Below are positions 1-64,000 of a stretch of DNA of 64,000 nt, piece by piece (positions within the stretch are counted from its first letter, which is position 1; each line of letters opens with the position of its first letter). The notes beneath the pieces were generated by a model that saw nothing but the letters and a program-made list of their open reading frames with translations, did not search any database and was not told the origin of the DNA. The position numbers were made by a program, and so were the translations under genes. The DNA is from an uncultured Candidatus Actinomarina sp. (GTDB lineage: Bacteria > Actinomycetota > Acidimicrobiia > Actinomarinales > Actinomarinaceae): positions 64,834 to 128,833 of the forward strand of contig CACLXG010000002.1 of NCBI GenBank assembly GCA_902610815.1, read 5' to 3'.

Positions 1-2
1 TC

Positions 3-761
3 ATTTATCTAGTTGGATTTTTATGTTTAATAAATTATAAAGAGTATCCAAAAGCTAATACTTTCGTATTGTTTGTTATGGCTTTATACAAGCTGCATCC
101 ATTTGGTTTTCTTTTAGGACTAACTTTTTATTTTGCTATTAAAATGGAAAAAAAATATTTTCAAATAAATCTCTGTGCAGTAGTGTTATTTTTTGTTACA
201 TATTTTGTTGACGCAATTGTAAATAGAAATTTTTTGGCAACAGAGTTGAGACCTGCAGACATAAGAACAACTTTTGGATTATTGGCTGACTCATTAATTC
301 TGAATAAATATTTAAATCTTGACACTCCACTTTTATATATGGGTTTATGCATGTTGATCATTTTATTCTCACTTTACTTTAGAAGAATGCACAATGAACT
401 ATTTTTTGATTTAGATGATAAATATAGTTTAATTTTTTACTCTTTTTCTTTTCTAATTTTAATTAATTTTATATACGCAAACTACGATTACAGAATAGCA
501 CTTTTTATGCCTGTCTCTTATCTCATATATATAAAAAATAAAACAAACATGAATCTTTTGCATTACTTTATATTTTTAATGCCTATAGGGCTAGAAGTAA
601 CTAGCTTGGATGACAGATTTATATTGATTGATAATACTCTTTCTGTTGTTGGTAGGCTCTCAATCTATATGTTGATAGGCTTTCTTGTAGCAAATATAAT
701 AAAAAATATTCAAGATATTTCTTTAACAAATATCTACAAGTTTGTTACTAAGAGTATTTAA
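3..761 (+). CDS. Polytopic membrane protein, 5'-truncated by window edge
   Basis: The reading frame is open from base 3, so the gene begins upstream of the window; a TTG at 69 is only the first internal start-like codon. The visible part (about 252 residues) is strongly hydrophobic, with about six or seven predicted membrane segments and a polar loop carrying KLHPFG near the visible N-terminus. It heads the glycan island, and its layout resembles polyprenol-dependent GT-C or polymerase-type membrane enzymes. No catalytic motif can be named, so the role (GT-C transferase or polymerase) is inference from context. Confidence 0.6.
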   Translation: MYLVGFLCLINYKEYPKANTFVLFVMALYKLHPFGFLLGLTFYFAIKMEKKYFQINLCAVVLFFVTYFVDAIVNRNFLATELRPADIRTTFGLLADSLILNKYLNLDTPLLYMGLCMLIILFSLYFRRMHNELFFDLDDKYSLIFYSFSFLILINFIYANYDYRIALFMPVSYLIYIKNKTNMNLLHYFIFLMPIGLEVTSLDDRFILIDNTLSVVGRLSIYMLIGFLVANIIKNIQDISLTNIYKFVTKSI

Positions 762-962
762 TTACCGATTGGCAACAACTTTACTTTAATAAAAAATCAT
801 TAACAAATTATTGGTGACAATTTAAATAAATTATCCAACTTTATGTCTATACAGTTTCAGGATTAGCTACTTATCTTATACATAAGGTTAAATTCTGTTA
901 ATAGATGTATATTTTAAAAATACTTTAAATTTAAGAAAATTTAGTAATTACCATTAAATTAC

Positions 963-1898
963 ATGTTGAATTATCTTTTCTGTTTAGATCAAAATTATAA
1001 TAAACAACTTTTAACAACTCTTAATTCATTAAATGTAAATTCAACATCAAATTTCAATATTTATATTATTCATAATGACCCAGAGTCTTTGTATAGTGAT
1101 ATTGAAGAAAATAATATAAAATTTAATAAAATTAACAAATTTCAAGTATTCAAATATACTTCAAACGATTTTGCTTTTCCAAATCTTGAAAACAATCATA
1201 TATCTGAAGCAACATATTATAGGTTCTTTATTGAGGATTATATTAATGAAGATGTTGATTATTTAGTGTATCTTGATTGTGACATATTATGCCTCAACAA
1301 TCCTAGTGATGTATTGGCTGAGACAATTAGAAAATTAGAGAAGTCAAGCTACATGATTGCTGCATCAACTGAGTATATTCATACTGAAGACACTTCTGAA
1401 TTATTTAATAGGCTAGACCTAAGCAGTACCAGCTACTTTAATGCTGGCGTAGTAGTAATCAACTATCAGATGTGGAAAAGTGAAAATTTAAAACAAAAAT
1501 TATTACGCACTATGGAGCAAATTCATGAAAAGGTAAATTTTTGGGACCAAGATATATTAAATCATGTTTTTGATGGAAACTACCTAACAATTTCTAACAA
1601 CTTAAATTTCTTTGCGCCTGTAAGTAAGCAAAATATAAACAGCAGCTTAAGGTCAGTAATATTTTTACATTTTGCTGGAAGCACTAAACCATGGAGCATT
1701 CAAGGAGCACTCCTGAGCATTTCAAGCATATTCCATGATAACTATTCTTTTATATTTCCTAACAATTATTTAATTGTTACTAATTATAAAAAGAGAGCAC
1801 TTTTTGATTTAATAAAAAATTTATTTAATCTAAAAATATTTAAATTAGAAAGTCCGATTGATTTTATAAAACAGACTCTCAGATCTCTTAAAGCATGA
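963..1898 (+). CDS. GT8 family glycosyltransferase
   Basis: 311 residues, the usual GT8 length (LgtC/glycogenin-like, retaining, UDP-hexose donors). The metal-binding DxD is visible as LDCDI (D105-D107), followed by the family blocks FNAGVVVINYQMW, WDQDILN and a C-terminal HFAGSTKPW that supplies the second metal/donor-phosphate contact. It probably adds a hexose to a lipid-linked glycan on the cytoplasmic face. It overlaps the next gene by 4 nt (ATGA), so the two are probably translationally coupled. Family assignment is firm; the sugar and linkage cannot be read from sequence. Confidence 0.9.
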   Translation: MLNYLFCLDQNYNKQLLTTLNSLNVNSTSNFNIYIIHNDPESLYSDIEENNIKFNKINKFQVFKYTSNDFAFPNLENNHISEATYYRFFIEDYINEDVDYLVYLDCDILCLNNPSDVLAETIRKLEKSSYMIAASTEYIHTEDTSELFNRLDLSSTSYFNAGVVVINYQMWKSENLKQKLLRTMEQIHEKVNFWDQDILNHVFDGNYLTISNNLNFFAPVSKQNINSSLRSVIFLHFAGSTKPWSIQGALLSISSIFHDNYSFIFPNNYLIVTNYKKRALFDLIKNLFNLKIFKLESPIDFIKQTLRSLKA

Positions 1899-2539
1899 AT
1901 TTAAATTTTAAAATATATATAGTTCATTATAAAAAATTAATAGATAGAAAAAAAATAATTGAAAACTCATTAATTAGTTACGGTATGTCATATTATTTTG
2001 AGTCGAATTACGACAGAGCAAATCTCGATCCAAAAGATAAGAAAAAATTTTCAGCGAATATTGAAGACTCATATAAAGCAAATTTTTTATCACACATCAA
2101 ATGTTATGATTTACTTCGCACATCTGGTGAAGACTATGCACTAATTCTTGAGGATGATTCAGTTCCTGGTAAATTGTTTTATGAAAATATAGAAAATTAT
2201 TTAAAGAAACTTCCAAAAGATTTTGGACTATTTTTTGTAAGTGAAGGAAAAAATAAATTTAAAATACCACGATATTTAAGAAGGCCTTTTAAAAAAGTTT
2301 ATAAAAAAGACAGTCAACCTGTCTCGTGGGGAGGGGCCGGTGCATCTAGAAATGCAGATGCTTATTTTATATCCAAGAAATATGCACAAATACTGTTTGA
2401 TGAATTTAATAGTGAAAATTTTTTTGCGGAAACAACTATTGATTGGTGGATGAATGATGTAATAAGGAAATATGAAATACCTGTTTATTGGGCCCAACCT
2501 TCTCTTATCGAAACTAACAAATACGAGACTTCATTTTAA
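1895..2539 (+). CDS. GT25 family glycosyltransferase
   Basis: 214 residues of GT25 type (LOS/LPS galactosyltransferase-like). It starts directly with the characteristic strand YIVHYKKLIDRKK. The acidic motif LILEDDSVPG (EDD at 86-88) sits where GT25 enzymes carry their catalytic/metal ExD, and SWGGAGASRNADAYFISKKYA matches the conserved region in which the family reads Y(L)IS. It is the second gene of a pair with the upstream GT8 gene, starting inside its stop codon. The acceptor is unknown. Confidence 0.85.
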   Translation: MNLNFKIYIVHYKKLIDRKKIIENSLISYGMSYYFESNYDRANLDPKDKKKFSANIEDSYKANFLSHIKCYDLLRTSGEDYALILEDDSVPGKLFYENIENYLKKLPKDFGLFFVSEGKNKFKIPRYLRRPFKKVYKKDSQPVSWGGAGASRNADAYFISKKYAQILFDEFNSENFFAETTIDWWMNDVIRKYEIPVYWAQPSLIETNKYETSF

Positions 2540-2638
2540 GTTAAAAAAGAATATTGATCATTTCTTAATTTAATTATTGTAAATCTAGTGTTTTGTAGAT
2601 TTGTAAAAAAAATATAAAAATAAATGGGAAGATTTTTA

Positions 2639-2713
2639 ATGAAGAAAATTCTAATATTATACTCATTATTTTTTAAGTACTTTTACAAATGTATGATAAA
2701 CCATATTGAATAA
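2639..2713 (+). pseudogene. 24-residue ORF with Shine-Dalgarno, possible glycosyltransferase start relic
   Basis: A short frame (begins MKKILILYSLFFKY, ends at TAA) preceded by GGGAAG at 2626-2631 with 7-nt spacing. Its beginning looks like the first beta-strand of a GT-B glycosyltransferase, but it stops after 24 codons, just before the tRNA-like sequence. It could be the truncated 5' end of a gene lost during rearrangement, or chance. The rest of the 2540-2790 gap holds only the tRNA-like element. Confidence 0.2.
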
Positions 2714-2728
2714 TGTAAAATTATAAAA

Positions 2729-2787
2729 GGTCAAAAGGTTACCCTCTCTCCAAAAAGGGTTTGGCAGTTCGACTCTGCCAATGACCA
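2729..2787 (+). other. tRNA-like 3' half / D-arm-less tRNA relic
   Basis: A near-perfect T-arm is present (TGGCAG 2762-2767, loop TTCGACT, CTGCCA 2775-2780), followed by an acceptor strand ending TGACCA. Upstream, ACCCT (2741-2745) and AGGGT (2756-2760) can pair around a 10-nt loop containing CTCCAAA, which is the anticodon loop expected for tRNA-Trp(CCA). GGTCA at 2729-2733 can pair with TGACC at 2782-2786. There is no D-arm. It is most likely a tRNA 3' fragment left by site-specific integration, because the same kind of fragment occurs for tRNA-Val at 30557 and 31258. Isotype is uncertain because the variable loop is too short for a clean Trp fit. Confidence 0.5.
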
Positions 2788-2790
2788 CAA

Positions 2791-3543
2791 ATGTTTAAAC
2801 TAAATAAAGTTATAAAAGCTAGAAAAAGATTAAATCTTATTACAACAATATTATTTAAATTGTTTCAAATAAATCTTAGATATAAAGAAAATAGAGAAGA
2901 TTACGGTTTAGAAATATTTGAATATTTTTATCTGCCTTGGAAATCAGATGAGAATTTTAATAAAAATTATGAACTTATTAAAGAATATACTTTAAATCCA
3001 AAATCACGATTATTTACTTTGCATGATTTATCAAAAAGATATTTGCAAGAAAATTCTTCATTTATAGAGGTAGGATCATGGAAAGGTGGAGCTTCAGGTT
3101 TAGTTGCACTTCGAAACAGGCATAAGAAAATAGATTACTATGTTTGTGATACTTTTAGTGGGGTAGCTAATTCATCAGAAAACGATTCTTTTTTTAAAAA
3201 CGACGAATACAACGATGCAGGCATTGATGATGTAAAAGAAATTGAAAGCATAACTGGTCAAAAATTAAATATTATTAAAGGAGTGTTTCCAAATTCTATG
3301 GAAAATATTACTTTAAATAAGCCAATTTCATTTGCGCACATAGATGTTGATACATACGTTTCAGCAAAAGAAAGTTTAGATTACTTATTACTAAATTCAA
3401 TTAAAGGTGCATTAATAGTTCTTGATGATTATGGAGGATGGTTTACAGATGGAGTTACAAAATTAGGAAATGAAATAAAATCAAATGAAGATTTAGTTGT
3501 CATCCCAAATCATTTAGGTCAATTAATCATCTATAAGTTATGA
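2791..3543 (+). CDS. TylF/macrocin O-methyltransferase-like SAM methyltransferase
   Basis: 250 residues. The SAM-binding motif I is FIEVGSWKGGASG (91-103), followed by YYVCDTFSG, and later AHIDVDTYVSAKESL and IVLDDYGGW, which match the metal-dependent TylF-type O-methyltransferases (Methyltransf_24 group). About 90 residues precede the catalytic fold. It probably methylates a sugar hydroxyl of the glycan. The start ATG lies 3 nt after the tRNA-like element with no evident Shine-Dalgarno. It is followed by a terminator-like hairpin. Confidence 0.8.
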   Translation: MFKLNKVIKARKRLNLITTILFKLFQINLRYKENREDYGLEIFEYFYLPWKSDENFNKNYELIKEYTLNPKSRLFTLHDLSKRYLQENSSFIEVGSWKGGASGLVALRNRHKKIDYYVCDTFSGVANSSENDSFFKNDEYNDAGIDDVKEIESITGQKLNIIKGVFPNSMENITLNKPISFAHIDVDTYVSAKESLDYLLLNSIKGALIVLDDYGGWFTDGVTKLGNEIKSNEDLVVIPNHLGQLIIYKL

Positions 3544-3564
3544 CCAAACCTGTGTTGAAAGATT

Positions 3565-3590
3565 AACTTTGCTTAAGCTAAAGTTTTTTT
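3565..3590 (+). terminator. Rho-independent terminator
   Basis: AACTTT (3565-3570) and AAAGTT (3580-3585) form a stem around GCTTAAGCT, itself self-complementary, followed by a run of seven T (3584-3590). It lies 20 nt after the stop of the TylF-like gene and separates it from the fusion gene at 3687. Confidence 0.65.
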
Positions 3591-3686
3591 GTCTAGACAA
3601 ATCAATCATTGTTCTAATTACTATGAAAATTATTACAAATTATTTCTTTATTAAAAACAACATAAGGGTTATATAATTAAATTCTC

Positions 3687-6233
3687 ATGAAAAAAGTAGT
3701 AATTACTGGCGGCTTAGGTTACATAGGGATGGAGCTTTGTAAGGTATATTCAGGTGTAAGTAGGAATTATGAAATTAAAGTAATTGACACTATTTTTTCA
3801 TCATCTAGGGTTAATCAATTAAGAAATTGGGGGATAGATTTTAAACAAGGTGATACGACAAACCAAGATTTTTTTAAACAAGAGATTAAAGATGCAGATT
3901 TAATATATCATTTAGCAGATATTACTGAAGTAGGGATTACAAAGGGTGATGTAAATTCAGAAAGAGATAAAAAAGTTTTAGATGTTGCAATTAATGGAAC
4001 AAAAAATGTTTTAAAATATAGTAAAGCAGAAGCGAAGATTGTTTTTACATCTACACATACAGTTTTTGAGGGTATAAAAGAACAAATTTTAGAACTTGAT
4101 GAAAGCTTTACTCCATCGCCTGAATTAGCATACTCAAAAGGCAAAATTACATCAGAAAATAATATTATCAATTCTGGAAAAAACTTCACAATCTTGAGAT
4201 TAGGAACTGTATATGGACTTTCACATTATGACTCAATGAGGGTAAATAGTGTAGTTAACCTCTTTTCAAAAATCTCCTCATCAGGAGGAACAATTAGCTT
4301 GTTTGCTAATGGTGTCCAGCTAAAGAGTTTTGTTTCCGTAGTTGATGTTGCAAGATGTCTAAATTTTGTTGGAGAAAATACAGAAACTAACAATGAAATT
4401 TATCATGTTGCAAATGAATCAATGACTATTAAAGAACTTGCACAAGTTTGTAAAAAATATAACAAAGATTTGATTTTGAAAAATACTAACGACGAAATTC
4501 CAAGCAAAGGAACTACTCTATCAAATAAAAAAATAAAGAAAGCTGGTTTTAGTTTCTTATATAACATCAACCATGCAATTGAAGAAATGCATGCAGCATG
4601 GATGAAAAAGGATCAAATCTTAGGAAACGAATTGTTGGAAAATGGTCAGGATGATTTCATTGATAGTCGTGGAGTAATTTCAAATTATTATTTTGAAGAT
4701 AGTATAAATATGATTGGATATGTTGAATCAAAGAAAAATACTATGCGAGGTAATCATTATCATCCAATACAAACTCAAAAGTGCCTTTTAATAAAAGGTT
4801 CATATATAAGTGTTACAAAAAATTTAAAAGACCATAATTCTGTAGTTGAAACAAGATTAGTTAGAGAAGGTGAGCTTTCAACAATACCTCCCAATGTATC
4901 TCATACAATGATTTTTCTTGAAGACTCAGTACTATTAAATTTGGTAAACGGTGAAAGAGCTCATAAAAACTATGGGATAACTCACACAATTCCACATAAA
5001 CTAGTGGATGAAAAACTTTTTAAAAATTTAATTGAAAGCTACAAAGTAGATTGCAGAGTTTGCGGGGGAGGTTTTACCCACTATCTATCATTAGGTCTTT
5101 CACCACTAGCAAATAATCTCAATGACCAAAAAAATGCTAAAAATGACTTATACCCTCTTGATCTAAATTTTTGTATAGAGTGTTCAAATTCACAACTAAG
5201 TGTTGTCGTTCCACCAGAAAAAATGTTTGATAATTACCTTTACCTATCTTCTACTTCAAAACAATTTAGAGATCATTTCATAAAATTTGCAAAGGAATTA
5301 AAAACTAATTTAAAGTTGAATAAAAATTCTGTTGTTATTGACATTGGAAGTAACGATGGTATATTTTTAGACCCTGTTCAAAAATTAGGTATTAAAGCTA
5401 TTGGGGTAGAACCTGCAAAGAATGTTGCCAAAATTGCAAATTCAAACAAACTTACAACATTTCCTGAGTATTTTAATGAAAAAACTGTAGCGAAGATCGA
5501 AAAAAAATACGGAAAAGCCGATGTAGTAACTGCATTTAATGTTTTTGCTCATGGTGATGGGCTTAAAGAAATATTGGAAAATGTTGAAATTATGTTAAAA
5601 AATGAAGGGGAGTTTATTTTTGAAATTCAGTATCTATTAAGAACCCTAAAAGATTTAACCTTTGACAACATTTACCACGAACATGTAAATTATTGGTGTT
5701 TATTGTCAATTTTGAACTTTTTTAAGGACTCAAATATGAAAGTATACAAGGTAAAGGAAGTAGATACACATGGTGGATCATTAAGAGTTTATACTACCAA
5801 AAATAAAAATAAACGATTAGATAAGAGCGTAAATAAATATATAGAATTAGAAAAGAAAAATAAATTAGACAAAATTGAAACATATTATCAATTTGCAAAA
5901 AATGTAGAAAATATAAAATCAAGTTCATTAAAAAACATCAAAGAAATATTAGAAAATAATGAAAAAATTATTGGGTATGGAGCTCCTGCAAAAGCAACTA
6001 CTGTTCTAAATTATTTTGGAATAAATGATTCATACTTTAAATACGTGCTTGAAGATAGTGAAATAAAACATAACAAATTTATCCCTGAAACAAATATACA
6101 AATTAAATCAAAAGAAGCAGTAAATGTCGATAATTATGAATATATTCTTGTTTTGGCTTGGAACTTTTTTGACGCAATTGTTAAAAATAATAAACATAAA
6201 TTTCAAAAAAGTAAGTTTATTAAATTAAAGTGA
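3687..6233 (+). CDS. Three-domain fusion: SDR epimerase - cupin - C-methyltransferase
   Basis: 848 residues. Domain 1 (1 to about 305) is an extended SDR with TGGLGYIG (7-14) and YxxxK at Y149/K153. Domain 2 (about 325-435) is a cupin with RGNHYHPIQTQK (354-365), similar in order to CapF-type capsule enzymes (SDR plus cupin). Domain 3 (about 455-848) is a sugar C-methyltransferase: zinc-type pairs C456/C459 and C496/C499, SAM motif IDIGSNDG, then a C-terminal domain with GYGAPAKA. Together these could oxidise, epimerise and C-methylate a nucleotide sugar in one chain; the substrate is unknown. Cytoplasmic. TATAAT lies 9 nt before ATG. A shortened paralog lies at 35563-36981. Confidence 0.85.
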   Translation: MKKVVITGGLGYIGMELCKVYSGVSRNYEIKVIDTIFSSSRVNQLRNWGIDFKQGDTTNQDFFKQEIKDADLIYHLADITEVGITKGDVNSERDKKVLDVAINGTKNVLKYSKAEAKIVFTSTHTVFEGIKEQILELDESFTPSPELAYSKGKITSENNIINSGKNFTILRLGTVYGLSHYDSMRVNSVVNLFSKISSSGGTISLFANGVQLKSFVSVVDVARCLNFVGENTETNNEIYHVANESMTIKELAQVCKKYNKDLILKNTNDEIPSKGTTLSNKKIKKAGFSFLYNINHAIEEMHAAWMKKDQILGNELLENGQDDFIDSRGVISNYYFEDSINMIGYVESKKNTMRGNHYHPIQTQKCLLIKGSYISVTKNLKDHNSVVETRLVREGELSTIPPNVSHTMIFLEDSVLLNLVNGERAHKNYGITHTIPHKLVDEKLFKNLIESYKVDCRVCGGGFTHYLSLGLSPLANNLNDQKNAKNDLYPLDLNFCIECSNSQLSVVVPPEKMFDNYLYLSSTSKQFRDHFIKFAKELKTNLKLNKNSVVIDIGSNDGIFLDPVQKLGIKAIGVEPAKNVAKIANSNKLTTFPEYFNEKTVAKIEKKYGKADVVTAFNVFAHGDGLKEILENVEIMLKNEGEFIFEIQYLLRTLKDLTFDNIYHEHVNYWCLLSILNFFKDSNMKVYKVKEVDTHGGSLRVYTTKNKNKRLDKSVNKYIELEKKNKLDKIETYYQFAKNVENIKSSSLKNIKEILENNEKIIGYGAPAKATTVLNYFGINDSYFKYVLEDSEIKHNKFIPETNIQIKSKEAVNVDNYEYILVLAWNFFDAIVKNNKHKFQKSKFIKLK

Positions 6234-6241
6234 TTTGCTTC

Positions 6242-6970
6242 TTAATCTAAATTAAATTTCTTTAATATTTCTGAATAATTTTCTTTATAACTATCAAAGT
6301 CCTCAAATACTTTTTTATCAATATCATCAGGGACAGCTTTTTGCGATTTATAGTCGCTTTTCAAACTCTCTAGCTCAGAAAATTTGAATTCTTTATTTAG
6401 TATTGTGTATAAATGTTTCATTTCTAAATAAAATAATTTTGAATCAACGTCAAATATTGTATCCTGCCTATCAACCTCAATTGATTCTTTGTACACTTTC
6501 GTCCCTACGTCTATATTTTCATCTATTAAATGAGTTGTGACTCCTTGAGGAATATTATTAAATATTGCCCATTTTATTGTGTCCAGACCTCTGTTTTCAG
6601 GAAGCAGTCCTCGATGAAAATTAAAAATACCTCCTGGAAAACAATCAATTACTTTTTTAGATAGTATTCTCGCTCCAAGAATTATTCCGTAATCTGGATT
6701 TAAATTTTTATAAAAATTTATAGCCTCATCTGAATTATGCATTCCAACGAAAGTTTCCCAACCATATGCCTTGCCTACATCTGTCGGATTTAAGATCTCA
6801 CTTTCAAAAACTTCTTTTCTATTTTTAGATTTTCTAAACTTTAATTCAATCCAGGGCTGACTTACAATATATATATTTTGAAATTTTGAATTTTTAATTA
6901 TCTGCATACCTGTTAAAGATTTTCTATGTGGAAAATCATAAGTAAAAACTACTAATTTTTCATTATGCAT
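6242..6970 (-). CDS. Sugar N-formyltransferase (formyl_trans_N family)
   Basis: 242 residues with the N10-formyl-THF formyltransferase signature: FNFHRGLLPENRG carries the catalytic Asn117 and His119, and ENIDVGTKV supplies Asp154, the triad known from Fmt, ArnA and FdtF-type enzymes. It lacks the C-terminal tRNA-binding domain of methionyl-tRNA formyltransferase. With the PLP aminotransferase at 8282-9382 it most likely makes an N-formylamino sugar for the surface glycan. It converges with the fusion gene, leaving an 8-nt gap. Confidence 0.85.
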   Translation of the reverse strand: MHNEKLVVFTYDFPHRKSLTGMQIIKNSKFQNIYIVSQPWIELKFRKSKNRKEVFESEILNPTDVGKAYGWETFVGMHNSDEAINFYKNLNPDYGIILGARILSKKVIDCFPGGIFNFHRGLLPENRGLDTIKWAIFNNIPQGVTTHLIDENIDVGTKVYKESIEVDRQDTIFDVDSKLFYLEMKHLYTILNKEFKFSELESLKSDYKSQKAVPDDIDKKVFEDFDSYKENYSEILKKFNLD

Positions 6971-7052
6971 ATATTCAATATTATTTACTGTAAATAATTA
7001 AATGGAATATGTGATAAATAACTTTGGAAATTATGAAAATAAATAATTGCAA

Positions 7053-7124
7053 ATGTTAACAGTGTTGTATCAAAAATTCATCAAAAGCAAATTTATAAAA
7101 TTAAAGCAAGCGCAGAATTTATAA
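7053..7124 (+). pseudogene. Relic of a methyltransferase C-terminus
   Basis: A 23-codon frame ending TAA encodes QKFIKSKFIKLK. The last 12 residues of the 848-residue fusion (3687-6233) are HKFQKSKFIKLK, so 10 of 12 match, and codons from 7086 to 7106 are nearly the same at DNA level. The paralog at 35563-36981 also ends SKFIKLK. No other part of the domain is visible, so this is best read as the stranded 3' end of a third paralog. The remainder of the 6971-7158 gap shows nothing recognisable. Confidence 0.5.
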
Positions 7125-7158
7125 TATTTTTAAACGTATATTCTTTAAGTAGAGAGAA

Positions 7159-8289
7159 ATGAAAAAAATTACATATATTTTTGGTGATGGTCGAATAAAT
7201 AAGCTTGCAAAAGAAAATGAATATGCAAAAGATTTTTATTATGGATACCATTTAATGAATCAAAATAGCAACTATAACACGCAAATTCTTGAGCTTCATA
7301 CTGCTATTGAAAACAAAGATGAAGGGTCAAAAATATTATTATTATTAGATAAATTTCTAAACAAACTTACTTTTCTTCAATTTCATTTTCATGAAATTTT
7401 TAAAAAATATAATTATAGAGAAATTGTAAATAGTGATATTTTAATTTTTAGTACGGATAGGTTGGCAATAAGTTTCTTCCCAATTTTAATATTTAAAAAA
7501 AATTTAAAAAGCATTGTTATAACAATGGGTCTTTTAAAGGAACATCAAAAATTAAAAAGCTATCAAAAAATTCTTAGACCTTATATATTAAAAATATTTA
7601 TAAAATCAGTTGATAAACTAATATTTTTAGGAATGCCTGAATATGAATCCGCAAAAGAAAAATATCCAAAATTTTCCAATAAATTTGAATTTATACCTTT
7701 TGCAATAGATTTTAAATTCTGGTCACACGAAGATTTAAACAAAAATAAATTTGCGGAATCAAATCAAATATTATTTGTAGGAAATGATGGAAATAGAAAT
7801 TATGAATTCGTTAAAAAACTTCCTAAACATTTAACTAAATTCAAATTTAAATTTATTACAGAACAAATTTCAAGTAATGAAAATTTAAAAAATATTGAGT
7901 TAATAAATGGTAATTGGTCTAAGGCTGTAGTTAATGATATAAAAATGAGAGATTATTATAAAGAATCTTTTTTAACAATCTTACCGATAAAAAATACTAT
8001 ACAACCATCTGGACAAAGTGTTACCTTACAATCATTAGCGACAGGGACACCTGTATTAATTTCTAATTTCGATGGGTTTTGGGACCCTTCACTATTTTTA
8101 AACAATGAAAACATATTTTTAGTTGATAGTTTTGATATTGATATATGGACTAAAAAAATTGAAGAAATTTATAATGATCAAATCAAACTTAAGCAAATTT
8201 CAAAAAATGGAAAGAGTCTAGTAATGAATAACTATAATCTAGACAAATTTATAGAGAAGTTAAATAAATTAATAAAAGATATTAATTGA
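7159..8289 (+). CDS. GT4/GT1-like glycosyltransferase
   Basis: 376 residues with a GT-B layout. The C-terminal half has NQILFVGNDGNRNYEFVKKLP (a strand-turn as in GT4 domains) and SGQSVTLQSLATGTPVLISNFDG, the donor-binding stretch with the alternative Q-x-L-A-x-G-x-P-V pattern. The GAGAGAAATG context gives a usable Shine-Dalgarno. It is convergent with the aminotransferase gene, overlapping it by 8 nt. Fold assignment is reasonable; donor and acceptor are unknown. Confidence 0.75.
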   Translation: MKKITYIFGDGRINKLAKENEYAKDFYYGYHLMNQNSNYNTQILELHTAIENKDEGSKILLLLDKFLNKLTFLQFHFHEIFKKYNYREIVNSDILIFSTDRLAISFFPILIFKKNLKSIVITMGLLKEHQKLKSYQKILRPYILKIFIKSVDKLIFLGMPEYESAKEKYPKFSNKFEFIPFAIDFKFWSHEDLNKNKFAESNQILFVGNDGNRNYEFVKKLPKHLTKFKFKFITEQISSNENLKNIELINGNWSKAVVNDIKMRDYYKESFLTILPIKNTIQPSGQSVTLQSLATGTPVLISNFDGFWDPSLFLNNENIFLVDSFDIDIWTKKIEEIYNDQIKLKQISKNGKSLVMNNYNLDKFIEKLNKLIKDIN

Positions 8290-9382
8290 AATATTCTCTC
8301 ACAACCTTGATTACATAATTTATTTCTTTTTTTTCCATTTTAGGAAAAACAGGAAGTGTAACTAATTTTTTGTATTCAGAAAAAGAATTTGGAAAATTTT
8401 CTTTATTCTGAGAATGCTTTTTATAGGCATTTTGCTTAATAGTTGGGAGTGGATAGTGTATACCAAGCTCGACACCAGAATTCTTGCAGTGTTCCATAAA
8501 TTTTCTTCTATTTGGTACTTGAATTACAAATAGATGCCAGACATGTTTATTTCCGTTTAAAGTCTTTGGAAGTACAATTTTGTCTATGTCCTGCAAGGAC
8601 TCTATATATTTATCTGCAACAGTGAATCTTTCTTCGTTCCACTCATATAGGTATTTAAGCTTTTCATTAAGCAATATAGCTTGAAGCGGTTGTAACCTAG
8701 TGTTACTTCCTTGTATCTCATGATAATATTTTTCTACACTTCCAAAGTTCCTAATTTTAATCATTTTTTTATAAGTACTATAAGAATTTGTGGTTACCAT
8801 ACCTCCATCACCCCAAGCTCCTAAATTTTTTCCAGGATAAAAACTATATGTAGCGCCTGATGAATTATCTCCAACATTTATATTTGATTGCATTGCACCG
8901 TGGGACTGAGCGGCGTCTTCCAGCAAATATAAATTATGTTCTTTGCAAAGTTTTTTTAGACTCGATGTATCACACATTTGGCCATAAAGATTAACTCCAA
9001 TAATTGCTTTTGTTTTTTTTGTTATTTTGGACTTTATTTTTTTTAAATCAATTAAATAATATTCATCATTATCTACAAAAATTGGTTTTGCTCCTACATT
9101 TTCTACGGCAAATGATGTAGCGATATAAGTGTTAACTGGAACTATAACTTCATCTCCTACACCGATTTCTAAACCTCTTAGTACCAATTCAATTGCATCT
9201 GTACCATTAGCACAAGAAACAGCATATTTTTGTTTAGTAAATTTTGAAAAATTATTTTCAAATATCTTAGTATCTTCATTGAGAACAAAATTGTTTTTAT
9301 CAACGGTTTTTTCAAATTTCTTAATAACTACCTTTTTTAAAGGAGCATGAATTCTTGTTAAATCGTTAAATGGAACAAACAT
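8282..9382 (-). CDS. DegT/DnrJ/EryC1/StrS-family sugar aminotransferase
   Basis: 366 residues, full family length. ANGTDAIELVLRGL (about 58-71) binds the PLP phosphate, EDAAQSHGA (155-163) supplies the ring-contacting Asp, and SFYPGKNLGAWGDGG contains the Schiff-base Lys185. The C-terminal HVWHLFVIQ and GIHYPLPTIKQNAY blocks are typical of nucleotide-sugar keto-aminotransferases such as FdtB/QdtB. It would aminate a keto-deoxy-hexose nucleotide; the formyltransferase at 6242-6970 is the likely next step. Confidence 0.92.
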   Translation of the reverse strand: MFVPFNDLTRIHAPLKKVVIKKFEKTVDKNNFVLNEDTKIFENNFSKFTKQKYAVSCANGTDAIELVLRGLEIGVGDEVIVPVNTYIATSFAVENVGAKPIFVDNDEYYLIDLKKIKSKITKKTKAIIGVNLYGQMCDTSSLKKLCKEHNLYLLEDAAQSHGAMQSNINVGDNSSGATYSFYPGKNLGAWGDGGMVTTNSYSTYKKMIKIRNFGSVEKYYHEIQGSNTRLQPLQAILLNEKLKYLYEWNEERFTVADKYIESLQDIDKIVLPKTLNGNKHVWHLFVIQVPNRRKFMEHCKNSGVELGIHYPLPTIKQNAYKKHSQNKENFPNSFSEYKKLVTLPVFPKMEKKEINYVIKVVREYFN

Positions 9383-9459
9383 TTGCTTAAATTATACACT
9401 TAAAACATTTAAGTAAGAATTTTATATTTGTAAAATACTTATAAACTGAAGGAAAAATA

Positions 9460-10275
9460 CTGAAAATTTCACTTTTTACTCACATGAAGGAACCCGATAA
9501 GAGAATGGATCCTTGGAAAGAAGCTTTACTTTGCTATGAAGAGATATCTGAGGAAGTTGTAGTTGTAGGCGGTGACTTAAAAGAAGAATTCAAATGGAGT
9601 GAGTTAGGAAAGATGATCCAAGAAGGATATAATAAATGCACGGGTGATTGGGTTATACATCTCTCATTAGATATGTTTATTCATGAATCTGATATAAAAA
9701 AAATTTTAAATTGCTTAAAACATTCATATGATGTACCAGCTATTTCTCTACCTAAGTATAAATTTTTTGAACCTAGAAGATATGAAATTAAAAATTTTGA
9801 AACAGTAATCTTTAATAAAAAACATTTTAAAAATATAGTGTTTAATGGAGGAGGTGACTTAGCCCTCCCAACTATAGACAAAAAAGTTTTAGATCAATCA
9901 AATACAAGAATTATAAAATATCCAATATGGAATTATGACACAACATTTCGTACCCAAGAAGTTATTAGCAAAGATAGGGCAAGATTTGCAAGAGCATGGA
10001 ATAGGGAGTTTGGTGATTTTGGCGATAGAGGGGGCCCAACAAACCAAGAAGCATTTACCGCTTGGTATAACATGGTTAAAATAAGATATCCACTTCATAC
10101 AAGCACTGTAGATATTTCAAAACACCCAAAATTTATTCAGCAAAAATTATATGATTTAAGTCCAAAACAATTTGGATATGACCTGTTTGGGTTAAGAAAT
10201 AATGTTTCATTTAATTTTTTAAACAAACTTAAGCAAAAAAAGATAAAGTATAAATACAACCTTGATAGTTTATAG
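9460..10275 (+). CDS. GT2-like glycosyltransferase, probable CTG start
   Basis: The first ATG is at 9484, but the frame upstream encodes KISLFTHMKEPDKR, the expected first beta-strand of a GT-A enzyme. An in-frame TAA lies at 9442 and no ATG, GTG or TTG intervenes. GAAGGA (9448-9453) sits 6 nt before CTG at 9460, making CTG (or ATA at 9457) the likely start and giving 271 residues. The core GDWVIHLSLDMFIHESD is the nucleotide-binding DxD region in variant form. GT2-like fold is likely; activity is unverified. Confidence 0.65.
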   Translation: MKISLFTHMKEPDKRMDPWKEALLCYEEISEEVVVVGGDLKEEFKWSELGKMIQEGYNKCTGDWVIHLSLDMFIHESDIKKILNCLKHSYDVPAISLPKYKFFEPRRYEIKNFETVIFNKKHFKNIVFNGGGDLALPTIDKKVLDQSNTRIIKYPIWNYDTTFRTQEVISKDRARFARAWNREFGDFGDRGGPTNQEAFTAWYNMVKIRYPLHTSTVDISKHPKFIQQKLYDLSPKQFGYDLFGLRNNVSFNFLNKLKQKKIKYKYNLDSL

Positions 10276-10446
10276 ATAAATATTTAATAATTTGTTTTCA
10301 AAATTAAACATAATCTAGATTTAAATTTAGATATTCTATCGTCCAGATATAAATTTAATTAATTATCAAGTAAAAAAATTAAAAAATTTAACTAATATCA
10401 AGAATGTTTTACTTTTAAAACTAATTTTGTATGATAGATATATTTT

Positions 10447-12234
10447 TTGAAAATAAAATTCATGATTGATATTAAATTTAAAGAAAAGATAAATTTATTT
10501 GTATTTTTATTTAGTCTTTATATCTCAACTGTATGGATAAATTTTTATTATCTTTCCTCAATGAATGTTGATTTCTTTTTTTACTACGATTACATCAATT
10601 ATTTCATTGGTGGAGGTGGTGAGGATTTTAATTCTGGACATGGAAGTTTTTATTACTTTTTAATATCTATGATTTTTAAAAGCAATTTTGAATTTGTTAC
10701 AAATTTAAATGTTATGACAATACTCAGCTACTCGGTGCAGAGTATAAATTTTATTTATTATATAACAGGGATAGTTGGTGTTTATAAATTATTTAAACTT
10801 TATAAGTTTGAAAATTCATTAATTTTACTTTCTCTTACAGTATTTAATTTTTTTCCGCAATCAATATATATGCGTGCAGTAATGAAGCCTGAAATTGTTG
10901 GATTTGCCGTTTTTCCTTGGATTTTGTATTATTTAGATTTATATAAAAGAGAAAAAAATATAACATATTTGTTTTATTCTATTCCATTTTTAATAATTAT
11001 ATTGACTTCTAAGCCAACAATCGCAGTAATGACAGTGGTTTATCTATTAATATTCTATGGTTTTTTAATTAAATTTATTAAGCCAAAAATATTAATTATT
11101 TTATTATTAGTTTTCTTAATCACTCTACTAACAGCATATGCAGAATCTTTTATAATTACATCTAACCATTTTTTTGAACGCGATTATGATGAAAAATATG
11201 ATTTTATTGCACCGTTTAGTGTTATTTACAAAGTCAGTTTTAAAGAAATATTCTCAAAACCATTTTTTGATTATGAAATTCAATTAAACAAATATAGTAC
11301 TCATGCAAATTCAGTTATAAATCTTACAATTTTGGACACATTTGGTGATTATTTCAATCAACTTTTTGACTTTAACGGTAATTATTTTTCAAGAAATAGA
11401 AAAGATTTTTTTACAACACAAGGCGAAAGTTTTATAAATAAATATAGAGTGATAAAATATTCAGGGCCTTATGGATTGGTTCTAGAAACAAATCTAAATT
11501 TAGCTAGGAAGACTGTATCTTCAATTCTTACAATTTTATTTTATTTAGTTCTCGCCTTTTTAACTTATAAAGACAATAAGAATAAAAATATATACTTAAT
11601 GCCTTTTTTTGGAATTTTAGTTCTTTATATTATTTCTTTAGGCATACCTAGTCCTAATTTCAATCCTTTTCTTGGTGATACTTTTAAAGTTTTTTATTAT
11701 AGTTTCTTAATTTCAATTACCTTCCTGTTCGTTACTGTAAAAGTATTAGAAAAACTAAAAATGTTTAAGATATTTTTCGTAGTATTTTGGATTGCAACAA
11801 TATTTTTTGTTGCTGGACATCCTAAGAAAATTGACCAAAGTTTTTCAGAGTATTTGGTAGCCTCTAACCAGCATTCTAGTTTTTGTGAAGTAAACAATTT
11901 TTTATTATTTGAAAATGAGTTATTAGAAAAAATTCACAGATCTGGAAATTCAAACAAATTACGGACAGACTGTAATAAGCAAAGTATTTTAAGAGTAAAA
12001 AATGCTGATAATAATTACTTTGGTAGCAATGGACAGGAATGTGTAATCGACAATAAGATTAATATTGAATTAAGAGAAAAGTCTTATTGTATTGTTCCTA
12101 TAGTGTCTTACTTGTCAGCCGATGATAACAATTCTAAAAGTAAAACATATCCGTATTATTCTATGCTCATTTCAATGTTGGCTATTTCCATACCGGTATT
12201 TCAATTAAGAATAATGGAAAAAATCAACAAATAA
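10447..12234 (+). CDS. Large polytopic membrane protein of glycan island
   Basis: 595 residues (TTG start at 10447, or ATG at 10462). About 11-12 membrane segments are visible, with an extracytoplasmic-type loop around residues 240-350 and a final hydrophobic helix. The first loop carries FFFYYDYINYFIGGGGEDFN, reminiscent of the acidic first loop of GT-C enzymes. It may be a lipid-phosphosugar-dependent glycosyltransferase acting outside the membrane. I do not recognise the family. No Shine-Dalgarno is evident. The 170-bp gap before it is extremely AT-rich with nothing identifiable. Confidence 0.65.
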   Translation: MKIKFMIDIKFKEKINLFVFLFSLYISTVWINFYYLSSMNVDFFFYYDYINYFIGGGGEDFNSGHGSFYYFLISMIFKSNFEFVTNLNVMTILSYSVQSINFIYYITGIVGVYKLFKLYKFENSLILLSLTVFNFFPQSIYMRAVMKPEIVGFAVFPWILYYLDLYKREKNITYLFYSIPFLIIILTSKPTIAVMTVVYLLIFYGFLIKFIKPKILIILLLVFLITLLTAYAESFIITSNHFFERDYDEKYDFIAPFSVIYKVSFKEIFSKPFFDYEIQLNKYSTHANSVINLTILDTFGDYFNQLFDFNGNYFSRNRKDFFTTQGESFINKYRVIKYSGPYGLVLETNLNLARKTVSSILTILFYLVLAFLTYKDNKNKNIYLMPFFGILVLYIISLGIPSPNFNPFLGDTFKVFYYSFLISITFLFVTVKVLEKLKMFKIFFVVFWIATIFFVAGHPKKIDQSFSEYLVASNQHSSFCEVNNFLLFENELLEKIHRSGNSNKLRTDCNKQSILRVKNADNNYFGSNGQECVIDNKINIELREKSYCIVPIVSYLSADDNNSKSKTYPYYSMLISMLAISIPVFQLRIMEKINK

Positions 12235-12265
12235 TTGTTTGCATTAAGCAACGATTATAAAAATC

Positions 12266-13237
12266 CTATCTTTGAAAAAGAGTTTTATAATCGTACATTT
12301 TGTCTATTGCGTAATATATATCCTTACTAGCTTCCCATCCGGTATCTTTTTTTATTTTAGTTGGATTGCATATAATATTCATCGGTTCTCCAGCTCTTAA
12401 TTCATTTGAATTAATATTTACAAAATTGTTATAGTCTAAATCAATTTTATTAAATATATATTTAGATATTTCTTCAATAGAAGCACTCTTTCCAGAACCA
12501 ATTACATAAGTACCATAAAAGTTATTAATTGTTAATTCAAATATTGCTTCTGTAATGTCGCCTGCATAAGACCAATCTCTAGAAATTTTTAAACTTGGTA
12601 GTACAACTTGATGCTTTACACCATTATTTATTTCTATAACTTTTTCAATCAAATTCATTACTAAAAAATTAGAACTTCTAAATTCTGATTCATGATTAAA
12701 CATAACACCTGAAATAATTGGCCACTCATAAGTTTTTAAAAGCTCTTCACACTTTCTATGAAGTTTAAGTTTAGATTTTGCATAAGATGAATTTGGTTCG
12801 AATTTTGAATTCTCATCAAATGGAATTTTTGAATCATAACCATACATCTCTGATGATGAAGAATGATAAATATTACAAAAATTTCTTAAGTTGATTAATG
12901 AATTTATAATGTTATCAAAACAAGATAGAGTTATATTTTCCATTTCACCAGGTCTGTCTATAAAGCTTTTCACTGAGCTAGGTCCCATTAAATTAAATAA
13001 TAGCTTCGGAGAGACATCTTTTAAAAAATTGAACACTTCTTCATAGTTTAAAAAATCTATCTCTACGACTCTTATCCTGGAAAAATCTTCATTGTTACTT
13101 AAGTACTTCAATTTGTTAAAATCAAAATTTTCCCTACTTCTTGTGCATGCGAATATCTTTGCATTAGTTTCTCTGAGAAGTTTATCTATCAGGAAAATAC
13201 CATCTTGTCCAGTAGCTCCAGTGATTACAATATTCAA
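12266..13237 (-). CDS. GMD-like NAD(P)-dependent SDR (GDP-sugar dehydratase/reductase type)
   Basis: 323 residues. ITGATGQDG is the Rossmann glycine motif in the form used by GDP-mannose 4,6-dehydratases, and SSSEMYG, SYAKSK (YxxxK) and GVMFNHES follow in the GMD order. SRDWSYAGDITEA matches the substrate-binding SRDWGFAGDYVEA. It is clearly more divergent than the gmd at 23482-24513 and lacks RRG after FNHES (SEFRSSNF instead). It could be a GDP-4-keto-6-deoxymannose reductase (RMD) or a specialised dehydratase. Confidence 0.75.
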   Translation of the reverse strand: MNIVITGATGQDGIFLIDKLLRETNAKIFACTRSRENFDFNKLKYLSNNEDFSRIRVVEIDFLNYEEVFNFLKDVSPKLLFNLMGPSSVKSFIDRPGEMENITLSCFDNIINSLINLRNFCNIYHSSSSEMYGYDSKIPFDENSKFEPNSSYAKSKLKLHRKCEELLKTYEWPIISGVMFNHESEFRSSNFLVMNLIEKVIEINNGVKHQVVLPSLKISRDWSYAGDITEAIFELTINNFYGTYVIGSGKSASIEEISKYIFNKIDLDYNNFVNINSNELRAGEPMNIICNPTKIKKDTGWEASKDIYYAIDKMYDYKTLFQR

Positions 13238-13275
13238 TTTATTCCCTAAACTATAAATTTACATTTGTGTTCAAA

Positions 13276-15093
13276 CTAATCAACTTTAATAGTACCGATA
13301 TTATCTAGAAATAAACTAAGCACATAAAGTTTCCATAACCTTGTGGAGTTAATTCTAGAATTAACTAAGTTCAATTTTTTAATATTTCTCAAATCTAATA
13401 GATTGTTTAGTGAAGAATTTAAAATAGTTTCAAAAATTTCATATCTGTTATTTGCAACAATAGATTTTATATCTATAGAAAATCCCATTTTTTTTCTATC
13501 CAAAAATTCATCATTAAAATTGTCTTTTAATAAATAATTTTTAATAATTTTCTTAGCTGTAAACTGCTCACCGCTTGAGAAACTTTTATGGCCTATGACA
13601 TATTCTGCAAGACGATAATCAAGAAAGGGGGATCTTATTTCCAGTGAATTAAGCATAGATGACCTGTCAATTTTTTTAAGCATCATCTCATTTAGGAAAA
13701 ATTTATAATCAACTAGCATCAAAGATTTCCAGCTCTTTTCCATTGATGTTAAATAAATTTCATTAAAGCTTAAATAGTTTTCGATATTTAAGATTTTCAT
13801 CAATTTCTTATCTTCATAGAATGAGGCATATGCTTTTTTCCAATCTTTTGAGAACTTTAAAATATTATTTCCTGTTCCAAAAAATTTAGGATACGCACTA
13901 AACAATAGATCTACGATTTGGCTATTAAGATTTTTATTTTTATGAAAATTAGCATAATGTTGATAGCCAGAAAGTAATTCATCTCCACCATCGCCAGATA
14001 GAGCTACTTTATAGTTTTCAGAAATATTGTTAGAAAGAATATAAGTCGGTATCAAAGACGGGTCGTAAATAATATCGTCATATTTCAATATTGTTGACTT
14101 TATAGTTTCTAATTTTATATCTAGGCTAATTTCTCTATAAGTATGATTTGTGTCATATTTTTTTACTACTTGGTCTATATATTCACTTTCATTATATTTT
14201 TTTGAGTTTGTTATAACAGAGAAAGTATTTAATTGCTTTTTATTTTTACTGACAGCTTTTACAACTGCAGTTGAGTCCAGCCCGCCAGATAAGAAATTAG
14301 ATACAGGTACGTCACTTTCAAGCCTTAAGTTCACACTGTCTTCAAAAAGTTCAATAAACTCTTCCTCAGAAAATTTTTTATCATCAATGTAGCTTTCAAG
14401 GTCCCAATATCTATTGTTAGTAATTTTAAAATCTTGATTTTCAAATGAGAATTTAAGATACTCACCGGGGTTAATGTTTTTTATATTCACAAAAAATGAA
14501 TTAGGGGTAAGAGAAGATCCAAAATTTAAGTAATTTGAAATTTGTTTAGAGTCTAATTCGTAACTTTTAGATAAATTTTTTACAGATTGTAAATCGGAAC
14601 TAAAATATACTCCATGAGAATTTTTTGAATAGTAAAGCGGCTTTTGTCCAGCTCTGTCCCTTATTAGGTAAAAACATTTTTTTGAAATATCATAAAAAAA
14701 TATTGAAAACTGACCATTTATTTTTTTTATAAAATCTATTCCGATAGAAGATAATCCCATGAGTAATGTTTCTGTATCAGAATGTGATGAGTTAAATTTT
14801 ATACCAGAATTTTCTAATTCTTTTCTTAATTCTCGATGATTATAAATTTCACCATTAAACATAATCAATGTATTAAATTTTTCTGAAAACATTGGTTGAG
14901 AAGCATTAGAGCTTAAGTCAATTATAGATAACCTATTAAAAACAAAATTATGAAATAAAGGGTTTGATAAGTATTGCTTATTATTAATTGTTTTTTTTTC
15001 ATCTGGACCTCTACAAATTATTCTTTGATTACAAAGTTCAAGTTCATTTTTTGAAATTTCACTTTTTGTAATTGAACCTAGAAAGCCACACAT
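13276..15093 (-). CDS. asnB: Asparagine synthetase (glutamine-hydrolysing), AsnB type
   Basis: 605 residues. The mature N-terminus begins CGFLGS after Met1, placing the nucleophilic Cys2 of the class II glutaminase domain. NGEIYNHRELR follows, then FLSGGLDSTA (ATP-pyrophosphatase P-loop) and ALSGDGGDELLSGY in the synthetase domain. AsnB paralogs in glycan islands often amidate carboxylated sugars (for example uronic acids) and not free aspartate; the location favours that here, but sequence alone does not decide it. Confidence 0.88.
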   Translation of the reverse strand: MCGFLGSITKSEISKNELELCNQRIICRGPDEKKTINNKQYLSNPLFHNFVFNRLSIIDLSSNASQPMFSEKFNTLIMFNGEIYNHRELRKELENSGIKFNSSHSDTETLLMGLSSIGIDFIKKINGQFSIFFYDISKKCFYLIRDRAGQKPLYYSKNSHGVYFSSDLQSVKNLSKSYELDSKQISNYLNFGSSLTPNSFFVNIKNINPGEYLKFSFENQDFKITNNRYWDLESYIDDKKFSEEEFIELFEDSVNLRLESDVPVSNFLSGGLDSTAVVKAVSKNKKQLNTFSVITNSKKYNESEYIDQVVKKYDTNHTYREISLDIKLETIKSTILKYDDIIYDPSLIPTYILSNNISENYKVALSGDGGDELLSGYQHYANFHKNKNLNSQIVDLLFSAYPKFFGTGNNILKFSKDWKKAYASFYEDKKLMKILNIENYLSFNEIYLTSMEKSWKSLMLVDYKFFLNEMMLKKIDRSSMLNSLEIRSPFLDYRLAEYVIGHKSFSSGEQFTAKKIIKNYLLKDNFNDEFLDRKKMGFSIDIKSIVANNRYEIFETILNSSLNNLLDLRNIKKLNLVNSRINSTRLWKLYVLSLFLDNIGTIKVD

Positions 15094-15152
15094 ACTATTA
15101 ATGATTATATTGTTAAAAGTTAGACAATTAATAAATTTTTAAAACATTATTT

Positions 15153-16232
15153 TTAACGATTTAGTTTATTAATTTGATATGATAATTTAGTCAATAAATT
15201 TTTATAAAAATTAATGAAATTTAATTTGTCAAAATATCTGTAAAGTAAAAAGTAGTATTTATTTCCTAAATTTTTATCTGATTTATTTTGTATTTGATCA
15301 AATAGTTCATAGTAATCTTTATTCATTTTTTCTGCACTATATGGAAAAGTTAGGTTTTTTTTAAAAAATAACTCATAATCACTATGAACCTCATTTAATT
15401 TATTTTCCAGGTTATCTATGTGAAATTCAATGCCATAATCTCGTTGGTAATCAGGTATACCACCACTTTTAATATACATGACTGGCAATCCACACTGCGA
15501 TGCTTCAATTTGGTGATTACCTGAGGGCTCATTTAAGGAACCTGTAATATATAAGTGATGTGATTTTATTTCAGCAGCTAGAGCTAATCCACTCATAGGT
15601 TTTTTGTAAACGGTGTTTTTAAAACTAAATCCTTTAGGCAAATTCCCTATGTAGCAAAAATTAAATTTTTTATTAAATTCTTCATTATCTAACAAGTTAT
15701 CAATTTTAGCGTATACATCAAATCCTTTATTCCAATCGTTTCCCCAATGGTGAGTCAGAATTTTTAATTTTGACGATCCGTCCCAAGCTTCATAATCATT
15801 ATTATTAAATATTTTTTTGTTTGAACCAGACATAATTACTTTTGAATTATTTTTTTTTAAACCAAGTTTCCAATACAAATCTCTTATCCAATAACTAACA
15901 AATACTGTGTAGTCAGAATTATTGCTCACATGTAACATCTTTTTATTAACTTTATTTGTATTTTTTCTTTCGTCACACTCGTTAATTCTATGAATAATTT
16001 TTACATTATTATTTATGTATTTTTTATATAATTTAGCCTCTAACAACGTAATTGAAGAACTAGATGATTCGACCCTAGGTTCTGTAAGTAAAATTATGTC
16101 TATATCTTTAACATTTAGATTGTGAACAACAGATACTTTTTTATTCTCTAAATAATCTTTTAAACTTTTTACAAATAAATTACCACCTCCCCAAGGACCG
16201 TCAATAAATTTTGAACCAATAGCAACTTTCAT
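15153..16232 (-). CDS. GT4-like glycosyltransferase
   Basis: 359 residues. The N-terminus MKVAIGSKFIDGPWGGGNLFVKSLKDYL has the glycine-rich acceptor-side loop of GT-B enzymes. LKILTHHWGNDWNKGFDVYAKI and SGSLNEPSGNHQIEASQCGLPVMYIKSGGIPDYQ hold the donor site, with E-x-x-x-C-G-L-P in place of the commoner E-A-x-A-x-G-x-P. The same gene type (host DUF-like GT4) is common in polysaccharide loci. It lies alone on the minus strand, 60 bp after asnB. Confidence 0.72.
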   Translation of the reverse strand: MKVAIGSKFIDGPWGGGNLFVKSLKDYLENKKVSVVHNLNVKDIDIILLTEPRVESSSSSITLLEAKLYKKYINNNVKIIHRINECDERKNTNKVNKKMLHVSNNSDYTVFVSYWIRDLYWKLGLKKNNSKVIMSGSNKKIFNNNDYEAWDGSSKLKILTHHWGNDWNKGFDVYAKIDNLLDNEEFNKKFNFCYIGNLPKGFSFKNTVYKKPMSGLALAAEIKSHHLYITGSLNEPSGNHQIEASQCGLPVMYIKSGGIPDYQRDYGIEFHIDNLENKLNEVHSDYELFFKKNLTFPYSAEKMNKDYYELFDQIQNKSDKNLGNKYYFLLYRYFDKLNFINFYKNLLTKLSYQINKLNR

Positions 16233-16354
16233 GCTTGCTCTAAAAAGTTAAAAATGTTGAAAGATATAAATAAAAGAATCTGTCTAAAAAGATTATGTAA
16301 GTTGGCAAATTTAAAACTCATTTACTTATAATAATATCAGTTAAACTATTCTTA

Positions 16355-17488
16355 ATGAACATCCTTTATTTCCTTACTTATGGATATAATCTAAAGACTT
16401 GGTATGATTCTGGACAATTGACTCGCGAAATTAAACATTTTGAAAAATTACATGAAGAAGATGAAAATTTAAATTTTGTTATTTTTTCATATGGTGATGA
16501 AACTGATTCTAACTATGTTGATAAAGATTTCATAAAGGTTGTTCCTATATACAAATACAAAAAGATTTATAAATGGAAGTTTGTTAATTTTATAAATTCA
16601 TTTTTTTACAAAAAATTTCTAAAAACAGTTCATTTAGAAAATTCAGAAATAATTATTCAAAATCAACTTTTAGGGTGTTGGATTCCAATACTAATTAGAA
16701 GAAAATTTAACATCCCACTTATTATAAGAACTGGATATGACATGTACGAGTTTTCAATATATGAAAACAAAAGCACAATCAAAAAATTGTTATTTAAATA
16801 TCTTACATTTTTGGGCTTAAGATATTCTGACATTTACACAGTGACTAGTAATTGTGATAAACAATTTTTAATTAAAAATTTTTCTAATAAATTTAGCTCA
16901 AAAATAAAAATCAGACCTAATTGGGTAAATATTCAAGATATAGCTCTTGATAAATTAAATTATACAAAAAACAGTAAGAAGATTGTTAGTGTTGGTCGAA
17001 TTGAAAAGCAAAAAAATTATGAATTGATTATTAGAGCATTAGAAAAAACAGATTATGAATTAGACATCTATGGAGAAGGATCATTGAAACACAGCCTTTC
17101 ACAGTTAGCTGAAAATCTCAATGTTAAAGTGAATTTTTTTGGAATTGTTAGTAATGAAGAGTTATACATAAAGCTAAAAGGATATAGATATTATATATCT
17201 AGCTCTATATATGAAGGAAATCCTAAAAGTGTTCTAGAAGCAATGTCTGCAGGATGCCTTGTAATCGCTTCGAATATTAAAAATCATTTAGAGTTCTTAA
17301 CTGATCAAAATTCTATTCTTTTTGAAAACAATATTAAATTCCTACAAGATGTTTTACTCTCACTAGAAAAAAATGAAGAAAATAATGTGAAGTTAATAAT
17401 TAATGCTCAAAAAACTATTAATGAGAAATACTTATTAAAAAAATTGGTTGAAAATGAGTTAAGGGACATAAAAAGTTTAATTACCTAA
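16355..17488 (+). CDS. GT4 family glycosyltransferase
   Basis: 377 residues. SVGRIEKQKNYELIIRAL is the canonical start of the GT4 donor domain, IYGEGSLKHSLSQLAE follows, and SSSIYEGNPKSVLEAMSAGCLVIAS contains the E-x(7)-E pattern (EGNPKSVLE) used by retaining GT4 enzymes. It would transfer a sugar from a nucleotide donor to a lipid-linked glycan at the inner membrane face. It starts a run of same-strand genes up to 22431. Confidence 0.9.
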   Translation: MNILYFLTYGYNLKTWYDSGQLTREIKHFEKLHEEDENLNFVIFSYGDETDSNYVDKDFIKVVPIYKYKKIYKWKFVNFINSFFYKKFLKTVHLENSEIIIQNQLLGCWIPILIRRKFNIPLIIRTGYDMYEFSIYENKSTIKKLLFKYLTFLGLRYSDIYTVTSNCDKQFLIKNFSNKFSSKIKIRPNWVNIQDIALDKLNYTKNSKKIVSVGRIEKQKNYELIIRALEKTDYELDIYGEGSLKHSLSQLAENLNVKVNFFGIVSNEELYIKLKGYRYYISSSIYEGNPKSVLEAMSAGCLVIASNIKNHLEFLTDQNSILFENNIKFLQDVLLSLEKNEENNVKLIINAQKTINEKYLLKKLVENELRDIKSLIT

Positions 17489-17502
17489 ATTAATTGTAAA
17501 GT

Positions 17503-19167
17503 TTGAAATATTCTTGCAATATAATTGAGATAGAAGTGAAATATAGAATTAAACAATTAAGAAAAGTTCTTAGTGATGTTCTATATGTGTCAAAACAAAC
17601 TGGGACTACTAATAAAAAAATCACCATATTATTAGCTATTATTGCATCTAACTTAACTGCAATTCTTGATATAGCGATAATACTTATATTGACCCTATTT
17701 TTTACTGGAGAGTTTGAAACTTTTAGAACTATTGAATTAGCAATCAACTTTCTGGATAGCAATATGTTTCTATTGCCTTTAGTAATTATTGTTAGATTCT
17801 CTTCTAAGCTTTTTCAAAATTACTTAATTAAAACTTTAGAAGTTACAGTTATGAAAAATCTTAAAGTGAATGTCATGACTCAAATTTTTAAAGAAAAAGA
17901 CTTTTCAACTTCAGATGCATTTTTTTATACTAATCAAATTACAACACATGTATCATTTTTTTATTCTTCATTAACAAATTTTTTAAATTTTTTGCTTCAG
18001 GCCATTGTATATTTTTTATATCTATTATTTTCAAACCCAACAATGGTTTCTGCATTTGCGGTTGGTGTCTTGCTTTTAATTATTCCTATAAAGAAACTTT
18101 TAGTGAATTCAAAAAACTTTATGCATAAAGCTTATATATTTGAAAAAAAGTCGAATGAAGAAATTCAAAGAGTTATAGAAAATCTATACTTAATAAAAAT
18201 ACTGGACAAAGACAAAGATGAAATTAAAAAATTTTCAAACACATTAGATGAATTTGCAAATGGTGAGTTAAAAAAATATATCTACAATGTACTAAGTTCA
18301 GATTTTCCAAGTTTTATAACTATATTTACATTTTCAATTTTTATTTATTATTTTGGTGATTTTACTTTCATAACTTTAGATTATATTGCAATAACCTTAA
18401 GACTCTTTCAGTCACTAGGAGCAACTGCAGGTGCGTTTGGTAGAGTATTAAATTCTCAAATACACATTAAAGAATTGAAGTTCGTACTCGATGGTAAACA
18501 AGAAAATTTAATTCATGATTATAAATTTTCAACAAAATTAGGAAAGAATGATATTGTATTCAGTTCAGTAAATTTTAAATATAGAAATTCAAGTGAATGG
18601 ATATTTCAAAATTTAGATTTAGAAATTTTGAACAACACTCATACAGTTATAACAGGCCAAAATGGTTCGGGAAAAAGCACTTTGCTTGGACTAATTTCCG
18701 GGATGTTAATTCATGAATCAGGATCAATAAGATTAGCTAAAAACAAACTAGGTTATATAGGACCAAATCCGTTAATTTTATCAACAACACTTAGAGAAAA
18801 CCTTCTTTATGGTAACGACATCAATGTTGACGAAAAAACGATTTTAGAATTATGTGAAAAGTTTGAGTTAGATAAAAAAATCAGTTCAAATTTTCTTGAT
18901 AAAGAAGTTTCAAACAAATCTCTTTCGTCTGGTCAAATGCAAAAAGTTGGATTTATAAGGGCAATATTAGCTAATTCACAAATATTGTTACTAGATGAAG
19001 CAACTTCTAACCTTGACAGGAATACAAAGCTACTAATTTTAGATATTTTAACTAGCAAAAATATTACTATAGTTAATTCGACTCACGATCCAACAAGTTT
19101 TCGTAAGGTTGATAGACATATACAAATAGATATTATTGAAAATAGAAGGAAAGTTTATGATGTATGA
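17503..19167 (+). CDS. ABC exporter, PglK/MsbA-like lipid-linked glycan flippase
   Basis: 554 residues, a half-transporter with N-terminal membrane domain (about 6 helices, residues 40-315) and C-terminal ATPase. Walker A GQNGSGKST (near 385), signature LSSGQMQKVG (near 473), Walker B ILLLDEAT (near 491) and H-switch NSTHDP are intact. Its place between glycosyltransferases and the Wzy-like gene points to flipping lipid-linked oligosaccharide, as PglK does. The TTG start at 17503 lacks a clear Shine-Dalgarno; GTG at 17536 is an alternative. Confidence 0.85.
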   Translation: MKYSCNIIEIEVKYRIKQLRKVLSDVLYVSKQTGTTNKKITILLAIIASNLTAILDIAIILILTLFFTGEFETFRTIELAINFLDSNMFLLPLVIIVRFSSKLFQNYLIKTLEVTVMKNLKVNVMTQIFKEKDFSTSDAFFYTNQITTHVSFFYSSLTNFLNFLLQAIVYFLYLLFSNPTMVSAFAVGVLLLIIPIKKLLVNSKNFMHKAYIFEKKSNEEIQRVIENLYLIKILDKDKDEIKKFSNTLDEFANGELKKYIYNVLSSDFPSFITIFTFSIFIYYFGDFTFITLDYIAITLRLFQSLGATAGAFGRVLNSQIHIKELKFVLDGKQENLIHDYKFSTKLGKNDIVFSSVNFKYRNSSEWIFQNLDLEILNNTHTVITGQNGSGKSTLLGLISGMLIHESGSIRLAKNKLGYIGPNPLILSTTLRENLLYGNDINVDEKTILELCEKFELDKKISSNFLDKEVSNKSLSSGQMQKVGFIRAILANSQILLLDEATSNLDRNTKLLILDILTSKNITIVNSTHDPTSFRKVDRHIQIDIIENRRKVYDV

Positions 19168-19239
19168 CAAAAAAATATTCTTCAAATGTGTTAACTGTAG
19201 ACATAATTTTAGAAAATTAATTTTGTTACCCTAATACTG

Positions 19240-20397
19240 ATGAAGAAAATCTTAATGATTCATACAACCTATAGACTAACTGGTGGAGAAGATGTTGCTT
19301 TTAATAATGAAGTAAAAGTTCTAAAAAATAACTTTAATGTTGAAGTGATGAAATACTCTAACAAAAAGATTTCAAATATTTTTAAGCAATTTATTTATTT
19401 TTTAACAAACAACAATAGAGATTCACAAAAAAAGTTAGAAAAAAAATTGATTAAGTTTAAACCCGATATTGTTTATGTTCACAATACTTGGTTTAAAGCA
19501 TCTTTAGGAATATTTAAAGAGTTAAACAATTCTGATATAGACTTTGTGATTAAACTTCATAATTACAGATTTGATTGTGGAAAAAGTTTTTTTAAATACA
19601 CACACTTGAATGGCAGGAAAAGGTGTGATGGTTGTGGTTTTAATGACAAAGATAATTTATTTTTTAACAAATACTTTAAAGAGTCATATATAAAATCTCT
19701 TTTTTTGATAATTTATAGTAAAAAATATTACAAGTTACTTAAAAAATCAAAGATAGTTACTCTTTCAGAATTTCAAAAAAATTTTTTGGTTGAGTCAGGT
19801 TTTGAATCAAAATTAATTAATACATTACACAACCCAATAAGCATAGGTAAAATTTCAAAAAACTTTAACTATTATGAATTGAAACCAAAAAGTTATATAA
19901 TTTATGCTGGTTTAATTTCTGAAGCAAAAGGATCAAAAACTTTAATAGAAACTTATAGCTTGCTTAAAAATTTTGAAAAAAAGTTAGTTTTAGTTGGTGA
20001 GGGTCCTCTATATTCAGAACTCAAGAAAAAATTTGAAAATAAAAATATAATATTTTTTGGTAAGTTAGATAATGAAGAGGTTATTAGTTTAATTCAGAAT
20101 GCTTATTCTGTCGTAACAAATACAAATTTATATGAAGGACAGCCAACTCTACTATTCGAAGCTTCTAAAATGAAAATTAATTCGGTATATCCTAACAATG
20201 GAGGTATTAGCGAGTTTTTTCCGGACAACAATCCTTTTTGTTTTAAACCTAACTCAAGAGAAGATTTATATCACAAACTAATACTATTAAATGACAGTAA
20301 ATTAGTGCAAAATCAGTCAATAAAAAATTATGAATTTATCGAAGAAGTCTACAGTTCAGAAAGTTATTTAAACAAATTCGAAAAAATTATAAATTAA
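19240..20397 (+). CDS. GT4 family glycosyltransferase
   Basis: 385 residues. TYRLTGGEDVAFNNEVKVL is the GGE-type acceptor loop, YIIYAGLISEAKGSKTLIETY opens the donor domain and NTNLYEGQPTLLFEASKMKINSVYPNNGG gives the E-G-Q-P-T-L-L-F-E donor motif. A CDGCG/NGRKRCDGC insertion after FKLHNYRFDCGKS resembles the Cys-containing segment of GT4 enzymes that act on lipid-linked glycans. Its stop directly abuts the ATG of the next gene (20398), indicating an operon. Confidence 0.88.
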   Translation: MKKILMIHTTYRLTGGEDVAFNNEVKVLKNNFNVEVMKYSNKKISNIFKQFIYFLTNNNRDSQKKLEKKLIKFKPDIVYVHNTWFKASLGIFKELNNSDIDFVIKLHNYRFDCGKSFFKYTHLNGRKRCDGCGFNDKDNLFFNKYFKESYIKSLFLIIYSKKYYKLLKKSKIVTLSEFQKNFLVESGFESKLINTLHNPISIGKISKNFNYYELKPKSYIIYAGLISEAKGSKTLIETYSLLKNFEKKLVLVGEGPLYSELKKKFENKNIIFFGKLDNEEVISLIQNAYSVVTNTNLYEGQPTLLFEASKMKINSVYPNNGGISEFFPDNNPFCFKPNSREDLYHKLILLNDSKLVQNQSIKNYEFIEEVYSSESYLNKFEKIIN

Positions 20398-21072
20398 ATG
20401 AGTAACAAAATTAGTGTAATTATGAGCGTTTACAATGATCAAGATAATGTTTCGAATTCAATTAAAAGTATTTTAGGTCAAACTTACAAAGATTTTGAAT
20501 TTTTGATCGTAGATGACTGTTCCACAGACAATACTTATGAGAAAGTAAAAAAATTTACTACCGATCCAAGAATTAAATTGTACAAAAATTCTAATAACAT
20601 TGGGCTAACAAAATCTTTAAATTTTTTAATTGAAAAATCTAATGGTAAGTATATTTTCCGTCAGGATTCAGATGATGTTAGTTTATCGCAAAGATTTCAA
20701 GAACAATTAAATATTTTAGAAAGAGAAATATATCAAGTTTGCACTTCAAGAGCCATCAACATGCAAAATAATAAAACTATTCCTGGACTAAGTAGTTGGG
20801 TTCCAAAAAAAATATCCATAAAATATAAAAATCCATACATACATGGAACTCTAGCTATTCAAAAATCACTACTTAACTATGTTGGTAATTACGATGAAGA
20901 TTATTTGTATGCTCAAGATTTCAAACTTTTTTTAGATTTAATTAAAAAAAATAAAAAAATATTTGAAATTAAAAAGCCACTATATAAATTAAATACTAAA
21001 AATAATATTTCAACAATGAAAAAAAACAAACAAAGATATTATTTTTTAAAGGCACTAAGCCAAACTAAATAA
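20398..21072 (+). CDS. GT2 family glycosyltransferase
   Basis: 224 residues of GT-A type. KISVIMSVYNDQDNVSNSIKSILGQTYKDFEFLIVDDCSTDNT is textbook GT2, DSDD supplies the metal-binding site (IFRQDSDDVSL), and HGTLAIQKSLL plus YAQDFKLFLDL give the acceptor-side ED-like region (QD here). It starts immediately after the preceding stop codon. Short but complete for the family. Confidence 0.92.
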   Translation: MSNKISVIMSVYNDQDNVSNSIKSILGQTYKDFEFLIVDDCSTDNTYEKVKKFTTDPRIKLYKNSNNIGLTKSLNFLIEKSNGKYIFRQDSDDVSLSQRFQEQLNILEREIYQVCTSRAINMQNNKTIPGLSSWVPKKISIKYKNPYIHGTLAIQKSLLNYVGNYDEDYLYAQDFKLFLDLIKKNKKIFEIKKPLYKLNTKNNISTMKKNKQRYYFLKALSQTK

Positions 21073-21108
21073 AAAATGATATTAATTTAAATATATGAAA
21101 TTACATTT

Positions 21109-22431
21109 ATGAAAAATAAATTATTAAAACATACTTTTGAAAAATATATTCATTTATCAGTTCTCATATTTGTAGTATTAAATTTAATCTTTACTCGATC
21201 TTTTGTGGGATTAGAAATTTTCGGCTTTAGGTTGGGAGAATATGTAGTACTAATAGGTTTTTTACATTTAACATTTTTATCAATTAAATTCTTAAAATAT
21301 AAAAAAAGCAGCAAATACATTTTATTTTCATATATTTATTTTTATTTTTTACTCCAAGTTTTATTTACAGGAGCGGAGTTTTTAAATACTTATGTCTATA
21401 AAGCAGCATCATTTATAGGTATGATTTCTTTCTATTTTATAGGATTGAAATTTCCACAGAAATATTTATATTCCAATAGATTGTATAAAAGCTTATTTTT
21501 GTTGATACCAACTATCTATATGTTTGGTTCCAGCAAATATCCAAAATTTATTTCAGATTTTTTTAACCAATACTCAGATAAGTTTGAATATATAAAAGCT
21601 TCAGATGTCTTAATGGCTGTAGTTATAGTTGTATTTATTTACAATAACTCTGGAAAAGATAATCTTATATATATTGCAACATTTGTATTTATTCCACTAT
21701 TCCTTCCTATACTTTTGTATTTAAGTAGAGGTTCCTTTGTTGCACTTTTAGTATTTTTAATTATGGAAATTTCTGCTTTAAGAAAGCAACTAATTATAAA
21801 TAAAGTTAAGACGTTAATTTTTACATTTGTCGCAGTAATAATTTTTATAATTTCAACTCTTAATATTTATGGGAATTTAAGTTTTGAAAAAAACAATCCT
21901 TTAATGAATGAAGAGTTAAAAATTACACAGAATCAACTTCTTCAAGAGAATTTAGAAGATCTATTAAATAGAAGAAACTATATAGGAGTAATTTTTTCTT
22001 TATATTTTGATGATGGAGTTCTTAAATCTACAGATGGCACATTAAATTGGCGATTAGATATTTGGCAAGATCTATTAAAAGATCAAAATCAAAAAAATAA
22101 ACTAATTTTTGGATATGGATATAACGAGATACTTCCAGTTATGGCAGATCCTTCAGAGCCTGGAAGGTGGGGAGGAGATGGATTAAATGAAAATATTCAT
22201 AATTATTTCTTAAACATTTTCGCAAGGGGGGGAGTTGCTTTATTTCTTTTATTTATTTTTTTGCATGCGTCTTTTTTGACAAAGTGGAGAGAAAGAAATA
22301 AAAATTTAAGACTTTTAAATTTTATAGCCCCGCTACTTATAGCATCATTTTTTGATGTATCCATGGAGGGAGTTCAGTTTCCTTTTAATTATTATTTCTT
22401 TATTGGCACATTTCTAGCAAAAAAAAATTAG
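21109..22431 (+). CDS. O-antigen polymerase/ligase-like membrane protein (Wzy/WaaL type)
   Basis: 440 residues with about 11-12 membrane helices. LPILLYLSRGSFVALLVF is the helix with the conserved Arg (SRG), and the large periplasmic-type loop (about 262-370) ends with LNENIHNYFLNIFARGGV, the H-N-x-x-L signature of the Wzy_C/O-antigen-ligase family. Polymerase or ligase cannot be told apart by sequence. It overlaps the convergent fcl gene by 4 nt. Confidence 0.82.
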   Translation: MKNKLLKHTFEKYIHLSVLIFVVLNLIFTRSFVGLEIFGFRLGEYVVLIGFLHLTFLSIKFLKYKKSSKYILFSYIYFYFLLQVLFTGAEFLNTYVYKAASFIGMISFYFIGLKFPQKYLYSNRLYKSLFLLIPTIYMFGSSKYPKFISDFFNQYSDKFEYIKASDVLMAVVIVVFIYNNSGKDNLIYIATFVFIPLFLPILLYLSRGSFVALLVFLIMEISALRKQLIINKVKTLIFTFVAVIIFIISTLNIYGNLSFEKNNPLMNEELKITQNQLLQENLEDLLNRRNYIGVIFSLYFDDGVLKSTDGTLNWRLDIWQDLLKDQNQKNKLIFGYGYNEILPVMADPSEPGRWGGDGLNENIHNYFLNIFARGGVALFLLFIFLHASFLTKWRERNKNLRLLNFIAPLLIASFFDVSMEGVQFPFNYYFFIGTFLAKKN

Positions 22432-23348
22432 GCTATATTATCTAAATACCATTGATATGTTTTTTTGAGTCCGACTTCTAAAGGGGTTGAAGATTCCCAG
22501 CCAAGAGAATTGATTTTATCAAGATTGAGCAACTTTTTTGGGTTCCCATCCGGTTTTGATGGATCAAAAACAATATCTCCTTTGAACCCACTAATTTCCT
22601 TTAAAAGATATGCTAACTGTTTAATTGAAACTTCCTCACCACTACCAATGTTTAAAAGCTCATGCTCCCATTCTTTTTCTAGGAGAAATTCTATTGCATT
22701 TGCAAAATCTTCTACATACAAGAATTCTCTTAGAGGAGCCCCTGTTCCCCAGATGCTAATTTCAGAACTCTCATTTGATACTGCGTTGTAAAATCTAGAA
22801 ATTAAACCAGGAATTACATGGCTGTTATTTAAGTCAAAATTATCATTTGGTCCGTATAAATTTGTTGGCATTAAGTTAATAATTTTGTGACCATATTGAA
22901 TCTTTAGTGCATTACCCATTTCAATTGCAGTTAATTTTGCCATAGCATAGGGTGAGTTTGTAGGCTCAAGCTTTCCACTCATAAAACTTTCTTCAACTAT
23001 TGGATTTGATGCATCAAGCGGGTAGATACAACTACTCCCTAAATTGATTAATTTTATATCTGGATAATTGATTATTGACTCTAAAACATTCAAATTAATT
23101 TTTAAATTTTCCAATATAAATTCTGTTCTAAAAGTATTGTTAGCCATAATTCCACCAACTTTTGCTGCAGCATTAATGACTATGTCTGGTTTTTCATGCA
23201 CAATCTTGTTTGATGTTTCTGTAAGTGAAAACAAATTAGTGTCTTTACGTGTTGATGAGATAACTTTAGAAACAAAACTAGATTTTGATAATATCCTAGA
23301 CAAGTTAGAGCCAACTAATCCATTAGATCCAAAAATTAAAATTTTAAT
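22428..23348 (-). CDS. fcl: GDP-L-fucose synthase, abnormal start
   Basis: About 306 residues. AAKVGGIMANN, SSCIYP, SPYAMAKL (YxxxK), MPTNLYGPNDNFD and GTGAPLREFLYVEDFA are the canonical Fcl/WcaG blocks for NADPH-dependent 3,5-epimerisation/reduction of GDP-4-keto-6-deoxymannose. The Rossmann start ILIFGSNGLVGSNL lies upstream of any ATG/GTG/TTG. An in-frame ATG at 23378-23376 is followed by TAC and a TGA stop (23372-23370). AAGGA 6 nt before ATT at 23348 makes ATT the plausible start; otherwise the gene carries a nonsense codon at position 3. It is divergent from gmd. Confidence 0.85.
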   Translation of the reverse strand: MKILIFGSNGLVGSNLSRILSKSSFVSKVISSTRKDTNLFSLTETSNKIVHEKPDIVINAAAKVGGIMANNTFRTEFILENLKINLNVLESIINYPDIKLINLGSSCIYPLDASNPIVEESFMSGKLEPTNSPYAMAKLTAIEMGNALKIQYGHKIINLMPTNLYGPNDNFDLNNSHVIPGLISRFYNAVSNESSEISIWGTGAPLREFLYVEDFANAIEFLLEKEWEHELLNIGSGEEVSIKQLAYLLKEISGFKGDIVFDPSKPDGNPKKLLNLDKINSLGWESSTPLEVGLKKTYQWYLDNIA

Positions 23349-23481
23349 TTTTTTTCCTTTTTTGATACCTCAGTACATAATAAATAAATTTTTTTATTAA
23401 TAAAGGCAAAGAATTGATATTTTTTCAAAACTTAAAAATAAGGCTATTACAATCTTTCAGATTTAATATATAATTGTTTAG

Positions 23482-24513
23482 ATGAAAGCACTTATAACTG
23501 GTATAACAGGTCAAGATGGTTCATATCTTGCTGAACTTCTTTTAGGAAAAGGTTATGAAGTTCATGGGACCGTAAGAAGGTCGTCTTCTATAAACACAAA
23601 CAGAATAGATGGTTTGATTTCAGAAAATATTGAAGATAATAATTTATTCCTACATTATGCTGACCTTTTAGATCCTGCATCTTTAACTAATTTAATTACA
23701 ATTGTTCAACCAGATGAAATATATAACCTTGGAGCACAATCTCATGTAGCTGTATCTTTTAAAAATCCTTTATATACTTCACAAACTAGCACTATTGGTC
23801 CTATTGCAATTTTAGAAGCAATAAAAAATTCAAAAAAAGATATAAAATTCTACCAAGCTTCAAGCTCAGAAATGTTTGGGGGAGAAGAGAGGACAAGTCT
23901 CAATGAGAATTCTCCTTTTTTACCTAAAAGTCCTTATGCTTCATCTAAAGTATTTGCTCATGAAACAAATAAATTATACAGAGAGTCATACGATATTTTT
24001 GGTGTTAACGGAATATTATTTAATCATGAATCTCCTAGAAGAGGAGAAACGTTTGTAACAAGAAAAATTACAAAAGCTTTAGGCCGTATCCATTTTGGAA
24101 TACAAGAAAAATTAACACTTGGAAATTTAGAAGCTTCACGTGATTGGGGATTCGCTGGCGATTATGTTGAAGCAATGTGGATGATGATGCAACACGACAC
24201 TCCTGATGATTGGGTTGTTGCTACAGGAAAGACCTACACAGTCGAAGAGTTTTTAATAACAGCATTTTCAATTCTTGACCTTGATTGGAAAGATTATGTA
24301 GTGACATCAGATAAATATTTTAGACCAAATGAAGTTGATTACTTACTTGGTAACCCTGATAAAATCAATAAAGCTTTAGGTTGGAAACCACAATTAGATT
24401 TTGAAGGCTTGGTTAAGTTGATGTTAGAAAACGATATTAATGAAGCCGAAAAAGAAAAAACTTTAATTAAAAATAATCTATTAAAACCAACTTGGGAATA
24501 TCCAAAAATATAA
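23482..24513 (+). CDS. gmd: GDP-mannose 4,6-dehydratase
   Basis: 343 residues, normal for Gmd. ITGITGQDGSYLAELLL, TVRRSSS, YNLGAQSHVAVSF, SSSEMFG, SPYASSKVFAH (YxxxK), FNHESPRRGETFVTRKI and SRDWGFAGDYVEAMW are all intact. It makes GDP-4-keto-6-deoxy-D-mannose, the substrate of the divergent fcl gene next door, so the pair provides GDP-L-fucose. TATAAT at 23469-23474 ends 7 nt before ATG with no Shine-Dalgarno, as in a leaderless transcript. Confidence 0.96.
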   Translation: MKALITGITGQDGSYLAELLLGKGYEVHGTVRRSSSINTNRIDGLISENIEDNNLFLHYADLLDPASLTNLITIVQPDEIYNLGAQSHVAVSFKNPLYTSQTSTIGPIAILEAIKNSKKDIKFYQASSSEMFGGEERTSLNENSPFLPKSPYASSKVFAHETNKLYRESYDIFGVNGILFNHESPRRGETFVTRKITKALGRIHFGIQEKLTLGNLEASRDWGFAGDYVEAMWMMMQHDTPDDWVVATGKTYTVEEFLITAFSILDLDWKDYVVTSDKYFRPNEVDYLLGNPDKINKALGWKPQLDFEGLVKLMLENDINEAEKEKTLIKNNLLKPTWEYPKI

Positions 24514-24565
24514 TTTTTACATTTAGATACTATTTTTAGTATTTGAATTTTATAATACAATTTAT

Positions 24566-25879
24566 ATGCGCATTAAAATAAACTCTACTGAATTTTACAA
24601 TAGGCAAAAACTCGAACTTTATAGATTCTTAAAAAATGAAAAAAGGACTTTGCACATATCTTTAGAGGAAAATTATAAAAGTCTAAAGATTGACAATAAT
24701 TCAGTTAATTCATTACTTGTAAATGAAAATAAGGATGTTTATAAACTGCTGTCTGAAATTGAAAATCAAAGCTACGGCCTTGTTGTAGTTACTGATATCT
24801 TTGAGATTAGTGATGATATTTATAAACTTTTAAAGACTGTAAGTCAGAAACTAGAAAGTAATGGGAAAGTTTTAATTTCTACTATAAACCCTAAATGGAA
24901 ACTTATTTTGTATACTCTTGAATTTTTAAAGTTGAAAAATAAGTACAAAAAATCACAAACCAACTTAAAAAAAATAATCAGCTTATCAAGATCTGCGGGA
25001 TTAGATTTTATATATTTTTATACAAAACAAATAATTCCTTTTAAATTATTTGGATTAGGTAATTTTTTTAATAAGTTATTTGAAGTTTTATTTTTTAAAT
25101 TTAATTTAGGTATTAAAAGTTATGTTTTATTTTCAAAAATTGAAATTGAAGAAAAAATAATGACGAAATCAGTAATTATCCCGGCAAAAAATGAAGAGAA
25201 AAATTTAGAAATTCTATTTTCAAATTTTCCAAAATTGAAGAATTTATCAGAAGTTCTACTTATATCAGCAGAATCAAAAGATAAAACACTAGAAGTTAGT
25301 AAAGCAATTGCTATTAAATATAAAGACTTAAAAATAAATGTAATTGAGCAAAAATCAAATGGAAAAGCAAATGCCGTATTTGAAGCTTTAAAGCATACAA
25401 ATGGAGATTTAATTGCCATTTTGGATTCTGATATATCAGTAGACCCAACAACATTACCAAGTTTTTTTGAGATAATTGAGAGAGGTCATGCAGATTTTGT
25501 TAACGGAACTCGCCTAATTTATCCAATTGAAAAAAAATCAATGAGACCTTTAAATAAAATTGGAAATATTTTTTTTAAATTGATTATTTCTATAGTTATA
25601 AAAAACACTTTATCAGATGCTCTTTGCGGCACTAAAGTTTTTAAAAAAACACACATAGAAAAAATATTTACCTGGAGAGAAAATTTAAATTTTCTTGATC
25701 CATTTGGAGACTTTGATTTAATTTTTAGTGCTGCTTATTCCGGAGAAAAAATATTAGAATATCCTGTTCATTACAAGGCTAGGATATATGGAAAAACTCA
25801 AATAAATAGATTTAGAGATGGTTTTAAATTAATAGTGTATTTTTTAAGATCTTTTCTTTTGTTTAATACATCAAAATAA
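24566..25879 (+). CDS. Degenerate methyltransferase-like domain fused to GT2 glycosyltransferase
   Basis: 437 residues. Residues 1 to about 190 have the strand/helix order of a class I methyltransferase (SYGLVVVTDIFEISDDIYKLL, SNGKVLISTINP) but no glycine-rich SAM loop. Residues about 195-437 form a GT2/DPM1-like enzyme: SVIIPAKNEEKNLEILF, ILDSDISVD (DxD), NGTRLIYP, LCGTKVFKK and FGDFDLIFSAAYSGEKILEYPVHYKAR. A GT2 with DSDIS and FLDPFGDFD is often a polyprenyl-phosphate glycosyltransferase. The N-terminal part may be a non-catalytic platform. TATAAT lies 9 nt before ATG. Confidence 0.78.
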   Translation: MRIKINSTEFYNRQKLELYRFLKNEKRTLHISLEENYKSLKIDNNSVNSLLVNENKDVYKLLSEIENQSYGLVVVTDIFEISDDIYKLLKTVSQKLESNGKVLISTINPKWKLILYTLEFLKLKNKYKKSQTNLKKIISLSRSAGLDFIYFYTKQIIPFKLFGLGNFFNKLFEVLFFKFNLGIKSYVLFSKIEIEEKIMTKSVIIPAKNEEKNLEILFSNFPKLKNLSEVLLISAESKDKTLEVSKAIAIKYKDLKINVIEQKSNGKANAVFEALKHTNGDLIAILDSDISVDPTTLPSFFEIIERGHADFVNGTRLIYPIEKKSMRPLNKIGNIFFKLIISIVIKNTLSDALCGTKVFKKTHIEKIFTWRENLNFLDPFGDFDLIFSAAYSGEKILEYPVHYKARIYGKTQINRFRDGFKLIVYFLRSFLLFNTSK

Positions 25880-25948
25880 AAGAAAGTAGTAATAAAAGTT
25901 TTCATATCTAAAATTTATGTTGCTATTTTCCATTAATCTTATAAATAA

Positions 25949-26860
25949 ATGAAAATTTACATAAATAAATCCTACGAGAATTGGATTGTAGATAGATTCC
26001 GAAAAGAATGGTATAACTACAACAGTAATTTATCCGTTGAAAACTTTTTATTAAGTGATATTTTTTGGGTAATGTCACCGTGGGCTTTTAAAAATTACAA
26101 ATTCAAATTTATTAAAAATAAAAAAGTTGTTTACACGATACATCACATTGAAGATGAGGAAAAGACAGAGTTTTTTAATAAAATAAAAAAAATTGACAAA
26201 TACATTGATTGCTATCACGTTATTTCGAAAAAAACAATTCATGAATTAAGTATATTTACAGACAAAAAAATATTTTACACTCCATTTTGGATAGACTCAA
26301 AAAAATGGTTTTATATTGAAAATAAAGAAAAATTAAAAAAAAAGTTTGGATTAAATAACTCAACTTATTACGTTGGGTCGTTCCAAAGAGACTCTCTTGG
26401 GAAAAATCCAAATTTACCAAAATTAATTAAAGGACCTGATATTTTTTTAAAAAACGTGCTTGACCTCAAAAAAAATAACCCTAATTTAGAGGTGATTTTA
26501 ACTGGGCGAAGAAGAGATTTTATAATCAATGAGTTAAATAAAGAAAACATACCTTTTAAATATTTTGAAATGGTTAATCAGCAAGAGTTAAATGAGTTAT
26601 ACAACTGTCTTGATCTATATATAGTAAGTTCAAGAATTGAAGGAGGACCTCAAGCAATACCAGAGTGTGCTCTTACTAGAACTCCAATTGTCTCCACCGA
26701 TGTTGGAATGGCAAGTGAATTTATGAATCAAATTTCAATCTATGAACCAAATACATTCTTAGAAGCAAAATCAGATTTAAATTATTTAATAAAAAGTTCC
26801 CAAAAATTAAAAATACCACAAGGTTTTGATGAATTTTACAAAATGTTTAATAGTATTTGA
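25949..26860 (+). CDS. Short GT4-like glycosyltransferase
   Basis: 303 residues, shorter than typical GT4 (about 360-400). VVYTIHHIEDEEKTEFF and YHVISKKTIHEL form the N-domain; YVGSFQRDSLGKN, PKLIKGPDIFL, EVILTGRRRDFI and VSSRIEGGPQAIPECALTRTPIVSTDVGMASEF form the donor domain with the EGGPQAIPE motif. The same motif pattern is found in GT4 enzymes of phage- and island-encoded glycan loci. It is probably complete, with a reduced N-domain. Confidence 0.82.
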   Translation: MKIYINKSYENWIVDRFRKEWYNYNSNLSVENFLLSDIFWVMSPWAFKNYKFKFIKNKKVVYTIHHIEDEEKTEFFNKIKKIDKYIDCYHVISKKTIHELSIFTDKKIFYTPFWIDSKKWFYIENKEKLKKKFGLNNSTYYVGSFQRDSLGKNPNLPKLIKGPDIFLKNVLDLKKNNPNLEVILTGRRRDFIINELNKENIPFKYFEMVNQQELNELYNCLDLYIVSSRIEGGPQAIPECALTRTPIVSTDVGMASEFMNQISIYEPNTFLEAKSDLNYLIKSSQKLKIPQGFDEFYKMFNSI

Positions 26861-26956
26861 AGATTAAATATTTAAATATATTTTTCTTATAAATTTAAAT
26901 GATTAATTATTTTCTTTTGATGGTTTAAAAATTAAATTTATTATTATTTTTAGTGT

Positions 26957-27841
26957 ATGAAATCAGCAATAGTGGCTCTTACAAGAGGCTATCCATCTAA
27001 TAAGGATTTATATTCAGATTTAATAAAAAGAAATCTTTCTATTTATGAAAGAATTATAAAATTAACCGCTGATGAAATTGATTTAGTATTGTTTCATGAG
27101 GGGAATATCTCCTCTGAAGATCAAAAATATATAAGTTCAAATTATCCAAGTAAAATTATCTTTAAAGATGTGTCCAAGCACTTTCGAAACATCGACATAG
27201 ACCTCGAAGGAGAAAATAAATTTAACTTAGGTTATAGACAAATGTGTAGATTCAATATGTTTCACATTTGGGATGAAGTATCAAATTATGATTATATTTT
27301 TAGAATTGATGAAGATGTTGAGATACTTGATTGTGACCCAAACCTGTTTAGCTACATGAAAAAAAAGGGTATCAAGTATATGACCGGAAGATTTACAAAG
27401 GAAACTCATAGGTTGACTAACGAAACTTTGCCTTACTACCTTTTAAGCAATAGTGATTTAAACGTAAAAAAAATATACAATCACAGAAACCCTTACACAA
27501 ATTTGTACGCAAGCAGTGTTAAATTTTGGTTGAATAATGATGTACAAGAGATCTTAAAACTTATATCTTTAGCAGACGATCAGATCCGATATAGATGGGG
27601 TGACCATACAGTTCAGGGATTAATACTTAATCACAAAAAAGTTAAAATAAATCTTTTTCCAAAACTAGAATACAAACACCTATCTCATGAATTGATAATA
27701 AAAAATAACTTCATTAGAAATATTTTTATTAATTCCAAAATTAACCCTATTTATACAAATGATGGAATTTTTGGCAGGATAAAATCTAGATTAAGAGGAA
27801 AATTTAAATCAACTAATCAATTTGATTTTGAGAATCATTAG
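26957..27841 (+). CDS. GT15-like (Kre2/Mnt1-type) mannosyltransferase homolog
   Basis: 294 residues. SAIVALTRGYPSNKDLYSDLIKRNLSIYERI, then LGYRQMCRFNMFHIWD and YDYIFRIDEDVEILDCDPNLFSYMKKKGIKYM follow the order of fungal alpha-1,2-mannosyltransferases of family GT15 (YRxMCRFxSGxFF, YDYYWRVEPDVxxxCDIxYDPFxYM). The DED triplet replaces the EPD/EPG turn. GT15 is classically eukaryotic and GDP-mannose dependent. The GDP-mannose-consuming gmd nearby makes that donor plausible. It lies at the end of the forward run. Confidence 0.7.
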   Translation: MKSAIVALTRGYPSNKDLYSDLIKRNLSIYERIIKLTADEIDLVLFHEGNISSEDQKYISSNYPSKIIFKDVSKHFRNIDIDLEGENKFNLGYRQMCRFNMFHIWDEVSNYDYIFRIDEDVEILDCDPNLFSYMKKKGIKYMTGRFTKETHRLTNETLPYYLLSNSDLNVKKIYNHRNPYTNLYASSVKFWLNNDVQEILKLISLADDQIRYRWGDHTVQGLILNHKKVKINLFPKLEYKHLSHELIIKNNFIRNIFINSKINPIYTNDGIFGRIKSRLRGKFKSTNQFDFENH

Positions 27842-27925
27842 GTTGTTTCTTCAAGTTAAAAAAAACAAATATTTTTTTACTTTTTAATACTCACTATTGA
27901 AAATTAATTACGTTTTTTAATATAT

Positions 27926-28840
27926 TTAAAGACTTAATAGCTTATCTTTTATTAATTTTTTCCAATAATCAAAATATATATATTTATTATTTTTTAATTT
28001 CATATAATTATTTTTGTAAAATTTGTTCAAAGACTCTTTGCTCAGATTATCTAGATCTCCCCAATCATCAAGAATTAAAATAGGGATATCAAACTTTTCA
28101 AAATTTAAAACTAAGTTATTTTTCTTAACAACAGGGATAGACCCCATCATTAAAGTTTCCCAAAACCTATGAGTGTCCAGCCCATTTCCTTCAGGGCATA
28201 AATTAAATTTATGTTCAGAGATCGTATCTAAATATTTAACGTGATTTGAGTATCTTAAAAAATTAATATTTTCATTTTTACTTATAATTTCAAGAATTTT
28301 TTTTCTCTCATTATTGGTGTTTGGGTTAAATCCACATAAAATTAATTTATTTTTAAATTCATGGGAACTTTTTTTTAAAGCCCTATCAAAATTTTTTAAT
28401 TTCCCATTCATAAAATAACTTCTATTTTCTAGTCCTATTGGAATAGGAAAAATATTATTTGTTTTTGTAAAGTCAATATTTAAATTTTGTGAGAATACTA
28501 ACAAATTTTCATTTTTAAAATGTTTTATATGTTTCTCTTCAAAAGAAAAATCTGAATTATGAAATATTAGAGAAATTTTTTTATCAATTTTATCCAAATA
28601 TTTAGAAACAAATTGTTCTAGATAATCAGTTTTTACAAATATAATGTCTCCGTCTTTTATTTTTAAAATTTCAATGTTTTTTCTTTCATCATAAATATGA
28701 TCACTTAGCTGTCTAAAAGTATCCCCGGATATATATGGGTAGCTTGATAAATTAACAAATTTTCTTAGTTTTGATAAATAGATATTTTTTAATTCTTGTT
28801 TAAATCTTTTAATCAATCTTTTTATTAATTTATTAAACAT
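27926..28840 (-). CDS. Exostosin-like (GT47-type) glycosyltransferase
   Basis: 304 residues. The C-terminal half carries HKFNLCPEGNGLDTHRFWETLMMGSIPVVKK, the signature of exostosin-like domains (F-x-L-x-P-x-G, then R-x-x-E-x-L-x-x-G-x-I-P-V). The N-terminus has a basic amphipathic stretch (KRLIKRFKQELKN) suited to membrane association. It probably transfers a sugar at the cytoplasmic membrane face. Its start overlaps the stop of the upstream gene by one base, so the two are a transcription unit. Confidence 0.75.
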   Translation of the reverse strand: MFNKLIKRLIKRFKQELKNIYLSKLRKFVNLSSYPYISGDTFRQLSDHIYDERKNIEILKIKDGDIIFVKTDYLEQFVSKYLDKIDKKISLIFHNSDFSFEEKHIKHFKNENLLVFSQNLNIDFTKTNNIFPIPIGLENRSYFMNGKLKNFDRALKKSSHEFKNKLILCGFNPNTNNERKKILEIISKNENINFLRYSNHVKYLDTISEHKFNLCPEGNGLDTHRFWETLMMGSIPVVKKNNLVLNFEKFDIPILILDDWGDLDNLSKESLNKFYKNNYMKLKNNKYIYFDYWKKLIKDKLLSL

Positions 28841-29679
28841 TAAAAACCTTTAGGTAAATATTTATCTAAATTTTTACTATGTATGTGCAAATTAGCTAGT
28901 TCAAAATTCTCCTTATTAAATCTTACAAAAGGTCTTTTTTTGAACTTAACACTTGCTGAACCTTTTAGTAAAAACCTTCCAACAAATGAATCTTCATGAA
29001 TTATATTTTTAGAAAGTAGCGTTTTAGATGCTCCACTTAAATACTGACCATAAGTTCCTGAATCAAAAAGTATTTTGTTTTTATTATTAATATTAGGAAT
29101 GCTTGGCAATATATTAAACAATTCTCTGTTTTCCATGTAAACAATATTTAAAAGCATCATCTCATTTAGCTTTTTAGAGTCATTAAATTTTTTTTCATAT
29201 TTTTCCGGATTTTTCAAAATTTCATAAATTTTTTCACATATCAATTGATAATTTTCTATATTTTTTGTAAAGGAGTAGCTAAAAATTAAATCCAATTCAG
29301 TTATTGAAGTTATATTAAATTTTTCACAATCAAAGTAATTTTTTAATTGATTGTAAGATTTATAAATCATTACGTCTACATCAAAATGGATAAAGTTATC
29401 GTAACCAAAAAACTTTACAACATCTAACAGATAAAATATCCTAAGAAGAGAGGTTGTCCAAAGAGGATTTGTTTCGTCTCTAAAATAATTTATTTCTTTA
29501 ACTTTTTTTGTTAGTTCGGATTCAATATTCTCAAAAGTTATATTTTTCACATTTGGTAAATGATTACCCTCATCAGAACATAAAACAATATTGGCTTCTG
29601 GATCAGTACTTTCAACACTGTTTATACTCACTTTTGCATAACTTGGCAATTTACCGGAGTAAATATAAATGTAATTCAC
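28840..29679 (-). CDS. GT-A type glycosyltransferase (DxD), family uncertain
   Basis: 279 residues. NYIYIYSGKLPSYAKVSINSVESTDP and ANIVLCSDEG give a Rossmann-like nucleotide fold. DNFIHFDVDVMIYKSYN contains the DxD (DVD), as in GT8/GT32-like enzymes, and ILFDSGTYGQYLSGAS plus a C-terminal ANLHIHSKNL (H-x-H) fit a metal-dependent glycosyltransferase. It is unlike the GT8 gene at 963-1898 in the FNAG region. It is coupled to the exostosin-like gene downstream. Confidence 0.72.
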   Translation of the reverse strand: MNYIYIYSGKLPSYAKVSINSVESTDPEANIVLCSDEGNHLPNVKNITFENIESELTKKVKEINYFRDETNPLWTTSLLRIFYLLDVVKFFGYDNFIHFDVDVMIYKSYNQLKNYFDCEKFNITSITELDLIFSYSFTKNIENYQLICEKIYEILKNPEKYEKKFNDSKKLNEMMLLNIVYMENRELFNILPSIPNINNKNKILFDSGTYGQYLSGASKTLLSKNIIHEDSFVGRFLLKGSASVKFKKRPFVRFNKENFELANLHIHSKNLDKYLPKGF

Positions 29680-29779
29680 AATTTAATAATAGTTATATGA
29701 AACAGAATTGGATTATATTTATATCGAGTTAGTGTTTCTCTCATATTTTGGCTTGCAATAAGAATCACCATCTTCATAG

Positions 29780-30478
29780 CTATTTATGAAAGTAAATCTT
29801 TAGTAATCTGATGAATGATTCAAAAATAATATTCAAACTCATTTTTGATTTTCCAATCTGTCTGTCAACAAACGTTATTGGATATTCGACAATTTTATAA
29901 TTATCTTTATTGATTCTATGAATTATTTCGACAAGGAAAGAATAGCCATTAGACTCTATATTCTGAAAATCAATACTATTAATTAAATTTTTGGAATATA
30001 TTCTAAACCCAGTAGTTAAGTCGTTAATATTTGAATTTGTAATATTTTTTGCAAACACATTTGCATACTTTGATAGAAATTTTCTATAAAGTCCCCAACC
30101 AATAATATTGCCTCCATTTACGTACCTGCTACCAATCACCATGTCGTAGCTTTTTGATAGTTCACACATAGGTAGCAAATCTTCAATTCTATGTGAAAAG
30201 TCAGAATCCATCTGTATTATATATTCATAATTTTTTTCAATTCCATATTTAAAACCATCAACAACAGAATTTCCATAGCCCCTGTTTTTTGTTCTTAAAA
30301 TTGCAAATAAATTTTCCCCATAACTTTTGTGTTTTTCAACTATACGAAATGTTTTGTCTGGAGAATTATCATCAACTACTAGTATATGAAAATCATATTG
30401 AATAAGTTTGTTAACTAGGTTCTCAATATTGCCAGCTTCATTATACGTAGGAATTACTATCAAATAGTTATTAGACAT
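29780..30478 (-). CDS. Polyprenyl-phosphate mannosyltransferase-like GT2 (DPM1 type)
   Basis: 232 residues. YLIVIPTYNEAGNIENLVNKL, ILVVDDNSPDKT, NRGYGNSVVDGFKYG, QMDSDFSHRIEDL and DLTTGFRIYSKN match DPM1/Ppm1 catalytic domains, and YPITFVDRQIGKSKM is the C-terminal finger with FxxRxxGxSK. There is no C-terminal membrane domain, so it is the short catalytic form. It would make polyprenyl-phospho-mannose or a similar donor for the GT-C-type membrane proteins in this window. It is the last gene before the tRNA-Val element array. Confidence 0.9.
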   Translation of the reverse strand: MSNNYLIVIPTYNEAGNIENLVNKLIQYDFHILVVDDNSPDKTFRIVEKHKSYGENLFAILRTKNRGYGNSVVDGFKYGIEKNYEYIIQMDSDFSHRIEDLLPMCELSKSYDMVIGSRYVNGGNIIGWGLYRKFLSKYANVFAKNITNSNINDLTTGFRIYSKNLINSIDFQNIESNGYSFLVEIIHRINKDNYKIVEYPITFVDRQIGKSKMSLNIIFESFIRLLKIYFHK

Positions 30479-30556
30479 TTTCTAACATTAAATATAAAAA
30501 TATTGTAATTCAATGTAAAATGAAACAATTTTTAAGTATTAAGATCAAAATTTTAA

Positions 30557-30614
30557 AAAAACCCTTGTGGGCGCTACAGGATTTGAACCTGTGACTTCTT
30601 CCTTGTAAGGGAAG
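30557..30614. repeat. att1: tRNA-Val 3'-half direct repeat
   Basis: A 58-bp segment identical to 35387-35444, which is the 3' half of the intact tRNA-Val plus the 11 bp just downstream of it (the AAAAACCCTTG flank). The tRNA part breaks off after the anticodon stem, the usual cross-over position for tyrosine recombinases using tRNA genes. It marks the left edge of the array. The 30479-30786 gap contains only this repeat and the arm-like repeats beside it. Confidence 0.85.
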
Positions 30615-30731
30615 AACGATTAAATACTATTGAGTATCAGAGAGGATCAATTTAAACCATCAATAAACATAAGGCTTGTACTAGTCAGTACCAGAAGCTA
30701 CCAGGTTTTGTCATATGTTTTGGAACAGAAT

Positions 30732-30751
30732 GGGCGTCATTTGGGCGTCAA
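30732..30751. repeat. GGGCGTCA tandem pair, left copy
   Basis: Two GGGCGTCA octamers at 11-bp spacing (30732 and 30743). The same 20 bp recur at 31211-31230 with one mismatch at the first base. One-helical-turn spacing suggests protein binding on one DNA face, for example recombinase arm sites. A remnant of a lost integrase 3' end is an alternative. Confidence 0.55.
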
Positions 30752-30786
30752 TTATTCGATATTATAAATTTAAATCGGAAAGTTGA

Positions 30787-31122
30787 CTATTCTGAATCTT
30801 CGTTAGGCACAACTCTTCCAGCATATAAATATACTGAATCTACAAAGGCTTTATCTCCCTGTGGTACAAATCCAGAATTGAGTAAGTCATTTAGATGTGA
30901 TTTGTTGTAAGTTACACCAAAGATAATACCTGTAATAAATACCGCACCAGGCACGATAGCATTAGAAACTATGTTTATACCAAAAACTATTGCTGCCCAT
31001 TTCCAATCACTTCTAAAAAGTGGTGGGAAAGGTCCCCAAAACACCATTGTCCAACTGAATCCTGTAGCCGATTGTTTTACTTCATTCGTGCTTTTGTTTA
31101 ATAAACTTACTGGTTGTGCCAT
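30787..31122 (-). CDS. Small membrane protein, HrgC/DUF2628-like
   Basis: 111 residues. After an N-terminal stretch VSLLNKSTNEVKQSATGFSWTMVFWGPFPPLFRSDWKWA come two hydrophobic helices and YNKSHLNDLLNSGFVP. This pattern (GFSWT-FFFG-PxLFRxDWK then YNKxYxxDLLxxGF) is that of small HrgC-like membrane proteins often found near mobile DNA; function unknown. It is the only gene in the small element. The start ATG is 10 codons before the GFSW block. Confidence 0.7.
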   Translation of the reverse strand: MAQPVSLLNKSTNEVKQSATGFSWTMVFWGPFPPLFRSDWKWAAIVFGINIVSNAIVPGAVFITGIIFGVTYNKSHLNDLLNSGFVPQGDKAFVDSVYLYAGRVVPNEDSE

Positions 31123-31210
31123 ATTTATTTATACCAAAATTCAGATCTATTTGCATTATAAATATTTAAAAATAAACATAATGTAGTTGAATTATTAATC
31201 CTTCCCAAAA

Positions 31211-31230
31211 AGGCGTCATTTGGGCGTCAA
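31211..31230. repeat. GGGCGTCA tandem pair, right copy
   Basis: 19 of 20 bases equal 30732-30751, here 27 bp left of att2. The two pairs have the same orientation, at opposite ends of the small element. Confidence 0.55.
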
Positions 31231-31257
31231 ACTTACTTATTTCTTACTGTATTACTG

Positions 31258-31315
31258 AAAAACCCTTGTGGGCGCTACAGGATTTGAACCTGTGACTTCT
31301 TCCTTGTAAGGAAAG
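31258..31315. repeat. att2: tRNA-Val 3'-half direct repeat
   Basis: 57 of 58 bases equal 30557-30614 and 35387-35444 (one G-to-A change at 31312). It shares the extra flank CTG before the A-run with the copy at the intact tRNA, and shares the element-side GAACGATTAAATACTA with att1. The 31123-31428 gap holds only this repeat and arm-like repeats (TATCAGAAGTTATCAGAG at 31390 and similar). Confidence 0.85.
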
Positions 31316-31428
31316 AACGATTAAATACTAGAGATTATCAGAGAGTATCAAATTATAGCGTCAATGAACTTAAGCTCTTTCAAAAAGATATCAGAAGTTA
31401 TCAGAGAATGTCTACAGTTTTAGAAAAT

Positions 31429-34400
31429 TTAAGGACCTTGATAAGGTGGTGTGAACTCAAAACCTCCCCCTTGCCCAGAGCTTGTTACATAAAACTTTCC
31501 AGAACCAGGTTGATAATATCCAGACCAATTTCCTAACCAAGAAGCAGAGTTGTTTTCAGCCCAAAAATAAGCCTGAGTTTTACCACCACCAGTTTGATTA
31601 ACAAGACCAACACAATTCTGAGCACATTGAAAACCAGTTGTCAATACTTGGCAATTACTTACATCTAATGTTGCGAAAATATATAGTTCATTATCTGGTG
31701 GAGCTGGAAAAGTTATCCCAACACAGCTTGCAGTTGTAGTAGTAGTTGTTGAAGTTGTTGTAGTTGTAGTTGTAGTTGTAGTTGTAGTTGTAGTAGTAGT
31801 TGTAGTAGTACTACTTGGAATAGTTGTAGTAGTACTACTTGGAATAGTTGTAGTTGTAGTTGTAGTTGTAGTAGTAGGTGCTGCAGGAGGTGTATAGTTT
31901 GATGGGTTATTGCTTATAAGACATTCGTTTCCAACGTCTGTTACTGGACGATAATAAGGGCTACTTTGACCAATAGTAACTGAACCCCAAGTAGTATTTT
32001 CATATAATGTAGTGAAATAATCTCTGACTTCTGTCCTGAAAGTTAAGACATCCCCAGAAGAATATCCTCTCATTAAGTATGTAAATCCTGTTCCGCCTCC
32101 ACCCTGCGCCTCACTAACTAGTGAATTATTAATATAGGTTGCAAACTTTATCGTCGTATCTCCACCAACTTCAACATAGAAACACACATCTGTATCATTT
32201 ACCCACCATATTCTTGTGTCTGCCAAATAAGGATCTTGCAACTGAATAGTAGTAGTTGTACTAGGAACGGTTGTTGTAGTTGTAGTTGAAGAAGTCACAC
32301 ATTCACCAAGTTCAATATCGTATTCAAGGCATGTTGGCGGAAGATAAGGAGCCTGAAACGTTCCGATATTATTTGCATAAAAAAGATTACTTTCAGGAAT
32401 ATAATATCCACTCCAATTGCTTAGATAGTTCTGGTAAGATATCCAAGCATACCTAACAGTCCCGTCGAAACCATAACCTTTATTTGCACCATAAACACCG
32501 CAATTACTTCTTCTGCATTCAAAACCTGTTGTCACAATACTGCAATCTTCAACACTTATTGTTGCATAGATATAAAGACCATTATCTGGAGGTTCTGTCA
32601 AGTTTATATCGCTACAATCCCCCTCAACTTCTGTATTTGGAAGAGTTACTCCAGGAGCCAGTGTAGAAGTAGTTGAACTTGAAGTAGTTGAACTTGAAGT
32701 AGTTGAACTTGAAGTAGTTGAACTTGATGTAGTTGAACTTGATGTAGTTGAACTTGAAGTAGTTGAACTTGAAGTAGTTGAACTTGATGTAGTTGAACTT
32801 GATGTAGTTGAACTTGAAGTAGTTGAACTTGAAGTAGTTGTAATTCCTATATTACTTAATACATTTCTAAGGAAACCAGGAATGGTAATAGAATTCATTA
32901 GTTGACTACTAAAATTAGTTCCATCGCTAGCTGTAATTTGTACTATGATTTCATCATTACTTGAATATTCAGAAATGTCGTACTCTATTGAATTAATCCC
33001 ATACTCAACAATAAAGACATCTTCTTCTATAGAGTTATAAATTTTTACAGTATAGTTTTTGACTTCTTTGTTATCGGTAGCATTATTCCAAGAAATATAT
33101 AAGATATCATCTTCAATTTCTAAATTAATTAGAGGTTCTCCTATCCAAAAAGGCGGTTGAAAATCAAGTGAGGCTATTAAGAAACTACTTAAGTTTTGAT
33201 CTTCATCAACTGCATTTATTTTTACTGAAATAAATCCATCTACCTCTACATTCTCTAGGTTGAATTCATACTCATTTATAGTATCTAATAATTCAACGTA
33301 GTGAATCTGTTTGTTATCAGCAAAAATACGAAGAGAGTATTTATCTATCTTCTTATTATCTTCAGCTTCTCCCCAATTAATAATTAGTAAATTTTCATTA
33401 ACATTTAAAGCTATATTTGTTTCATCAATCCAGATTGGAGGGATGGTATCTTTAGCTTCGACTACTTTTGTACAACATATAATTTCATTATCTTCATTGT
33501 CTACAACGTAGATTATGAAAGAATATTTCACACTGTCTGGTAAATCATTTAGAATAAATGAATTTTCAGTAGTTGTTATTTCTCCTGAAATATGTTCATT
33601 GTTAACTGAGTTATACGCTAATCTGTATTCTTTAATTCCTGAAACATCTGTAAACTCTGGCCAAGATATTTCTATAGAACTTGAAGTCTGCTCAACAATT
33701 GTTATAAATGGATCACCGATTGAAACTGGAGGTGATATATCCGGAACTACAAATTCAGATATTAATGCTTCACTTATATTTCCAAATTCATCAATAGCTG
33801 AAAATTTTAATAAGATTACGTCTAATTCATTATATTTTTCAAGTGAGTAATAGTATTCCTTGATTTCAGAGTTGAACCTGTAAGTTTCGGAATTTATTTC
33901 AAGAAGATACTCGCTTATTTCATTTTGATCAAGCGCTGTGGGAAAGTTAATTCTTAATATTTTGTCTGCATATGTAAATAATAATTCAGAGTCATTGTTC
34001 CAAACGGGAGCAGTTAAGTCTAATTTAAAGCTTTTTGTAATTGGATTAGACAAGTTTCCAAAAACGTTTTTTGCATTCATCTCTATTTTGTAATCACCAT
34101 CTTCTAAATTTTGATATATATAACTGAATTGATTATTTGAAAAAGTATGATAATTTATTTCATTTTCAGGTCCTGTTTTTGTAATTGAAAGATTAAATCC
34201 ATCTATTCCATTACAGTCATCAGCAAATGGCCAATGAATGTGGAGATCTCTTTCCTGGAATGAGGTATCGATCTTATCTTCTGTAAACCACGGGATTTGT
34301 AAACGTCCTTCATTTATTAAATCTGCAGCAGCCTTTATCTGAATTAATCCATAACCATAGTTTGGATCCCAACCTTTTTCTCCAAGATCTAAAACAGTAC

Positions 34401-35322
34401 AAATAAGACCATCTTTTATTTCTTCAGTAGTTATATTTATGTCTATTTCTTTTAAAATTACAGCAGCAGCAGCAACTTGAGGAGATGAAAATGATGTACC
34501 AACAGCATTTCCAATTTGAGTTGCAACTATACCTGGTGCAACAAAATCTAGTGCCTGGCCACTATTAGAAAAACCGACTTTAGTAAGCTCTCTATCAAAT
34601 CCAGTATCAGTTTTTCTAGCTTCATCTATTGCTCCAACTGCAAATACTGAAGGATGGCTTGCGGGATATCCTACTATATTGTTATACGAATTGCCTGATG
34701 AGGCGACAATGGTTACTCCTTTTGAAAGAGCATAATTTATTGCCCAATCAATGTATGGTTTACTACATGCAGGGTATGGTTCTGAACACCTAGTTCCGAG
34801 TGACATATTAATAACATCAGCACCATTATCTGCTGCATATAATATGCCATAAAATATTGCCGTCCAACTACAGAGGCCATTATCATAACAAACTTTAATA
34901 GGCATTATATTTACACCACTTGCAACACCCTCTCCAAATACCCCTCCTTTACAACCGGCAATTATTAATGCCACTTTTGTTCCATGTCCATTAGTGTCTC
35001 TCGCAGCTCCGTAACCAATTTCATTTGATATAGCGTTATACTCATTTACTAAATTTACACATTCCAAATCTGAGACTTTTGTGACACCACTATCTAAAAC
35101 TGCAACAGTTAAGGCTTTATTCGATGAAAAGGAAAAATCTTGCACATTGTCTACAACATCAAGATGCCAAACATTTCGGGCGTTTCTTTCGAAAATTCTG
35201 TAAATTTCTACTTCTGAGTTTTCTTCAACAGGTGGTAAGTTACCTTCATATTCATTTGCAAATACACTCTCTGATGATGAAATTAATAATATAAAAATTA
35301 GAAAAAATAACTTCTTCATCAT
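31429..35322 (-). CDS. Giant secreted subtilisin-like protease with FN3-like and Thr/Ser-rich linkers
   Basis: 1297 residues. Signal peptide 1-22 (MMKKLFFLIF...SVFA). The S8 peptidase domain (about 48-330) has Asp77 (AVLDSGV), His113 (NGHGT), oxyanion Asn211 (ASSGN) and Ser277 (GTSFSSP). Four or more fibronectin-III-like modules follow (about 340-830, with W-x-x-A-x-D and SAIDxxGN motifs). The tail has a (TTSSS)n linker, a Cys-containing module, a T-rich linker, a middle domain, another T-rich run and a second copy of the Cys module (PPDNxLYIxAT ... NWSGYYxPxS). No sortase or membrane anchor is seen. Probably extracellular and cell-surface associated. Confidence 0.9.
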   Translation of the reverse strand: MMKKLFFLIFILLISSSESVFANEYEGNLPPVEENSEVEIYRIFERNARNVWHLDVVDNVQDFSFSSNKALTVAVLDSGVTKVSDLECVNLVNEYNAISNEIGYGAARDTNGHGTKVALIIAGCKGGVFGEGVASGVNIMPIKVCYDNGLCSWTAIFYGILYAADNGADVINMSLGTRCSEPYPACSKPYIDWAINYALSKGVTIVASSGNSYNNIVGYPASHPSVFAVGAIDEARKTDTGFDRELTKVGFSNSGQALDFVAPGIVATQIGNAVGTSFSSPQVAAAAVILKEIDINITTEEIKDGLICTVLDLGEKGWDPNYGYGLIQIKAAADLINEGRLQIPWFTEDKIDTSFQERDLHIHWPFADDCNGIDGFNLSITKTGPENEINYHTFSNNQFSYIYQNLEDGDYKIEMNAKNVFGNLSNPITKSFKLDLTAPVWNNDSELLFTYADKILRINFPTALDQNEISEYLLEINSETYRFNSEIKEYYYSLEKYNELDVILLKFSAIDEFGNISEALISEFVVPDISPPVSIGDPFITIVEQTSSSIEISWPEFTDVSGIKEYRLAYNSVNNEHISGEITTTENSFILNDLPDSVKYSFIIYVVDNEDNEIICCTKVVEAKDTIPPIWIDETNIALNVNENLLIINWGEAEDNKKIDKYSLRIFADNKQIHYVELLDTINEYEFNLENVEVDGFISVKINAVDEDQNLSSFLIASLDFQPPFWIGEPLINLEIEDDILYISWNNATDNKEVKNYTVKIYNSIEEDVFIVEYGINSIEYDISEYSSNDEIIVQITASDGTNFSSQLMNSITIPGFLRNVLSNIGITTTSSSTTSSSTTSSSTTSSSTTSSSTTSSSTTSSSTTSSSTTSSSTTSSSTTSSSTTSTLAPGVTLPNTEVEGDCSDINLTEPPDNGLYIYATISVEDCSIVTTGFECRRSNCGVYGANKGYGFDGTVRYAWISYQNYLSNWSGYYIPESNLFYANNIGTFQAPYLPPTCLEYDIELGECVTSSTTTTTTVPSTTTTIQLQDPYLADTRIWWVNDTDVCFYVEVGGDTTIKFATYINNSLVSEAQGGGGTGFTYLMRGYSSGDVLTFRTEVRDYFTTLYENTTWGSVTIGQSSPYYRPVTDVGNECLISNNPSNYTPPAAPTTTTTTTTTTIPSSTTTTIPSSTTTTTTTTTTTTTTTTTTTSTTTTTTASCVGITFPAPPDNELYIFATLDVSNCQVLTTGFQCAQNCVGLVNQTGGGKTQAYFWAENNSASWLGNWSGYYQPGSGKFYVTSSGQGGGFEFTPPYQGP
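31735..31880. repeat. Poly-Thr codon repeat in protease linker
   Basis: Runs of GTAGTTGTA-type triplets (ACN on the coding strand) encode an almost pure Thr stretch interrupted by two copies of IPSSTTTT. Low complexity at DNA level; prone to length change by slippage. Confidence 0.8.
32664..32840. repeat. 15-bp tandem repeat (TTSSS)n with 60-bp higher order
   Basis: About 12 copies of a 15-bp unit (AGTTGAACTTGAAGT, with GATGT variants) encode TTSSS on the minus strand. The order of GAAGT and GATGT variants makes bases 32701-32760 and 32761-32820 identical, so a four-unit block duplicated as a whole. This is an O-glycosylation-prone linker in the protease. Confidence 0.9.
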
Positions 35323-35386
35323 AATTTTATTTTACATTTTGATTTTAAATGTGGGGTTTTTAGTATTTTTAACAGGTTGATTTCTG

Positions 35387-35444
35387 AAAAACCCTTGTGG
35401 GCGCTACAGGATTTGAACCTGTGACTTCTTCCTTGTAAGGGAAG
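35387..35444. repeat. att3: direct repeat within tRNA-Val gene
   Basis: The chromosomal-side copy of the 58-bp repeat, made of the 3' half of tRNA-Val and 11 bp beyond. It is identical to att1 and differs from att2 by one base. Here the sequence continues into the intact 5' half of the tRNA. Confidence 0.85.
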
Positions 35445-35471
35445 CGCTCTGCCGGACTGAGCTAAGCGCCC
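35398..35471 (-). tRNA. tRNA-Val(UAC)
   Basis: A complete 74-nt cloverleaf on the minus strand: acceptor GGGCGCT/AGCGCCC, D-arm GCTC/GAGC, anticodon stem CTTCC/GGAAG around CTTACAA (anticodon UAC), 5-nt variable loop, T-arm ACAGG/CCTGT with TTCAAAT, discriminator A. The 3' CCA is not encoded. GGGTTTTT follows. It is the intact attachment gene for the elements to its left. Confidence 0.95.
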
Positions 35472-35562
35472 TATGATAAATTATATATTATATATTTAAA
35501 TAGATAAAAATTAATTCTCTAGAAAGCTTTTAGAAAACCTTTTCTTATAAACTATGTAAAGC

Positions 35563-36981
35563 ATGAAAAAAATTGTCATTACTGGTGGTCTTGGATATAT
35601 CGGAATGGAATTATGTAAAATATATTCAGGACATTCAAGAAAAAAAGATGTAGTTGTAATAGATAATAAGTTTCACTCATCAAGGGTTGAACAACTTAAA
35701 AGATGGGGTATTAAATTTAGACAAATTGATGTTTTAGATTCAAATAATTTAAATAAAGAAATTCATAATGCTGATATTATTTATCATCTTGCAGGCATAT
35801 CAGATGTCGCAACTGTTAAGGAAGATGTAAACCCTAATCATGAAAAGTTGGTCTATGAAGTAGGGGTTGAAGGAACAAAAAATATCATTAACCTATCACC
35901 GAAAGAAACAAAAATAGTTTTTCCCTCTACGCATGTAATCTTTGAAGGACTTAAAAAAGTTCATCATAATATCGATGAGGATCATCAACCAGTTCCTGTT
36001 CTACCGTATTCAAAAGGAAAACTTGATTCTGAAAATGATCTAATTAAGTCTAATAAAAATTATGTAATTCTTAGACTGGGATCGCTCTATGGAAAATCTT
36101 TTGATTCTACGCGCTTAAATATAATGCCCAATTTATTTGCAAAAATCTCATCATTTAATGGAAAAATTACCTTATATTCAGGTGGAAAACAACTTAAAAG
36201 TTTAGTTTCTATTATTGATGTTGTAAGGTGTATGGAGTTTGTAGGTGAAAACAAAAAAATAAATAAAGAAATATTTAATTGTGTAAATGAAAATTTATCT
36301 GTAAGTGATGTAGCAAAGGTATGTAAAAAAATAAACAAGAAAACAGAAGTCGTCATTACAGATGATCCGGTTCCAAACGAAGGTTATACGTTAACAAACA
36401 AAAAGATAAAAAGTAAAGGTTTTAAATTTTTAGATAGCGTAGAAGACTCCTTTAGAGAAATGATAAATTCTTGGAGTGATCAACCACAAATACAATCAAA
36501 TGAAATTATAGAATTTGGTGCTGATGAATTTGTAGACGAAAGAGGAATTATCTCTAATTATTATATTGATGATTCAATCAATATGATTGGCTATGTAGAG
36601 TCTAGTAAAGGTTCAATTAGGGGTAATCACTACCATCCTGTACAGACACAGAAATGCCTATTGATTAAGGGAAAATATATAAGTATTACAAAAGATTTAT
36701 TAGAGAAAAATTCTGTAGTTGAAACTAGATTAATTCAGGATGGGGATCTTTCAACAATACCTCCAAATGTTGCTCATACAATGGTATTTTTAGAAGATTC
36801 AGTTTTATTAAATTTAGTGAACGGCGAAAGAGAGCACCAAAACTATGATATGACCCACACTTTAAAATATGAATTAGTAAATAGACAATTAGGAGATCTT
36901 TTAGTTGAAAAAATAAAATCAAATTCTTTGAAAAAAATTGATGAAATACTTTCCGATAGTAAGTTCATAAAATTAAAGTAG
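35563..36981 (+). CDS. SDR epimerase - cupin fusion with vestigial methyltransferase tail
   Basis: 472 residues, closely similar over its whole SDR (TGGLGYIG, YSKGK) and cupin (RGNHYHPVQTQKCLLIKG, TIPPNVAHTMVFLEDSVLLNLVNGER) to the 848-residue fusion at 3687-6233. After the cupin only about 37 residues remain. They match two separate pieces of the longer protein's methyltransferase domain: IKSNSLKKIDEIL (long form IKSSSLKNIKEIL) and the final SKFIKLK. So it looks like an internally deleted form that kept reading frame and natural stop. Activity would be epimerase/isomerase only. The methyltransferase at 36989 follows 7 nt later. Confidence 0.85.
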   Translation: MKKIVITGGLGYIGMELCKIYSGHSRKKDVVVIDNKFHSSRVEQLKRWGIKFRQIDVLDSNNLNKEIHNADIIYHLAGISDVATVKEDVNPNHEKLVYEVGVEGTKNIINLSPKETKIVFPSTHVIFEGLKKVHHNIDEDHQPVPVLPYSKGKLDSENDLIKSNKNYVILRLGSLYGKSFDSTRLNIMPNLFAKISSFNGKITLYSGGKQLKSLVSIIDVVRCMEFVGENKKINKEIFNCVNENLSVSDVAKVCKKINKKTEVVITDDPVPNEGYTLTNKKIKSKGFKFLDSVEDSFREMINSWSDQPQIQSNEIIEFGADEFVDERGIISNYYIDDSINMIGYVESSKGSIRGNHYHPVQTQKCLLIKGKYISITKDLLEKNSVVETRLIQDGDLSTIPPNVAHTMVFLEDSVLLNLVNGEREHQNYDMTHTLKYELVNRQLGDLLVEKIKSNSLKKIDEILSDSKFIKLK

Positions 36982-36988
36982 TATTGTT

Positions 36989-37672
36989 GTGACTTCTAAT
37001 CCTAGTGAAAAAGATATATTAGCTCTAGAGACAATCGCTGAATTAAAAAATTACAACGGATATACATTTAATCTAATTTATCAAAACATATCTGGAAAGA
37101 ACATTTTAGATTTTGGTTCAGGGTACGGCGTTTTTTGCCAATATATGGCTAAAAAAGGGTATCAGGTGGATGGATATGAAATTAATAAAGATGCATTTCT
37201 TGAATCAAAAAAAAGGGGTGTAAACACCTACTCTGAACTAAATAATATTAATAAAAAATTTGATACTATAACGTCATCAAATGTTTTGGAACATATTGAG
37301 GATGACGTTAATGCAATTAATGAAATGCGATCATTACTAGTTGATGAAGGTATTTTAATACTTTATCTTCCTGCTTCAGAAATTGTATGGACAAAAATGG
37401 ATGATGATGTAAATCACCATAGACGATATTCAAAAAAAGATTTGCATTCAAAACTTAAATCAGCAAATTTTGAAATATTGGAGTCCAGATATGTTGATTT
37501 TATAGGATGGTTTACATTAATTATTTTTAAAATTTTAAAAATTCAACCAAAATTTAACAAAAAACTAATAATTTTTTACGATAAGGTTTTCTTTAAATTT
37601 TTAAAATATCTTGATATTGTTTTTAAAAATTTAATTGGTAAAAATATTCTGGTGGTTGCTAAAAAAAATTAG
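36989..37672 (+). CDS. Class I SAM-dependent methyltransferase
   Basis: 227 residues (GTG start). NILDFGSGYGVFCQYMAKKGYQVDGYEIN is SAM motif I and II, TITSSNVLEHIEDDVNAINEMRSLL is motif II/III of the UbiG-like group, and ILYLPASEIVWTKMDDDVNHHRRYSKKDL includes the H-H-R-R-Y block common in methyltransferases of glycan loci. The C-terminus is hydrophobic (about 165-220), possibly membrane associated. It is in operon with the shortened fusion gene. Confidence 0.85.
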   Translation: MTSNPSEKDILALETIAELKNYNGYTFNLIYQNISGKNILDFGSGYGVFCQYMAKKGYQVDGYEINKDAFLESKKRGVNTYSELNNINKKFDTITSSNVLEHIEDDVNAINEMRSLLVDEGILILYLPASEIVWTKMDDDVNHHRRYSKKDLHSKLKSANFEILESRYVDFIGWFTLIIFKILKIQPKFNKKLIIFYDKVFFKFLKYLDIVFKNLIGKNILVVAKKN

Positions 37673-37673
37673 T

Positions 37674-38363
37674 TTAGAATATTCTTTTTTTAAATATCAT
37701 ATAAATAACTTTAAAAACATGTCTGCCCTTAATCTTTTTTCCTTCTGCGAATGTTCTACCAGAATATGAAATAGGAACTTCATAATGTATTGTAGAATTT
37801 TGAATTGCAAGTGAAAGAATTTCAGCGTGTTGCTCCCATCCTTTTGATTTGATTTTATTTATGTCAACACTTTCTTTTTTGATACATAAATAACATGAAT
37901 AAATATCTGTAAAGGTTGTATTATTTAATAAATTAAAAATTCCGGTAATTACTTTATTGCCTAATTTATGAAAAAAATTATATACTCTTATATAATCTGG
38001 TGATAAATTTCTGCTTCCAATTATTACTTCAGCGTTGAAATTTTCAATTACATAAAATATTTTTGAGTAATCATTTGGATCATATTCTAAATCTGCATCT
38101 TGAAAAAGGATATAATCACCAGTAGCAATCTTTAATCCTTCTTTTATAGCTGCACCTTTTCCTGAATTTTTTTTCAATTTAATAAAATGATTGTATAATT
38201 GGACATTTTTTGACAACAACTCAGCTGATCCATCTGTAGATCCATCATCAATTACTATGATCTCTAAAGAAATAGTTTCGTTATTCTGCTTATTTACTTT
38301 TTCAAGTATTTCAATAACAGTATCTTCTTCATTATAAAGTGGTATCAATATTGAAATCTTCAT
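37674..38363 (-). CDS. Polyprenyl-phosphate glycosyltransferase-like GT2
   Basis: 229 residues. KISILIPLYNEEDTVIEIL, EIIVIDDGSTDGSAELL, NSGKGAAIKEGLKIATGDYILFQDADLEYDPNDY (DAD metal site) and SYSGRTFAEGKKIKGRHVFKVIY (arm with R-x-x-x-E-G-K-K-I) are DPM1/DPMS-like. EGKKI is typical for enzymes making undecaprenyl- or dolichyl-phosphate sugars. It probably supplies donor to the GT39-like membrane protein at 38507. Confidence 0.88.
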   Translation of the reverse strand: MKISILIPLYNEEDTVIEILEKVNKQNNETISLEIIVIDDGSTDGSAELLSKNVQLYNHFIKLKKNSGKGAAIKEGLKIATGDYILFQDADLEYDPNDYSKIFYVIENFNAEVIIGSRNLSPDYIRVYNFFHKLGNKVITGIFNLLNNTTFTDIYSCYLCIKKESVDINKIKSKGWEQHAEILSLAIQNSTIHYEVPISYSGRTFAEGKKIKGRHVFKVIYMIFKKRIF

Positions 38364-38506
38364 GTAGTTAATTCTAATTATTAAAATAAATTTATCATCC
38401 TTAAAAATTCATCAAACTTTCCAATTCAAAAACTTAGAACAGTCCCTCTTTTAGAGGAAATCCAGAAAGAAATTAATAATATATAAAAGTTTTAAAAAAT
38501 TTAAAA

Positions 38507-40054
38507 TTATTTATTTAAGCTAAAAATTAATTTTGTTAAGGAATAAGAAAAATAAAATATCGCAAAATTTACTACAAGTAAGTAACTTGTATCTAAATTG
38601 TAATATATATCAGAGAATGATAAAAACTTTTCAACTTTCTGAATATTTAAATTACCAAAAAACGATGAATTGTTTATAAAATCCCTCAAGTTAATTAGTT
38701 TAAAAATGTCCACAAAATATATATTTCTTAATGAAGCGCTTAAGATAGTTTCGTAATTAAAAAAGGCTTTTAATACTTCAATGTAATAATTTTCTGCAGT
38801 AAATCCGACTTTTGTTCCCCAAAGTGATAAACCAGGATTTAAAGTGAGATTTTCTGAGGAATAAAAAAATAAATAACCTATGTAAGTAAAAATAGTTGAT
38901 ATTTTAGCAAACAAAGCAAGACGTATATTAAATAAATATTTAGATGTTAATAAAATACAAATAGGAATTAATCCTATCAATAGCCTTTGTCCATATGCTA
39001 CCTCCCTACCTTGCCAAATTAAAAGTGGAACTGAACTCGCTCCAAAATAAAAAAACAAAAGTAGCTTGTCAGTCGTTTTTAAGTTGTCTCTTAAGTATTT
39101 TGTAAAAAAGACAATAAAAGCCAAAAAAATAATAGGGGCTGAATAAACAATCCCCATGTTTGTTGAAAAAAATAGATTTGGCAATTTTAATAAACCAGAT
39201 ATAAGCTGCTCAATGTTTAGACTTGAAGCATACTCTCCACTTTCAATTCCATATGTATTCAAGAGCATAAAATTATCTTGATATAGTTTTCTGGACAAAA
39301 TAATGTACAAAGTTGTGAATAAAGAAATTTTAAAAAAAGAAACTGAGATAGTTTTAAAATTATATATAAATTTATTTCTATAAATAAGTAAAAGAATAAT
39401 TGAGTATAAAAATGTTGAGGGGCGAGTTATAGCAAGACAAAAATATACTAATAACAATTTTGTAATGTCATTATTATTAAATTTTTTCGATAATTCTTTC
39501 TCATAAATATAAATTAAAGAACTACAAAGAAAAAACTCTACTGCGTGAGCCATCAAAAAACGAGTTGAAACAAAGTGGATCAAAGTGCTAATTAGTCCAC
39601 AAAAAATTAACAAGCCAGCATATTTATTATTGTATTTTTTTATTACTATTGAAATTATTTTTAAGCCAAGATATGTATATAAAAGTCCAGAAATGAAAAA
39701 TCCTAGATATGCAAATGATTTAACAGGGTTTGTTCTCGTATTGTTAACTGATGTTTCAATTAATTTATCTAGTTGGCTAAATAAATATACAAAAGGAGAG
39801 GCTAAATATCCCGCACCTGGAGGATGAGAGGGTGCATTTGTTTCAGGATGAAATATACTACTTTCGATTTTATAATCATTTTTGTAATCTAAGTCTTGAT
39901 CAAATGCTATTGTTGCTGAATGAAGCCAATAAGACATATCGTCTGCTGGAATTCCCAAGCTAGAATTATTAAAAATCCATAAAGGCTTAAACAAGAGTGT
40001 AATTAGTAAAAATGTAAGAAGAAATAATTTATTTTTTTTTAAGCTTTTAAACAT
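38507..40054 (-). CDS. GT-C membrane glycosyltransferase (GT39/ArnT-like)
   Basis: 515 residues with about 12 membrane helices. The first extracytoplasmic loop has IPADDMSYWLHSATIAFDQDL and then HPPGAGYLASPF, the acidic-pair plus HPPG layout of polyprenyl-phosphate-sugar dependent GT39/GT83 enzymes. The second half has WQGREVAYGQRLLIGLIP. It probably transfers a lipid-phospho-sugar to a glycan or protein outside the membrane. It is the last glycan gene before core metabolism and ends 24 bp from nrdJ. Confidence 0.75.
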   Translation of the reverse strand: MFKSLKKNKLFLLTFLLITLLFKPLWIFNNSSLGIPADDMSYWLHSATIAFDQDLDYKNDYKIESSIFHPETNAPSHPPGAGYLASPFVYLFSQLDKLIETSVNNTRTNPVKSFAYLGFFISGLLYTYLGLKIISIVIKKYNNKYAGLLIFCGLISTLIHFVSTRFLMAHAVEFFLCSSLIYIYEKELSKKFNNNDITKLLLVYFCLAITRPSTFLYSIILLLIYRNKFIYNFKTISVSFFKISLFTTLYIILSRKLYQDNFMLLNTYGIESGEYASSLNIEQLISGLLKLPNLFFSTNMGIVYSAPIIFLAFIVFFTKYLRDNLKTTDKLLLFFYFGASSVPLLIWQGREVAYGQRLLIGLIPICILLTSKYLFNIRLALFAKISTIFTYIGYLFFYSSENLTLNPGLSLWGTKVGFTAENYYIEVLKAFFNYETILSASLRNIYFVDIFKLINLRDFINNSSFFGNLNIQKVEKFLSFSDIYYNLDTSYLLVVNFAIFYFSYSLTKLIFSLNK

Positions 40055-40078
40055 ATTGTAAAAGCTCTATTTATATTT

Positions 40079-43000
40079 TTAACTACATCCAAGTGAGTTT
40101 CCACAGTTTAAGCACTTGTAACAAGAACCATTTCTGATTGTTATATGTCCACAGTCAGGACAAGCAGGTGCATCTCCCATCATATCGCCAAGTACTTCTT
40201 GTACAGTAGCAACTGAATTTTCAGCTTGCTCTACAGCGACAGGTTCTGTTTGTTGTACAGACGCTGTTGGCTGTGGTTTCTCCTCTACAGCGACAGGTTC
40301 TGTTTGTTTTTTATCTTTTGGTGGAACCTGAACAATATCTGTTCTATCCAAATATTCAAGACCAAGGGCCCTAAAAACATAGTCTATTATTGAATTACTC
40401 ATTTTAATGTTTTCATGTCCTTCAACCATACCTCTTGGTTCAAACGTTTGGAAAGTAAACGTATCTACAAACTCTTCTAGAGGAACTCCATACTGAAGTC
40501 CTTTTGAAACGGCTATGGCAAAGCATCCAAGCACTCCTTTAAGAGTCGCTCCTTCTTTAGCGATATCAATAAAAACTTCTCCCAATGTTCCATCAGGATA
40601 TTCACCGGTTCTCAAGTAAACCTTATGTCCAGCAACTCTAGCCTCTTGTGTCCAACCTTCTCTTCTTTCAGGCAGTAAGAATCTTGGTCTGTTGACTCCT
40701 GCATAAGCTCTTGTTGGACTGGTACCAGGTGCAAAGTTTCCCTGAACAAGCATTGCTTCTTCTTCAAGAATCTTATTTACTTCAGGATCACTTTCATCAG
40801 AATCTCCTTCATCTGAAGATGCTGAAAGTGGTTGTGATGCTTTAGACCCATCTCGATAAATAGCTATAGCTTTTACTCCAATTTTTGCAGATTCAAAATA
40901 ACAATCTTCAATATCTTGAACAGTAGCCTCGTTTGGCATGTTCACTGTTTTAGAAATTGCTCCAGAAATGAATGGTTGAGCTGCAGCCATCATTCTCACA
41001 TGGCCCATGTAATGAATAAATCTCTCACCATCTTTACCACACTTGTTAGCACAATCAAACACTTCAAGATGTTCTTCTTTAAGATGTGGAGCCCCTTCTA
41101 TTTTCTGTGTTCCACAAATATCTAGATTTGCTTGAGCTATCTCATTTCTTGTAAACCCTAACTTCTCCAAGAGATTAAAGTCAAAAGATGTATACTCTTC
41201 TTCATCAATTCCAAGATTTTTCAAAGTATCTTCACCAAGTACAAAAACATTAAAGGCGTGTTGGATTTCAAAAGCTCCTGGAAGAGCATTTTCAATTTTT
41301 TCAATATCATTTTCTGAAAGGCCTTTGTCAATAAGCGATTCTCTATTTACATATGGAGAGTTTTCAAGAGACATGGAACCAATAACATACTGAATTATTT
41401 CATTTACTTTACTGTTTTCATATCCAAGAGATTGCAGTGCAGGACCTATAGACTGGTTAGCAATCTTCATATAACCACCACCAGCAAGTTTTTTAAACTT
41501 CATTAATGCAAAGTCTGGCTCAACTCCAGTGGTATCACAGTCCATTAAGAGACCGATAGTACCGGTTGGAGCCAATACTGTTGCCTGAGCGTTTCTATAA
41601 CCATTCTTGGTTCCAAGCTCGACAGCTTCATCCCACGATAGTTGAGCTGCTTCAAGTAAGTCTGTAGGACACAATTCCTGGTTTATTGCAATTAAATCAT
41701 GGCTTAAACCTTCATAATTGTTTGTATCATATGCTGCTTTTCTGTGATTATTCATAACTCTGAGCATATTTTCACTATTTTCTTCATATTTAGGGAATGG
41801 ACCAACAATACCTGCCATTTCAGCAGAAGCTTTGTAAGCTTCTCCAGTAAGCATCGCTGTTAAAGCTCCAGCAATTGCTCTTCCAAGATCAGAGTCATAA
41901 GCAATACCTTTTCTCATTAATAATGATCCGAGGTTTGCATAACCAAGTCCTAAAGTTCTGTAATCGTAGGAACCTTGTGCAATTTCTTTTGAAGGGAACT
42001 GAGCCATCTCAACTGAAATTTCAAGAACAATTGTCCATATTCTTAGTGCATGCTTATATGAAGCAATATCAAAAACCTGTGTCTCGTCATCGTAAAATTT
42101 AACAAGGTTAAGGCTTGCTAAGTTACAAGCTGTATTGTCTAAGAATAAGTATTCTGAACAAGGATTTGATGCACGAATACGTCCACCTTCTGGGGAAGTG
42201 TGCCATTCATTTATGGTGGTGTCATATTGAACACCAGGATCTGCACATTTCCAAGCTGCATCTGCAATTTTATTCCAAAGCTCTCTTGCTTTAACACTTC
42301 TAATTACAGACCCATCTGTTCTTGCAATAAGGTCCCAGTCCCCATCTTCTTCAACAGCTTTAACAAAATCTGCTGGTACACGAACAGAGTTATTTGAGTT
42401 TTGACCAGATACAGTAGCGTATGCTTCACCATTAAAATCAGCGGGATATCCAGCTGCAATCAATGCTCTTGCCTTATCTTCTTCAATAGCTTTCCACTCA
42501 ATGAAGTCTTCAATATCGGGGTGGTCAAGATCCAAAATGACCATTTTTGCAGCTCTTCTTGTTGTACCGCCAGATTTAATTGCGCCAGCAGCTCTATCAC
42601 CAATTTTAAGGAATGACATAACACCAGAAGAAACTCCACCACCTGATAATTGCTCTCCTTCACCTCTGAGGTTAGAGAAGTTTGTTCCGGTACCTGATCC
42701 AAATTTAAATAGTCGTGCTTCTTTGACCCAGAGGTCCATTATTCCGCCTTCATTAACTAAATCATCATCAATAGATTGAATAAAACAAGCATGGGGTTGT
42801 GGTCGTGAATAAGAGTCTTCACCTTCAGTTAGTTTTCCTGTTTTTGGATCAACATACCAAAAACCTTGAGCTGGTCCTGTTAGATCATATTTATAATTTA
42901 AACCAGTGTTAAACCATTGGGGGCTGTTAGGAGCTGCCATTTGTGTTGCAAGCATATATTTAAGTTCATCTTCAAAAGCTTGTGCGTCATCTGAGGATGC

Positions 43001-43348
43001 AAAATAACCAGTTGTTTCACCCCAATGTCTCCAGGTTTCAGCTAATCGATCAAAAACTTGTCTTGAGGAGGATTCTGGACCAAGAACTGTGTCGCCATTT
43101 TCATCTTTTAATTCATTACCATCGGCATCTAGTTGAGGTACACCTGCTTTTCTAAAATATTTTGAAACCATGATGTCTGTTGCCACCTGTGACCATGTAG
43201 AAGGAATCTCTACATCATTCATTTCAAACACTACGGAGCCATCAGGATTAGTAATTTTTGAACTTCGCTTTTCCCATGATATGTTGTTGTATGGGTTACC
43301 CGGTGTTGTATATTTTCTGTCTATTTTTAGCCCTGATTTTTTTGCCAC
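40079..43348 (-). CDS. nrdJ: Class II (adenosylcobalamin-dependent) ribonucleotide reductase
   Basis: 1089 residues with GTG start and strong AAAGGAG Shine-Dalgarno. MAAPNSPQWFNTGL, FKFGSGTGTNFSNLR, GGTTRRAAKMVILDLDHPDIEDFIEWK, NPCSEYLFLDNTACNLASLNL and APTGTIGLLMDCDTTGVEPDFAL are the B12-dependent NrdJ blocks. The C-terminus has CPDCGHITIRNGSCYKCLNCGNSLGCS, a Cys-rich redox tail. Reduces ribonucleotides to deoxyribonucleotides, oxygen-independent but cobalamin-requiring. A probable NrdR box lies upstream. Confidence 0.97.
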   Translation of the reverse strand: MAKKSGLKIDRKYTTPGNPYNNISWEKRSSKITNPDGSVVFEMNDVEIPSTWSQVATDIMVSKYFRKAGVPQLDADGNELKDENGDTVLGPESSSRQVFDRLAETWRHWGETTGYFASSDDAQAFEDELKYMLATQMAAPNSPQWFNTGLNYKYDLTGPAQGFWYVDPKTGKLTEGEDSYSRPQPHACFIQSIDDDLVNEGGIMDLWVKEARLFKFGSGTGTNFSNLRGEGEQLSGGGVSSGVMSFLKIGDRAAGAIKSGGTTRRAAKMVILDLDHPDIEDFIEWKAIEEDKARALIAAGYPADFNGEAYATVSGQNSNNSVRVPADFVKAVEEDGDWDLIARTDGSVIRSVKARELWNKIADAAWKCADPGVQYDTTINEWHTSPEGGRIRASNPCSEYLFLDNTACNLASLNLVKFYDDETQVFDIASYKHALRIWTIVLEISVEMAQFPSKEIAQGSYDYRTLGLGYANLGSLLMRKGIAYDSDLGRAIAGALTAMLTGEAYKASAEMAGIVGPFPKYEENSENMLRVMNNHRKAAYDTNNYEGLSHDLIAINQELCPTDLLEAAQLSWDEAVELGTKNGYRNAQATVLAPTGTIGLLMDCDTTGVEPDFALMKFKKLAGGGYMKIANQSIGPALQSLGYENSKVNEIIQYVIGSMSLENSPYVNRESLIDKGLSENDIEKIENALPGAFEIQHAFNVFVLGEDTLKNLGIDEEEYTSFDFNLLEKLGFTRNEIAQANLDICGTQKIEGAPHLKEEHLEVFDCANKCGKDGERFIHYMGHVRMMAAAQPFISGAISKTVNMPNEATVQDIEDCYFESAKIGVKAIAIYRDGSKASQPLSASSDEGDSDESDPEVNKILEEEAMLVQGNFAPGTSPTRAYAGVNRPRFLLPERREGWTQEARVAGHKVYLRTGEYPDGTLGEVFIDIAKEGATLKGVLGCFAIAVSKGLQYGVPLEEFVDTFTFQTFEPRGMVEGHENIKMSNSIIDYVFRALGLEYLDRTDIVQVPPKDKKQTEPVAVEEKPQPTASVQQTEPVAVEQAENSVATVQEVLGDMMGDAPACPDCGHITIRNGSCYKCLNCGNSLGCS

Positions 43349-43393
43349 TTTTTCTCCTTTTATAACTAAATATTGTATGGGGAATACAAAATA

Positions 43394-43409
43394 ACACTAA
43401 ATGTAGTGT
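43394..43409 (-). promoter_or_regulatory. Probable NrdR box upstream of nrdJ
   Basis: ACACTAAATGTAGTGT, a near-perfect palindrome (ACACTA/TAGTGT), matches the NrdR consensus ACACWATATWTWGTGT at most outer positions. It lies 46 bp before the nrdJ start. A weaker related stretch follows at about 43416-43431. TATAAT-like sequences around it point to promoter overlap and repression by NrdR when dATP is high. Confidence 0.55.
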
Positions 43410-43471
43410 TTTATAACTATATTATAAAGTGCTTACAATATCAAGCTTTTCCAAGTAAAATTTTCGCGAGG

Positions 43472-44218
43472 ATGTTTCAAATTCAATTACGTTATTTTCA
43501 ATATATTCTATCTTTTGCAATTTTTGCAGGGGTTTTACTCTCAAGTAAACCATTAATCACAGCTTGCTTCGTTGGTCTTACTTTAATTTGGCTTACAGAA
43601 ATGCTTATCAGTCAATTTGATATAAAATCAGATCAATACATCATAGTTCTAATTGTTTTATTATTATCTTTTTCTTCAGTTGCAATTCAAAGTATTATTT
43701 CTGATACAAATCAAGCCGAAATACTTATCTCCTGTTTTTTGATTACAATTATTTATTTTTTATTACAAAAGAATGTAAATATATACAAAATTGGAAATAT
43801 ATTTATGCTTTTAATATTTTCTTTTTTGATAAATAGATTCATTACTATTGAAACTTTTCAAGAAGATATTTTTTATATTTCTTACTTGTATCTTTTACTA
43901 CTCTTTTTAAAAACACTTGCAACATATTTCAGCGTTCAGTTCAGTAACTTTCAGTTCTTTTTTAATTTTTTTATAGTTTCAATAGTGTTTGTTGGTATAA
44001 GCAGCTTTTATTCTCTTAATACTCTAAATATCTTACTAGCTGGATTAACAACAGCACTATTCACAACATTAATTACTTTTATGTTTGTAAAAATTCGCCT
44101 TGAATATGAACTAACAACACGACTAACTGACCAAATTTACATATTTGACTTCATGCTGGCTTTCATAGCATCGCTGTACATTGTTGATTCACTAAATGTT
44201 GTAAATGGTTTATTCTAA
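43472..44218 (+). CDS. Polytopic membrane protein, unknown
   Basis: 248 residues from ATG 43472 (GCGAGG directly before it). An in-frame start at 43373 would place the start within the nrdJ promoter and is unlikely. About 7-8 hydrophobic helices with hardly any polar loop. No recognisable motif. It is first in a three-gene unit with the GNAT-like and MshA-like genes (5 bp, then 4-nt overlap), so it may act in the same pathway, for example as a membrane partner. Confidence 0.6.
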   Translation: MFQIQLRYFQYILSFAIFAGVLLSSKPLITACFVGLTLIWLTEMLISQFDIKSDQYIIVLIVLLLSFSSVAIQSIISDTNQAEILISCFLITIIYFLLQKNVNIYKIGNIFMLLIFSFLINRFITIETFQEDIFYISYLYLLLLFLKTLATYFSVQFSNFQFFFNFFIVSIVFVGISSFYSLNTLNILLAGLTTALFTTLITFMFVKIRLEYELTTRLTDQIYIFDFMLAFIASLYIVDSLNVVNGLF

Positions 44219-44223
44219 GCTTT

Positions 44224-45039
44224 GTGGAAAAACAAGTTTTAAACTCACCATTTATAAAAAAAGAATTTTTAAACTTAGTGAAGCAATTCAATGACGATCA
44301 AGATATAATCTTTGAAGATTTTGCAATATCTAATAAAACAATTGTAAATATTGGCAACAGAGACTTTGTTGACTACAGACCTACTAGTAAAATAAGTAAG
44401 GAAATTTTAGAAGACAATTCTATTTCAGATATAAATTTTAACTCGTTACATTTTTTCCAGATTCAAAAACTTTTAAAATCGGAATTTTGTAAATCAATAA
44501 AGATAAAAAAATCAGATATTTCTGTAAATTTATTATTGCCAGGACAATATGAAGATTATCTACAAAATTTAACAAAAAAGAATCGACACGAACTTAATAG
44601 AAAAAAAAGAAAATTTTCAGAACAAATAGTTTCTTTTGAGCTTCTTTCGTCCTGTGAAAAAGAGATATTTAACATTTTTGTTTCGCAACACAAAAAATCT
44701 AAAGGCAAAAAAGGTAAATTTATGACAAAAAATGTCGAAGCTTATTTTGAAGAACTTCTAAAGCTTGATGGATGGAAAATTTATTATTTAAATACTGACA
44801 AAGGAGTGGTTTCAACTGCATTCTGCTACGAAAACAAAAATGGCTGTTATCTTTACAATTCAAGTAGAAATAATCAATTTAATTCAATAAATCCAGGAAT
44901 AGTCCTAAATGACCTTATAATTCAAGGCTTAATACGTGATCGTAAGGCTTTTTTTGATTTTCTAAAAGGCACAGAAAGATACAAGTTTGATTTGGGTGGA
45001 AAATCGGTACAACTTTATGACTTGAGTATAAGTCTATGA
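44224..45039 (+). CDS. GNAT acyltransferase of the CelD/BcsL-FemAB-like type
   Basis: 271 residues (GTG start). NLTKKNRHELNRKKRKF is the hallmark K-x-R-x-x-x-R-R-K block of Acetyltransf_6/CelD-like proteins, and GKKGKFMTKNVEAYFEELL, WKIYYLNTDKGVVSTAFCYENKNGCYLYNSSRNNQFNSINPGIVLNDLI and DFLKGTERYKFDLGG follow. These enzymes move acyl or aminoacyl groups onto glycans or peptidoglycan. It overlaps the downstream MshA-like gene by ATGA. Confidence 0.8.
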   Translation: MEKQVLNSPFIKKEFLNLVKQFNDDQDIIFEDFAISNKTIVNIGNRDFVDYRPTSKISKEILEDNSISDINFNSLHFFQIQKLLKSEFCKSIKIKKSDISVNLLLPGQYEDYLQNLTKKNRHELNRKKRKFSEQIVSFELLSSCEKEIFNIFVSQHKKSKGKKGKFMTKNVEAYFEELLKLDGWKIYYLNTDKGVVSTAFCYENKNGCYLYNSSRNNQFNSINPGIVLNDLIIQGLIRDRKAFFDFLKGTERYKFDLGGKSVQLYDLSISL

Positions 45040-46169
45040 AAATATTACAAATTAGTTTTCATACAGCACCTTATGGCAGCACTGGTAAGTTTGATTCCGG
45101 AGGTCTAAATATATATGTTGAGAAAATTTCAGATCAACTATCCAAAAATAATCATGTCACGGTTATAACAGCTGAAAAGACAGAAAGTTTTGAAAAGGGC
45201 AATCTTGATTTTAAATCTTTAAATTTATTTGATAAAGATTTGTCTGTTGAAGATAAAGAAGTCTACTTACAGGAATTTATAAATAAATTATACGAATCAG
45301 TTGATGTCGAGAGTTTTGATGTAATACACGCTCACTATTGGTTGTCTGGATTAGTTGGAAAAGAGATTGCCAATAAATTTAATAAACCGCTGGTTTACAC
45401 ATCCCATAGTTTGGGAATTTTTCTTGATGGGTACAACAAGGAAAGAGTAGATTGCGAAAAAATAATTATGACTTCATCAGATGTTGTTACAACGTCTTCA
45501 TTATTCGAGGAAGAAATGATTTTAAAGAATTATAAAGTTGATTCAAACAAGATGAAACAAATTACACCAGGTGTTGATGTAGAGATATTTACACCTGACC
45601 GAACAATAAAGAGAAAGAATATATTTTTATCGATAGGAAGAATTCAAGAACAAAAAGGGCAAATTGAGACGATTAAGTTTTTGGATAATTTTAGAAAAGT
45701 TGAAAATAATTTTTTGTGCTATTTTATTGGTGGACCAAGTGGAAAATCTGGTAATGAATATTTAGATGAACTCAAAGGAGCTGTTACTGACTTAAACCTT
45801 GAGTCACATATAGAGTTTCTAGATAATCTTCCACAGAAAAAAATAAAAGAGCTATTAAATACATCAAAATTATTAATACATACATCTAAATTTGAAACAT
45901 TTGGACTAGTAGCAGTTGAGGCTAATGCAATGGGGGTGCCTGTTCTAACAACTAACAGTGGTTCTTTGCTAGAGATTGTGGAGAACAATAAGAATGGTTA
46001 TTATTCAGAAAACTTGATTGATGGAAATGTTAATAATTTTGTAAAGGATTTATTAAATAATAATAAAAAATTTGATGAGATTATGTTGAATTGTCTTGAA
46101 AAATCCAAGGGTTATAATTGGGCTAATACAGCAATAAAAATAGAAAATTTATATAAGCTTTTTGTTTAA
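45036..46169 (+). CDS. GT4 glycosyltransferase, MshA-like
   Basis: 377 residues. ISFHTAPYGSTGKFDSGGLNIYVEKISDQL, HAHYWLSGLVGKEIA, TSHSLG, ITPGVDVEIFTPDR, SIGRIQEQKGQIETI and HTSKFETFGLVAVEANAMGVPVLTTNSGSLLEIV follow the order of actinobacterial MshA (UDP-GlcNAc:inositol-3-phosphate transferase, first mycothiol step) and related sucrose-phosphate-synthase-like GT4 enzymes. The acceptor cannot be assigned; the GNAT neighbour is FemAB/CelD-like and not an obvious MshD. It overlaps the convergent hydrolase gene by 4 nt. Confidence 0.8.
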   Translation: MKILQISFHTAPYGSTGKFDSGGLNIYVEKISDQLSKNNHVTVITAEKTESFEKGNLDFKSLNLFDKDLSVEDKEVYLQEFINKLYESVDVESFDVIHAHYWLSGLVGKEIANKFNKPLVYTSHSLGIFLDGYNKERVDCEKIIMTSSDVVTTSSLFEEEMILKNYKVDSNKMKQITPGVDVEIFTPDRTIKRKNIFLSIGRIQEQKGQIETIKFLDNFRKVENNFLCYFIGGPSGKSGNEYLDELKGAVTDLNLESHIEFLDNLPQKKIKELLNTSKLLIHTSKFETFGLVAVEANAMGVPVLTTNSGSLLEIVENNKNGYYSENLIDGNVNNFVKDLLNNNKKFDEIMLNCLEKSKGYNWANTAIKIENLYKLFV

Positions 46170-47380
46170 TCTAGACTAGATAAAAATGCATCTACTTGAT
46201 AAACATAATTATCTGGATCTGCATTCCAAGAAGTAACATGGCCAACATTTTCATAACGTATGTATGTGAAGTTTGTATCTCTATTTTCAGCAATAAAATC
46301 TGACATTTCTATAGGCACCCATTCATCGTCATCACCGTGAAACAACAATGCAGGAATATCTGAATTAATTACATTGTCAGTAAAGTCCATATTTTGAAAG
46401 TCTATACCATATCTAATTTCTGTAAATATTTTGAAATAAGCAAATAATTGCTTGGGAACCCATGGATATCTTGCAGCACCATTTACCTCAACACTTTCCC
46501 AGAAATTAATTACTGGTGCTTCGTAAATAATTCCCTTAACCTTAGTTTTATCTCCAACATTTCCTAACCATGAAGAAATAGGACCTCCTCCACCGCTTGT
46601 TCCCCAAAGAACCACATTATCTGTAAACTCTAATGCTTTATCAATAGCTCCATCAATATCTTTCCATTCTGTTGTGCCATATTGAAAAATACCTGAGGGA
46701 TCTTTAGGCAGCCCCCTATCATTTCTATAGGAGATAATCATTGATCTATAACCCATATCTACAATCTCACCGGCTCTCATTTTTGCAAAAACCTCTCTAG
46801 AATAATCTCCCCTAAAACCATGAACAAAAATTACAATCCCCGTATCACCATCGTTAGTTAAATAAGCAGGGAATTCACCAAGGTCCGACTGATAGTAAAT
46901 GGTTTTATAGTCAAGACCAGAGACAGATTTTGGAGTGTATACACCTTCAGAGGCTTGACCAGACCAACTTGAAGTTCCAAGAATTTTATACTCACCTTTG
47001 TTGTCTCGTACAACAAGGCTTGTTCCTCTAATCCTATCTCCTTCTACAATTGTGCCATTTAAATTAATGAGCTCTCTTTCAACAATAGTTCCCTCGGTAG
47101 AAATTATATTACCAACTACAGCATCTCCGTTTTGTCCTATGATTCCGTATATCCCTCTTTCTAGAAGTGGGCCCCACATTTCTTCCTCTACATTGAGAAC
47201 AATTGAGTTTTTGTTAACTTTTGTTACAGAAACTCTATCTTCAGCGGTACCTATGCTTTCTGTATCATTAAAATCTGGGTTTAAGCCACCTTCATAAATA
47301 ACACCTGAAAAAAACCAGCCTGCTCCACCTAAGGCAATAAAAATTAAAACAATTAATACATATCCAAGTTTTCTAATCAT
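46166..47380 (-). CDS. Membrane-anchored alpha/beta hydrolase
   Basis: 404 residues. An N-terminal helix (about 5-27) without clear cleavage site suggests an anchor, and about 150 residues of beta-rich region follow. The hydrolase domain has IVIFVHGFRGDYS (oxyanion HG), LWGTSGGGGP (nucleophile Ser) and YENVGHVTSW (His), with ALLFHGDDDEWVP before the acid. Cell-surface esterase or peptidase-like. It overlaps its paralog-like upstream neighbour by 8 nt. Confidence 0.85.
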   Translation of the reverse strand: MIRKLGYVLIVLIFIALGGAGWFFSGVIYEGGLNPDFNDTESIGTAEDRVSVTKVNKNSIVLNVEEEMWGPLLERGIYGIIGQNGDAVVGNIISTEGTIVERELINLNGTIVEGDRIRGTSLVVRDNKGEYKILGTSSWSGQASEGVYTPKSVSGLDYKTIYYQSDLGEFPAYLTNDGDTGIVIFVHGFRGDYSREVFAKMRAGEIVDMGYRSMIISYRNDRGLPKDPSGIFQYGTTEWKDIDGAIDKALEFTDNVVLWGTSGGGGPISSWLGNVGDKTKVKGIIYEAPVINFWESVEVNGAARYPWVPKQLFAYFKIFTEIRYGIDFQNMDFTDNVINSDIPALLFHGDDDEWVPIEMSDFIAENRDTNFTYIRYENVGHVTSWNADPDNYVYQVDAFLSSLD

Positions 47381-48320
47381 TTAAGGTACCAATATAAAAC
47401 TCTGTCAATATTTGAGAATATTCTTCAGTATAAAAATAAAGAATTTGTGTATGCCCCATATCATCATATTTCTTTATATCGTATTTTATACTGTTTTGCT
47501 CAGCAATTTTAACCAAGTCATCAGAGTGATGAGGTAATACTCTGTCACTTTGCATTCCTGTAAATATAAGAATTGGCTGCTTGTCACCTTTAGCTAAAGC
47601 CACTTCAGGAGTATCTTTTAACATATTTACTCTTTTGAAAATTAACGCATAATGATAAATTGGTTCCCACAAAAAAGTTGGAAGTCCCTGATAAGTCATC
47701 TCTTCTCTTGCAAGTGTTTCAAAACTTACAGGTGCGTCTATCACTGCTATTGAACCAAAATCATTTGTTTTTGCGGGCGTCATGAGAGCAATCATTGAAC
47801 CAAATGAGTTTCCATAAATACCTATATTTGAAGGCTTCACCCCTTTTTCTTTTAGCCACTTAATTGCTGCAACCACATCATCAGTCTCATTTTGACCTGC
47901 TTCATGAAAACTATCTTCACATGTACTTTCTCCATGGTCTCTAAAATCAATTGCTAACAAATTAAATTCGCTTTTGTTCAGCATTCCCATAGGAAGAAGA
48001 ATGTCAGGGGAAAACTTACTACTTGTAAGTCCGTGCAGCAAAATAATTGTTGGGTTTGATAAATCATTTTCTACCCACCAAGATGCTATTTCTATTTCAC
48101 CATTGTCAGCGTAGATAGTTACTTCTTCAAAGTTATCTATAAAATAATCTTCTGGATTCCAATCTGCTTTTTCTCCAAGACTCCAATTATTTGGTTTATT
48201 ATTAGATTCTTCAATCCAAACTTCACAGGGAACTGCTGCTGCTTGACCATAAGCAAACCATCCTACTCCAAAATATATGACGACTAGTAAAATTGAAAAA
48301 AACGTTAAAAACTTTTTCAA
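47373..48320 (-). CDS. Secreted or anchored alpha/beta hydrolase
   Basis: 315 residues with N-terminal hydrophobic helix (FLTFFSILLVVIYFGVGWFAYG). TIILLHGLTSS, LAIDFRDHGES, IGIYGNSFGSMIAL (nucleophile Ser), PILIFTGMQSDRVLP and YDDMGHTQIL (His) complete the triad order. Similar to the downstream gene in architecture and organised as an operon with it. Substrate unknown. TSS region is shared with the divergent SAM hydrolase gene. Confidence 0.85.
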   Translation of the reverse strand: MKKFLTFFSILLVVIYFGVGWFAYGQAAAVPCEVWIEESNNKPNNWSLGEKADWNPEDYFIDNFEEVTIYADNGEIEIASWWVENDLSNPTIILLHGLTSSKFSPDILLPMGMLNKSEFNLLAIDFRDHGESTCEDSFHEAGQNETDDVVAAIKWLKEKGVKPSNIGIYGNSFGSMIALMTPAKTNDFGSIAVIDAPVSFETLAREEMTYQGLPTFLWEPIYHYALIFKRVNMLKDTPEVALAKGDKQPILIFTGMQSDRVLPHHSDDLVKIAEQNSIKYDIKKYDDMGHTQILYFYTEEYSQILTEFYIGTLND

Positions 48321-48384
48321 ATATCCCCCTTGTATTTATAAGATTACACCATTAATACTCTGAAGTGAATTTATAATCATCTCT

Positions 48385-49188
48385 ATGAGTAAAGTAATAT
48401 CTTTTGCTTCCGATTTTGGCCTTAATGATGGTTCTGTTGGGGTTGTGAAGGGCGTAATAAGCAGAATAGATGAATCAATTAAAGTAAACGATATTTCTCA
48501 TGGAATTCCACCTCAAGATATAAAATATGGAAGCCTTTTATTAATGAGGGCAATTCAATACATACCACAAGGAATTTTACTTGCTGTTGTAGACCCGGGT
48601 GTGGGAACAGATAGAAAGGCAATTGCGATAACAACTGATTGGGGAGTTATGATAGGTCCAGATAACGGCTTGTTAAACTTAGCCTGTGCAACTGTTGGTG
48701 GAGCAAAACAAGCTTTTGAATTAGAAAATGAAAATTGGATTATCCCCCATGAAGGAAATACATTTCATGCTAGGGACATATTTGCTCCATTTGCAGCTGG
48801 ATATGCTTCTGGACAATTAAAACTTGAAGATTTTGGAAAAGAATTAAACCTTGAAGATTTAAATCAGTACCTAATTCCACTTACAGATGTAACTGATACA
48901 GAAATAAAAGGAGAGATCTTATATATTGATGAGTTTGGAAATTGTCAAACTAATATTTCACCACAAGAACTTAATGATAAAAATTATAAAATAGGGGATT
49001 CTATATTTTTAAAGATTGACAATCAGGAGTTAACAGCTAAATGGTGTGATAATTATAAAAATGAAAAAATTGGAGCAATTGGAATTGTTGTCGACTCTTG
49101 GGGAATGGTTTCATTGTTTTTAAGTAATGGAAATGCACAAAAGTTACTTAACTGTAAAGATAATTCAAAAGTTACTGTTAAAGTCTGA
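48385..49188 (+). CDS. S-adenosyl-L-methionine hydrolase (adenosine-forming), DUF62 family
   Basis: 267 residues. ISFASDFGLNDGSVGVVKGVI opens the fold. VVDPGVGTDRKAI gives the conserved Asp and Arg seven positions apart, and NTFHARDIFAPFAA the His, the triad known from SAM hydroxide adenosyltransferases. The C-terminal domain has IDEFGNCQTNIS. It breaks SAM to adenosine and methionine, in contrast to related chlorinases/fluorinases. TATAAT (48372-48377) ends 7 nt before ATG, so probably leaderless. Confidence 0.92.
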   Translation: MSKVISFASDFGLNDGSVGVVKGVISRIDESIKVNDISHGIPPQDIKYGSLLLMRAIQYIPQGILLAVVDPGVGTDRKAIAITTDWGVMIGPDNGLLNLACATVGGAKQAFELENENWIIPHEGNTFHARDIFAPFAAGYASGQLKLEDFGKELNLEDLNQYLIPLTDVTDTEIKGEILYIDEFGNCQTNISPQELNDKNYKIGDSIFLKIDNQELTAKWCDNYKNEKIGAIGIVVDSWGMVSLFLSNGNAQKLLNCKDNSKVTVKV

Positions 49189-49267
49189 AATTAGAGATGG
49201 CTATTGAACCAGATATAAAGATAATTAACACTAGCAAAATTATGAATACTAAAGTCCACGGTCTCAT
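49178..49267 (-). CDS. 29-residue single-helix membrane peptide
   Basis: The frame starts ATG at 49267 with MRPWTLVFIILLVLIIF and ends TAA at 49178, overlapping the 3' end of the SAM hydrolase gene by 11 nt on the opposite strand. One hydrophobic helix preceded by RPW is typical of real small membrane proteins in actinobacteria, but there is no Shine-Dalgarno; TATTAT lies about 10 nt upstream, consistent with leaderless expression. Unconfirmed. Confidence 0.35.
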   Translation of the reverse strand: MRPWTLVFIILLVLIIFISGSIAISNFRL

Positions 49268-49280
49268 GAGTTTATAATAC

Positions 49281-49502
49281 ATGTCTGAATTAATTTTTGT
49301 TACAACCGAGAATTGTGACCTTTGCGATAAAGCTGAAAAAAAAATTGGTTTTTTAAAACTATTTTTTTCAATAAAAATAGTTGATGTTCAAAGCGAGTAC
49401 AAAAAATATTTATTGAGAGTTCCCGTACTAATCAAAAATGAGGAAGTTTTAGTTGAGGGAGTATTCTCCAGATTATCTATTGTAAAAAAATTATTTTTTT
49501 AA
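49281..49502 (+). CDS. Glutaredoxin-like/DUF836 thioredoxin-fold protein
   Basis: 73 residues. FVTTENCDLCDKAEKKI carries a CxxC (CDLC) at the N-terminus of the first helix, followed by VDVQSEYKKYLLRVPVLIKNEEVLVEGVFSRLSIVKKLF, where RVPVL is the cis-proline strand of thioredoxin folds. This matches glutaredoxin-like DUF836 proteins, usually single-domain thiol oxidoreductases. It overlaps the convergent rimK gene by 4 nt. Confidence 0.85.
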   Translation: MSELIFVTTENCDLCDKAEKKIGFLKLFFSIKIVDVQSEYKKYLLRVPVLIKNEEVLVEGVFSRLSIVKKLFF

Positions 49503-50407
49503 ATATCTATTGGTTTAGATTTATCCCTGTTGCTATGCTCATCTTCTAGGTATTTGATAATCTCATCAGCAACATTTATACCACTAGCTTTTTCAATTCC
49601 CTCTAGTCCAGGTGAAGAATTGACCTCTAACACCAATGGGCCTCTATTTGATTGAATTAAATCAACTCCAGCAACAGAAAGGCCAAGTACTTTTGCTGCT
49701 TTAATTGCGCTTTCTTTTTCTTGTTCGTTTAATTCATAATTTTCAACACTTCCACCTAGATGAACATTTGAACGAAACTCTCCAGGTTTTGCTTTACGTT
49801 TCATCGAGGCTACAACTTTATCACCAACAACAATTGCTCTGATGTCTTCTCCTTTGGACTCGCTTATAAACTCTTGAATTAATATGTTTGCATCAATTTT
49901 TTTCATTGTCTCAATAGCACTTATTGCAGCTTCCATAGTTTCAGTTAAAACGACACCTCTTCCCTGAGTTCCTTCTAGTAGCTTAATGACGTATGGAGGT
50001 TGGCCTACGGATTTTAATACTGATTCAATATCTCTTGATAAGTGAACATATCCTGTAATAGGCATTTCAACACCACTATTGCCAATTAATTGTAATGCTC
50101 TTAATTTGTCTCTTGATCTACTTATGGAAGCTGAAGAGTTTGCAGATAAAGCTCCCATTAATTCAAATTGCCTAACAACTGCTGCGCCGTAAAACGTCCA
50201 TGTTGCAGCAATTCTTGGAATCACCACATCAAAATTCATTTGCCTACCTTGAAAAAAGATTCTAGGTTTTGCTTTTGCTATATTCATATAACATCGTAAG
50301 TAACTGACTACTTCAGTATCATGACCTCTGTTTTTAGCAGATTCATAAAGTCTACTTGTTGAATAAAGCCTTATATCTTGTGATAGTATTCCAAGTTTCA
50401 TAATCAA
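49499..50407 (-). CDS. rimK: RimK-type ATP-grasp ligase
   Basis: 302 residues (MIMKLG; ATG 50407 or 50401). RSRDKLRALQLI, PPYVIKLLEGTQGRGVVLTET (nucleotide grasp), LIQEFISESKGEDIRAIVVGDKVVASMKR and VLEVNSSPGLEGIEKASG with the metal ligands E-V-N are RimK hallmarks. RimK adds glutamate to C-termini, classically ribosomal protein S6, or makes polyglutamate. It overlaps the rimB-like gene by 4 nt, the usual RimB-RimK arrangement. Confidence 0.92.
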   Translation of the reverse strand: MIMKLGILSQDIRLYSTSRLYESAKNRGHDTEVVSYLRCYMNIAKAKPRIFFQGRQMNFDVVIPRIAATWTFYGAAVVRQFELMGALSANSSASISRSRDKLRALQLIGNSGVEMPITGYVHLSRDIESVLKSVGQPPYVIKLLEGTQGRGVVLTETMEAAISAIETMKKIDANILIQEFISESKGEDIRAIVVGDKVVASMKRKAKPGEFRSNVHLGGSVENYELNEQEKESAIKAAKVLGLSVAGVDLIQSNRGPLVLEVNSSPGLEGIEKASGINVADEIIKYLEDEHSNRDKSKPIDI

Positions 50408-50844
50408 TCTTTGTTAGGCTTTGTGAGAAAACTTATTGATGGATTAACTACCCATCTTCTACCTAATGCTCTTCTTCCTATAAGCATTGTGTAATCCATT
50501 GGGCCTCTGTCAGTTAAAGTGAGTTCTATTGTTTTAGATATCCCATCCATTAATAGAGTTGTTTTAATGTATGGTCTTCTCTCTACATCACCATTAGAAC
50601 TTTTTATTCTTTTATACCCCTCTAGGGGAGCAGATGTTTTTCGTACAGTATTATTTCTTTTCATTACTTTGAACTTTACGTATTTGACTTTATTTCTTGT
50701 AACTATTTTTATATCAGCAGCATCAATTGATGCTAAAGTTGCACCTGTATCAATTTTTGCAATTACACTTTTTACATTTAAATCAGGTAAAGCTGCATGC
50801 TCCTTCCATCCGACAACTCTTTTCTCTCGTTTTTGTTTAACCAT
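50404..50844 (-). CDS. RimB-like retropepsin-fold protease
   Basis: 146 residues of the putative ATP-dependent zinc protease family (PF05618). VVGWKEHAALPDLNVKSVIAKIDTGATLASIDA holds the D-T-G-A motif of retropepsin-like folds, and IELTLTDRGPMDYTMLIGRRAL the second conserved block. Homologs (RimB) trim RimK-added glutamates, so the pair forms a modification/demodification system. Starts 2 nt after the small frame at 50847. Confidence 0.88.
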   Translation of the reverse strand: MVKQKREKRVVGWKEHAALPDLNVKSVIAKIDTGATLASIDAADIKIVTRNKVKYVKFKVMKRNNTVRKTSAPLEGYKRIKSSNGDVERRPYIKTTLLMDGISKTIELTLTDRGPMDYTMLIGRRALGRRWVVNPSISFLTKPNKD

Positions 50845-50846
50845 TG

Positions 50847-50918
50847 TTAAAGAATTACGTAAAACAGAAGCACACTTATAGCTACTAAAGCTATGTGAAA
50901 GTAAATTACAGGTAGCAT
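50847..50918 (-). CDS. 23-residue hydrophobic peptide upstream of rimB
   Basis: ATG at 50918 encodes MLPVIYFHIALVAISVLLF..., one membrane helix, ending TAA 2 nt before the rimB-like ATG. Such spacing suggests coupled translation. No Shine-Dalgarno is visible and the frame could be chance in AT-rich DNA. Confidence 0.3.
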   Translation of the reverse strand: MLPVIYFHIALVAISVLLFYVIL

Positions 50919-50972
50919 AAAAAAATTTTAATTAAGTTTTTAAAAGAAACAAACCTGTTTTTTTATTACGAG

Positions 50973-51380
50973 TTAAATTGAATTCAGTTCCTCTGAGGTT
51001 GTGTTATCTTCTTTTTTGAAATATAAAACAAAAGTAGTTGTTACAACAATCACATGGTGGATAATAATAAGGTTCAGTAATGACCTAATAATTGTTGCCT
51101 CACCCCACATAAATAAGTAACTGACTGTTGTAAAAACTCTAAGAATATTTGAGAGTAAAATTCCCGGTCTATTTTTTGTTAAAGCAAAAAACATTAATAA
51201 AATATTTATTGCAACACCTGGTAATAGTACAAATTTGAGCCATACTAAATCATTCACTTCAAAATTTGCTCCAAAAATATCAGAAAAAAGTTTTGGAAAG
51301 AAAAATCCAAATAAAGAGCTGGATGCAACAGATAATCCATCAAAGAAAACAAATATATATAGAAGTGAGAATTTTTTCAT
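50973..51380 (-). CDS. Four-helix membrane protein, unknown
   Basis: 135 residues with four hydrophobic helices (about 7-28, 48-66, 75-93, 98-120). WLKFVLLPGVAINILLMF and ILRVFTTVSYLFMWGE are its only distinctive stretches; a loose resemblance to DUF4345-like small proteins. It begins exactly where the cytochrome c gene ends (shared base 51380), so it is the last gene of the CcoN-like operon and might be an assembly or anchoring subunit. Confidence 0.7.
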   Translation of the reverse strand: MKKFSLLYIFVFFDGLSVASSSLFGFFFPKLFSDIFGANFEVNDLVWLKFVLLPGVAINILLMFFALTKNRPGILLSNILRVFTTVSYLFMWGEATIIRSLLNLIIIHHVIVVTTTFVLYFKKEDNTTSEELNSI

Positions 51381-52312
51381 TAAGGATTTGAGCTAACAGC
51401 CTCTGCAGAAACTTTGTCCTCTTCTGTTTCTAAAAGACCGCAGTCGCTAAGTACTTCTTCAATATTCCCGCCCCCAAAAACTACTCTCTCAAAGACAACA
51501 ACAGCATATAATTCATCTTCAGTAAGTTTTCCTTGAAATCCTGGCATACCTCCTATAGAAACTGTATCTTCAGCACCATAAGTAGGTCCTACTTCAGCTT
51601 GCCAACCTGCTGAGCCAAGTTGAATCCATTTAGTGTGATCTGCACATGTTGGGAAAGTGGTATATAATGCTCCACCAGTAAATGCTGGACCAACACCACC
51701 ACCACCTCCTCCTCCATGACAGCCTGCACAAGCAGCAGCGCCAGCATATACTTCTTGACCGAGTGCAATATAGTTTATTGTATTTGTCGCAGCAACACCC
51801 CTTCCTTCATAAGGAGAGCCATCACAATTTACAGCTTCTTGAGATTTTCTGTCAACATTAAGCATTCCTCTTTCACCACAGTCTTGTGTATTAGAAGAAC
51901 TAATAAGTCCAACAAGGATAAATAATGGAATGATAATAAAACTAAAGTTGAGCCATTTAGGTAAAAGATTTTCTGAATTAATTTTTATACCCATTGTTTG
52001 ATTCGCAAAAGAAATAGATTTTGTTACCTGCTTTGTTACAGTTGCTGGAACAACAACCTCTTCTTTGGGAGCTTCCTCAATAGGAGGCTCTTCCACTGTT
52101 TCGTCTTCAACAACGACCTCTTCTTCGGGAGCTTCCTCAACAGGAGCCTCTTCTTTTGGAGCAGATGCAGCCACACTCTCTCCACCAGCCCATGAATTTA
52201 ATACTTCATCAACAGATATTCCAGATGCCTGAGCTCTTGCCTCTGCTGATCGCTGAACTAAATCAACTGGTGCGTTTAAAATTTCTGCTACTTTATTTAC
52301 TAACTCACTCAT
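51380..52312 (-). CDS. Membrane-anchored cytochrome c with N-terminal RSAEARA domain
   Basis: 310 residues. Residues 1-45 form the short helical domain (LVQRSAEARAQASGISVDEVL), then an acidic Glu/Pro/Val linker (about 50-95), one membrane helix (about 122-142) and a cytochrome c domain with CAGCH (about 193-197) and likely axial Met in GGMPGFQGKLTEDELYAVVVFE. The N-terminal part is encoded by DNA identical to that of the neighbouring gene (199-bp repeat). It starts inside the preceding stop codon. It probably ferries electrons on the outer face of the membrane. Confidence 0.85.
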   Translation of the reverse strand: MSELVNKVAEILNAPVDLVQRSAEARAQASGISVDEVLNSWAGGESVAASAPKEEAPVEEAPEEEVVVEDETVEEPPIEEAPKEEVVVPATVTKQVTKSISFANQTMGIKINSENLLPKWLNFSFIIIPLFILVGLISSSNTQDCGERGMLNVDRKSQEAVNCDGSPYEGRGVAATNTINYIALGQEVYAGAAACAGCHGGGGGGGVGPAFTGGALYTTFPTCADHTKWIQLGSAGWQAEVGPTYGAEDTVSIGGMPGFQGKLTEDELYAVVVFERVVFGGGNIEEVLSDCGLLETEEDKVSAEAVSSNP

Positions 52313-52313
52313 T
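52115..52313. repeat. 199-bp perfect direct repeat, copy A
   Basis: Identical base for base to 52902-53100, offset 787 bp. It covers the start codon, the RSAEARA domain and the first part of the acidic linker of the 310-residue cytochrome c gene. Perfect identity at synonymous sites means recent duplication or gene conversion. Confidence 0.95.
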
Positions 52314-53099
52314 TGATTCTCCTAATGATAGTAAATAAGTCACGAGATACTCCAAATCTTCATCGTCAAGAAAGTCATAACTTGGATGAGGTATGTCTCT
52401 ATTGACTGATGTTGAATCTGACAGATATCGAGTTAGCCATTGAATGTTGTTTGTTGGTTCACGTGTTGCGCTAGTAGATAAATCTGGTCCAAGTCTTATA
52501 TTTCCTACATTATTAATCATGGTTTCATTTGCAAATTTATTTTTTAGAACTTTACCATTTTGAGTGTCCGGAATTAAAGTTCTAACATTTTGTGTATGGC
52601 AAGATTGACAATTTAACTCTGCGTATAATTCAGCCCCCTTAATAACCTCATTTGATGAGCTAACACTGTTATTTAGAGAATCACTAACTATATTTGTTGC
52701 TTGATTTTTTGGAATTGCAAAAGCAAATAAATATGTAAATAGACCAACTAAAAGAACTCCTGAGATAAAACTTAAAGCACTCTCATTTTTTAGTTCAACA
52801 ATTTCTTCAACTACTTCCTCAACGACCTCTTGTGCTTCAGTTTCTTCAATAGCATCTTCAGCCGTTTCTTCCTCATACTCTTCAACCGGAGCTTCCTCTT
52901 TGACCTCTTCTTCGGGAGCTTCCTCAACAGGAGCCTCTTCTTTTGGAGCAGATGCAGCCACACTCTCTCCACCAGCCCATGAATTTAATACTTCATCAAC
53001 AGATATTCCAGATGCCTGAGCTCTTGCCTCTGCTGATCGCTGAACTAAATCAACTGGTGCGTTTAAAATTTCTGCTACTTTATTTACTAACTCACTCAT
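52305..53099 (-). CDS. CcoO-like cytochrome c with N-terminal RSAEARA domain
   Basis: 264 residues from ATG 53099, which overlaps the upstream stop. Same N-terminal domain as the 310-residue neighbour, acidic linker (about 50-100), one membrane helix, then GAELYAELNCQSCHTQNVRTLIP and IRLGPDLS, the order seen in CcoO of cbb3 oxidases. In CcoO the axial Met sits in a SVVPESNMPAYPWL-like stretch; the matching stretch here is SVNRDIPHPSYDFL, with His at that position. Possible bis-His heme. Partner of the CcoN-like subunit encoded upstream. Confidence 0.75.
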   Translation of the reverse strand: MSELVNKVAEILNAPVDLVQRSAEARAQASGISVDEVLNSWAGGESVAASAPKEEAPVEEAPEEEVKEEAPVEEYEEETAEDAIEETEAQEVVEEVVEEIVELKNESALSFISGVLLVGLFTYLFAFAIPKNQATNIVSDSLNNSVSSSNEVIKGAELYAELNCQSCHTQNVRTLIPDTQNGKVLKNKFANETMINNVGNIRLGPDLSTSATREPTNNIQWLTRYLSDSTSVNRDIPHPSYDFLDDEDLEYLVTYLLSLGESNE

Positions 53100-53100
53100 T
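52902..53100. repeat. 199-bp perfect direct repeat, copy B
   Basis: Second copy of the repeat at 52115-52313, forming the 5' part of the CcoO-like gene. Confidence 0.95.
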
Positions 53101-54495
53101 GCTAAAAACCATTTCCTCAACTGTTGTAATTGACCCAGATGAGATTGCTCGAAGAATAGAAATTAAATATAGAAAACCACTACCAAGTAAAAGAAGAGAG
53201 ATAAAAGTATTTGCAGAAAAATTAAAACTTATAAGGCTCCAAACAATTCCATATCCTTCTCCGTAAATTGTTGGGCTGCCTGCATTTGCTCCTGCATTCC
53301 ATGAAATACCGGAGTTGACTCCTAGTAAAGTATTGTTGATCAACAATAAAATAAATGATACTTTAAAACCAAAAAACGTTATTTCTTCAAGCCTCGAATA
53401 TGCAACTTCTCTTCCAAACAACTTAGGTATTAAATAATAACTTAAGGATATTGTTGCTAGTACAAGAGACCCAAAAAACCCATAGGTAATAACATTAACA
53501 AAATTTGTAATTCCTAAAATTGGTAGGAGGTTTTCAAAACTTGAAATCATATGAAAAATTGTTGTTATTCCAAAAAGGACTACTGAAAAGTTAAGCAAAC
53601 TAAGCGACTTTACTTCTTCAACTTCTTTGGATTGTATTGTTTTAATATAATTTACTAAGAAAGCTAGCAGGGGAACTATAAGACTCATTGATAAATATAT
53701 TGATATATTTTCAATCCAGTTTGGAAGTACTGAACCATAATAATATTTAAAATTTGTCCAAGGTAAAAGGAATAAAAACCCCCAAAAAGTAATAGATGCA
53801 AGGGTTTTATTAAATAATACTGCTTCAAGGGGCCTAGTCATTAAAAAATGAACAATTGCCATGTATATGAAAACAATTCCTACATATATATGTGTTGCTG
53901 TATATAGAGAGTTGATTAAAAATATGTCTGAAAATATATTCAATTCTGATCTAACAATAAATAAAGAAATCAAGTAAAAAACTACTGAGCCATATATAAA
54001 TTGTGCACTTGCAAAAATTGAAGCTTCCTTTTTAGCAAGTAGGTTAAGCGACGCAAGCACAAACAATCCAAACACTACCAGAATTTTTAAAAGAATTAGA
54101 AGAGAGCTATTACCTAAATCGTATGCTGAGTTTTGGAAAAAGAAGTTTACAAGTATGTCTAAAAATTCGGTCCCTACAACACCCAATAAAGTTAAAAATA
54201 CAATTGGGAATAAAACCATAGATCTACCTAATGATTTTGAAAATAAATATGAAAAGCTCAAACAAAGTGATGCTGCGAAAACTAAACCCAAGGCTGTTTG
54301 CGTGTTAAGCCTATCTAAGAACCCATAATTCAAAACAGCATTGTTTGGAAGAAGGTTTGCAAAAGTGAAGTATGCATTTTTTAAAAATGAAATAGTGAGT
54401 GATAATAACAAGGTAAGTGGGAAAATCAAAACAAAGAGTTTTGAAAGTTCTTGTTCATTTTTTGGAAAAAACTTTATTTTCATCAACCTAGCCAA
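53092..54495 (-). CDS. CcoN-like heme-copper oxidase subunit I homolog lacking metal ligands
   Basis: 467 residues, about 12 membrane helices. Ungapped blocks match CcoN: DRLNTQTALGLVF (CcoN GRLRPLHTNAVIF), ATHIYVGIVF (YGHNAVGFF), WTNFKYYYGSVLPNW (WAGPHHLHYTALPDW), VITYGFFGS...YYLIPKLFGREVAYS (GHVHSGALG...YYLVPRLWGREELYS). Of the six His ligands, the helix-2 His is Thr, the helix-7 His-His pair is Lys-Tyr and the helix-10 His-x-His is Val-x-Thr; only the helix-6 His remains. The protein has three His in all. It cannot be an ordinary oxidase. First gene of a coupled operon with two cytochromes c. Confidence 0.7.
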   Translation of the reverse strand: MARLMKIKFFPKNEQELSKLFVLIFPLTLLLSLTISFLKNAYFTFANLLPNNAVLNYGFLDRLNTQTALGLVFAASLCLSFSYLFSKSLGRSMVLFPIVFLTLLGVVGTEFLDILVNFFFQNSAYDLGNSSLLILLKILVVFGLFVLASLNLLAKKEASIFASAQFIYGSVVFYLISLFIVRSELNIFSDIFLINSLYTATHIYVGIVFIYMAIVHFLMTRPLEAVLFNKTLASITFWGFLFLLPWTNFKYYYGSVLPNWIENISIYLSMSLIVPLLAFLVNYIKTIQSKEVEEVKSLSLLNFSVVLFGITTIFHMISSFENLLPILGITNFVNVITYGFFGSLVLATISLSYYLIPKLFGREVAYSRLEEITFFGFKVSFILLLINNTLLGVNSGISWNAGANAGSPTIYGEGYGIVWSLISFNFSANTFISLLLLGSGFLYLISILRAISSGSITTVEEMVFSNE

Positions 54496-54627
54496 TATTC
54501 AATGACCTTACTATTATATTGGAAAAATGTTGCTTGGTGTAAATGAAAATTTTTAAAAAAGATAATAATTCAATTTATATTTTTATCCAAACTTACGATA
54601 TTATATATAAGTAAGGTTTGAGGAAAT

Positions 54628-55221
54628 TTGATTTATACAATTTATAAATTTAGGTACAGAATAGGTTTAGTTTCAATTGTTTCAGGGGTCGGAGGTATGA
54701 CCATTGGGGTTATTATTGCTCATTTTGCTGGTTTTCCTAAAGGTGAAGTAATAGATTATTTTAATTGGATCCCGAGAGGTTGGTTGCCACAAACTATTGG
54801 TCAGCTTTTAGCATTTGGTGCTAGCCAACTTCTTTTACTTGGAATGGTACTAGTGGTTTGGAATCAGAAAGAATTGACTTGGGCAAAAGCTACTTATTTT
54901 GCATTCCTTACTTGGATAGAAATGTCAATTCTTCTAGGAATTGTGCCATCAGAGTGGTTGAACCTCGCACAAGGACCTTTAGAGTGGACAGGTCAAAGAG
55001 AGTTTATACAGTTTCCACCAATATTGTTTTTAAATAATGAAATTGGTCTAAGTCTCGCCGCACTAAAAGATCTAATACAGTTAGGAATTTCAACAAACTT
55101 TTTAATTGCAGGATTAGTTGTTGCCTATTTAATTCAAGATGTAAATAATAAAATTGAAAGTTCTAAATCTAGAATTTCTGATTATGGTAAAGAAGTTGTA
55201 AGGGTGGATCAAGATGCCTAA
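54628..55221 (+). CDS. Four-helix membrane protein of the bc-complex operon
   Basis: 197 residues (TTG start, GAGGAAA Shine-Dalgarno). Four membrane helices (about 12-32, 55-80, 88-106, 148-168) and a long polar stretch between helices 3 and 4 (EWLNLAQGPLEWTGQREFIQFPPILFLNNE). No cofactor motif. It overlaps the ferredoxin gene by 8 nt, so it may anchor the ferredoxin to the cytochrome bc complex. Family not recognised. Confidence 0.75.
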   Translation: MIYTIYKFRYRIGLVSIVSGVGGMTIGVIIAHFAGFPKGEVIDYFNWIPRGWLPQTIGQLLAFGASQLLLLGMVLVVWNQKELTWAKATYFAFLTWIEMSILLGIVPSEWLNLAQGPLEWTGQREFIQFPPILFLNNEIGLSLAALKDLIQLGISTNFLIAGLVVAYLIQDVNNKIESSKSRISDYGKEVVRVDQDA

Positions 55222-55660
55222 ATCAGAAGTCTTAATAGAGATGCCAGAGTTTGAAAAAAAGTATAATCTTGCAATGGTTGATACTGAAAAGGTTACTTCG
55301 CGTGTTCGTCCAAAACAATTTTTACATATAGACGAAGCGGAATGTATTTTGTGCGAAGGGTGTGTTGATATATGTCCATGGAAATGCATTCATTATTTAT
55401 CTGTTGATGCAATTGACGACTCAATAAATGTTGAAGCTCCAGACGAATCTGAGGCACCAGGGTTTTTTGTTGTTGATGAAGAAGCGTGTACTAGATGTGC
55501 ATTGTGTGTAGATAGATGCCCAACAGGAGTGATTTCTCTCGGAAAGTTTGCCGGCTCACTAGCAGATCAAGCCGTTCAAAATGGTGTCTATACAGCACCT
55601 TGGGATGAAGACTCTGGTGAGAGGAACGACAGACACGGATATATTTATGGAAGGCTTTAG
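55214..55660 (+). CDS. Ferredoxin with two [4Fe-4S] motifs
   Basis: 148 residues. The two cluster motifs are CILCEGCVDICP (Cys44, 47, 50, 54) and CTRCALCVDRCP (Cys92, 95, 98, 102), separated by 37 residues, longer than in clostridial ferredoxins. An N-terminal arm (1-40) and a C-terminal tail of about 40 residues extend it. Located between a membrane protein and cytochrome b, it probably docks at the bc complex to pass electrons on the cytoplasmic side. Confidence 0.93.
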   Translation: MPKSEVLIEMPEFEKKYNLAMVDTEKVTSRVRPKQFLHIDEAECILCEGCVDICPWKCIHYLSVDAIDDSINVEAPDESEAPGFFVVDEEACTRCALCVDRCPTGVISLGKFAGSLADQAVQNGVYTAPWDEDSGERNDRHGYIYGRL

Positions 55661-55669
55661 AATTATATA

Positions 55670-56443
55670 ATGCAAAAATTATCCCTTCGAGACAGGATTA
55701 AAAAAGCAAGAGCAAGTGCTAGTGATAGCTTCAGAGGTGGAAAATTAATGTCAAGCATTTTCCGCCCAGGATCTCCTTTTAGAAAAGGATATGTGGACAG
55801 TCCTAGAAACAGGTCTTATGTTGTTATGAATAACGTTTTGTACCACCTCCATCCAGTAAAAGTTAAAAGACACGGAGTTAGACTTTCATACACTCTGTGC
55901 TTGGGTGGATTAAGCTTCTTTCTTTTCATAGTTCTAACAATTACTGGAATTTGGCTTATGTTTTATTTCCGTCCAACTGAACTTGCGTATGTTGACATTC
56001 AGACCTTACAAACAAGTATCGCATTCGGTTCGCTAGTTAGAAATATGCACAGGTGGGGTGCGCACCTCATGGTTTTAGTTGTATTCCTTCATATGTCAAG
56101 AGTCTTTTATCACGGAGCATATAAAGCACCGAGAGAGTTCAACTGGGTCATAGGAGTAATTTTGCTTTTACTAACTTTATTATTGTCATTTACAGGTTAT
56201 CTTCTTCCTTGGGACCAGCTAGCAATATGGGCTGTCACTGTTGGAGGTAACATGGCTGGCTATACGCCTGTTATTGGAGCTCAGGCCAAATTCGGATTGT
56301 TCGCCGGACTCGAGGCAACTACAGCTACATTGTTAAGATTTTATGTTCTCCATGTACTTTTCTTACCATTTATCATTGTTATCTTTATGGCTGTCCACTT
56401 CTGGAGAGTAAGAAAAGATGGCGGAATTTCAGGACCTTTGTAG
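55670..56443 (+). CDS. qcrB: Cytochrome b, N-terminal half (b6/PetB type)
   Basis: 257 residues. Four helices with heme ligands H127 and H141 on the second (MHRWGAHLMVLVVFLH) and H228 and H243 on the fourth (LHVLFLPFIIVIFMAVH). The spacing of 14 between the second pair is that of b6f complexes, not mitochondrial cytochrome b. GYLLPWDQLAIWA is the helix C region. The C-terminal half is a separate gene 6 bp downstream. Quinol oxidation/reduction in the membrane. Confidence 0.92.
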   Translation: MQKLSLRDRIKKARASASDSFRGGKLMSSIFRPGSPFRKGYVDSPRNRSYVVMNNVLYHLHPVKVKRHGVRLSYTLCLGGLSFFLFIVLTITGIWLMFYFRPTELAYVDIQTLQTSIAFGSLVRNMHRWGAHLMVLVVFLHMSRVFYHGAYKAPREFNWVIGVILLLLTLLLSFTGYLLPWDQLAIWAVTVGGNMAGYTPVIGAQAKFGLFAGLEATTATLLRFYVLHVLFLPFIIVIFMAVHFWRVRKDGGISGPL

Positions 56444-56449
56444 AGGCTT

Positions 56450-57220
56450 ATGGTAGACATTCCAGAACATTTATTACAGAGATCTGCGGAAGCAAGAGCA
56501 AAAGCTTTGGGGATTAGTGTTGAACAAGCTTTAGCTGAAATGAAGGGTGAATCTGATCCAACAGTTATCTCAAAAGAGCCAGAGGTAAAAACTATTGACG
56601 AGACTCCAGCTCCAGCAGCAGAGACTCCAGCTCCAGCAGCAGAGACTCCAGCTCCAGCAGCAGAGACTCCTGAAGAAGTTGATTTTGCACCGGAGGTAAA
56701 GGTAACACAACGATTACTGACTGTTGTAAAAGCAAAACCAATACAAAAAGCAGTTTCCGAACCAGTTGATAAAGTTAATACTTGGCCACATTTGATGCTT
56801 CCAGAATTTGTTTCATTGATGGCAATGACAGCTTTTTTAATTCTTCTATCTGCAATATTGCAAGCACCTCTTCTTGAAGAAGCAAACCCAAACGTAACTC
56901 CAAACCCTGCAAAAGCACCATGGTATTTTTTAGGATTACAGGAATTATTGTCTTATTGGGATCCTCAAATTGCCGGTGTTATGATTCCATTAGTTTTAGG
57001 CATAGCTATATGGATGGCTTTTCCGTATATAGATAGAAATCCAGAAACACACCCATCTAAAAGAAAGTTTGCGATTATGTTTTATACCTTCTTTCTAGCT
57101 GGAGCAGGTGTACTTACAATTATTGGTGTTCTGTTTAGGGGTCCCGGCTGGAACTGGACTTATCCTTGGATTGATGGCATTTGGTTTGATGATTTGCTTG
57201 ATTGGATTCACTTCGAATGA
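56450..57220 (+). CDS. Cytochrome b, C-terminal half (subunit IV type) with RSAEARA domain
   Basis: 256 residues. An extra N-terminal domain (LLQRSAEARAKALGISVEQAL, about 8-28) similar to that of the two cytochromes c on the other strand, then an Ala/Pro/Glu linker with three 7-residue repeats (ETPAPAA), then a PetD-like part: WPHLMLPEFVSL, APWYFLGLQELLSYWDP (the PEWY region, with A-P-W-Y) and three helices. Completes the Qo site with the PetB-like gene. It overlaps the Rieske gene start by 4 nt. Confidence 0.9.
   Translation: MVDIPEHLLQRSAEARAKALGISVEQALAEMKGESDPTVISKEPEVKTIDETPAPAAETPAPAAETPAPAAETPEEVDFAPEVKVTQRLLTVVKAKPIQKAVSEPVDKVNTWPHLMLPEFVSLMAMTAFLILLSAILQAPLLEEANPNVTPNPAKAPWYFLGLQELLSYWDPQIAGVMIPLVLGIAIWMAFPYIDRNPETHPSKRKFAIMFYTFFLAGAGVLTIIGVLFRGPGWNWTYPWIDGIWFDDLLDWIHFE
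56600..56662. repeat. 21-bp x 3 tandem repeat
   Basis: Three identical units of GAGACTCCAGCTCCAGCAGC(A), followed by a partial fourth, encode ETPAPAA. It lengthens the linker between the RSAEARA domain and the membrane part and could vary in copy number. Confidence 0.9.
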
Positions 57221-58080
57221 GCATAGTTGAATTATCTTTTGCTGCTTTTGCAGTAGTTGGTTTTTTAGGAATTGTTGGAATCGTTGTTATTGTCACGGGT
57301 AGAGGGCCAAAAAGTTTTAACTGGAAAAAAAATCTTGATAAAAAAGCTCTTAAAGAGGATAAATCTCAAACGAACTTTTTAGAACCAGAGATGCCAAAAG
57401 GTGAAACGGAATCAATTGATGAGGAAATTGATGAACCGATCATTGAATCAGATGGTGCCGTAAAGCTTGAAGAGAAAGTTATTTATGAGGAAATCTCTGA
57501 AGAAGAAGCAGGAATAACTAGAAGACAGTTTCTAACAAAAGCTCTTAGAATTTCATTCGGTGCCTTTGCTGGCATTCAAGCAATAGCTTGGTTAGGATTT
57601 TTTTGGCCAAAGGTTTCTGGTGGATTTGGATCTAAAGTTGATGCAGGACCAATTGAAGACATAAAGAGTCAAATATTCCAAGCTGACGGATCTGTTATTC
57701 CAGCTTTTATCCCAGCAGCAAGAGCTTATGTACTTCCATTAGACGCAACTGCGGCGGCTAATTCTCAGTTTTCGACTGGCTCTACAATTACTGATGGTTT
57801 GGTAGCTGTTTATCAAAGATGTGTTCACTTAGGATGTAGGGTCCCATGGTGCAACTCGTCACAAGGATTCGAATGCCCATGTCATGGTTCAAAATATAAT
57901 ATGATTGGTGAGTATTTTGCAGGTCCAGCTCCAAGAAATCTCGATAGATTTAATGTCGCTAATGTAAATGGAAGGCTTGTTATTGACACGGGAACAATTA
58001 TTGAATCACCTCGAGCGCCAGGTATGTCTGTTAAATATCCACAAGGTTTATCTTGTATAGCTCTAACTACAGAGGAATAG
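57217..58080 (+). CDS. qcrA: Rieske iron-sulfur protein (QcrA type)
   Basis: 287 residues from ATG 57217, inside the preceding stop; an earlier in-frame start would only extend into the neighbour. An N-terminal helix and a second one after ITRRQFLTKAL (twin Arg, Tat-like) flank a charged linker. CVHLGCRVPWCNSSQGFECPCHGSKYN holds the Cys/His pairs of the [2Fe-2S] cluster, with extra cysteines for the structural disulfide. Accepts electrons from quinol and passes them to the cytochrome c. Confidence 0.93.
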   Translation: MSIVELSFAAFAVVGFLGIVGIVVIVTGRGPKSFNWKKNLDKKALKEDKSQTNFLEPEMPKGETESIDEEIDEPIIESDGAVKLEEKVIYEEISEEEAGITRRQFLTKALRISFGAFAGIQAIAWLGFFWPKVSGGFGSKVDAGPIEDIKSQIFQADGSVIPAFIPAARAYVLPLDATAAANSQFSTGSTITDGLVAVYQRCVHLGCRVPWCNSSQGFECPCHGSKYNMIGEYFAGPAPRNLDRFNVANVNGRLVIDTGTIIESPRAPGMSVKYPQGLSCIALTTEE

Positions 58081-58081
58081 T

Positions 58082-59506
58082 ATGACAAGCTCACTTTCAA
58101 TTACATTAATTGCTCTAGGGATAATTGCTGCATTAGCATTTTTTACTGCTGCTGGTTTTAGAGGTTCAGGTAAAGTTTCGGATTATGCTCCTAACTTGAC
58201 AAAATATCGTAACGATGATGATTTAGAGACAAAAACACTTGATAGAACTTTAACCGTTGCAGTTTTAATTGCCTCACTTTTAACTATTATGATTCCCCTT
58301 TACTACCTTGGAGAGCAAGATAGACAAGAAGGTTTTGTAGAAGAATTTGATGAAGTTTCTGTAGAAAGAGGAGAACATCTATACGAAGAATTTGGATGTG
58401 GTAACTGCCATGGTGTTGACGGATCTGGTGGTGCAGCTTCATATGTCGAAAAGAGAAGTGGTATCAATGTTACATGGGCAGCTCCTGCAATAAACAATGT
58501 TTTTTACAGATACGATGATGAAGAGGTACGTTATTGGTTAATTTATGGGCGTGCAAACTCACCTATGCCTGCTTGGGGATTAGAAGGTGGTGGTCCAATG
58601 AATGATGGACAATTAGATGACTTAATTGAGTACATGCATCACTTTCAAATATCACAATCGGAGGAGCTTCAAACTATTGAAATGAATATCAACAGCTCAT
58701 TGTCGAGACTCGATACATCTGAGCTATTAGTTGAGAATGAGATAGCAAGGCAAAAAGAATTAATACAAAGCGTAATAGACGCACCAGGAAAATTACCTGT
58801 TGTTCAAAAAGCAGTTGAAGATGTCTCAGCATTACTTTCGAAAGAAGGTGGAATTGATACAGATGAGGATGGTTTAAGTGACTCCACTGAAACAGAGTTG
58901 TCATCTTACAGCAGTTCCGTATCAGAAGTTTTAGGTACTTCTATATTAAATTTAGACCCAGACAATGAAGAATCTATTCCAGGAAGAAAAGATAAATCTG
59001 TTGCCAGTGGTTATCTATCACAACTCGAATCTGAATTAATTAACATAACAATTGTTGCAGAAGGATATGATAAATTTATCAAAGAGGCTGAAACAGGATT
59101 AGCATTTCTTGAAAAAGCACTTGAAGAAAAGCTATGGGAAGTTTCATTTGAAGAAATTGCTGATTCGACATTTGAAGGGGATATAGATAAAGCTAAAAGA
59201 GCAGTGGGACTATTTAATGCATACTGTGCAAGGTGTCACACTGCAGGATATTCAGCAGGTGTAGCTTATACAAAAGAGATTGCTTCAGGTGGCTTAGGAC
59301 CTGCGCTAAGAGCAGGAAGAGTAAATATTCAGTTTAAACAAAGGGAAGATTTTATTGATTTTATTATTAAAGGATCTGTAAATGGAAAAGCATATGGTGT
59401 TAATGGTGTAGGTGGAGGAAAAATGCCAGGTTTTGGTGCTGTTCTTCCTCAAGCAGATATAGAATTAATTATCGACTATTTGAGAGGAATGGAACCTGAT
59501 GCGTGA
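58082..59506 (+). CDS. qcrC: Two-heme membrane cytochrome c of the bc complex
   Basis: 474 residues with two N-terminal helices (5-25 and 57-77). The first heme site CGNCHG (106-110) and second CARCHTAG (about 382-386) are more than 270 residues apart. Between them is a Ser/Glu-rich region with DTDEDGLSDSTE, a calcium-binding type-3-thrombospondin/EF-like loop. Two motifs suggest the actinobacterial QcrC role of replacing both cytochrome c1 and soluble c, but the domains are spread out. Met ligands probably in GGPMNDGQ and GKMPGFG. Confidence 0.88.
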   Translation: MTSSLSITLIALGIIAALAFFTAAGFRGSGKVSDYAPNLTKYRNDDDLETKTLDRTLTVAVLIASLLTIMIPLYYLGEQDRQEGFVEEFDEVSVERGEHLYEEFGCGNCHGVDGSGGAASYVEKRSGINVTWAAPAINNVFYRYDDEEVRYWLIYGRANSPMPAWGLEGGGPMNDGQLDDLIEYMHHFQISQSEELQTIEMNINSSLSRLDTSELLVENEIARQKELIQSVIDAPGKLPVVQKAVEDVSALLSKEGGIDTDEDGLSDSTETELSSYSSSVSEVLGTSILNLDPDNEESIPGRKDKSVASGYLSQLESELINITIVAEGYDKFIKEAETGLAFLEKALEEKLWEVSFEEIADSTFEGDIDKAKRAVGLFNAYCARCHTAGYSAGVAYTKEIASGGLGPALRAGRVNIQFKQREDFIDFIIKGSVNGKAYGVNGVGGGKMPGFGAVLPQADIELIIDYLRGMEPDA

Positions 59507-59867
59507 AATAATGAGATCACTTCTATCTTCTAACTTATTAGTTACAGGAATCATTATGTTTATAGGATCTTTGATCACATTTGCTGGATCCACATTTTTG
59601 CTTAATGCAACAAATGTTGGAAAGAGATTAGGTTTTTTGATTACTGGAGCTGCAATATTTGGCTGGGGAGTAATCAATTCAATTTTCTTTATCCTTTATG
59701 CACCACGAGGTCCAGCACCTGCAAATATTGATGGTTTGAATGCATTTGAAATAAGAATTATTCCATTAACTTTCTTAATTGGCTCTGGAATTCTTTTTGT
59801 TATGTTTTTATTAGCTCTTAACAGGTTTGAGCAAGAACAGCTTGAAAAGGAAGATCAAGATAATTAG
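59499..59867 (+). CDS. Small three-helix membrane protein after qcrC
   Basis: 122 residues with three hydrophobic helices (about 12-32, 45-68, 88-108) and a short charged C-terminus (EQEQLEKEDQDN). Its ATG lies 8 nt inside the end of the cytochrome c gene, so it belongs to the bc operon and may be a minor complex subunit. Not recognised. Confidence 0.75.
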   Translation: MREIMRSLLSSNLLVTGIIMFIGSLITFAGSTFLLNATNVGKRLGFLITGAAIFGWGVINSIFFILYAPRGPAPANIDGLNAFEIRIIPLTFLIGSGILFVMFLLALNRFEQEQLEKEDQDN

Positions 59868-59876
59868 ATTGTCTTT

Positions 59877-60311
59877 ATGACACAAATTTGGTTTATTGCA
59901 GCCGCAGTACTTTTATTAGCAGAACTTTTAGTACCAACTTTTTTCATACTCCCTTTTGCCGTTGGTTCTTTTTTTGCTGGGATAGCATCTTTATTTACAG
60001 AAAGCCAAAATATTCAATTGTCTACATTTATAGTGTTTAGCCTTGTAGGTGTATATTTATCTGTAAAAGTTTTTGGACCTAGAAACAAAGACAAGAAAAC
60101 AAGTACTAGTTTTACCGAGGGTGCAAATAAGTATATAGGTATGACTTTTGTTACAACAGATGAGTTAGATATGTATGATTCGACACTACAACATGTTTAC
60201 GGAGACGACTGGCAAGTAGTTTCAATAGATAAGAGAATTCCAGCAGGATCAGAGGTAAAAGTCATAAGTGTAAACGGAACAAAATTAGAGGTACAAACGA
60301 AGGAAGGTTAA
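59877..60311 (+). CDS. NfeD-like membrane protein
   Basis: 144 residues. Three N-terminal helices (IWFIAAAVLLLAELLVPTFF, then two more) and a soluble domain with GMTFVTTDELD, DDWQVVSIDKRIPAGSEVKVISVNGTKLEVQ, the OB-fold of NfeD proteins. NfeD partners with SPFH proteins in membrane microdomains; the SPFH gene follows 9 bp later, as expected. Continues the bc operon strand. Confidence 0.88.
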   Translation: MTQIWFIAAAVLLLAELLVPTFFILPFAVGSFFAGIASLFTESQNIQLSTFIVFSLVGVYLSVKVFGPRNKDKKTSTSFTEGANKYIGMTFVTTDELDMYDSTLQHVYGDDWQVVSIDKRIPAGSEVKVISVNGTKLEVQTKEG

Positions 60312-60320
60312 ACTTAAATT

Positions 60321-61286
60321 ATGGAAATTATATTTGGAATAGTTAGATGGGTAGTAATAATTGCACTACTTGGAGTTGTTTTATTTAGAATATTTAGAAT
60401 TATCAGACCTTTCGAGACAGGGCTTGTTGAAAGATTAGGTAAGTTTCATAGAGAGGCAAAATCTGGTCTAAATATCGTTATACCTGGTTTAGAGAGAATA
60501 ATCATTGTGGACATGAGAGAACAAGTTATTGATGTTCCTCCGCAGGAAGTTATTACCAAAGATAACGTAACTATCACAGTTGACGCAATCATTTATTATG
60601 AACCAACCGATCCAAAAAAGCTTGTATATAACGTTGGAGACTTTATTCAAGCTGCTACAAAATTGGCACAAACAAACTTAAGAAACGTAGTTGGTGACCT
60701 AGAATTAGATGCTGCATTAACATCAAGAGAGACTATAAACACTCAGTTAAAGCTTATACTCGATGAAGCAACTGACAAATGGGGAACAAGAGTAGTCAGA
60801 GTTGAAATTCAAAGAATTGATCCACCACAAGATGTTCAAGACGCTATGAACAAAGTTATGAAAGCTGAAAGAGATAGAAGAGCTGTAGTAACAGAAGCTG
60901 AAGGTGAAAAGAGAGCAGCAATTCTTACAGCAGAGGGTAGAAAAGAATCTCAAGTTTTGGATGCAGTTGGTGAAGCAGAAGCTCTTAAGGAAGTTGCTGA
61001 TGCACAAAAATATGAAAAAATTGCAATTGCTGAAGGTGAAGCTGAAGCAATAGAAAAAGTTTTTGCTGCAATACACAAAGGTGACCCAACAAATGATCTA
61101 ATTGCAATTAAGTATCTTGAGTCACTAGAGAAAGTTGCTGATGGTAATGCTACGAAGATTTTCTTACCAGCAGATTTATCAGCAACTCTTGGAAGCATTG
61201 GTGCAATTTCTGAACTCTTTAAGGATGAGAAATCTGATGATTCAGCTAAAACTTCTGACGATTCAGATAAATCTACTGAAGAATAA
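60321..61286 (+). CDS. SPFH/band 7 protein (paraslipin/QmcA-like)
   Basis: 321 residues. N-terminal helix (5-25), then IFRIIRPFETGLVERLGKFHREAKSGLNIVIPGLERIIIVDMREQVIDVPPQEVITKDNVTITVDAIIYYEP, the SPFH core, and a coiled-coil with AEAEGEKRAAILTAEGRKESQVL. It forms membrane scaffold oligomers with NfeD. The last 24 nt overlap the convergent LysE gene. A Ser/Asp/Lys-rich tail is low complexity. Confidence 0.95.
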   Translation: MEIIFGIVRWVVIIALLGVVLFRIFRIIRPFETGLVERLGKFHREAKSGLNIVIPGLERIIIVDMREQVIDVPPQEVITKDNVTITVDAIIYYEPTDPKKLVYNVGDFIQAATKLAQTNLRNVVGDLELDAALTSRETINTQLKLILDEATDKWGTRVVRVEIQRIDPPQDVQDAMNKVMKAERDRRAVVTEAEGEKRAAILTAEGRKESQVLDAVGEAEALKEVADAQKYEKIAIAEGEAEAIEKVFAAIHKGDPTNDLIAIKYLESLEKVADGNATKIFLPADLSATLGSIGAISELFKDEKSDDSAKTSDDSDKSTEE

Positions 61287-61865
61287 ATAGATACCAATAC
61301 CAATTAAACAGACACCACTGAATATGTTTATGTATCTTTTTATTTTTGTAGAAGAATTATTTAACAAATAACTACTCAGCAAAGCATATGAGATATCGGC
61401 AAAAAGATTAATAAATATTGTCACAATTCCAAGATAAATAAGGGAAGAAAAAATATTAGATTCATCTGTTATAAATAAAGGCAGTACAGACAAATAGAAA
61501 ACCCACATCTTTGGATTAGCGAGGTTAATCTTAAATCCTGACATAAAAGATGCTGAGCCAAGGACTTCAGTACTATCTCCTTTGTCTTGTATGGTTTTGA
61601 TTCCTTTATAAACAATATAAATTATTCCAAAAATGTAGATAAAAGTGAGTATCTCAGGAATTAATGAAAAGATGTAAGTAATGACTGCAGCAGTGATTAA
61701 GGTTATTCCGATAGCACCAGTTGCTGCACCATAAGCAACTTGAAGAGAATTTTTTCTTCCTTTTTGTACTGCTTCATTAACAACCAAAGCAATAATTAGA
61801 CCTGGACTAAAAGCGACACTAATTTGGAGAAGAATAAATTCGATAGTTAGTGATTGAAGCTGCAA
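61263..61865 (-). CDS. LysE/RhtB-family amino acid exporter
   Basis: 200 residues with six helices. ISVAFSPGLIIALVVNEAVQKGRKNSLQVAYGAATGAIGI is the N-terminal family block (normally SPGPN; here SPGLI), and SFMSGFKINLANPKMWVFYLSVLPLFI the second (NPK). Amino-acid or metabolite efflux. First in order on the minus strand is the GNAT gene; this and the 92-residue gene follow within 10 bp, so they form one unit. Confidence 0.88.
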   Translation of the reverse strand: MQLQSLTIEFILLQISVAFSPGLIIALVVNEAVQKGRKNSLQVAYGAATGAIGITLITAAVITYIFSLIPEILTFIYIFGIIYIVYKGIKTIQDKGDSTEVLGSASFMSGFKINLANPKMWVFYLSVLPLFITDESNIFSSLIYLGIVTIFINLFADISYALLSSYLLNNSSTKIKRYINIFSGVCLIGIGIYLFFSRFI

Positions 61866-61867
61866 TA

Positions 61868-62146
61868 TTAAGATTTAATTTTATTAATTTCTGGAACACC
61901 TTGTTTAATTGAAACTTCACAATCTTTATATTCACCTGCAATTTGATTACCCACAATAACCAATAATTCCATTACAGATTCCTTTTTTCCTGAAGAAGAC
62001 CCAAAAGTATTAGGTGAGTTTTCATATTCTTTTTTTATCTTATTGAAAACCTCTATTGCTTGTTCTTTATTTAATTTATTTGATAAGGCAGTTTTTGTAA
62101 TAACTTCAAAACTTTTTCTTTGACGTCTAGGTAAATCAAATTGCAT
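61868..62146 (-). CDS. Small conserved-looking soluble protein, unknown
   Basis: 92 residues, mostly helical and charged: LPRRQRKSFEVITKTALSNKLNKEQAIEVFNKIKKEYENSPNTFGSSS, then a helix ending VGNQIAGEYKDCEVSIK. Unrecognised. It sits 2 bp before the LysE gene and 9 bp after the GNAT gene, and the tight spacing supports it being real. Confidence 0.6.
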   Translation of the reverse strand: MQFDLPRRQRKSFEVITKTALSNKLNKEQAIEVFNKIKKEYENSPNTFGSSSGKKESVMELLVIVGNQIAGEYKDCEVSIKQGVPEINKIKS

Positions 62147-62155
62147 AGATTTATT

Positions 62156-62677
62156 CTAACTATTTATTATGAGCTTTTGTAATGAGACCTCATAATCTTC
62201 AGAATATTTTACAGTTTGTATTTCATTAAAGCCAAAAGACTTGTGGAATTTGAATGAAGCCTCGTTTATAGAAGGAAGAAGATTTATCTCAGCAGTTAAA
62301 TGTTTGATAAAATTATCTTTCGCAAAATTAAGAGTATTTTCATAAAGAGATGTGCCAAGTTTATTTTTTCTATGTTCATTATCAACTGCAACTCTATCAA
62401 TATATAAAAAATTACTTACTCTTTTTTCAATCTCGTTAAAGTTTTTATGTTTTATCTCACGCATATAGTTATTAGTGTTTTCATTGTCATGAAAACAAAC
62501 AACATATCCCACAACTTCATTGTTTTTCAGTATGCATTCGTTGTAATCAGAGTTTTCTACGAGATTAATAAATCCATCTAAGGATTTTGTGCCAACGTTA
62601 GGAACATTTTTCTCGTTTAATTCATGGCATTGCGTAACAAAGTCACTATTAATCGGGGAAAATAAATAATCTTTCAT
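62156..62677 (-). CDS. GNAT family N-acetyltransferase
   Basis: 173 residues. VVGYVVCFH (beta-4), then LYIDRVAVDNEHRKNKLGTSLYENTLNFAK, where R-K-N-K-L-G-T is the acetyl-CoA pyrophosphate loop (Q/RxxGxG/A form), and HLTAEINLLPSINEASFKFHKSFGFNEI complete the GNAT fold. Substrate unknown. Confidence 0.88.
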   Translation of the reverse strand: MKDYLFSPINSDFVTQCHELNEKNVPNVGTKSLDGFINLVENSDYNECILKNNEVVGYVVCFHDNENTNNYMREIKHKNFNEIEKRVSNFLYIDRVAVDNEHRKNKLGTSLYENTLNFAKDNFIKHLTAEINLLPSINEASFKFHKSFGFNEIQTVKYSEDYEVSLQKLIINS

Positions 62678-62721
62678 ATCTAGGAATATACATTTAATGT
62701 ATAAAAATGTAAAATATCAGT

Positions 62722-63516
62722 ATGAGTCAAAAACAAGTTCTCATGAGTTCTCCCGATTATTTTAAAGTTGAGTACGCCATTAATCCATGGATGGTTGCAG
62801 GAGTAACTGTTGATTTAGATTTGGCAAAAGATCAGTGGAATAATTTAAAATCTACAATTGAAAAAGCAGAAGCAGAAGTAAAAGTAGTACCTCCATCTGA
62901 GGAATATCCGGATCTTGTATTTACAGCAAATTCGGGAATAATAAATGATAAAAATGTTCTCATCGCTAATTTCAAATATGAAGAAAGACGCGGTGAAGAA
63001 GATTTATATATGAACTGGTTTAGCAATAATGGCTATAGTGTTGGACGAATACCTTCAGAATTTAAATTCGAGGGGAGAGGCGATGCTTTTGTTTATGGCG
63101 ATTATTTAGTTGGGTCATACGGCATTCGAAGTGACAAAGAAGCTCTGCTTTTTATAGCAGAAGAATTTCAACTAGAACCAATCATTACTGAGCTAGCTCA
63201 AGAAAAGTTTTATCATCTAGATACTTGTTTTCAACAATTTCCTACTGGAGATGCCATTTTTTATCCAGAGGCATTTAAAGACCAATCATTAAGTGCATTT
63301 GAAAGTTTATTTAATCTTATTCCTGTCTCAGAGCACGATGCAAACCAGTTGGCTTGTAATGCAGTTGTAATAAATAACACAGTAATATTTCCTTCAGAAG
63401 ATATTGATGCAATTAAAACTGTGGAGGGACTTGGTCTCAATGCTGAGGTAGCCAATGTGTCTGAGTTTCTGAAATCTGGCGGTGCATGTCAGTGTCTTGT
63501 AATAGCGTTAAACTAA
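62722..63516 (+). CDS. Dimethylarginine dimethylaminohydrolase/amidinotransferase-fold protein
   Basis: 264 residues, DDAH length. PDYFKVEYAINPWM, DLVFTANSGII (D and acidic site), FEGRGDAFVYGDYLVGSYGIRSD, FYHLDTCFQQFPTG (His) and C-terminal GGACQCLV (catalytic Cys) follow the DDAH order. It would hydrolyse dimethylarginine or a related guanidino compound. TAAAAT at 62710-62715 ends 6 nt before ATG, so probably leaderless. Some family members are arginine deiminase-like; the choice is uncertain. Confidence 0.85.
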   Translation: MSQKQVLMSSPDYFKVEYAINPWMVAGVTVDLDLAKDQWNNLKSTIEKAEAEVKVVPPSEEYPDLVFTANSGIINDKNVLIANFKYEERRGEEDLYMNWFSNNGYSVGRIPSEFKFEGRGDAFVYGDYLVGSYGIRSDKEALLFIAEEFQLEPIITELAQEKFYHLDTCFQQFPTGDAIFYPEAFKDQSLSAFESLFNLIPVSEHDANQLACNAVVINNTVIFPSEDIDAIKTVEGLGLNAEVANVSEFLKSGGACQCLVIALN

Positions 63517-63523
63517 AAACAAC

Positions 63524-63967
63524 ATGATTAAAAGACTTTTTAAATTTGTAATTTGGCCTGTGAAAAAAATTGTTTTATTGCCATTTAAATTTTTACTATA
63601 TACATTGTTAATTTTTGTAATTCTTATTTTGTTTTTTCAATACAGGGCAGACTACCAGGTAGACACCAGCCCACTATCTAAAATAGAATATGAAAATTGT
63701 ATAGAAGTAATTGATAGTTATGAAATAACTCTAAATCTTCTATCAGAGTATGTTGAAGAACTAGATAGTGTTCAAAGAGAGTTTTTAGAGGAACGTTTAC
63801 CAGATAATCTCCAAGTGTTGCTCGAACCACAAAAGATAGATCCAGACGAATTTGAAAATATAAAAGGAAGTTTAAAAACCTATCTTCAAGGTGGCAGGCT
63901 CCCTGGGTTTAATGGTAAAGCTTTACTTCCTCAAGCTGCTAGTTTATGTCGGACTGGTTTAGGTTAA
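63524..63967 (+). CDS. Single-helix membrane protein, unknown
   Basis: 147 residues. Basic N-terminus, one hydrophobic helix (about 16-42), and then a helical, acidic soluble part (VIDSYEITLNLLSEYVEELDSVQREFLEERLPDNLQ) with two Cys (CIEVID and SLCRTG). It follows the DDAH-like gene by 7 bp. Not recognised. It ends 33 bp before the window edge. Confidence 0.65.
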   Translation: MIKRLFKFVIWPVKKIVLLPFKFLLYTLLIFVILILFFQYRADYQVDTSPLSKIEYENCIEVIDSYEITLNLLSEYVEELDSVQREFLEERLPDNLQVLLEPQKIDPDEFENIKGSLKTYLQGGRLPGFNGKALLPQAASLCRTGLG

Positions 63968-64000
63968 ATCCAGAACTTTAGCGCTAGATAAATCAATTAA

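Follow-up and report, generated by a model that had tools for sequence, protein, structure and literature searches.

Phages and genomic islands that integrate into a tRNA gene by crossover at the anticodon loop and leave an attR there form a known class. Integron gene cassettes are short, mostly carry one or two genes, have a recombination site behind the gene, and use one entry site. In the available text of PMC10872708, Tycheposons were described as tRNA-bordered elements of 4–200 kb that encode a tyrosine recombinase. For Ca. Actinomarinales, the available text of PMC7771536 described a glycan island in all genomes of that study and the expansion of flexible genomic island 1 by cassettes at tRNAs, which leaves direct repeats of the tRNA. 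Five tRNAs were named there as cassette targets, with direct tRNA repeats at recent insertions, and tRNA-Phe was reported as single copy in Ca. Actinomarinales (PMC7771536, same text). Our literature searches found nothing closer to the present locus than PMC7771536.

Here, we describe a tRNA-like site in the glycan island of an uncultured Ca. Actinomarina sp., located near the left end of the window, i.e., the whole stretch of 64,000 nucleotides that was analysed. A sequence-only reading had taken the site for a D-armless tRNA-like sequence that might be either an attachment-site remnant or an RNA in its own right.

Anatomy of the site and its genomic locus

The sequence letters at 2729–2787 agreed with the earlier description. 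The RNA fold of 2729–2789 contained three helices and no D-arm (–19.8 kcal/mol; z –2.56), and one of 200 shuffles folded equally well. The tRNA-like character of the sequence is real, since the three helices fold and the 3' part matches tRNA-Phe of the same genome, and the 5-bp acceptor pairing was present in the fold. Other details of the sequence-only reading were revised: the T-arm is perfect as described, but its stem has 7 bp (counting the outer T-A pair) instead of 6; the anticodon-like stem does have 5 bp, but its loop has 10 nt rather than 7; and the ACCA-like end reads TGACC-A-CA, which does not really encode CCA. ARAGORN called no tRNA at 2729–2787, and Rfam reported none there at the gathering score, nor in 2550–2900 at E up to 10; by these two programs, the site failed tRNA covariance-model recognition as a functional tRNA. 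Two further candidates in this region were rejected: a SAM-V riboswitch match on the minus strand (2666–2708), whose score of 15.8 was far below the gathering score of 41, and a 24-aa ORF seen by eye at 2640–2714, which lies mostly within the conserved element end described below and was not counted as a gene.

Local alignment of the site with all 37 tRNAs of its own genome gave the best score (47) to tRNA-Phe(gaa), and none of 1000 dinucleotide shuffles of the site reached this score (best shuffle, 41). Among 6394 61-mers of the window (one per 20 nt, both strands), the site ranked next after tRNA-Val and its two fragments. The match comprises the last 38 nt of the site, in which the T-stem is intact and the acceptor 3' strand is changed from TCTGGCC to AATGACC. 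A full-length tRNA with a corresponding 3' half, as anticipated by the sequence-only reading, therefore exists, although the two halves are similar (31/38) and not identical. Because 7 of the 38 bases differ and 4 nt are absent in the anticodon loop, the site is not an exact direct repeat. Plain BLAST of the site in its own genome did not list tRNA-Phe, BLAST of tRNA-Phe in 42 genomes of the genus did not list the site, and the site as query in the same 42 genomes gave nothing convincing (best other E, 0.008). That plain BLAST misses the link marks the site as well worn; the link was obtained via tRNA-Phe itself and via profiles.

The part 5' of this match is of a different nature. The putative acceptor 5' strand (GGTCA) is identical to the first five bases of the element motif GGTCAAAAGGTT, and the loop between the arms ACCCT and AGGGT corresponds to the anticodon loop of tRNA-Phe, in a region that is 4 nt shorter than the consensus (Table 1).

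The single full tRNA-Phe found in the genome lies on the plus strand (C2:58974–59046), and the site (C2:67542–67622) lies 8.5 kb downstream on the same strand. The interval encodes GT8 and GT25 glycosyltransferases, several ORFs without Pfam match, and a weak FkbM-type match under the Pfam cut-off. No integrase was found between tRNA-Phe and the site, and a PF00589 search found no recombinase on this contig. Two intermediate remnants, both weak by profile, point to further insertions between tRNA-Phe and the site; if both are real, the modules of this genome measure approximately 1.5, 3.7, and 3.5 kb.

At the other island edge, two 3' fragments (30567–30615 and 31268–31315, minus strand) of tRNA-Val (35397–35471) mirror the tRNA-Phe side. 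They are approximately 700 bp apart with one small ORF between them and, by eye, are flanked by GACGCCCAAATGACGCC repeats and a similar upstream motif. The tRNAs called in this 1.1-Mb genome also include a tRNA-Arg with anticodon ACG and a tRNA-Leu whose anticodon, AAG, is unusual for a bacterium.

Table 1. Features of the site, its surroundings, and related remnants (window positions unless a contig or locus is given)
Feature	Position	Strand	Description and evidence
Rest of inserted module	1–2656	+	End of a 447-aa protein without Pfam match, GT8, GT25
Module start	near C2:64172		Outside the window; border C2:64123–64167
Outer part of the site	2657–2728	+	Conserved right end of inserted cassette; profile from 15 relatives' sites
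TAAAAT box	2716–2721		Putative –10-like box, 7 nt before GG
Element motif	2729–2740	+	GGTCAAAAGGTT, consensus GGTCAAATGGTT; alignment of 17 sites, fold
Putative crossover region	2741–2760	+	ACCCT ... AGGGT inverted arms; alignments
Displaced tRNA-Phe 3' part	2752–2789	+	tRNA-Phe positions 38–75; 31/38 identical
TylF-like methyltransferase gene	2791–3543	+	250 aa; Pfam PF05711, E 9.4e-12
Fold helix 1			GGTCA/TGACC, 5 bp
Fold helix 2			ACCCT/AGGGT, 5 bp, loop 10 nt
Fold helix 3			TTGGCAG/CTGCCAA, 7 bp, loop TTCGACT
Intermediate remnant	C2:64123–64167		Element end with core CTGAAAAACAA, then broken off; profile E 4e-4
Intermediate remnant	C2:60433–60513		Profile E 0.06
Integrase remnant in G016	L147:6925–7359 (C1:88424–88858)		ORF ends approximately 130 nt before attR site

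tRNA-Phe copies and cassettes in related genomes

Genome searches at genus, family, and order level all covered the same number of genomes, 42 of one genus. tRNA-Phe was nearly full-length in 31 of the 42, 29 being identical over 73 nt. In addition, 21 genomes contained 30 partial matches without the 5' part (E up to 5e-6), some of which end short of the 3' end; this count excludes the 8–65 and 8–29 matches, which correspond to other tRNAs in the own genome. Scanning of 40 loci on both strands with tRNA-Phe positions 22–75 revealed, in 13 of 27 tRNA-Phe loci (12 of 26 without the own genome), one to three additional partial copies that lie downstream of tRNA-Phe and in its orientation, the lengths of the 27 loci varying from 1.2 to 12.1 kb. 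No antisense match with a score of 36 or more was found among the 40 loci; because the other 13 loci were oriented by the fragment itself, only the 27 tRNA-Phe loci test orientation. Such same-strand partial copies are what repeated insertion behind a single tRNA would leave. Where the copies of relatives are clean, they begin to match tRNA-Phe at approximately positions 29–32, the 5' edge of the anticodon loop. Another, distant chromosomal place with a tRNA-Phe fragment (positions 22–73; L167:7706–7757, G000 C1:197705–197756) showed by eye a similar upstream flank in ten loci of ten genomes with variable sequence behind it, and is a probable second integration hotspot.

A similar sequence, AATAAGTTAAAATnAnnTAAGGTCAAATGGTTTGCCCnTAT, precedes many of the copies and is followed by CTGAAAAACAAGGGG of the tRNA. 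We aligned 17 sites, picked by eye for a visible element end from 34 fragment places, and built a profile from 15 of them (13 relatives), omitting the window and G040. This profile matched 2657–2788 of the window (E 6.1e-17). After removal of the tRNA part, the element-end-only profile, also with the window excluded, still matched 2680–2747 (E 2.5e-7), and the next best place in the window had E 0.97. The two real matches scored 27.0 (element-end-only profile) and 57.9 bits, versus maxima of 10.0 and 9.0 bits, respectively, in ten shuffled windows. Since the match is retained without the tRNA part, GGTCA is assigned to the element end common to these sites rather than to a tRNA half. The model later matched some of the other 17 places (e.g., G029 C2:26968 and G025 C3:59823); E-values of model R1 for the window are not independent because R1 contains the window. 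When 22 kb of the own contig were compared with 38 loci by blastn, the site matched the sites of G040 (E 4e-10), G026 (E 1e-9), and G028 (E 3e-12). In relatives, where the sequence-only reading had advised looking for the island edge, the junction recurs in fresher form, again with this element end and behind tRNA-Phe. At L142:2460–2544, the sister site of G040 has the acceptor AATGtCC, versus AATGaCC in the window, and an epimerase gene begins 3 nt behind it; because the altered acceptor also occurs there, before a different gene, the variant seems to be inherited independently of the cargo.

A short inverted repeat, CCCTT/AAGGG (ACCCT/AGGGT in the window), flanks the start of tRNA-Phe identity. 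For tyrosine recombinases, an inverted pair around an overlap of 7–8 bp constitutes a core-type binding site, and the "anticodon stem" of the site is best read as the putative core arms of a recombinase around the crossover.

The 20 stretches between neighbouring sites measured 261–3658 bp, and 16 contained one or two ORFs of 70 aa or more. By blastn, a right end of 100 nt or more was common to 13 of the 20 stretches, mostly with differing cargo; the three modules of the own genome, including that of the window, were not among these 13 at the blastn cut. One 665-bp cassette (L157:356–1020, L158, and L150) encodes a 127-aa protein without Pfam match. It was 99.5% identical between G005 and G036 and 98.6–99.0% identical over 589 nt in G028, and it is the first cassette behind tRNA-Phe in G005 and G036 and the second in G028. 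The 1.5 kb before tRNA-Phe were 65% identical between G028 and G036, and the corresponding flank of G005 had only 78 nt in common with these two genomes. Judged from these identities, the presence of this cassette in three species is apparently the result of recent transfer.

Inside the tRNA-Phe array of G016, we found a truncated phage integrase (PF00589, E 6.6e-9), a C-terminal remnant. Two integrase-family hits, nearly all Xer-sized, were present in 27 of the 42 genomes, one of those in G016 being the truncated copy, and by coordinates no hit other than that of G016 lay near a tRNA-Phe site in the 42 genomes. No relative without the insertion was identified among these genomes. A phage tRNA or attP origin was rejected: five patterns gave 0, 3, 34, 0, and 0 matches in viral contigs, of which the three were full tRNA-Phe genes according to ARAGORN, and none of the 34 exceeded a score of 34 against the site. 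Likewise, blastn of phage records with the site of G028 and a search of plasmid records with the window site yielded no match.

The methyltransferase gene begins directly behind the site, as the sequence-only reading had stated, its ATG lying 2 nt after CCAC. We compared 59 ends of tRNA-Phe or its fragments (27 + 17 + 15, two of the 34 fragment places, L166 and the second of L174, being omitted). An ORF of 80 aa or more starts 1–3 nt past the end at seven of them (6 of 58 without the window), as against 0.65% of 288,049 background positions and 3 of 402 other CCAC sequences; the binomial value is 1.2e-7, for sites that are not fully independent. The simplest reading is that genes with an ATG at the site end were once directly behind tRNA-Phe and were pushed away by later insertions. 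FkbM-type genes occupy the position directly behind tRNA-Phe in G026 and G035. Homologues of the methyltransferase (47–68% identity) occurred in 3 of 41 other genomes (G028, G021, and G033) in other surroundings, that of G033 lying on the opposite strand to tRNA-Phe at a distance of 1 kb. By eye, none of the three has a tRNA-like sequence just upstream, indicating that this sequence is tied to the site rather than to the gene. In the window, a Shine-Dalgarno-like core was present upstream of the first ATG, taken as the predicted start, in 6 of 49 ORFs of 150 aa or more, which suggests that much translation is leaderless or independent of Shine-Dalgarno sequences.

Origin of the site

The tRNA-Phe 3' part lies downstream of an intact tRNA on the same strand, and the adjoining element end is shared with other insertions. 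Based on the homology with tRNA-Phe, the same-strand copies in relatives, the conserved element end, and the near-identity of one related cassette across three species, 2657–2789 is very probably the degraded attR left by a gene cassette that targeted tRNA-Phe, and not a new tRNA. The attachment-site remnant at an earlier insertion edge, one of the two options of the sequence-only reading, is thus supported by the tRNA-Phe match and the junctions in relatives. A site-specific recombinase, presumably of the tyrosine type, would have linked a small cassette of glycan genes, at its right end, to the 3' half of tRNA-Phe, with a crossover probably placed at the anticodon loop. The cassette would have restored an intact tRNA-Phe on its left side, and the old 3' half, together with the methyltransferase gene then directly behind tRNA-Phe, would have been pushed downstream. 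The methyltransferase would accordingly be the first gene of older, displaced cargo, and the site itself is presumably inactive at present. What looks like a D-armless tRNA would then be three pieces lying next to each other: GGTCA... from the element end, the inverted core arms CCCT/AGGG, and the genuine T-arm and acceptor 3' strand of the tRNA. As the module contains no integrase, we claim only that the site is a junction scar and do not assign it to an autonomous element.

That an AT-rich spacer resembles a tRNA by chance would agree with the absence of Rfam and ARAGORN calls and of a strong BLAST match to the site. The shuffles of the site (0 of 1000 as good), the same-strand copies in relatives, and the profile match with its shuffled controls contradict it, and the match of the element-end profile built with the window excluded refutes it, leaving chance a vanishingly small probability. 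A more specific alternative, compatible with an attR origin, is that the site is transcribed and kept as an expression signal. The TAAAAT box would start transcription near GGTCA, RNase Z (or RNase P) would cut at the acceptor–T-arm fold, and the methyltransferase would be released as a near-leaderless mRNA. RNase Z needs little beyond the acceptor and T-arm. TAAAAT occurs in 10 of the 17 aligned sites and TATAAT in two more, and the excess of ORF starts at site ends over background is also expected under this reading. The 5-bp acceptor pairing of the window fits a retained fold, as do the 80.8% of cells paired in the alignment, compared with 35–57% when the partners were slid. Of the 36 distances tried, the expected one gave the highest complementarity to the tRNA 3' end, with 4.8/7 pairs, although another distance gave 4.6. 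Three diverged sites keep 6/7 acceptor pairs with the distance shifted by 1–3 nt; the G040 sister site, however, pairs only 3/7 at the equivalent place. Moreover, 495 of 500 shuffles gave as many or more paired cells, and no pair was changed on both sides in the 17 sites (0 of 17 pairs), so that covariation lends no support to the tRNA-like RNA in its own right that had been proposed. The scarcity of Shine-Dalgarno cores in the window further makes a special leader unnecessary. The data thus do not support a functional D-armless RNA, and the leader reading appears quite unlikely, although transcription from the TAAAAT box is conceivable.

The attR origin can also be read as part of an integron-like system, in which tRNA-Phe acts as the attI, each cassette consists of the ORF at the junction and a conserved 3' site, and a helper recombinase moves cassettes in trans. 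The short stretches with few ORFs, the shared 3' end of 13 of them, the ORFs that begin at the junction, and the restriction of most genomes to two Xer-sized integrase-family hits are consistent with such a system. However, the left ends of several cassettes carry, by eye, their own direct repeats, as in ordinary integrative elements, and one array contains a truncated phage integrase, as would be expected if ordinary elements had lost theirs; we consider this reading unlikely. In its extended form, Ca. Actinomarina would diversify its surface sugars via integron-like cassettes with tRNA-Phe as the entry site, a proposal we regard as rather doubtful. Equally doubtful is a portable site behind the gene composed of the TAAAAT box, GGTCAAATGGTT, the core arms, and the tRNA-Phe 3' half. 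That the site would in addition act, once integrated, as a promoter and tRNA-punctuation signal, yielding a near-leaderless mRNA of the displaced neighbour, is highly improbable. If true, older cassettes would stay on when newer ones push them from the tRNA, and the window site would be an old, still used example before the methyltransferase.

Comparison with known systems

Read as a degraded attR, the odd D-armless "tRNA" documents the build-up of the glycan island from modules stacked behind tRNA-Phe, and the conserved element end provides a search handle for old insertions missed by direct-repeat or BLAST searches. It also raises the questions of what moves cassettes without an integrase and how genes whose ATG touches the scar are expressed.

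As in the attR of phages and islands, the tRNA 3' half is displaced in the same orientation with the intact tRNA at the other end, and homology begins at the anticodon loop; unlike in these elements, the module has no integrase and spans only a few kb. The locus shares with integron cassettes the short modules of one or two genes, the site behind the gene, and the stacking at one entry. It differs in that the entry site is a tRNA gene and the site is tRNA-derived; the integrase search covered the PF00589 family in general. Tycheposons, as described in the available text of PMC10872708, are likewise tRNA-bordered cargo elements of streamlined plankton, whereas the modules of the own genome measure 1.5–3.7 kb and contain no recombinase, which sets them apart from Tycheposons as delimited in that text.

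The closest counterpart remains the island cassettes of Ca. Actinomarinales. The cassettes in the available text of PMC7771536 are recent and have recognisable repeats, whereas the window site is old and degraded. That text does not mention a shared right end, a TAAAAT box, or ATGs 1–3 nt behind the site, and the word "promoter" has no occurrence in it. Because tRNA-directed island cassettes are already published there, the window site is an old, degraded case of that kind; within the literature searched, we would regard as new detail the element end common to the sites and the cargo genes whose ATG directly adjoins a site.

Follow-up and report, generated by a model that had tools for sequence, protein, structure and literature searches.

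We analysed a window of 64,000 nt from an uncultured Candidatus Actinomarina genome, in which three copies of a tRNA-Val(TAC) 3' half stand in a row at 30557-30614, 31258-31315 and 35387-35444. The middle copy measures 65 nt when counted from 31251 and has one mismatch within its 58 nt. The copies are spaced 701 bp (unit 1) and 4129 bp (unit 2) apart, and only the tRNA-proximal one belongs to a complete tRNA-Val(TAC), found by ARAGORN at 35397-35471 on the - strand. Each unit carries a single cargo gene, with ORFs of 111 and 1297 aa, and no recombinase. The initial annotation had described three such copies bounding a 0.7-kb and a 4.1-kb unit, each with one gene and without a recombinase, and all of this is confirmed. 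A BLAST search of the 1.10-Mb genome to which the window belongs found no further close copy (next match E 0.05). The features of the array are as follows.

30557-30614, - strand: outermost att core (tRNA-Val 3' half), with a trailer unlike that of the inner copies
30615-30730: P arm of unit 1, the long arm with decamer repeats
30731-30750: tandem 11-bp repeat pair in the left arm of unit 1 (TGGGCGTCATTTGGGCGTCA), putative integrase arm sites
30787-31122, - strand: cargo of unit 1, a 111-aa HrgC/DUF2628-like membrane protein
31211-31230: right (P') arm of unit 1, with the matching repeat pair at an 11-bp lag (GGCGTCATTTGGGCGTCA)
31251-31315, - strand: middle att core (tRNA-Val 3' half and trailer)
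31316-31428: P arm of unit 2, 92% identical to the genus consensus
31429-35322, - strand: cargo of unit 2, a 1297-aa secreted subtilase (S8) with an fn3 domain and Thr/Ser-rich linkers
35350-35360: right arm of unit 2, with one 11-bp repeat left (TGTGGGGTTTT; compare the repeats of locus L056)
35380-35444, - strand: tRNA-proximal att core (3' half of the real tRNA and trailer ATTTCTGAAAAACCC)
35397-35471, - strand: intact tRNA-Val (TAC), the putative attachment-site gene, whose 3' half would have been supplied by the newest unit (ARAGORN)
35433-35439, - strand: anticodon loop within a CTTCC/GGAAG stem, the predicted crossover region, with equivalents in the other two copies at 30603-30609 and 31304-31310

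The segment first described as a 58-bp tRNA 3' half is present at all three places, and its extent is corrected here to the 3' half with the entire anticodon loop plus 10-17 nt of downstream trailer. The match among the copies covers the complete loop and its 3'-side stem, and the units diverge from the tRNA just beyond the loop, suggesting that the anticodon stem-loop is the natural crossover region. The arms that follow copies 1 and 2 match at 91% over 117 nt; the left arms thus match as had been proposed, except that unit 2 is without the left 11-bp repeat pair. The locus borders a glycosyltransferase-rich region, and its conserved neighbour is a ribonucleotide reductase (RNR) gene (40079-43348); in G005, G006, G017, G021, G029, G035, G036 and G037, too, this gene shares a contig with tRNA-Val, at a distance of about 1-6 kb. 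Lopez-Perez et al. 2020 (PMC7771536) describe an envelope island, fGI1, which this setting fits.

The two units are not equivalent. Unit 1 is complete, with matched GGCGTCA repeats in both arms, and its 111-aa cargo protein is 42% identical to a phage protein annotated HrgC, in agreement with the HrgC-like assignment made earlier, and has homologues in several phages. The cargo of unit 2 is likewise the subtilase it had been taken for, with a Peptidase_S8 match at E 1e-37, an fn3 domain and a start that resembles a signal peptide. Unit 2 has its P arm, whereas the left repeat pair is absent from the distal end of that arm, where the subtilase gene ends, and its right end retains a single copy of the 11-bp repeat. 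With its left arm repeats gone and its right ones incomplete, unit 2 may be immobile, a fixed passenger. Both cargo genes are confined to one of 42 genomes and absent from the others of the set.

Complete units follow one order: core, P arm of about 113 nt, tandem 11-bp pair, cargo, second pair of the same motif, about 20-25 nt, and next core. The P arm carries tandem decamers (TATCAGAGAG-like). Among 296 sampled genomes of the class it is confined to the genus Actinomarina, and its median identity between genomes is 87%, although it is non-coding and joined to unrelated cargo. Among 33 units, exact 9-mers repeated at lag 11 were found in 58% of left-arm and 55% of right-arm windows, compared with 0% at lags 6-10, 12 and 14-16 and one right window at lag 13. 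Lag 11 is also the commonest tandem lag over 673 kb of loci (54 occurrences; each other lag between 9 and 15 has 3-24), and the majority of these repeats fall in att arms. Chance as the origin of the 11-bp repeats is ruled out by this lag control.

The repeats have a fixed position, the left ones 110-117 nt past the core and the right ones 45-50 nt short of the following core, and their motif varies from unit to unit (GGTGTCTTTTA, TGTGGGTGTTT, TGTGCGTGTAA, TGTGGGTCAAA and GTAGGGGGAAA; TGGGCGTCATT in the window). Within a unit, however, the left and right motifs match at 17.4 of 18 nt (19 units with a left pair), versus 13.2 of 18 when units are permuted (best of 20,000 permutations 15.2; p<=5e-5). 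A core with matched arm-type repeats on both sides is present in unit 1 and in most complete units, and not in unit 2 of the window. The other 14 of the 33 units are without a left pair at a threshold of at least 10/11, and with so many units lacking repeats, many may be relics. Read from the sequence, the anatomy of the units is that of a lambda/L5-like attP, with a tRNA core, a conserved P arm of about 113 nt and 11-bp repeats in both arms.

We searched 42 genomes and retrieved their tRNA-Val loci, 27 of which were complete. Displaced fragments, one to three per locus, are present at 16 of the 27, always on the 3' side of the tRNA and in the same orientation, and the genes between them vary; this count of arrays leaves out the tRNA-Ile loci L080 and L081. 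The units range from 0.44 to 5.3 kb. Outside the window, Pfam scans identify as cargo an NgoPII-type restriction-modification (RM) pair and a fused type I RM system, nucleases (NucS/PDDEXK, GmrSD-C and HNH), an Hsp70-like operon, trypsin-fn3, matrixin, and Thr/Ser-rich secreted or lipoproteins. The cargo thus consists mostly of anti-virus or surface genes, and among it we found no recombinase or recognisable phage gene, many small ORFs being without a Pfam match. Relatives compared for a fixed content, or for tRNA fragments that do not bound insertions, showed alternative cargo, so that the refuting outcome named in the initial annotation did not occur; its suggestion that single surface-protein genes are gained in this way is supported.

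Several further observations concern the arrays and their cores. The fused type I system (L061:10889-13321, - strand) is an 810-aa methyltransferase with two specificity domains, adjoining an 829-aa HsdR-like protein, and both are cargo of one unit. G007 has a second array, of two units with RM cargo, at L129:5900-10545 on contig C17, which bears no tRNA; its tRNA-Val sits on contig C1. Orphan tRNA-Val core fragments of about 38-56 nt with a complete anticodon stem-loop occur at non-tRNA loci (L070, L073, L076, L078, L079, L083 and L048; L071 and L082), upstream of a 93/124-aa gene pair and of another gene pair, and flanks are shuffled across them between genomes, as if they were secondary att sites. 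A unit of about 460 bp with a 119-aa ORF is 98% identical in L079:3309-3837 and L081:5-525 (oriented coordinates), with different neighbours, the 124-aa gene in G041 and tRNA-Ile in G012. An Actinomarina att sequence is also borne by a contig titled Flavobacteriaceae bacterium SAT168 (L103; PATA01000003.1), probably a mislabelled or contaminated MAG. An outermost fragment with the host's trailer is seen in the window and in L045, L046, L048, L057 and L064; that outermost fragments always retain the host's own trailer was not significant overall (p = 0.14, in a table that counted L080 and L081 as tRNA-Val arrays).

Comparison of units between genomes indicates transfer. G037 and G017 share an RM unit with 99.4% identity over 2186 bp; the match extends from the left core and stops precisely where the right core ends, its flanks are unrelated, and the RNR genes of the two genomes are 78.6% identical. 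The c16 unit (173 aa) is 95-98.7% identical among five genomes in most comparisons, with a lowest value of 92.9%, and between G035 and G029 it reaches 97.3%, compared with 83.1% for RNR. Near-identical units in species with such divergent RNR genes show that whole units have recently moved from species to species and that the breakpoints lie at the cores.

The main rival to integrase-driven movement is shuffling by homologous recombination, in which the insertions would be old, their integrase long lost, and the core and P arm (about 180 nt) would provide the short homology through which RecA swaps and accumulates cassettes. Units of differing cargo do have core and arm homology in common, the flank shuffling at orphan cores fits such exchange, and Lopez-Perez et al. 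2020, in the part of their text accessible to us, infer strong homologous recombination and exchange of small cassettes in this order (PMC7771536). RecA alone, however, leaves unexplained why both arms carry matched, unit-specific 11-bp repeats in a fixed place; moreover, the RM unit common to G037 and G017 ends exactly at the core, and a complete integrase-bearing element of the same arm plan exists at tRNA-Ile. We therefore regard shuffling as unlikely.

We also asked which recombinases the genomes encode. Nearly every one of the 42 genomes has one or two Xer-sized tyrosine recombinases, none has a serine resolvase or recombinase, and no Phage_integrase match falls within any array. The genome of the window has two recombinases, which match the XerD/XerC models best, below cut-off. 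In favour of mobilisation by these two Xer-like enzymes, as in IMEX elements, they are the sole tyrosine recombinases in nearly every genome, but the att core is a tRNA-Val and not a dif site. Xer-type recombinases have no arm-binding domain, whereas the units bear arm-type repeats that differ between units, and we consider this source of mobility extremely improbable.

Beyond the Xer-like proteins, the 42 genomes contain one complete integrase (G007) and two remnants (G014 and G016). Among phage proteins, the G007 integrase is most similar to the integrases of mycobacteriophages (about 30% identity). It lies inside a 5-kb element bounded by two tRNA-Ile copies (L084:5844-10882); both arms of the element have TGGTGACTTTT repeat pairs, and its cargo is an MvaI/BcnI-type RM pair. 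The genus thus does contain an integrase-bearing element of this arm plan, at another tRNA, in contrast to the units without an integrase at tRNA-Val; the G007 element is possibly an autonomous relative. It also holds a tRNA-Leu. The G014 remnant, a C-terminal piece (L086:1487-1708), is 87% identical to the G007 integrase over 53 aa and has GTGACTTTT repeats nearby.

Such remnants raise the alternative that the units descend from full phages or integrative elements, each with an integrase of its own, that shrank by deletion, so that none is mobile now and the ancestral elements did the transfer. Unit 2, without its left arm repeats, is compatible with this, as is the 24-kb prophage that Lopez-Perez et al. 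2020 (PMC7771536) report at tRNA-Val in AH-324-A03. Had the units shrunk independently, one would hardly expect 19 of them to have kept a left pair, nearly all matched on the right and with cargo alone in between, and a unit 99.4% identical in two distant species speaks for recent movement in integrase-less form. That all units are relics is thus, in our judgement, very unlikely.

We think it probable that the units are non-autonomous integrative cassettes for which tyrosine integrases are provided in trans, their movement being what we infer from the evidence above; mobilisation in trans, as initially proposed for tandem integrase-less units at a tRNA hot spot, is the best reading. A cassette would comprise no more than one or a few cargo genes and a complete attachment site for a tyrosine integrase, made up of the tRNA-Val 3' half as core, the long decamer P arm and a tandem 11-bp arm-type pair in each arm. 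A tyrosine integrase from a phage or another integrative element would act in trans by binding the arm repeats, and strand exchange in the tRNA-Val anticodon loop would insert or excise a circular cassette. Since an inserted cassette would bring a new tRNA 3' half, the tRNA would stay intact and the earlier 3' half would be pushed outwards; repeated insertion would then build the tandem array. Excision, the circle, the crossover point, the helper and the vehicle between cells belong to the inferred part of this model. The initial annotation had proposed searching the genome for a tyrosine recombinase with a matching att site, and this yielded the two Xer-like proteins and none with tRNA-Val specificity and matching arms. 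Nor was an integrase of that kind found in the other genomes, in IMG/VR (exact patterns) or among INPHARED phages. IMG/VR gave no match to the G007 integrase, and exact-pattern searches there for the tRNA core, the P arm and two of the repeat pairs returned only two chance 18-mers in coding sequence (L106 and L107).

More tentatively, the anatomy could be read as a system of addresses, a possibility to which we give somewhat less than even weight. The tRNA-Val core would be one common docking site and the matched arms would be private, such that each visiting integrase of the Actinomarina phage pool would excise and insert only its own subset of cassettes, and the host would store its defence and surface genes as a mobile library without bearing the cost of an integrase.

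To our knowledge, recognisable mobile elements are nearly absent from streamlined marine bacteria, yet the gene content of these organisms changes rapidly. If our interpretation is true, single-gene units of minimal size with a full att site and a borrowed recombinase would explain this turnover; genes seem to pass among these streamlined cells as single packages, by means of machinery that comes from outside. The interpretation predicts helper integrases and specific circle junctions, in which the right arm, the core and the P arm of one unit would be joined (for unit 1, sequence up to 31250, the core, and sequence from 30615 onwards), and gene entry could thus be tested directly on single-cell and metagenomic reads that already exist. 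The cargo of restriction systems, nucleases and surface proteins suggests phage pressure as the driver of the traffic.

Compared with known systems, the satellite- or tycheposon-like membership first suggested for the units is not supported. They resemble tycheposons in having marine streamlined hosts, a tRNA site and cargo units, but tycheposons span 4-200 kb (as cited in PMC10872708), and the missing recombinase and the size of 0.44-5.3 kb rule out a tycheposon in the strict sense. Membership of the phage satellites (PICI/PICMI-like) is not supported either, since Pfam scans found no recognisable replication, packaging or helper-interference genes in the cargo. CALINs and integron cassette arrays are similar in consisting of small tandem units, mostly of one gene each, that are mobilised in trans; the site here, however, is a double-stranded attP-type site in a tRNA, and the cassettes carry tRNA halves. 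IntI is absent, the genome of the window having only Xer-like recombinases, and the G007 integrase falls far below the integron-integrase cut-off. CIMEs and tandem accretion at tRNA sites are similar in involving att-bounded elements that lack their own integrase and lie in tandem at one site, and our units are indeed att-flanked without integrase or mobilisation genes; they differ from CIMEs in being far smaller and in having complete attP arms. No ICE, IME or conjugation gene is seen in the arrays, nor any other element beside the array of the window, and donors may be absent from the genomes examined.

In anatomy the units are like the attP of tyrosine-integrase actinobacteriophages (L5, Giles and Cluster K), in which a tRNA or tmRNA core lies between pairs of 11-bp repeats that are predicted integrase arm-type sites, and in which arm specificity varies among phages at one att site, as mycobacteriophages with a common att site can differ in arm sequence (PMC3203893). 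Unlike these phages, the cassettes are without the integrase gene and the rest of the phage, and the site flanks one cargo gene. In the same order and island, the accessible part of Lopez-Perez et al. 2020 (PMC7771536) describes tRNAs of fGI1 as targets of small gene cassettes, with direct repeats of the tRNA. The tRNA insertion, the direct repeats of part of the tRNA and the strain-variable content are all found here as well, and to that extent this is the same phenomenon as the cassettes of that additive island, already published in 2020. In the same accessible part we found no mention of an integrase, a recombinase, arm sites or a P arm. The att anatomy and the unit-specific matching of the arms are, as far as we searched the literature, unpublished, as are the near-absence of integrases in the genus and the near-identical units that cross species. 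To the fGI1 account, as far as that portion of the paper goes, our analysis adds the matched arm repeats, the genus-wide lack of integrases and the exchange of near-identical units between species.
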